64,000 bases of DNA, taken from Anas platyrhynchos. Its lineage: Eukaryota > Chordata > Aves > Anseriformes > Anatidae. Within the stretch, counting starts at the first letter, position 1. Every line of letters begins with the position of its first letter. A program made the position numbers and the translations under genes. Positions 1 to 64,000 of this stretch are shown here, in pieces. The notes under the pieces were generated by a model. It was given only the letters and a program-made list of their open reading frames with translations, ran no database searches and had not been told where the DNA came from. The stretch is taken from contig NC_092611.1 of the NCBI RefSeq assembly GCF_047663525.1, forward strand, positions 6,237,001-6,301,000, given 5' to 3'.

Positions 1-940
1 TGAGGTCCCAACAGCAGAGTTGTCTTTGCCTCGTCAGCAATAAGCTTAGTTTGCCACCTGCTTCTTGGCAGGCTTCCCATCCAGTTTTGTCTCCTGTGCC
101 AGATATTTATATACTTTAGTTAGGATTCACAAGTTAAAGCCAAGCCCTGTTCAAGCTAATAGCTTTGTGCTAGTCCAGGTGTACTGATTACAAAACAATT
201 ACACTGAAAACAACAACAGGTCCTGCAGAAAATAATTAAACAGAGATAAAATAAAAACTCAGCCTTCTTTTAGAGGGAATCCATCCCTTAACTTACATTT
301 TCCTTTGAAAAAGCATCAGATCCAGATTTTCTATATTATTTAGTGGATTTAGGCACGTACTGTGTGTACAATAGGAGTTATGGAAGCAATTGTGTATTGA
401 CAAGGCACCTTTTTATGGCACGTTTTATAAAATCCCATTCTGTTTAGCATGGTATTTACCTGTGCCAAAGCAAACCGCTGTAATAATTGTGTCTCTGTTC
501 TGTACTACAAAAACCTGGAGCAGCAGATGCAATACTCAATGCATATTTGTTTATTTCAAACTGTCATTTCAATCTGTCTTTTCATTACTGGGTAAAGAGA
601 ATATGTCACATTGTCTCACAGCGGCAACGTAATACCAATGGATAGCATGTTTTTTTTTGTGTGTTTTGTGTTTGGCCAGGATGCCCAGATGTGTGTATTT
701 AGGTTGCAAGCGTGTGCACTGAGAGGAATTTTGGTTGTGTTTGTTGACAACGGCAGCAGCATTTGCCCTGGAGGCGTTGAAATGAATCTGTGGCAGCTGC
801 AAAGCCTGTGCCAAGCTTTGTTCTCCGCTGCTGCAAGAGCCACACCAAAAACCCTGATGTGCTGGGTATGGAGCCTGGGGTATGAGTTTATCAAGCCCAG
901 GTGTGAGCTGGTCCCAGTGCAAGTTATACTTGTCATCCTG
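1..940. other. Left flank, no gene recognised
   Basis: This stretch is AT-richer than what follows. It holds only short, unconvincing reading frames. A canonical AATAAA hexamer sits at 250-255, so part of it could be the 3' UTR of an upstream plus-strand gene (C2CD2L is the expected neighbour by synteny). Nothing in the sequence itself shows that, and I recognise no coding exon. Confidence 0.4.
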
Positions 941-944
941 TGCA

Positions 945-1350
945 GATATGGAACACAAATCCTGTGAGGAGCGGCTGAGGGAACTGGGGTTGTTTAGTCT
1001 GGGGAAGAGGAGGCTCAGGGGACGCCTTATTGCTCTCTGCAACTGCCTGTAAGGAAGGTGTGGGGAGCTGGGGGTCAGCCTCACAGGTAGCTAGTGATAG
1101 GACTAGAGGGAGTGGCCACAAGTTGTGCCAGGCGAGGTTTAGGTTGGGATTTAGGAGACATTTCTCCTCAGGACGAGCAGCCAGGCGTTGGGACGGGTTG
1201 CCCAGGGAGGTGGTGGAGTCACCGTCCCTGGGGGTGTTCAAGGAGAGGTTGGACGTGGTGCTTGGGGACATGGCTCAGTGGTGACATTGGTGGTAGGGGA
1301 TAGTTGCACCAGGTGATCTTGGAGGTCTCTTCCAACCCTAATGATTCCAT
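945..1350 (+). mobile_element. CR1 LINE 3' fragment (non-LTR retrotransposon remnant)
   Basis: The plus strand reads like the 3' part of an avian CR1 element. The decayed C-terminal end of the reverse-transcriptase ORF is recognisable as peptide blocks such as [28 protein letters not shown] and VVLGDMAQW. It is followed by the short CR1 3' tail with the phrase GATCTTGGAGGTCTCTTCCA and an ATTCCATTG-like end in place of the usual ATTCTATG repeats. The element is 5'-truncated and interrupted by stops, so it is dead. CR1 is the dominant LINE of birds and other sauropsids, which is the main taxonomic clue in the window. Confidence 0.9.
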
Positions 1351-1529
1351 TGGGGGCTGAGCTGCGCAATGCCAACCAGCCAGCAAGGTGATGACGGGCG
1401 AACGTCGCACAGGGCCATATCCTGCCCTATCGCCATGTTATAAGGGGTTAGAGATGTGTGCAGGAGGGCAGCCGTGCATAACTTTCTGCCCACGACGGTG
1501 GTGCTGAGGGGCTCCTGGGCCAGCCCTGT

Positions 1530-1802
1530 GCTGGGGCTGGGGGGCCGCGGCCCTATTGGGGTTTGAGGTTTTTTTTGGGGGGGTGGGGAGGGGGGACAGA
1601 TTTATGCCCGGAACCTTCGTTCTCCACCTCCTCACCCCACCCGCCCCCTTTCCACCGCAGGACGCGCGGGTGCGCGCCCGGCGCTGCGATTGGCCGGCGG
1701 CCGAGCGGCGGGCGGCTCCCATTGGCTGGCGGCCGGGGCGCGGTCCGTTGCTTTCCGGCTCCCCCTTTGTGAGGCAGGGCCGGGGCCGGGGCTGAGGCCG
1801 CC
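1530..1802 (+). promoter_or_regulatory. HINFP CpG promoter with paired CCAAT boxes
   Basis: This is a GC- and CpG-rich block directly upstream of the HINFP start codon, with no TATA box. Two reverse-orientation CCAAT boxes (ATTGG) lie at 1689-1693 and 1721-1725, 32 bp apart, which is about three helical turns. That spacing is typical of paired NF-Y sites in cell-cycle promoters. A GTCCG core at 1743-1747 resembles the core of the HINFP recognition motif. The start codon at 1803 sits in a full Kozak context (GCCGCCATGG). Confidence 0.65.
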
Positions 1803-4734
1803 ATGGCGCCCGTGAGGGAGGCGGTGGAGCTGCGCTGCGAGTGGGCCGCCTGCTCCTTCGCCGCCGCCGCCATGGAGGAGTTCTGCGGCCACGTAGCCCA
1901 GCACCTGAGGCACCACCTGCCCGGGGAGCGGCGCGACGAGCTGGACCCGCTGGGTGAGGGCCCGCTGGGTGAGGCCCCAAAATGTCCGTATTTGGGGGTG
2001 TTTGGTACATTTTGGGGTGTTTTTGTGGGTTTTTGTTGCAGAGGAGTACACGTGCCTGTGGCAGGAGTGTGGGTTCTGCTCGCCCGAGAGCCCGGCCGAC
2101 CTGGTGCGCCACGTCTACTTCCACTGCTACCACACCAAGCTGAAGCAGTGGGGGCTGCGCGCCCTGAGGGCACAGCCCGACGTCAGCCGCTGCCAGCTGG
2201 ACTTCCAGAGCCGCAACATCATCCCCGAGATCCAGGAGAACTTCCTCTGCCTGTGGGAGTACTGTGAGGTGAGCGCCCCGCGCTGCTCAGCGCTGCCCGA
2301 GGCCCAGGGGAGGAGATCTGTGCCTCCCCTGCCTCTATCAGTGGTGGTTGTGCCCCTGTAAGAGCGCCTGCTGTGTGCTGGCTGAGGCCAGGGTGGGCGT
2401 CTCACCCTCTTCTGCTTGTCTCTCCTCCCCATCAGAGGTCGTTCGATAATCCCGAGTGGTTCTATCGGCACGTGGAGGATCACAGCTTCTGCTCGGAGTA
2501 CAAGGCGGCTGGGAAGGAGAACCACGTGGTGCTCTGCGGCTGGAAAGGTATCAGGGGCGTGTGGGGCTTCTCTGGGGGGCTTGGTGTGGGGCTGGGCTGC
2601 AGGGGTTGGACGGGAGGGCTCTGTGTGCCTTCCAGAGTTCCAGAGAGCTCTTGAAATTGTCATTGTCTCCGGGCGTGGAGGATCCTCACGGCGCTCTCTC
2701 CTCTCTGTGCAGACTGCGACTGCTCTTTCAAGGGACGCTGCAAGCTGCGGGAGCACCTGCGCAGCCACACGCAGGAGAAGGTGGTGGCGTGCCCCACCTG
2801 CGGCGGGATGTTCGCCAACAACACCAAATTCTTCGACCACATCCGTCGCCAGACCGCGCTGGACCGTGAGCAGCCCCCCCGGATGGGCGGTGGGGTGGTT
2901 GGGGCTGCCTGTGGGAGCAAAAGGGTTGGGTGTGGGGTGCTGAAGGGCCTGGGAAGGGTGGTGTGGGAGAAGCAGGGAGGTTAGAGGCTGCACAAAGGGA
3001 AGGCAGCTTGGTCCTTGCATGTTTTATTTATTTTCTTGTCCTTTTGGCGTTGTCTCTGCTGTTCCTGGCTGGAGAGGAGGGTTTCCAGCTCCGCTCTAAC
3101 GACCTCTTTGTCTCATTTGTGCCGTTCTCTGCGCTTTGATCTCGTTTCTCACCGCCCTCTCCGTTTCCTCCCCGGCCCCGGCGCTGCAGAGCAGAGGTTT
3201 CAGTGCTCTCACTGCTCCAAGAGGTTCGCCACAGAGCGGCTGCTCCGCGACCACATGAGGAACCACGGTGAGCAGAGGCTCCCTCTCCCAGCCGTGTGCT
3301 CTGCCCTGCCCCATGCTGACATTTTCTGACGTTTCCTGACGTTCCCTGATGTTTTTCCCCTGCAGTGAACCACTACAAGTGCCCGCTGTGCGACATGACC
3401 TGCCCGCTGCCCTCCTCCCTGCGCAATCACATCCGTTTTCGGCACAGCGAGGAGCGGCCCTTCAAGTGCGACTACTGCGACTACAGGTGAGGGCCGGAGC
3501 TGGCTTTTCTCCCAGCCTGGTGGCAAAAAGCATCCAGAGCGTGCGCCCTGCAGCCTGCTCCCTTTCTCCTCGTTTCCTTTTAGCTGCAAGAATCTCATCG
3601 ACTTGAGGAAGCACCTGGACACACACAGCAAGGAGCCCGCCTACCGCTGCGAGTTCGAGGCCTGCAGCTTCACCGCGCGCTCCCTCTGCTCCATCAAGCT
3701 GCACTACCGCAAGGTCCACGAGGTAGGGCCATGCTCTCCAGGAAAAAAAAGCAAAAAAACACTAAATTTGTGCTCTGCAGAAGCATGAGACCAAAAAAAA
3801 AACCAACCCTAAATTCACACTCAGCCCCAAACTGTAGGAGCGTGAGGCTGCGCTTCTTTCTGGCTGCGGTGATGTTTGAAATCAACACCTGACACCCTGA
3901 TTGCTCCTTCCGTGCTCCCACGGGGTGCCAGCCCCTCTGCTCGGGCTCTGGGGGTGTTTATGTCCCTCTCTCTGCCCCCCAGGGTGACTCGGAGCCCCGC
4001 TACAAGTGCCACGTCTGCGACAAGTGCTTCACGCGGGGCAACAACCTCACGGTGCACCTCAGGAAGAAACACCAGTTCAAGTGGCCCTCGGGGCATCCCC
4101 GCTTCAGGTACTGCGCCCCTTTATCACCCCCCTAGTGCAGGAGGCAGCAAAGCCACCCCACAGTGCTACAATCCTCGCAGCCACTGGGGTTTTGGAGCCC
4201 CAAATGTGATTCTTCCTTCCTTGGCGTCTTCCCCCCAGGTACAAGGAACACGAGGACGGCTACATGAGGCTGCAGCTGGTGCGCTACGAGAGCGTGGAGC
4301 TGACGGAGCAGCTGCTGAAGGCCAGGGGGAAGCAGGGGGAGGCTCTGGACGCCTCCCCCGACTGCGTGGTGCTGCCCGAGGGCGAGGGCAACCTGCAGGG
4401 CATCATCCTGGAGGCCCCCACCGAGCCTCCCCCGGCGGAGAACCGCGTCTGCGAGCAGCGGGCAGCCCCGCCACGTGCTGCAGCTTGTTCTGCTGCCAGC
4501 CCTGAGGCAGCACGGCCCGGAGCTGTGCCAGGAGCTGCTCTGACCTCGAGGCAGGAGCCCAGCACCCCAGGGAGCCCCGTGGGAAACGGCAGCGACGAGC
4601 AGGGGGAGGGCGAGGCCGGGTATTACGGCCGGGAGCGGGCGGTGGCGCCCGGCGGGCTGCCCGTGGAGCTGGAGGAGAACGTCATGGACCGGCTGCAGAA
4701 GACGGCCGAGGAGCTGGGCATCCAGATCGTGTGA
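1803..4734 (+). CDS. HINFP: Histone H4 transcription factor HINFP (HiNF-P/MIZF)
   Basis: Nine coding exons: 1803-1953, 2042-2268, 2436-2547, 2713-2865, 3190-3267, 3366-3486, 3584-3722, 3983-4107, 4239-4734. They splice in phase to 533 aa (human protein about 517). The protein is a nuclear DNA-binding activator of histone H4 genes at the G1/S transition, working with NPAT. About ten C2H2 zinc fingers run from residue 12 to about 365, for example [33 protein letters not shown] and CHVCDKCF. The last finger is followed by the conserved block [20 protein letters not shown]. The C-terminal acidic/proline region is diverged, but the very end (AEELGIQIV) matches the family. The exon 1 donor is a tandem duplication (see findings). 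The first finger region is encoded by a GC-rich first exon. The identification is certain; exon 1 splice choice is the only ambiguity. Confidence 0.97.
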
Positions 4735-5325
4735 GCTCTGAGCCTCCCCCTGCAGCTCGGAGTCCTTTGTCTCCCTCCTGGGGGGATTTTGGGGGGAGTT
4801 GGGAAGTGTCTGGGGGAGAAAGTCGGCGGTGTTTTCTCCCTCGTGCAGCTGGCTGGCTTCCTGCCCGCCTGGGTGGCGTGGCGGAGGAGAGGGACTGCTC
4901 TCTGCTGGCTGTGGGTCACAAAACTCAGCCGGAATGAGCTGTCCCTTTATTTTGGGGGCTTGGGGACCTCCCCCAGGCTCCCTCACCAGTGCTGTGGGGC
5001 TGTGCTGAGCCCAGTCCTCAGCTGGGTTGTGCCCAAACAGGTGCTGTGCAGCAGAATGTCACCCGGGGAGGTGTTGGGCCCTCTGCAGAGCTTTTCTCCC
5101 CCTGCCTTGTGCTCCACACCTGCCCTCATCCCTTCCCTGCACCTCATCCTGAGCCCGTCAAAGCGGTCTTGAGGGCAGGAGAGGGCTGCAGCTGCTCTCC
5201 CTCAGCGCCCTCTGCAGCCCTGGGGGCTTGGAGCCTTCTTCACGCTTTCATTTTCCCCTGGGTTCCCTCCCCACGTTGGGGTTTGGGCTCCTGGCTGGGC
5301 GGTGGACTTGGGAGAGACGAATAAA
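4735..5325 (+). terminator. HINFP 3' UTR and poly(A) signal
   Basis: Non-coding sequence follows the HINFP stop codon. The first canonical poly(A) hexamer is AATAAA at 5320-5325, followed by a GT-rich stretch (GTGTCTGGTGCC), giving a 3' UTR of roughly 600 bp. Confidence 0.7.
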
Positions 5326-5969
5326 AGCGTGCCAGGGCCACCCGTGTCTGGTGCCTGCTTCAGAAGAGACCGAGCTGCTGGGGGGCTGCAGCTCCACGGC
5401 CGAGCTGCTGGGGTCTTTTGGCAGCTTTTTTGTGCTGCTGCTTGGTGCAGCTGCCCCCTGCCTCGAGACCTGTGGCACGGGGAGGCCACGTTCAGCTTGG
5501 GCTCTTTTCCTCGCCGCTTCCTGCTGCGGGTTTGATTTTTTTGCTGCCTCCTTCAGGGCGTTCCTGTCAGCTGCCTGCAAGGTCAGCGTTTGCATCTCCG
5601 GAGCAGCCTGGGCCTGGGAGCAGAACCTCTGGGCGAGCAGTTTGGACAAGGACAGGGCGAAACTGGGCTTGCTGGTGGGGCTGACCCCGACGTTCCCCTT
5701 TTTCTTTCTCCAGCGCTCGAGCACAGGCTGCTGGAAGCCCGGGTTGATGGAGGGAATGAGGCCAAACCCCGGCCATCTGCTCCTTTTCTAATCCCAAACT
5801 CTGTGGGGGTGATCCCGGGCCGTGCCCTTGTGCTGGGGCGATGCCAGCAGCCCCCACACACGGGGGCTGGAGGAGAAACGGGGGTGAAACAGGGAGAGCC
5901 GAGTGTCCCGGGCTGTGGGGGAAGGTTTCCTGGGTTGTCCCTTTAAACCCCGTGCCCGGGGAGGGTAAT
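5326..5969. other. Intergenic, HINFP to sushi gene
   Basis: About 640 bp of GC-rich sequence separate the HINFP poly(A) signal from the palindrome upstream of the next gene. Open frames occur on both strands but have no recognisable domain, and they are typical of stop-poor GC-rich DNA. I see no gene here. Confidence 0.5.
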
Positions 5970-6015
5970 CTGGCAGGGATTAGCCCATGGGGAGCCACCC
6001 GCTAATCCCTGCCAG
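5970..6015. promoter_or_regulatory. Perfect 15-bp inverted repeat with TAATCC/GGATTA cores
   Basis: CTGGCAGGGATTAGC at 5970-5984 is the exact reverse complement of GCTAATCCCTGCCAG at 6001-6015, with a 16-bp spacer. Each arm contains GGATTA/TAATCC, the core recognised by K50-class homeodomain factors (OTX, CRX, PITX, GSC). It lies 95 bp upstream of the sushi gene start codon, so it is either a promoter element or, if transcribed, a 15-bp stem in the 5' UTR. Confidence 0.6.
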
Positions 6016-6109
6016 CCCAGGGAGCTCTCCCTGCCCTGTGGATGGAAACCCAGCTCAATTTCCCCCCTGGGCTGTGCTGGGGGGCGAGGGGAGGAGGGCA
6101 GCGAGTGCT

Positions 6110-7131
6110 ATGGGGCTGGGGCTCCTCTTCCTCGCCCTGCTGGCCACGCTGGGCTCCGGCGAGTACCCAGGAGGTAACAACGGGGGGTTTGGGACGAGGG
6201 GGATCTCAAAAAATGCTGAAATTTTGGCACTGGGGAAGGGAGAGCGAGCTGCAAGGAGAATTTGGGGGCTCACGAGGAGGCTGAGAGGAGCCTTTGGGCT
6301 CACACCTCCCACCCGCAGCTCCCTGCGGGCTGTGGGGCTGGCGGGCAGGGTGCTCCTCAGCCCCCCTAACCCCGCTGCGCCCCTCTCCCCAGCAGCCCAG
6401 GACACCTACTGGGCCGGCACAGCGCCCATCTGCCTGGGGGGCTGCAAGGGGAAGCACAAGGAGCTGAAGAGGAGCCAGTGCGGGGCCGGCAGCTGCTGCT
6501 GGCTGGGCTACAAATCCTTCTGCCGAGGTAGAGTGGCACAGTTTGGGGCCATGCATTTTGGGGCCATGCATTTTGGGGCCAAGATTTTGGGGCCTGGATC
6601 CCATTTGTGGGGATTTTCCTCGTCCCCAGTGAACTGCGGGCGGCCCGAGGCCGACTTCAACTCCCTGGTGCACGGCAACGACTGGTGGGTGGGCTCGGTG
6701 GTGCGCTACAGCTGCCGGCCCGGCTACCTGCTGCTGGGGGACCCGGCCAGCGCCTGCCAGCCCGACGGCCGCTGGACCCCAAAGCCCACCTGCCTCCGTG
6801 AGTACCCCATGGGGTGGCAGCGGAGCCGTGCTCACCCCAAACCCGCCACGGGGCTGGAAAAAGATTTGGGGAGCACCCAAGGGACGCGCTGCGGTGCTGC
6901 TTGCTCTCAGGGATCTGCCTGCGAGGCCGGATCGAGCTCAGCGAGCGGGAGGTGTCCGGGGGGTGCTCCTCATCCTGCGGCACCCTGAGCCACCTGGGGT
7001 CCCCCTCCCCGGCTCGGGGCTGCATCAAGATCTCCGCCTGCGTCCCCAAACGCCCGGGCTGGGCGCGTTGGTTCCTGCGCTGTGACCGCTGCGAGTGCGA
7101 CTGCTACGTCCCCTGCGGGGGCTCCCAGTAG
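6110..7131 (+). CDS. Small secreted cysteine-rich protein with one sushi (CCP) domain, unnamed
   Basis: Four exons: 6110-6173, 6393-6527, 6630-6797, 6911-7131. All junctions are phase 1 with good GT-AG sites, giving 195 aa. Residues 1 to about 17 form a hydrophobic signal peptide (MGLGLLFLALLATLGSG), so it should be secreted. Exon 2 encodes a six-cysteine module (about 26-64) opening with YWAGTAPIC and containing GSCCWLGYKSFC. Exon 3 encodes one sushi domain (C69-C121) with the four expected cysteines plus YSCRPGYLL and DGRWTP. Exon 4 encodes a basic tail (124-195) with ten cysteines, ending in CDRCECDCYVPC. The mature chain has 20 cysteines and no membrane segment or GPI-type tail. One domain per exon with uniform phase is typical of genes built by exon shuffling. 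I do not recognise the gene, and I do not expect it between HINFP and ABCG4 from the mammalian order. Exon 2 has a NAGNAG acceptor (6390-6395), so one alanine is optional. Function is unknown; a ligand-binding or complement-like role is only a guess. Confidence 0.85.
6541..6595 (+). repeat. Short tandem repeat, TTTTGGGGCC-based
   Basis: In intron 2 of the sushi gene, TTTGGGGCCATGCATT occurs twice in tandem. It is followed by two shorter degenerate copies that share only the TTTTGGGGCC part. It is purely intronic. Confidence 0.7.
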
Positions 7132-8269
7132 CAGCTTCCCACCCCCCCAGTAAGGGAACGGTGCTGGTTTTGGGGAGGGGGTGGTTTTATCTGATTTGAC
7201 TCCAGGTAGGGCCGAGGTTTCTGCACCCGCTGGTGCTGTTCCTTCGGCCACGCGTCCCCATCGCTGGGCTCTCTCCGAGCACCCCAAGGCCTCACCTGGG
7301 AGGAGAGGTTTGGGGTTTGTGGCCGTCTGTCCTCCTTTAATCCCCCGGGGAAGAAGTGGGGATGTGTGAGGGGATCACCGGGGGTGCATTTTTAATTTAA
7401 TTTAATTAGCAGGGGTAATTAAAAACCCTTTGCAGCCCGTTTGGAGCTGGCTCCAGGACTGGAGACCCCCCGGTCTCTCCGCTCGCTGCCCCAGCTGCAG
7501 GAGGGGAAGGCTTTCCTCAGCTCATCCCATTTTATTTATTGATTTTTAATTAACACCCTCGTTAGTGCCACCCATTCCCATACATCTCTCAACATTTCGG
7601 TGCCAGGTGAGGCTCTGGGGATGTGGGGAGCTGGGACAAAGCCCTGATTTGGGGTGGGGGGGACACACAATTTGGGGCCAGCCCTTGGTGGATGCTGTCA
7701 GCTTCCTAATTAGCGCTCTGCCTCGCTTTTGGGGCTCTGGGCGTGGATTTGGGGGTGATGGGGAAGCTGGGGGGGGGGTGACCCAGGGGTGCAAGGTGGA
7801 GGGGTGGCAAATTGGGGGCTGGGCGAGCTGGGGGGAGGCTGCTGGGGCTTTTGGGGCGTGCGGGAAGAGAGGGACGAAGGAAGGAAGCGGGGCTGGTGCC
7901 TTTGGTGCCTTTAAGAGGGTTTTTTGTCGCCACCCCCCCCCCAGCGGCGGGGGGCTCAGCCGGGCCGGGGGCTGCGGCACGGCCACGGGAGACACGGACA
8001 CAGGTGACACGGCCACGGGTGGCGCTGCCCCGACCCCCCCGGCTCCCCCAGACCCCCCCAAAAAGCCGCCTCCTTCCTCCTTCCCCCCCCCCCCTCCCTC
8101 CCTCCTTGCCATCCGTGCGCATCGCAGCCCCGCGGAGGGCTGGGGCTGGGGATGGGGAGGGGACCGCGGCTGCTGGGGACCCGCAGGGACAAAGCTCAGC
8201 CCGGAGCCGGGTGCTGAGCACCGGGCACCCCCCCGGCAGCCCCCCCCCGGGCTCCGGGCAGCGCCCCTT
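7132..8269. other. Intergenic, sushi gene to ABCG4 5' exon
   Basis: No gene is seen. No canonical AATAAA follows the sushi stop codon. Two AT-rich islets stand out in otherwise GC-rich DNA: TTTAA repeats with TAATTAG and TAATTAA at 7389-7426, and TTTATTTATTGATTTTTAAT at 7531-7550. Around 7930-8100 there are C-runs and a poly-pyrimidine tract. Long frames on both strands here are compositional artefacts. Confidence 0.5.
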
Positions 8270-8384
8270 TGTCCGCAGGGGAGGGAGAGAGGAGAGGAGA
8301 GAGGAGAAAGGCGGCGGCGCTGCGGCAGCGGGGAGCGGCGGAGCCCCGGGAGCTGCGCTGGGAACGGAGCCCGCAGCCCGGCAG
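8270..8384 (+). other. Probable non-coding first exon of ABCG4
   Basis: A purine-rich then GC-rich CpG segment ends in a strong donor (CCCGGCAG|GTGAGA, exon end 8384). The ABCG4 start codon lies in an exon whose acceptor is at about 9209, ten bases upstream of the ATG, so an upstream 5' UTR exon must exist. This is the best candidate. The left boundary is not determined. Confidence 0.4.
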
Positions 8385-9218
8385 GTGAGAGCCCCGGGGG
8401 GGTCTTGGGGGGGTCCCCAAAAAGCTCGGGGCTAGCGGGGAGGGAAGGGGCCGGGAGGGAGGAGGAAGGTCCTCGGCCGAGCTGCCGCCCCCAGCCCCCG
8501 CTTCGTGCGTGCGCCCAGCTCCGGAGAGGGGATTTTGGGGGGATTTGGGGGGGTTTGGGAGCGCTGCTGGTTACGAGAGGAGGAAGCAAGGTGAGCTCCG
8601 TGCCCCCCCGCATCCATCAGACCCCCGGCACTGACCCCCTTAAGCAAGGGGGGAGCAAAGCTTGAGGCTGCAGGGGGCGGGCGGGGGGGGGATCCTGCAG
8701 CCCTGGCACCCACCTTTTCTCCCCCTAGGGCTGGGGGTGGTGATTTTGGGTTTTGTTTGTGTTTTTTTTTTGTGTGTTTTTCTTTTTTTTTTTTTTTTCT
8801 CCCCCTCCCCACCCTCAGCCCTGCAAGGGATGCGCCTGCAGCGGGGAGATCTCGGCGCAGCTCCTCGCGAGGCCGTCCTCGCCTTTCAGGGGCTGCGTGT
8901 GTGCACTGCAGCTGCGGCCGGGAGCCGCCTGCAGCCTGCGGCTCGGCACCGTGTAGGTTGGCAAAACCTCGGGGGGGGACAGCCCTACAGCTGGGGGGGT
9001 CCCTTTAGGACGGGGGGATGCCCCCATCCCGGCCGGTGATGCTGCAGGGGGACGGGAGCCGAGCGGGGATGGAGCGGGTGACAGCGTGGTGACACCAGTT
9101 TGGTGCTGGGCTGGTGACTGGGGCTGTGCTGGTGAAGGATGGGGGCGTGAAATGGGTCCCTGGTCCCAAAAAAAAAAGGGGCCCCCGGTGAGCTCTGCGT
9201 CTCCCCCAGCGCGCCACC

Positions 9219-14859
<5,641 letters not shown>

Positions 14860-17324
14860 AGGGGCCGCGGGGCCCCGCTGCCGCTCCCGGGCCTGGCCTG
14901 GGGACAGACACAGCCGGACCCGGCGCCCCGGGGCCGTTTCGGTGGGTGCCAGCCAGGCCTGGCTCAGTCGAGAAGGGTTTTGAGACATCTCGGAACTGTT
15001 TTAACCTTCCCACGCACTCCTCATCGCCAACGTTTTGTACAGCCCTGGCGCCTGCCGCCCTCATTTTCCCGGGGACTGCCGGACCCCACGGAGCTTGGGG
15101 CCCCTCCGGCCACCCTGCTCCTCTCCGAGGGGCACCGGGGACGATCCCAAAGGGCCAAGGGGGCTGCTCCGTGCCAGGAGGGGACACCTGCGGAGCCACC
15201 ACGAGCCCCCAGAGCACCAGGCTGGCAGCATCAGCATGGAGAGGAGCCCAAAGACTCAGCAGTTGCACAAGGCTTTCATGTTTCCTGCCGCCCTAGCCGC
15301 AGAGATTGCTACATCCCCTCTTCCTTTTGGCCTAGATCTCCCCTCTTTTTATTTTTTTCCTCTTTTTTTAATTTTTATTTTAGCCCTCCCTGCTGCCAGC
15401 CTGCATGGAGAGGAAGGGGAGGCAGCGGGCAGAGGACGCGGGGCTCTTGTTCTGCTACAAACCCGGGGACCTGGCAGGGTCTGTGGGATGGGGACGGTGC
15501 TCTCAGCCCTTTGGCAGCCTCCTCTTTGGTCCCGGTTGTCTCTGGGATCCGAGCCAAGAGGATAAAAGCAGCGGGACCCTGCTGGGGTAGGAGCGCACAG
15601 AAACAGGTCCCAGGAGCACTGGGGCTGGGGAGCAGGTGAGGTCTCGGCGCAGTTTGTGTGCAGCAGCTGAGCCTGGCGCTGGGAAAGGGCTTTGCACTTG
15701 GGCACTGGTGTCCGGATGAGGTCCCTTTTTGGGTAAAGCCCCTTTTGGATAAGGTCCCTTTTGGCAAGGGTCCCCGGCGGCTCCTCCAGAGGCACCCCTG
15801 GAGGAGGGAAGGCGTTTGGGCACCTCGCTGGCTCTCTGAAGGACACGGGGCTGTGCTGATCCCACCGGGAACCCGCTGCTGGAGCACGGACACGGGAGGG
15901 CACAGCTCGACCCCAGGCACCCCACAAGCAGCAGGGGCCAGGCTGCAGCAATATCCTCGGGACTCTTCTTCGCTTCTCTTGGCTCGTCTTGGGACTGCTC
16001 CGCAGCGGGTGTGTGGATGGCAGATGCAGGGCTGGGTTTCCCCTGCCTGGACAGCACGGACACGAGGAGCTCGGAGCCACGAGGGGCTGGGAGCAGGACG
16101 CGCCCCCCGTGCTGAGCATTTGGGTTTTCCCCAGGGGCTCTCGGCTGACTTCTCGCTGTCCCTTTGTGAAATTCCCTCCGGTTCCTGCGTCCTCCTCCCC
16201 TGCTGACCCCGTGCCGTGCCCTGCGGGGAAGCCACAGGGGGTGGCGGAGCTGCAGGGCTGTCACCCATCTCCATCTCACTGTCTTGGGGCGTTTTTGGGA
16301 CTGCTGCCCCCCTCCTGCCCTGCTCTTGGGGCTTGTTCAGCCTTGCCCAGCATGGGCTGGGTGCTGCTGGGCTGAGGTTTTTCCCCTGGATGTGGATCCC
16401 GAGGCAGCCGGAGGTGCTGATGGAGCAGCTTCACGCAGGCCCTGCCTCCTGCTGCTCCAAACACGGGGACCAGAGGGGCGAGGACCGGGGCTGGGGTGAG
16501 CTCTGGAGGGGGAGAACGGCTCTGCCGGGGGCTTTGGGGTGTGGGGATGGGGGGCTTGAGGGGGTTCTGGGCTTGTCCTGAGCGCTGTGGCAGCAGCGAG
16601 GATGCACTTTATTATCAGAGCAGGGGCAGGGCCGCGGGGACGCTTCTGGCTGTGGGCATCCCCGCGGGCACCGCGGCCAGATAATGGCGAGGAGGGCGAT
16701 GGAGAAGAGCAGGCTTCTTCCCCTACACCCCCTCTCCCCTCCTGCACCCCCCCTGCCCCTGCCATGCACTTTGAAGGGACGAGGCCACGGCTCCGGCTGT
16801 GGCTCTGGCTCCTGGGGAGCGCTGGTTGCACTCCAACCCCTCACACCCTGCTTCAGCTCCTTCCCCTGGCTCCCTCGGCCCCAAGGCAGGGGCCCCTCAC
16901 CTCCACGCAGGGCACACGCACAGGAGCAGCTTTAACCCCTGCTCCCAGGGTCCATTTGCCAAAAAATCGTGGAGATACCAGCCCCAAAGCCAAGGGAGGT
17001 GGGTGCAGGGGGGCGTTTGCCTCCAGTCCTGCTCCCTCGTTCTGGGGAGGCTGCGCAGCAGGGCTGGGGCACTGCTGACCCTACAAAAGGACCTGGCCGG
17101 ACCCAGGCAGGGTGGGAGCGAGCCCCTGGGATCTGGGAGGAACTGGGGGGGACTGGGAGGGACTGGGGGGCTGCCACAGGGGGGTGCCCCGTGGGGACAG
17201 CGTGCCCGGGTCCTGGCGGTGCTCAGTGGTGTCCGGAGAGCCCTGGGGCAGGCGGAGGCGTCGCGGCGTGTGTCAGGGTTTGGGGGGTGCCAGCTGTGCT
17301 CGTGGGGTTTCACACATCAATAAA
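14860..17324 (+). terminator. Probable ABCG4 3' UTR ending at AATAAA
   Basis: About 2.4 kb without a recognisable exon lies between the ABCG4 stop and the first canonical hexamer, AATAAA at 17319-17324. The whole stretch may be 3' UTR, or an earlier non-canonical signal may be used. Long frames on both strands near 15000-16300 have no domain and overlap one another, so I do not call them genes. Confidence 0.45.
15718..15770 (+). repeat. Three imperfect tandem copies of a CCCTTTTGG-containing unit
   Basis: The segment repeats a unit of about 17-18 bp built on GTCCCTTTTTGGGTAAAG, CCCCTTTTGGATAAG and GTCCCTTTTGGCAAG. It lies in the presumed ABCG4 3' UTR. Confidence 0.6.
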
Positions 17325-17337
17325 ACCTATATTTATA

Positions 17338-17385
17338 GTGTATTTATGGGGTGTGTGTAGTGTATTTATGGGGTATTTATGGGGC
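17338..17385 (+). repeat. Short GTATTTATGGGG repeat
   Basis: GTATTTATGGGG occurs twice with a 22-bp offset, then once more as GGTATTTATGGGG. It lies just past the candidate ABCG4 poly(A) signal, in a GT-rich context that could serve as downstream element. Confidence 0.6.
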
Positions 17386-17699
17386 TGCCTCCCCTCTCTG
17401 GGGACTGTGGGGGGAGGCGCACGGGGACGGGTGTCCCATGGGTGCTGGGGAGGAAGGGGGGGCGCACCCCAACCCCCGTGGGCTTTCAGGAGGGACATTT
17501 GGGATGCGAGTGCAAGCACGAGGAGGGATGTGGGGGGGTGCAGGCTGGGATTTTCTGGGTGTTTCCTGGGCTTCCCCAGCACTTTTTGGGGTGCCGGAGC
17601 AGCTCCACACCCTGCGCGCTGCGTGCCCGTACAGGCGCGCATTGCACAACCCTGCACCAGCCCGGCCTGCAGCCGCCCCCGGACCCCCAAAACACCCTC

Positions 17700-18060
17700 G
17701 GGACCCCCCCCAATTCCCTCCAGTCCCCCCCAATCCCCTCCAAACCCCCCCCCGGTCCTCTCATTGAGCCCCGTCCCCGCCGCATCCCCGGCTCCGGGCG
17801 GGGGCGCGCTCCCCCCGGCGCTGCTCCCGGGGGCCGGGCGGGGCCGGGGGCGGTCCGGGGGGGGGGAACCGGGGCGGAACGGGGCGGGACGGGGGGGGGC
17901 CAAGCCTCAGGAAGTCCCCGGTGCCCTCCGCTGAGCCCTTCCCGAGCCGGGGCTGCCGTCGGGGGGATCCCGGGGGGGCCCCCGCGGGAGGTGACAGCGG
18001 CTGCGGGGGCTTTGGGAACGCGGGGAGGGGGCTCCGGGGGGGTTCCTCGGGGTTGGGTTT
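17700..18060 (+). promoter_or_regulatory. CpG-rich probable NLRX1 promoter and 5' exon region
   Basis: A dense GC/CpG block with G- and C-runs begins about 700 bp before the NLRX1 start codon. It includes an ETS-type CAGGAAGT at about 17907. The start codon lies only a few bases after an acceptor (CACAG at 18400-18404), so a non-coding upstream exon is required and probably arises here. Exact start site and donor are not fixed. Confidence 0.45.
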
Positions 18061-18407
18061 GGGATTTGGGGTTGATTTGGGGTTGGGGGGGGCTGCTGAG
18101 CCTCTTGTCCGCGGCTGGGGACGGGCAGCGGGAGAGGGGCTTTTTGGGGTTGTAATGGGAAAGCGCTGAAAAGCCCAGCGGGGGGGGTTGGGGGGGGGGT
18201 CTGGCAGGAGGAACCCCCCCATTTTCCCCTTTTTTTTCAATATTTTGGCCCTCCCCTCTGGGTTTTGCCACGCTGTCAGGGCTGAGCCCAGGCTCTAGGG
18301 CCAGGAGGTGGCAGGAGCAGCGGTGGGGAAAGGGTCTGGGGGGGGGGGGGCTGCCCTGCCTGGCCCCCATCTCACCTCACTGCCTGACCCTTCTCTTCCC
18401 ACAGGGG

Positions 18408-21400
18408 ATGTCCCGGGCCGTGCAGGGCCGGGGCTGCCTGCCCTGGGCCTGTTTGGGGCCGTACCTTCGAGCTGCTTCGCTGCCAGGTGAGCCCACACCA
18501 CACCTACGGGGCCCAGACCCCAAATCCACCCCCGTCCTGGGGTCACCTCGTCCCCCCTGGGCACCCACCCCAGCCACCCATGGGGCACCCTATGGGGTGC
18601 CGAGGTGGTGTTGGGGATGCTGCGAGCCCTGTGGGGCTGGGGGAGGCTGTGTGGGACCCCAAAGCACGTTGTGACCCCATTAGGTGCTGCCGGCGGCTCC
18701 TTCCACGGGAAGATCCTCAGCGGGGCCAGCGTCTCCCTGCCCAGGTACAGCAGCACCCCATAACCCCTTCCCAAACCCCTTCCCAATCCTGCCCATCCTC
18801 TCTGCCTCGCCCCAACTCCATGGGGTCCCCGGGTCTCTCCTCGTCACTGCTCTGCCCCCTGGGGCTGCCGGTTCCTGCCCTCTTCCCGATGCTCTCCTCC
18901 TGCCCCAGGAGCTGTGTTCGCCACCAAGGAGGCCCCCAGGGCCCCCCAGCCCAGCGCGGCTCCTCCCGGCACGGCTTGGACCACCTGAGGACCGTGGCCT
19001 CTTCTGGTGAGCGTGGAGGGGGACGGGGGGGGCTGTGGTCCCCGCTGGCGAGTGGTGAGGAGCCCTCCTCTTGCCAACGCCTTTCTCCCCCCCAGATGCC
19101 ATCAAGAAGCACCAGAAGAGCCTGGCGGCGTGGTTCAGCAACCAGCCCAGCGAGGAGAGGCAGTTCGGCCCTTCCTTCTCACTGGACGCGGTCCACGTGG
19201 ACCCGGTGATCCGGGAGAGCTCCCTGGAGCAGATCCTGAAGCCTTCCCCTGAGCTGACCATCCGGCACCAGCTCCAGCGCTCCTCCAGGCGGGTCATCAG
19301 CCTCCAAAACCTCTTCGAGGCGGACGCCTGCGGGCGGCAGGTGAAGAACGTGGTGCTCTACGGCACCGTGGGCACGGGGAAGAGCACCCTCATCAAGAAG
19401 ATGGTGGTGGACTGGTGCCACGGGCTCCTGCCCCGCTTCGAGCTGGTCATCCCCTTCTCCTGCGAGGACCTGTCCCACAGCCGCGTCCCCATCTCCCTGC
19501 GGCGCCTCGTCACCAAGAAGTACCAGCACCTCCGGGACGTGGCTCCCCTTCTGGGCGCCTCCAACCTCAAGGTTTTGTTCATCCTCAACGGCCTGGAGCG
19601 CCTCAACCTGGATTTTCGGCTGGCTGGCACCGAGCTGTGCTGCGACCCCAGCGAGCCCATCGCTCCCTCTGCCATCGTGGTCAACCTGCTGCGAAAATAC
19701 CTCCTGCCAGAGGTCAGTGGCCCCCCTTCCAGCTCCCCCGTGCTGCAGGGAGAGCCCGGGGATGCTTCAGGCTTGGCTTTTGTGCAAATCGCTCCTTGTC
19801 CGGCTTGGCCGCGAGTCAACGGGCAGGCTCCGTCCCTGCAGGGACTCCTCGAGGTGGCTTCTTGCTGATTTGTCTCTAGGGGGTCTTTGGGGAGGCCTGA
19901 AAGATGAAGAAGGCAGCAGCTGGGGGCCTGCCTGCTGGGCTGTGCCCTCCCAGATTTAATTTATATCCAGCAGGGGATGGGGAAAGCTCTTCGGTGCGCT
20001 TTGCCTGGGCAAGCTTTGAACCAGCACGCTTCGGGCGGCAGCTTCTCCAACCCCGGGGTGCTCCTGGTGAGAGGTTTGGGGTCCCGCTGAGCCTGGCTAA
20101 GAGGCGACACCTCCCAGCTCACCCGGCCACCTCCGCTTCCAGGCCAGCATCATCGTCACCGCGCGCCCGTCGGCCGTGCGCCGCATCCCCGGCAAGTACG
20201 TGGGGCGCTACGCCGAGATCTGCGGCTTCTCCGACACCAACCTGCAGAAGCTCTACTTCCAGATGCGCCTCAGCCAGCCCGGCTGCGACGGAGAGGGCGG
20301 CGAGGGCTCGGGCGAGCAGGAGAACCTGGTGGAGATGCTGTGGAGGAACCTGGAGCGCCAGAACCAGATCGCCGCCGCCTGCTTCTTGCCCTCCTACTGC
20401 TGGCTGGTGTGCACCACGCTGCATTTCCTCTACTTCACCCGCACGGTGCCACCCAGCCAGACCCTGACGGGCATCTACACCAGCTTCCTGAGGCTCAACT
20501 TCAGCGGGGAGGTGCTGGACAGCAGCGAGCCCACCGCCGTCTCCATGATGAAGTACGTGGCCAAGACGGTGGGCAAGCTGGCCCACGAGGGGGTGATGTC
20601 CCGCCAGACCTGCTTCTCGGAGGAGGACCTGCGGCAGTGCTTCGAGGTGGAGATGAAGACGGAGAGCGAGCTCAACCTCCTGGAGGTCTTCCGCAGCGAC
20701 GTCTTCCCCTTCTTCCTCACGCCCTGCGTGCAGCCAGGCAGGGAGCACACTTTTGTCTTCACCATCCCCGCCATGCAGGAGTACCTGGCCGCCCTCTACG
20801 TGGTGCTGGGCGAGAAGAAGACCCTGGCGCAGAAAGTGGGCAAGGAGCTGTCGGAGCTCATCGGCAAGGTGAGCGAGGACGCCGCCGTGGTGCTGGGCAT
20901 CGTCTCCAAGGTGCTCCCGCTGCGCTTCCTGCCCGTCCTCTTCAACCTGCTCAAGATCTTCCCCCGCTTCTTCTCGCGGCTGAGCGGCAAGGACCGCGAC
21001 ACGATCGCTCGCACCATGGCGGAGGAGCTGTTCAAAGAGGAGGACTACTACAACGACGACGTCTTGGACCAGATCAACTCCAGCATCCTGGGCGTGGAGG
21101 GCCCCCTGCGGCACCCCGACGAGGCCCCCGACGACGAGGTCTTCGAGCTCTTCCCCATCTTCATGGGGGGGCTGCTGTCCCGCCGCAACCGCGCCCTCCT
21201 GGAGCAGCTGGGCTGCTCCATCAAGAACCTGGCGGCCTTGGAGATCGCCGAGGCCATGAAGAAAACCGTCATCAGGAACAGCCGCAAGGGGCTGCCCCCC
21301 TCGGAGCTGATGGATTACCTCTTCTTCCTGCACGAGTTCCAGAACGAGCGCTTCACGGCCGAGGCCGTCCGCTCCCTGCGCACCGTCAACCTCTCCTCCG

Positions 21401-23107
21401 TCAAGCTCACCCCCCTCAAGTGCTCCGTGCTGGCCTCCGTCCTGGGCGCCGCGTGCCACGAGGTGGACGAGCTCAACCTCACCTCCTGCAACCTGGACGC
21501 CGCCAGCTTGAGGACCCTCTTCCCCGTCCTGCTGCGCTGCAAAGTCCTCCAGTGAGTACCCGGACGGCGTCCCCCCGGGCTCCCCTCGCCTCCAGCCGGG
21601 GCAGGGAGCGGGGAGGAGGATTTTATCTGTGCTCAGAGCCATCCCCGAGGACTACAGCATCCGTCGTGCCCTGCTCCTGGCTTGGGTGGTGCGTGCCAGG
21701 ACCTGCAGTCCCCCCGCAGCCTCCCCGCGAGCAGCGCCCGGTGCCCGCGGGCTTCATCCCATTGCTCGGTGCCCCCCGGTAGCTCGCCCCATTGGGTCCA
21801 AGCAGGGGATGCGGACCCCAAAGTAGGGGACATGGGGTCCGTCGCGGTCCATTTGGGGCGCTGCAGTCTTCCCGTCGCCCAGGGGGTGGCGAGCAGCGCT
21901 CGCAGAGATGGAGGCGGCCGTGCAGCGGGGCTGGGCGCCGCTTCCTTCCTCTGGAGCTTGGGGAGGGCTTGGAGGGGTCCTGCTCCCCCCCGAGACCCTC
22001 AGCACCCCCAGGCAGGGCTCGGGGCCCCCTCCCCTCCCTCGCTCCTGCTGGCACTGACTCTGAAGCTGACGCTGCCCCCGTGCCCTGTGCTCCTTTTTGG
22101 GGAGGAAACCTCGGGGGGCTTCGGCTGGGGAGCCCAAGCGGGGCGGCGATGGGGAGGACAGGGTGAGCGGCCCCCCCTGGGCAGCGTTTTGGCTGCTCCA
22201 CCCGCTGTATTTTGCCCTGCACCAGCCTGCAGCTCAACAGCCTGGGCCCTGATGCCTGCGAGGAGCTGCGCGCCCTGCTGCTGCACGCCAAGTGCGCCGT
22301 GAGCGACCTGCGGTGAGTGCTGCCTCCATCCCCACCCCAAAAAAAAACCCCTCCCCGCTCCAGGACCCGCTTCCCAGCATCACCAGCTCCCTGAACGTGC
22401 GTCCCCGTGCCCCGCAGGCTGTCCAACAACCCGGTGGGGGTGCAGGGGGCACGGCACCTGGCCGAGGCGCTGGCGGGGAACCGCTCGCTGAGCCGCCTGT
22501 CCCTGCTGCACGCCGCCCTGGGGGACCGGGGCGCGGAGGAGATCGCTCGGCGCCTGCCCGAAAACCAGCAGCTGCAGGAGCTCAACCTGGGCTACAACTC
22601 CCTGACGGATGCGTCCGCCCTGAGCGTGGTGGAGGTGGCCAAGAAGCACGCCACGCTGGACAAAGTGCAGTGAGTTCAGCCCGCCCGCTCGCGGGCGATG
22701 CTCCCCCACCCGATATCCCTCCTGCTGGCACCTCTCTGCCCTAAATCCTGCCCCATCGCCGTCTCATTTTCTCCTCTCCCCCCCCCAGTTTGTACTTCAA
22801 CGACATCAGCGAGGAGGGCAAGCGGGCGCTGCACAGCCTGCGCATGGAGCGGGACGGCGTCAGGGCGCTCGTCTTCCTCACGGCGGGCACCGACGTCTCC
22901 GACTACTGGTCCAACATCCTGAGCACCGTGCAGAGGAACCTGCCCTTCTGGGACCGCGAGCGGGTTCGCCAGCACCTCGCCCTCCTCCTGCAGGACCTGG
23001 AGAGCAGCCGGAGGCAGACGGGCAACCCCTGGAGGAAAGCCAAGTTCCTGCGGGTGGAGAGCGAGGTCAAAAGGATGCTGGCGAAGCTCCAGAACGGGAC
23101 CCTGTGA
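18408..23107 (+). CDS. NLRX1: NLR family member X1, mitochondrial
   Basis: Eight coding exons: 18408-18486, 18684-18744, 18909-19006, 19096-19712, 20143-21551, 22226-22312, 22418-22669, 22789-23107. They give 973 aa (human 975). NLRX1 is a mitochondrial NOD-like receptor that restrains MAVS/RIG-I and NF-kB signalling and affects ROS and autophagy. Instead of a CARD or pyrin domain, the N-terminus (exons 1-3) is arginine-bearing and lacks acidic clusters, fitting a mitochondrial targeting sequence. The NACHT Walker A is GTVGTGKST (169-177). Conserved blocks such as [36 protein letters not shown] and [11 protein letters not shown] follow. Leucine-rich repeats occupy about 665-875 (for example [15 protein letters not shown] and [10 protein letters not shown]). 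The C-terminal helical bundle ends [15 protein letters not shown], as in mammals. The first three exons are weakly conserved, but the phases close. All recognised motifs are intact. Confidence 0.97.
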
Positions 23108-23531
23108 GCCGCCGGCCGGGCGGGGAGGAAAATCTATCCCCGGGGGGAGATGCCCAGCGGTCGGGTGCTGCTGAGGCTGTCCAAGGCGTTGGGTACGTGG
23201 GAGGACCACCAGGAGCCCAGGAACACCCGGGACTTCTTCTTCTTCTGGGCTTGGAGAGTCCCAGCCCCTGGTGGCCTGGAGCCGAGCCGTGGCAGGGGCA
23301 GGGCTCCGGCTTGCTTGTGAAATCCTCGGTGGCATTAAAGCGCTCCGCTTTAGTTTCCTGGTCTCGCTCTTCCCCGCCGCCGCCGTGGGCTGAAGCTGGG
23401 AGCCCCTTGGGCTGTCCCCGAGCCCCTCCTCGGGGTGCTGGGTCCCAATTCCCAGCCCTGCTGGGCGAGGGCAGGCGATGCCCCGGGACTGGGAGGGCAG
23501 GGGAGACGTCGGGGGCTGTTTAACCATTAAA
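23108..23531 (+). terminator. NLRX1 3' UTR with ATTAAA signals
   Basis: The common variant poly(A) hexamer ATTAAA is at 23334-23339, followed by a CT-rich stretch. A second ATTAAA is at 23526-23531, but that one is part of a palindrome near PDZD3. The first gives a 3' UTR of about 230 bp. Confidence 0.5.
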
Positions 23532-23532
23532 C
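23518..23532. promoter_or_regulatory. HNF1-like palindrome upstream of PDZD3
   Basis: GTTTAACCATTAAAC has perfect 6-bp arms (GTTTAA/TTAAAC) around CCA. Aligned to the HNF1 consensus GGTTAATNATTAACC it matches 11 of 14 informative positions. It ends 84 bp before the PDZD3 start codon, a plausible promoter position. Confidence 0.45.
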
Positions 23533-23616
23533 CTGCGGCGTCTTGGGAGAGGCGGGGACGCTGGCCTCGCTGCCACTTCACCCTGTACCTTGATCCCCCT
23601 CGCCTTCGCTGCTGCC

Positions 23617-26314
23617 ATGAAGCAAATGGAAGGTAGGTGCCGGGGGGAACGGGGCCTCGTCCCGCACAGCCCCTGCCCCACGGGCACGTCCCCGGCTCTG
23701 TAGGGCAGCGGCAGAGCCCGGGGAGGTGCCGGGAGGGAGCCAGGAAAACGCAGCTGGGCTGTGGGGGGGGGGGCTCGGCAAGAATCCCCTCTCCGGGGCA
23801 TCGTGCTGGAAGAGGTGGGGAGGTTTCCAGCAGTTTTGGGGCCTCGTTGCCTTCCTTACACCCACCCAAAAGTCTCGGGGGTGGGGGGCTTCGCAGACTC
23901 TGCGAGCCCACTTGCCGTGGCACGGCACGCAGCCTGTGCCTCCTGCGCTCACCTCTCCTCTCCCCCCCGCAGGGTTCGAGGGCGACAGGACGGCCATCGT
24001 GTAAGTGCTGAGCTCCCCCCGCCCGGGGTCTCGTGGCCCCATAACGGGGCTGTGCTGGGGCGGTACGGGACGGGCTTCCTGGTCCCGGGGAGGTTCTTCC
24101 CTGAGCTGTCAGCTCGGGAGAGATGTAGGGTCAGCCCCAAAAGGGACGTCCCAACCTGGTTTGCCCCATTGGCAGGGCTGGGGTGGGCAATGGGAGGGCG
24201 CTGGGGCTGCCCTAATGTGGCTTCCCCCGGCCCTTTATCATTTCAGAAAGTTTGAATTTAACCCCAAAGATGGGATCGACAACCCTGCCCTGTCGCTGGC
24301 TGAGGACACGGGTAAATACCCCACTCTCCTGTGGGATCAGGGCACCCGGGGGCACCCCAGGGTGCGCGTGCCAGAGGGAAACGGAGACCCCCACGGCTAC
24401 GGGGAGGGGGTCCCGGTCCCACAGAGCATCCCTGCGGCCCCTGCTCACCGCCCATGCCCCCTCGCAGATGGAGAGGCCGCAGGGGAGCCCCGCTTCTACC
24501 TCCTGAGCAAGGGCAGCGCGGAGACCTTCGGCTTCTGCCTCCACGAGGAGCTGGGCGGCCGTGGCCATGTGGTGAGGCAGGTGGAGCTGGGGGGGCTGGC
24601 CCAGCGCAGGGGGCTGCAGGATGGGGACCGGCTCCTGCAGGTCAACGGGCGCTTCGTGGACCACCTGGACCACCAGCGGGTAAGCCCCGAGCACCCCAAG
24701 GGAGGCGCAGAGGGTCCCCAGCTGCCCCTGTTCTCCGGGGTGAAGTGCTGGAGGATGGATTTGTGCCCCGAGGTGGTGCAGAGGATCAAGGCCAGTGGGA
24801 ACCAGGTGCTGCTGGCGGTGCTGGACGGTGATTCCTACGAAGCAGCCAAAGCCCTGGGCAGGGACCTGGCCCAGCTGCTGCCCGCCGACGTCCGCCCGCG
24901 CCTCTGCCACGTCAGGAGGGACAAAAACGGCTTCGGCTTCAGCGTCTCAGGGCCAGAAGGTACAGGATGGGGACGGGGACGGGGATGGAAACCTGCCGGT
25001 GGTGTCACCCCGCTGGCTCCATCCCGCTCCTTCCCCTGGCGCAGGCACCAAGGGGCTGTTCCAGCTCTCGGTGCGGCACGGCGGCCCCGCGGACAGAGCG
25101 GGGGTCCCCACGGGCTCCTGGCTCCTGGAGCTGAACGGGGCCAGCGTGAGGAGCTGCTCGCGCGCCCAGCTCGCCCGAAAGGTGCGTGCTGCCCCTCCCG
25201 GGATGGGCGCAGGGCTGGCCGTGGTGCTCAGCATCCCTCTGGTTGTCTTCCAGCTGAAGCAGAGCGGCAGCAAAATGACGCTGCTGGTGGCATCGGGCGC
25301 CGTGGAGGAGTTTTATCGCCTGCGGGGGCTGCAGGTGCCGGCCGCCGCTGCGGACGCCTCCTGGCTGCCCTATAAAGCTCGCGAGCTGCAGATGGTGAAG
25401 GGCCCCGGTGGCTACGGGTTCCTGCTCAAGGAGGACGACTACGGGGCGGGGGCGATAGGTGAGGGGGGGATCGGGGAGCCCCCTGCCTGTGCTGGGGGCT
25501 GCTCCCAACGGGATTTGGGGTCCAGCAGTGTGGGATCCCCCCCGTGAGCATCTTCTTTCCCCTGTCCCCGCTGCGGCAGGCCAGTTCCTGTGGGAGGTGG
25601 ATGCCGGGCTGGCGGCCGAGCGGGCGGGGATGAGGGAAGGGGACCGGGTGCTGGCGGTGAACGGCGAGAGCATCGAGGGGCTGGACCACCAGCAGACGGT
25701 GCTGAGGATCCGCGCCCACGAGGACCGGGTGACGCTGCTGGTCATCGACCCCGCCAGCGACGAGTTTTACCGCTCGGTACGCCTCGGGGACCCCCGGGGT
25801 GTGGGGAGAGCAAGGTTGTGGGGTGGATCTCAGCCCCAAACCTGCGTGGGGAGGTCCCTTTAGGGCTCCCGGCTTGCTGTGGAGCTCCACGAGCCGCACA
25901 ACTCACCCCTCGGTGCTCTCTTCCAGCTGGGGCTGTCCCCTCTGCTGTTCCTCGAGGACGGTGACCCTGCCTCGGGCTCCTGCACGCCCTCCCTGCCCTC
26001 TCCCCACGGCTCCCCTGGGCTCTGCCATGTCGATGTGGGACCAAAAGGCCCCGGCTCCTGGCTGGTGGCTGCTGCCAACAGCATAACCATCACCCAGGTA
26101 ACCCGTGGCGCCGCGCTGCTCCTGTCCCGGTCCTTCCCTGGCCCCCTGGGGCTGGTGGGAAGGGGCTGCGTGGCCCTTTGGCCACAGGGGCTGAGCAGAA
26201 AGCTCCCCAAAACCCACCCACAGAGCGTTTTGGGGCGGGTGGATGTGTGCTGCCCTCTTGTCCCCACAGAGCCCGCGCAAGGAGGAGCAGAGGTGGCTGC
26301 ACGAGGCGTTCTAG
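23617..26314 (+). CDS. PDZD3: PDZ domain-containing 3 (NHERF4), three full PDZ domains plus a truncated fourth
   Basis: Ten exons: 23617-23632, 23973-24000, 24247-24311, 24468-24679, 24773-24959, 25045-25181, 25254-25458, 25580-25776, 25927-26097, 26270-26314. They splice in phase to 420 aa. NHERF4 is an apical scaffold of kidney and gut epithelia that binds C-termini of transporters, channels and guanylate cyclase C. PDZ1 is at about 45-127 (binding loop FGFCL), PDZ2 at 149-231 (FGFSV), PDZ3 at 257-345 (YGFLL, then the family block SPLLFLED). After a Ser/Pro linker a fourth domain begins (CHVDVGPKG...ITITQ), but exon 10 then gives only SPRKEEQRWLHEAF and a stop. Mammalian NHERF4 has four PDZ domains. 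The N-terminus is short and its two tiny exons (16 and 28 nt) are the least certain part. The acceptor of exon 5 has a poor pyrimidine tract. Confidence 0.92.
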
Positions 26315-26956
26315 TGGTCCCCACCACGACCCCGGCGGGTCCAGCCTGCTGCTGCTCCCGGTTCCAGCTCCCCGGAGAGCAGAGGAGCTGCTCGGGACGG
26401 CCAACGCTTCTCCAGGCTGGAGCTGCCAGCATCACACCTCGCATGGACTTGCCTCCGCTGCCTGAGGCCGGCCCCGCTGCCTCCAGGAGCGTTTGGGGAC
26501 GCAGCACTCGAGCCCTCGCCCAGCTCCAGGCTCTGGGTCGCCCCCAGGAGAGCCGAGGTTGTGCCCCTCACGCCGTGACCCGGGGCGAGGGGGAGCCTGG
26601 AGCTCGGCTCAGCCCGGGGCTGGCCCTCGGGCGAAGGGGAGAAGGAGCAGCGGAGGTCTCGGGGCACTGGAGGAACCCCCCAGCTCCGCTCCTGGACTTT
26701 ATGGGATGGTGAAACCGACAAGGATCAGGGCTTGTAAAAATGCTGTGACTGTGAGAATAGTTGGTAAGCTTTCCATCCTAATGTCCTGTTCTGCTTGGCG
26801 CTTCCGCGTCCCCCCATAAAGGACACGAACCCACTCCGCCGGTCCCGTGGGTGGTGTAACGGAGGCTGTGGGGCTCAGGATCCCTCACCCAGGCTGGAGG
26901 TGGAGCTGGGAGGCTCTCCACGTGCTGCTGGCCCCCTCCTGGAGTCCCCCGGGGTG
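26315..26956. terminator. Convergent 3' region between PDZD3 and CCDC153
   Basis: Only 642 bp separate the two facing stop codons, and no AATAAA is present on either strand. The best candidates are the weak variant CATAAA at 26815-26820 on the plus strand and CATAAA on the minus strand (plus-strand TTTATG, 26699-26704). If both are used, the two 3' UTRs overlap by about 100 bp. Confidence 0.35.
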
Positions 26957-29043
26957 CTACATCTCCAGGGGGTTGAGGCCAAACTCCTGCAGGCGCTGCT
27001 TGTGCTGCAGCTCGACGGCCGTGCCCTGCTCCTCCCAGTGCCGCCTGGCCTCGGCCAGCTTGGCCAGCACCAGGTCCAGGCTGTCCTGCTGGGAGAAAGG
27101 ACGGTGAGAAGGGGAACGGTGCTGCCTGGGGGAACCCCGTCCCCAAAAAACATCCCCACTCACGTGGAGGATCTGCTCGTACTCGCTCTCCATGGCACGC
27201 ATCGTGCCCTGCAGCTGGGCGATGGTCCTGTCCCGCTCTGCCAGCGCCTTGCTGGCAGCCTCGTGGCTCCTCTGGCTCTCCTGGAGCCTGCTGGCTGCGG
27301 GGTTGGGGACAGGGGACACTGAGGACGAGGGCACAGGAGGCTGGCACTGCCCCATCTGTCCCTGCCCCTGGGGTGGCACAGGGTTTGGGGACGGGGTGCA
27401 GGGGATGCGCCGAGAGCAGGGTCAGGCTTTGCCTTCAGCTCCTGCTGTGCCCACAGCGCAGGGCGAATGGCTCCCATCTCCTGTTTCTCCCCCCAAAATG
27501 TGCTTTGCTGCCCTGGAAAGAACCCGTCCCCATCCCAGCAGCAAGGGGGGGGTGTCTGGGGCCGTACCGAGCTGCTCCCGCAGGCTCTTCACCTCCGCCT
27601 CCAGGCGCTGGCTGTGGGCTGCCGCCTGCCTCTGCAGCTCCTGGTGCTGCCGGCTCATTTCTGGGAGCCGGGGAGAGGAGAAAGGGACGATAGGAGGAAT
27701 GGGAGGGAGCTCCCCGAGCTGGGAACCCGGCCCTGGTGGCCAGGGGGGAGGCTCTCCTCCTGTGGGGGGAACCGCTCAGCCTCTGCGCCGAGCGTGGGAG
27801 AGCGAAAACGAGCCCGGAGTTTTGCATGTGGCGAAGACCGCAAACCTCTGGCTGAGGTTTTCACCTCTGCTCACAGCAGCTCTGGCTCGAGCGCTGGAGG
27901 AAGCGGCACGGCCGGGGGCTTCTGCAGCCAGGGGAGGCTCCCCTCGTGCTCTGCCTGCACCGGGGCGGCGTGGGGCTGAGCAAAATGGCCCAAAGGGAGA
28001 GCTGGGGTGAGCTTGGTGGCATCCCAAGGTGTGGGACCCCGCATCTGCCCCCTCACCTTGGTGCATGTCCCTTTTGTCCTCCCGTTCCTGCTCCAGCGCC
28101 AGCTCCAGCTCCCGCAGCCTCCGCCGGAGCCCCTCGCTGTCCGCCCTCGCCCACGGGGCCGTGTCCCTCCAGCGAGCTGCGAGGCAGAGCTATGGGGCTG
28201 CTGTGGGGTCTGTGTGCCCACAGGGGGTGGCCCATGGGGATCCAACCCCTGGAGCGGCACCGTGCAAGCACAGGGAGCTGCAGGGCTCCACGCACCGGGG
28301 GCCCTGCTCAGTGCCATGCCCAGCACCCCGATTTTCCTGCCCTCTCTCCCTTCCCAAGCTTGCCCCTGGCTCCTCCAAACCTCACCCGGGTGCTCTCCCA
28401 GGCTGTCAGCCTCTTCTGACGCTCTCCTGGACGTGGCTTCAGCTTGGCTTTCTGCAGCCAGAGGGGAGGAAGAAGAGAGGGAGTGAGGAGCAGCCCGGCC
28501 GTGGGGCTCAGCCCGGGGACACCGAGGGCTCGCACGTGGCTCGGGGGCAGCTCCCTTGGGATGCTCGCCCCGGGAAGGCTTGGCCGGGACACACCTGCAG
28601 CTGAAAGGCTGGCGCCAGGGCTGCGTTTTGGCAGACACCGAGGCAGGGTGCAGCCGGTTTTACTCCAAGCAACTTCCCTGCAGAGGTTGCACCCTCACAC
28701 GGGACCGCGGGCTGATATTTTGGGGGGAAAACAGGGCAGCAGCCAGGCTCCTTGGTGCACAGAGCTTTGGGGACCCTTCCCAAACCCCGCTCCGGGCATT
28801 CTTCCCCTCTCAGAGGTCTGTGGAAGCTGGGGCCTGGCACTTTGAAGCTCCCCACCCAGGTCCTGGAGGTGCAGTGGGTCCCTGGGGACCCTGCTGCCTC
28901 CTCCTCCTCCTCCTCAGCATAGCGGGAATGCGAGGGTCACATCCCTGCTGCCTCAAGGCAGGCAGGATCCCAAACTCACCCGCTGCACTTCTCCTTTTCT
29001 GCTGCTTCACTCTTTTCCCCTTCCCTTTGCCCTTTGGAGGCAT
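26957..29043 (-). CDS. CCDC153: Coiled-coil domain-containing 153 (dynein regulatory complex subunit 12)
   Basis: Six exons on the minus strand, 5' to 3': 29043-28980, 28451-28386, 28176-28057, 27660-27568, 27294-27164, 27088-26957. They give 201 aa (human about 210). The protein belongs to the nexin-dynein regulatory complex of motile cilia (DRC12). It opens with the characteristic basic start MPPKGKGKGKRVKQQKRR. A long coiled coil then runs from about residue 60 to the C-terminus, rich in heptads of Leu with Glu, Arg and Gln (LRRRLRELELALEQER, RLEAEVKSLREQL, ERDRTIAQLQGTMRAMESE, LVLAKLAEARRHWEEQ), ending EFGLNPLEM. The gene runs tail-to-tail with PDZD3 and head-to-head with CBL, as in mammals. 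Splice phases close without error. Confidence 0.93.
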
Positions 29044-30480
29044 CCTCCGGCAGCGCCGCTGGCAGGGACCCGGCTCCCTGAAGGCACAGCAGCTGCCTGG
29101 AAGCCAAACCCCGCTGTTGTAGCAACTGTGTCCGCAGTGAGGGCAGCTCGTCGCCTGGCCCCACGCCTTCCCCCGCCTCGCAGCAGCTGAGCATTTCAGT
29201 ATTTCCCCTCCCAGTGACACAGGCGTGGGCCACACACCCCTAGAGCAGCGCCGGGGTGGTCCGAGGCCGTCCCCGCTGTTGGCACCGAGCCGCTTGGGCT
29301 CGGCTGGACCCCGTCCCAAAAGCATCCCACAGCCCCGGTCCCACAGCAGCCTGGTGGCTCCGTGGGGATGGGGCAGGGAGGGCGACGCTCCCAGGTCGCA
29401 GCCCGAGGCCAGCCCAGCGCCTCGCTCCCTTCCTGCCCTGGCTCTCCCCTCCGGCACACCCCAGCTCTGCCCTGGGGAGCGGGGCTGGATTTTGACCCTC
29501 TTTTATTAAAAAAAAAAAGAAGCGAGGAAGGAAGGGAGGGGATTTCAGGCTGTTGTTTCTGCTCGGGACACGGTTAACCCCGAGGAGCTGGGAGCGTGTG
29601 GAGGTGCTTTCTTCCGCAGGATGCTGAGCTCGCTGCGTGGGCTCTGGGCGAGGAACATCGCATCCCCCACTGCTGCCAGCGCAGTCCCAAATCCTCCTTC
29701 CGCAGGGAGGAGGCAGTCCCCAAGGAAAGCAACCTTTGCTTGAGGTCCTGCACGGAAAGAAGCCGCGGCTCGGGGTGAATCACGCCCGGGGAAGCAGATA
29801 GGCAGCGAATTTTTGTGCTTGGCTCCACCGGGCTGGTGTAACCCTCCCCAGCCCTCTCCCCAGGTACTTGTGGTATCCCGGAGCTGGCCAGGACACCCTC
29901 CGGTGGTCAGTCCGGCTTGACTATTAGCCAGAAGCCATTAGCATCTAATGGGAAAAAAACCTCAGGAACACGGCCTCAATAAACGTTGACATATTTGAGG
30001 TCGATCTAATCCTTCGGAAAATTTGCCCAGGTAATTAAAGCCAGACAAGGAGCTGCCTGTCCCAGAACCAAAGGCTGTAACATCAAGACGGGGACGTTTA
30101 TAACCGATTTATACACGGTTACTTGGCTGCATCTGGTGCAGCCAAAAAAAAAAGTGTTTTTTGTTTTTTTGCTTTTTTTTAGGGGATTTGCACACCCTGT
30201 GCCTGGGTGCGGGGCGGCGAGCTTGGCCATGGGGTTGCTCCAGCCTGCAGCCCCTGCCTCTGGGTGCTTGTGCGGGACACTTGACACAGGCCACACTTCA
30301 ATATTTGCTGTTTTTGTGTTTTCTTTCCATTTCTTGTTGTAGGAATTAACGCCTGAGCACAACATGGCTGTGGGGATGTGGTGACTGCGGGGCAAGGAGC
30401 GGGCTCTGCGGCAGCTCCTGCTGCAACGCAGCCGCCCGCTTCCCGATTTCTGAACGTCTTCGTGTGGAAAAAAAAGGAAG
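29044..30480. other. Intergenic between CCDC153 and CBL (head-to-head)
   Basis: This interval contains the CCDC153 upstream region and no recognised gene. A palindromic GTTG-TAG-CAAC at 29116-29126, about 73 bp upstream of the CCDC153 start codon, resembles an imperfect RFX X-box. Around 29850-30200 the DNA turns AT-richer, with an A-run next to T-runs at about 30139-30180. Small frames on both strands show nothing recognisable. Confidence 0.45.
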
Positions 30481-30499
30481 TTAGCCTTTAAAAAGGGGA

Positions 30500-31032
30500 A
30501 ATAATTCTAATTTGCAAGGCGCAGGGGGCGGCGCGGCCTGGGCCCAGCAGGCCGCCAGACCCGTTGCCATGGCGATGCCGCCCCGCCCGGCCCGCGCCCC
30601 CCTCCCGCCCTCACCAAACATGGCCGCCGCGCCGCCCTCCCCTCCCCGCGCGCCTGCGCGGAGCCGGCGGGAGGGGGGACAGAGCGCACGGGCGCTGCCC
30701 AATAGCCGCCGGCCCCTCCCCGGCGGAGTGGGCGGGGCGAGGCGGGCGGGGGGGCGGCGCGACCAATCAGCGCTCAGCTGGGGGGCGTGGCCAAGGGGGG
30801 TGTAGGGCGTGGCTGGCGCGGAGGGCGGCACTTGGGCGGAGGGCGGGGCAGGGGCCGGAGCCGGGCGCCCCCCGCTGCCGCCGCCGCCGCCACCGCCAGC
30901 ACCGCCCGCGGGCTCCGCGGCTGCCGCTGCCGCCGCCCTCCCGGCCTGGCCCGGCTCGGGGCTGCGCCCCCCCTTCCCCGGCCGCTTTCCCTGCAGGGCC
31001 CTGAGGCCCGGAGCCGCCCCCGCGCCGCTCTG
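30500..31032 (+). promoter_or_regulatory. CBL CpG-island promoter
   Basis: Extreme GC/CpG density with no TATA box. CCAAT boxes lie at 30699-30703 and 30763-30767, and a GC box (GGGCGGGGC) at 30730-30738. GTTGCCATGGCGAT at 30563-30576 matches the palindromic RFX X-box GTTGCCATGGCAAC at 12 of 14 positions. The block serves CBL and could also act on CCDC153, which points the other way. Confidence 0.65.
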
Positions 31033-62382
<31,350 letters not shown>

Positions 62383-64000
62383 CACATCACCTCCGACGCC
62401 TGCAACTTCTGCGGACCGGCTGCCCGGGCGGCTGCGCACCCGAGGGGAAGGGGGTTCCTTTAGAGACTGCGTGCGGAGCTCAGCCCTGCCTCTTCCCGAA
62501 TCAGTTATCAGGTTTTTGTGGTTCCAGATTTCAAAGCAGTGGGAGGAAATGGAAGCGGAGCGGTGTTTTTATACAGTGTGTGTCTTGGAGTCCTTTTCCC
62601 CCCTGCCTCTTGGCTGAGAGAACGGATTTGGGGTGCTGGTAGAGAGAGGCGGTGCCACGAGGGACCCCAGAACCGATGCCCTGGAGGCCGGGGGGAGTGT
62701 TTTGTGCTGTGAATTCCAAGTGAATGCTCTGAGAAACCGGGTCAGTGTGGTGTGTCCTGTGGTTCATGGTACTAGGTTTGGACCCGCTCGCTGCTCAGGC
62801 TTTTCGGAGCGGCCGAGCGGTCGCGGTCTGCTGGGAATAAGCAGGAGACCTTGGGAGAAATCTTCTGATTGCTTCCCGTTAGCTGTGGCGTCCCCCTCCT
62901 CCCTGTAATGACAGCATTTATTGCTCACCATTTAGGTCATCCCTTTACTCCTGGAGCCGGCGTGCCTGGCTTCTGCGGGGCGCTTTGCTCGTGGCAGCGC
63001 CGGGCGTTGGATTTCTCTCGGCCGTGGCCTCTCCCCAGCAGCCTCGGATTCCAGGGCGCTAGAAGAGCTGCAAGCCCCGCGTGTTTTTGAGGGGTGGGAG
63101 AGGGAGGGAAGAATCCGAGGGAGAGCGAAGAGCTGGCTGCTGCTTCTCCTTTTCTTATTTTTTTTTTTTTTAGCCTCGAGCGTTTGGTGCTGGGGCTCGG
63201 TGGCAGCCCTGCCGGCCGCTCCCGTGCGCTCCTCCTCCCGGAATGCTGCACCTGCTGAACGCGAACGCGCTGCTTGCTGTGCCTAAACTGCATGGTGGCT
63301 GTCACAGCCTCGTGGTCCCCTCACGCTGCGGGGCTCCTCTTTCCATTCCTATTTCTCCGAGGAGTCCCCAGAGCTCGTGTCCGAGCGGAGCTGGGGCGCT
63401 TTGTGCTCGGAGAACAATCCCTGGGCTCGGAGAGGCAGGGCTCAGCTGCTCCTCGCACAAAACCTGAGCAGCTCCCGAGCTCCCCTCCTAATAGGCTTGA
63501 CGGGAGAGCAGCGTGGTGCCTTTGGGGGAGCCTTGCAGTCGGGCAGGGACACACAGCTCCCAGCCTGACAGACGGACAGCCAGCCCTCTGGGTACACGGC
63601 GAGGCTGCCAGCCTTTCAGAGCACGTCCTGCATTATTTGCATCCCTCCAAGGGCAGCAGCAGCAGTCCCTGGGTGAAGCTTTGCAGCTTGAAACGCTGCC
63701 GGCGTGCTCGGGGCAGCTGGATGCAGTTCAGCCCTTTAAAAAAAAAAAACAGGAGCTGGGCCCAGATTTCGGGGAAGCGGCTCGCGGCTGGCGAGGAAGC
63801 GTTGGCGAGGAAATGAAACCTGAAATGTTTGTGGGGTGTGCAGTGGGGGGGCTTTATAAATGGATGCAGGGGGGGTCCAGGCAGTTTAAAAGCAGGAGCT
63901 GGCCCCTCGCTCCCCTCCTGTCCGTAACAAAACGCTCTCTGACGCTGTAAGGGGATCCCTGAAGTGCAGCTCTCGCTGTTGCTATTTTAGGGCCAGGGCT
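62383..64000 (+). other. CBL 3' UTR, continuing beyond the window
   Basis: No AATAAA or ATTAAA signal and no new exon is found between the CBL stop codon and the window end. Mammalian CBL has a 3' UTR of several kilobases, so all of this is probably untranslated CBL sequence. It includes a T-run at about 63160-63172 and an A-run at about 63739-63750. Open frames here lack any recognised domain. Confidence 0.6.

Follow-up and report, generated by a model that had tools for sequence, protein, structure and literature searches.

A putatively secreted sushi protein of the duck carries a six-cysteine module related to a rare bacterial module

The window analysed here is a 64,000-nt stretch of the Anas platyrhynchos genome (RefSeq assembly GCF_047663525.1, contig NC_092611.1, positions 6,237,001 to 6,301,000 of the forward strand). 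It contains a predicted gene of four exons, referred to below as the sushi gene, the features of which are collected in Table 1. Upstream of it, four C2H2 finger matches lie between 2.7 and 4.0 kb of the window, in a gene which we take to be HINFP. Downstream, an exon encoding a Walker A motif (11204-11359) has human ABCG1 as its best PDB match (E 1.4e-14), and the corresponding ABCG1/ABCG4-type transporter fits ABCG4; further downstream, a RING exon (54088-54405) matches CBL-B (2.7e-28) and CBL (1e-27). Because the flanks fit HINFP and ABCG4, the sushi gene sits in the interval to which the initial annotation had assigned it. To our knowledge, no such gene lies between HINFP and ABCG4 in mammals. 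An Rfam search of the whole window returned nothing at gathering scores. Elsewhere in the window, one strand is strongly enriched in G over positions 31001-32000 (GC skew 0.42), and degenerate GGGGTTTGGG-type tandem repeats occupy 31182-31459, near the border of its GC-rich and GC-poorer parts.

Table 1. Coordinates of the sushi gene and associated features in the window
Feature	Position	Strand	Basis
Perfect 15-bp inverted repeat, arms 5970-5984 / 6001-6015	5970-6015	.	Sequence
Exon 1, with the start codon and a signal-peptide-like N-terminus; phase 1 at its end	6110-6173	+	Re-derived from sequence; signal by eye
Exon 2, phase 1-1, CAGCAG tandem acceptor	6393-6527 or 6396-6527	+	Sequence
Six-Cys module WxGTAPxCxGxC(17)CxxGxKxxC, related to a bacterial module	6410-6523	+	Profile and genome searches
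Intron 2, 102 nt (multiple of three), in-frame stop-free	6528-6629	+	Sequence
Exon 3, phase 1-1	6630-6797	+	Sequence
Sushi/CCP domain, four Cys	6635-6793	+	Pfam PF00084, E 4e-10, residues 69-121
Exon 4, ten-Cys basic tail and stop codon TAG 7129-7131	6911-7131	+	Sequence
ATTAAA	7418-7423	+	Poly(A)-signal-like hexamer scan

Re-derivation from the sequence bore out the four-exon model of the initial annotation, including its frame, coordinates, phase-1 junctions and 20 cysteines. All three introns begin with GT and end with AG, all three junctions are in phase 1, and the spliced product is a protein of 195 aa in which the cysteines are distributed as 6 + 4 + 10. The tandem acceptor of exon 2, which had been overlooked, allows an alternative product of 194 aa when position 6396 is used. 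Retention of intron 2 would keep the frame open and add 34 residues; a 15-bp tandem repeat of 3.6 copies, in frame and stop-free, is located within this intron at 6542-6594. The N-terminus, MGLGLLFLALLATLGSG, resembles a signal peptide, as judged by eye only. The single AATAAA, ATTAAA or AGTAAA hexamer within ~1.27 kb after the stop codon is the one listed in Table 1.

The GC content at codon positions 1, 2 and 3 of the four-exon gene is 0.59, 0.61 and 0.93, respectively. Among 20,000 draws of equal length per exon, 1359, 569, 535 and 478 (exons 1-4) were open and at least as biased at the third position; the draws were taken on both strands from other parts of the window between 5.3 and 31 kb, with 10.9-13 kb left out, and probably include some exons of the next gene. 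We take the gene to be real because of its structure, its coding bias, the CCP match and the whole-length match of exon 2 to a bacterial module (see below). Judged from its sequence, it is a real gene, spliceable and open, with a coding signal throughout and homology in two of its exons. A search of the PMC literature by neighbour, gene-name and module-string terms found no paper, and an automatic name in the public annotation is quite possible.

By its sequence, exon 3 encodes an ordinary, complete sushi (CCP) domain. The PF00084 match is full-length (profile positions 1-56 of 56) and scores 40.4 bits against a cut-off of 20.7, and Sushi was the sole domain found by Pfam on the whole protein. 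The proposal of one module per exon and a single CCP thus agrees with both the re-derived exons and Pfam. The best PDB matches of the protein are complement receptors and regulators, namely, CR1, CR2 and factor H. In the genome of the same bird, which comprises 42 contigs, at least 28 CCP matches were found besides the three of the gene itself, the best-scoring ones being on contigs 35 (44%) and 2 (46%), where, unlike in the sushi gene, they cluster as in multi-CCP genes. In common with other sushi/CCP/SCR proteins (PF00084), the predicted protein has a complete CCP that is encoded by one phase 1-1 exon; unlike them, it has one CCP only, and the flanking modules do not match the CCP model. An RCA-type assignment generally calls for three or more consecutive CCPs, and the gene model has one.

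The module encoded by exon 2 (module 1) follows the pattern WxGTAPxCxGxC...CCWxGxKxxC. Searched alone, it had no match in Pfam (E up to 10), NCBIfam (E up to 1) or PDB (E up to 10), and no solved relative was found in the latter. A trefoil domain was considered, from its C-x4-CC spacing, and was rejected, with no Pfam family listed at E up to 10. Three other matches in the 1.26-Gb genome of the bird (E 1.59 or worse) were attributed to chance on inspection and, as far as sequence searches tell, module 1 is single-copy in this genome.

Relatives of module 1 were found outside animals. In viral contigs, the pattern W-x-G-T-A-P-F-C occurred at 11 loci, of which one, L018, was kept and the other ten were taken for chance; the L018 product has a signal-peptide-like N-terminus followed by WDGTAPFCDGEC...SACVTGSKALCC and a ricin-B lectin domain. 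The tighter pattern WxGTAPxCxGxC was found at 58 loci in genome contigs and two in viral contigs, one of the latter being L018; the viral locus L082 is without the downstream C..G..K..C motif. This motif was present at 21 of the 58 genome-contig loci, which together with L018 yields 22 loci with 28 module copies, and the 37 genome-contig loci without it were discarded as chance matches, although L045, L065 and L080 among them resemble members of the family that have been truncated or interrupted. The hosts of the module include Actinoallomurus, Nitrosospira, Methylobacterium, Limnobacter, Cupriavidus, Massilia, Lysobacter, Legionella longbeachae and Microbulbifer. By eye, a hydrophobic N-terminus precedes the module at 19 of the 22 loci; it is absent from L024 and L052, and in L051 the module is C-terminal and the copy divergent. 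Two copies of the module, as counted by the motif used, are present at 6 of the 22 loci.

No Pfam model (17 bacterial proteins searched) or NCBIfam model (6 proteins) names the bacterial module. The partner domains recognised by Pfam in the 17 proteins were ricin-B lectin (L018 and L040), BTRD1 repeats (L030 and L066) and an M35 protease (L051); matches below the cut-off to zf-FLZ (L034 and L050) and Toxin_13 (L073) were taken as chance. The initial annotation had considered the architecture of the duck protein not nameable. This holds insofar as no library tried names it, but the first module is no orphan, given that bacterial relatives exist.

Several of the bacterial loci have features of their own. 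In Actinoallomurus, the module ends a short open frame of 80 (L024, 3441-3680, minus strand) or 92 (L052, 1501-1776, minus strand) residues from stop to stop; these frames are without an obvious signal peptide and look like a small precursor peptide. At six loci (L029, L031, L034, L050, L055 and L076), repeats of the YGPDTCxxGFVWREAxxxDHVCVTP type come after the module; no Pfam match to these repeats exceeded the cut-off. Mobile elements adjoin or sit in some module genes: in Nitrosospira (L049, L058 and L074), the module and transposase sequence share one stop-to-stop frame, the L049 transposase being an IS6/IS240-type DDE match, and the module-like start of L065 continues into a match to Tn3 transposase.

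The duck module aligns with the bacterial module over its whole 40 residues. The alignment with the six-Cys subtype of Actinoallomurus and Nitrosospira is gap-free, at 55% and 48% identity, respectively. Two positions, invariant in all other rows of the 17-row alignment, carry I instead of F and L instead of T in the bird; furthermore, unlike its bacterial counterparts, the bird module precedes a CCP and belongs to a spliced animal gene.

To assess this likeness, controls were run for both the pattern of the N-terminal third, by which the relatives had been fished, and the downstream motif, by which they had then been filtered. Profiles (A1 and A2) were built without the bird from 16 of the 28 bacterial copies, hand-picked as being without the long loop; copies with this loop, the second copy of L066 and, as near-duplicates, L058 and L074 were excluded. 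The 16-copy profile scores the bird protein at 41.2 bits (E 7.5e-15 for one sequence), and the best shuffles reached 15.4 bits (20,000 free shuffles) and 21.9 bits (20,000 with Cys fixed). The 28 columns after the fishing pattern account for 24.0 bits, a score reached by none of the 20,000 free and none of the 20,000 Cys-fixed shuffles, with unlisted worst-scoring shuffles counted as not reaching it; the best shuffles for these columns scored 13.5 and 18.9 bits, respectively. With the Cys and the motif G and K fixed, none of 20,000 shuffles reached the score of the bird C-terminal part under the same profile.

The downstream-motif filter biases tests on the C-terminal part, and an unfiltered control was run. 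When copies were chosen solely by F or Y before C1, the downstream motif was present in 25 of 28, compared with 3 of the 38 others and 169 of 13,200 shuffled downstream stretches. An unfiltered profile of 26 sequences, truncated ones included, scores the bird C-terminal part at 20.2 bits, which was reached by none of 20,000 free shuffles and by 5 of 20,000 with all Cys and the motif G and K fixed. In the reverse direction, the Actinoallomurus module searched against the 1.26-Gb bird genome retrieved exon 2 at E 2.1e-8 (56% over 39 residues) as the sole significant match; the other five matches (E 0.977 or worse) look like fragments. The bird genome contains five exact DNA matches to WxGTAPxCxG, of which exon 2 alone continues as the module. 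On the strength of these sequence comparisons, we consider the exon 2 module to be homologous to a rare bacterial module found mostly in secreted proteins. The C-terminal part also supports homology, mainly through its framework of Cys, G and K; without the downstream filter, the C-terminal evidence beyond these residues is modest.

CCPs also end in W-x-G-x-x-P-x-C, and one of the five genomic WxGTAPxCxG matches (L111) looks like a CCP end, as might be expected if exon 2 were itself a decayed CCP end and its bacterial likeness convergent; the five motif-fixed shuffles that reach the bird C-terminal score under the unfiltered profile point the same way. However, the likeness continues through the C-terminal 28 columns, and the 17-residue interval between C2 and C5 of the bird is the same as in 10 of the 28 bacterial copies, which makes such an origin highly improbable. 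The profile of the bacterial module also matches the CDGSH iron-sulfur protein CISD3 (chain 6avj, E 4.5e-4). This was taken as coincidence: this chain shares short P-[FY]-C-D-G stretches with the module, but the likeness is local, spanning 8-18 residues only.

The cysteines between C2 and C5 number 0 in 20 and 2 in 8 of the 28 bacterial copies, and never 1, with near-identical copies counted three times for Nitrosospira and twice for Actinoallomurus. The bird module has two. Because C3 and C4 are either both present or both absent in the 28 copies, the pattern suggests that they bond to each other, and in the simplest reading C1, C2, C5 and C6 would be left to form two disulfides. Single-sequence AlphaFold models were poor, with a mean pLDDT of 50.8 for module 1 and 45.3 for the tail.

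The tail encoded by exon 4 has the cysteine spacing C-x14-C-x3-C-x14-C-x5-C-x13-C-x2-C-x-C-x-C-x3-C. Its description as basic was correct, if mildly so (11 K+R versus 6 D+E, pI 8.8). No relative was found in NCBIfam (E up to 1) or PDB (E up to 10), and the sole Pfam match, to EP400_N (E 0.35), is below the cut-off. Five further matches of the tail in the bird genome had E 0.543 or worse, and the two inspected were taken as chance. A likeness to the second Cys domain of Nitrosospira-type proteins was tried and rejected, with a score of -5.2 bits and over half of the listed shuffles scoring as high.

Our leading, if still tentative, reading is that the sushi gene encodes a secreted, disulfide-rich extracellular binding or adaptor protein of ~19 kDa, composed of three exon-encoded modules. 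The open, spliceable structure, the coding signal, the CCP, the homology of module 1 and the co-occurrence of C3 and C4 are observed; expression, secretion, disulfides, the binding role and the tissue are what we infer. The protein would be secreted, and module 1, stapled by the C3-C4 disulfide and two more among C1, C2, C5 and C6, may act as a small binding module; two bacterial proteins have it between their signal peptide and their ricin-B lectin domain. A protein-protein contact would come from the CCP, the basic tail could anchor the protein on matrix or acidic glycans, and the whole could act as an extracellular adaptor, plausibly recognising a glycan or a cell surface. The idea of glycan binding is weak, because only 2 of the 17 bacterial proteins searched with Pfam have a recognised lectin domain.

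The inverted repeat upstream of the gene raises the prospect of a more specific role. Each of its arms contains TAATCC, one per strand, ~95 bp before the start codon, and the window has one other perfect repeat of at least 13 bp with a loop of 3-40, at 13924. TAATCC is a CRX/OTX-type site, and the product might be secreted by photoreceptors or the pineal under the control of factors of this type, a reading favoured by the presence of such a repeat, with one site per arm, near the start. Six-base sites are common, however, and the repeat might instead be an RNA hairpin in the 5'UTR: as RNA, it adopts a stable fold (z -3.1), with 1 of 200 shuffles as stable. The repeat is thus a possible regulatory element or 5'UTR hairpin, and we regard the photoreceptor or pineal role as rather unlikely and the expression of the sushi gene in retina or pineal as a lead only.

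Small size, abundant cysteines, probable secretion, a mildly basic character and the lack of a name in the libraries tried would also suit a fast-evolving factor in reproduction, such as an egg-coat or seminal protein, or in host defence. The 55% identity of module 1 to a bacterial copy instead suggests constraint on exon 2 (or recent transfer), not fast change, and a factor of this kind is accordingly an unlikely description of the gene.

The initial annotation had also put forward a complement regulator, an egg factor and a decoy as possible roles. As a small soluble complement regulator, the product would bind C3b/C4b or another complement protein through its CCP and damp or redirect the cascade. 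The best PDB matches, CR1, CR2 and factor H, lie in this direction but reflect the CCP fold. Known C3b/C4b regulators generally use three or more consecutive CCPs, and here one CCP is flanked by two non-CCP modules. The single CCP counts against the proposed role and, because of it, complement regulation is less likely than the binding or adaptor role; we hold it to be distinctly improbable. That the locus represents a chance or decayed set of exons and no functional gene, as the lack of any known such gene in the mammalian interval might hint, is scarcely credible for four exons that are free of stops and frameshifts, have GT-AG sites and third-position bias, and include two with homology.

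For the binding or adaptor protein that we favour, the origin of module 1 is of particular interest. The module profile was found in at least 2 of 396 genomes in a sample of the Actinoallomurus phylum and at least 1 of 398 in one of the Nitrosospira phylum, seeds included, with at most 18 candidates scored per genome; beyond the seeds, the sole further match in these samples was partial and weak (E 6.5e-4). Plasmids and phages gave 2 and 1 partial matches to module 1, respectively, at E 3 or worse. In viral contigs, alignment A1 yielded 27 pattern matches, none confirmed at the search threshold, and whole-protein relatives yielded 3 pattern matches in viral contigs and 62 in genome contigs, none of them confirmed. 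Judging from the phylum samples, the module seems to be rare among bacteria and scattered in its distribution, a spread that fits gene traffic in either direction. Similar motifs may also occur in invertebrate proteins. One speculative and rather improbable scenario is that exon 2 is a bacterial module that was transferred into an animal lineage, became a phase 1-1 shuffling exon and joined a CCP, giving rise to a new secreted pattern-recognition or matrix protein that was kept in birds and lost in mammals.

The sushi gene links a bird genome to a small Cys-rich module that is common to bacteria and an animal, is unmatched by Pfam and NCBIfam models in the proteins searched, and yields a testable prediction on its disulfides. 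Should the module be of bacterial origin, the gene would be an instance in which an exon-shuffled animal protein recruited a transferred domain; an ancient module would instead be an extracellular one that is widely scattered and still missing from Pfam and NCBIfam.
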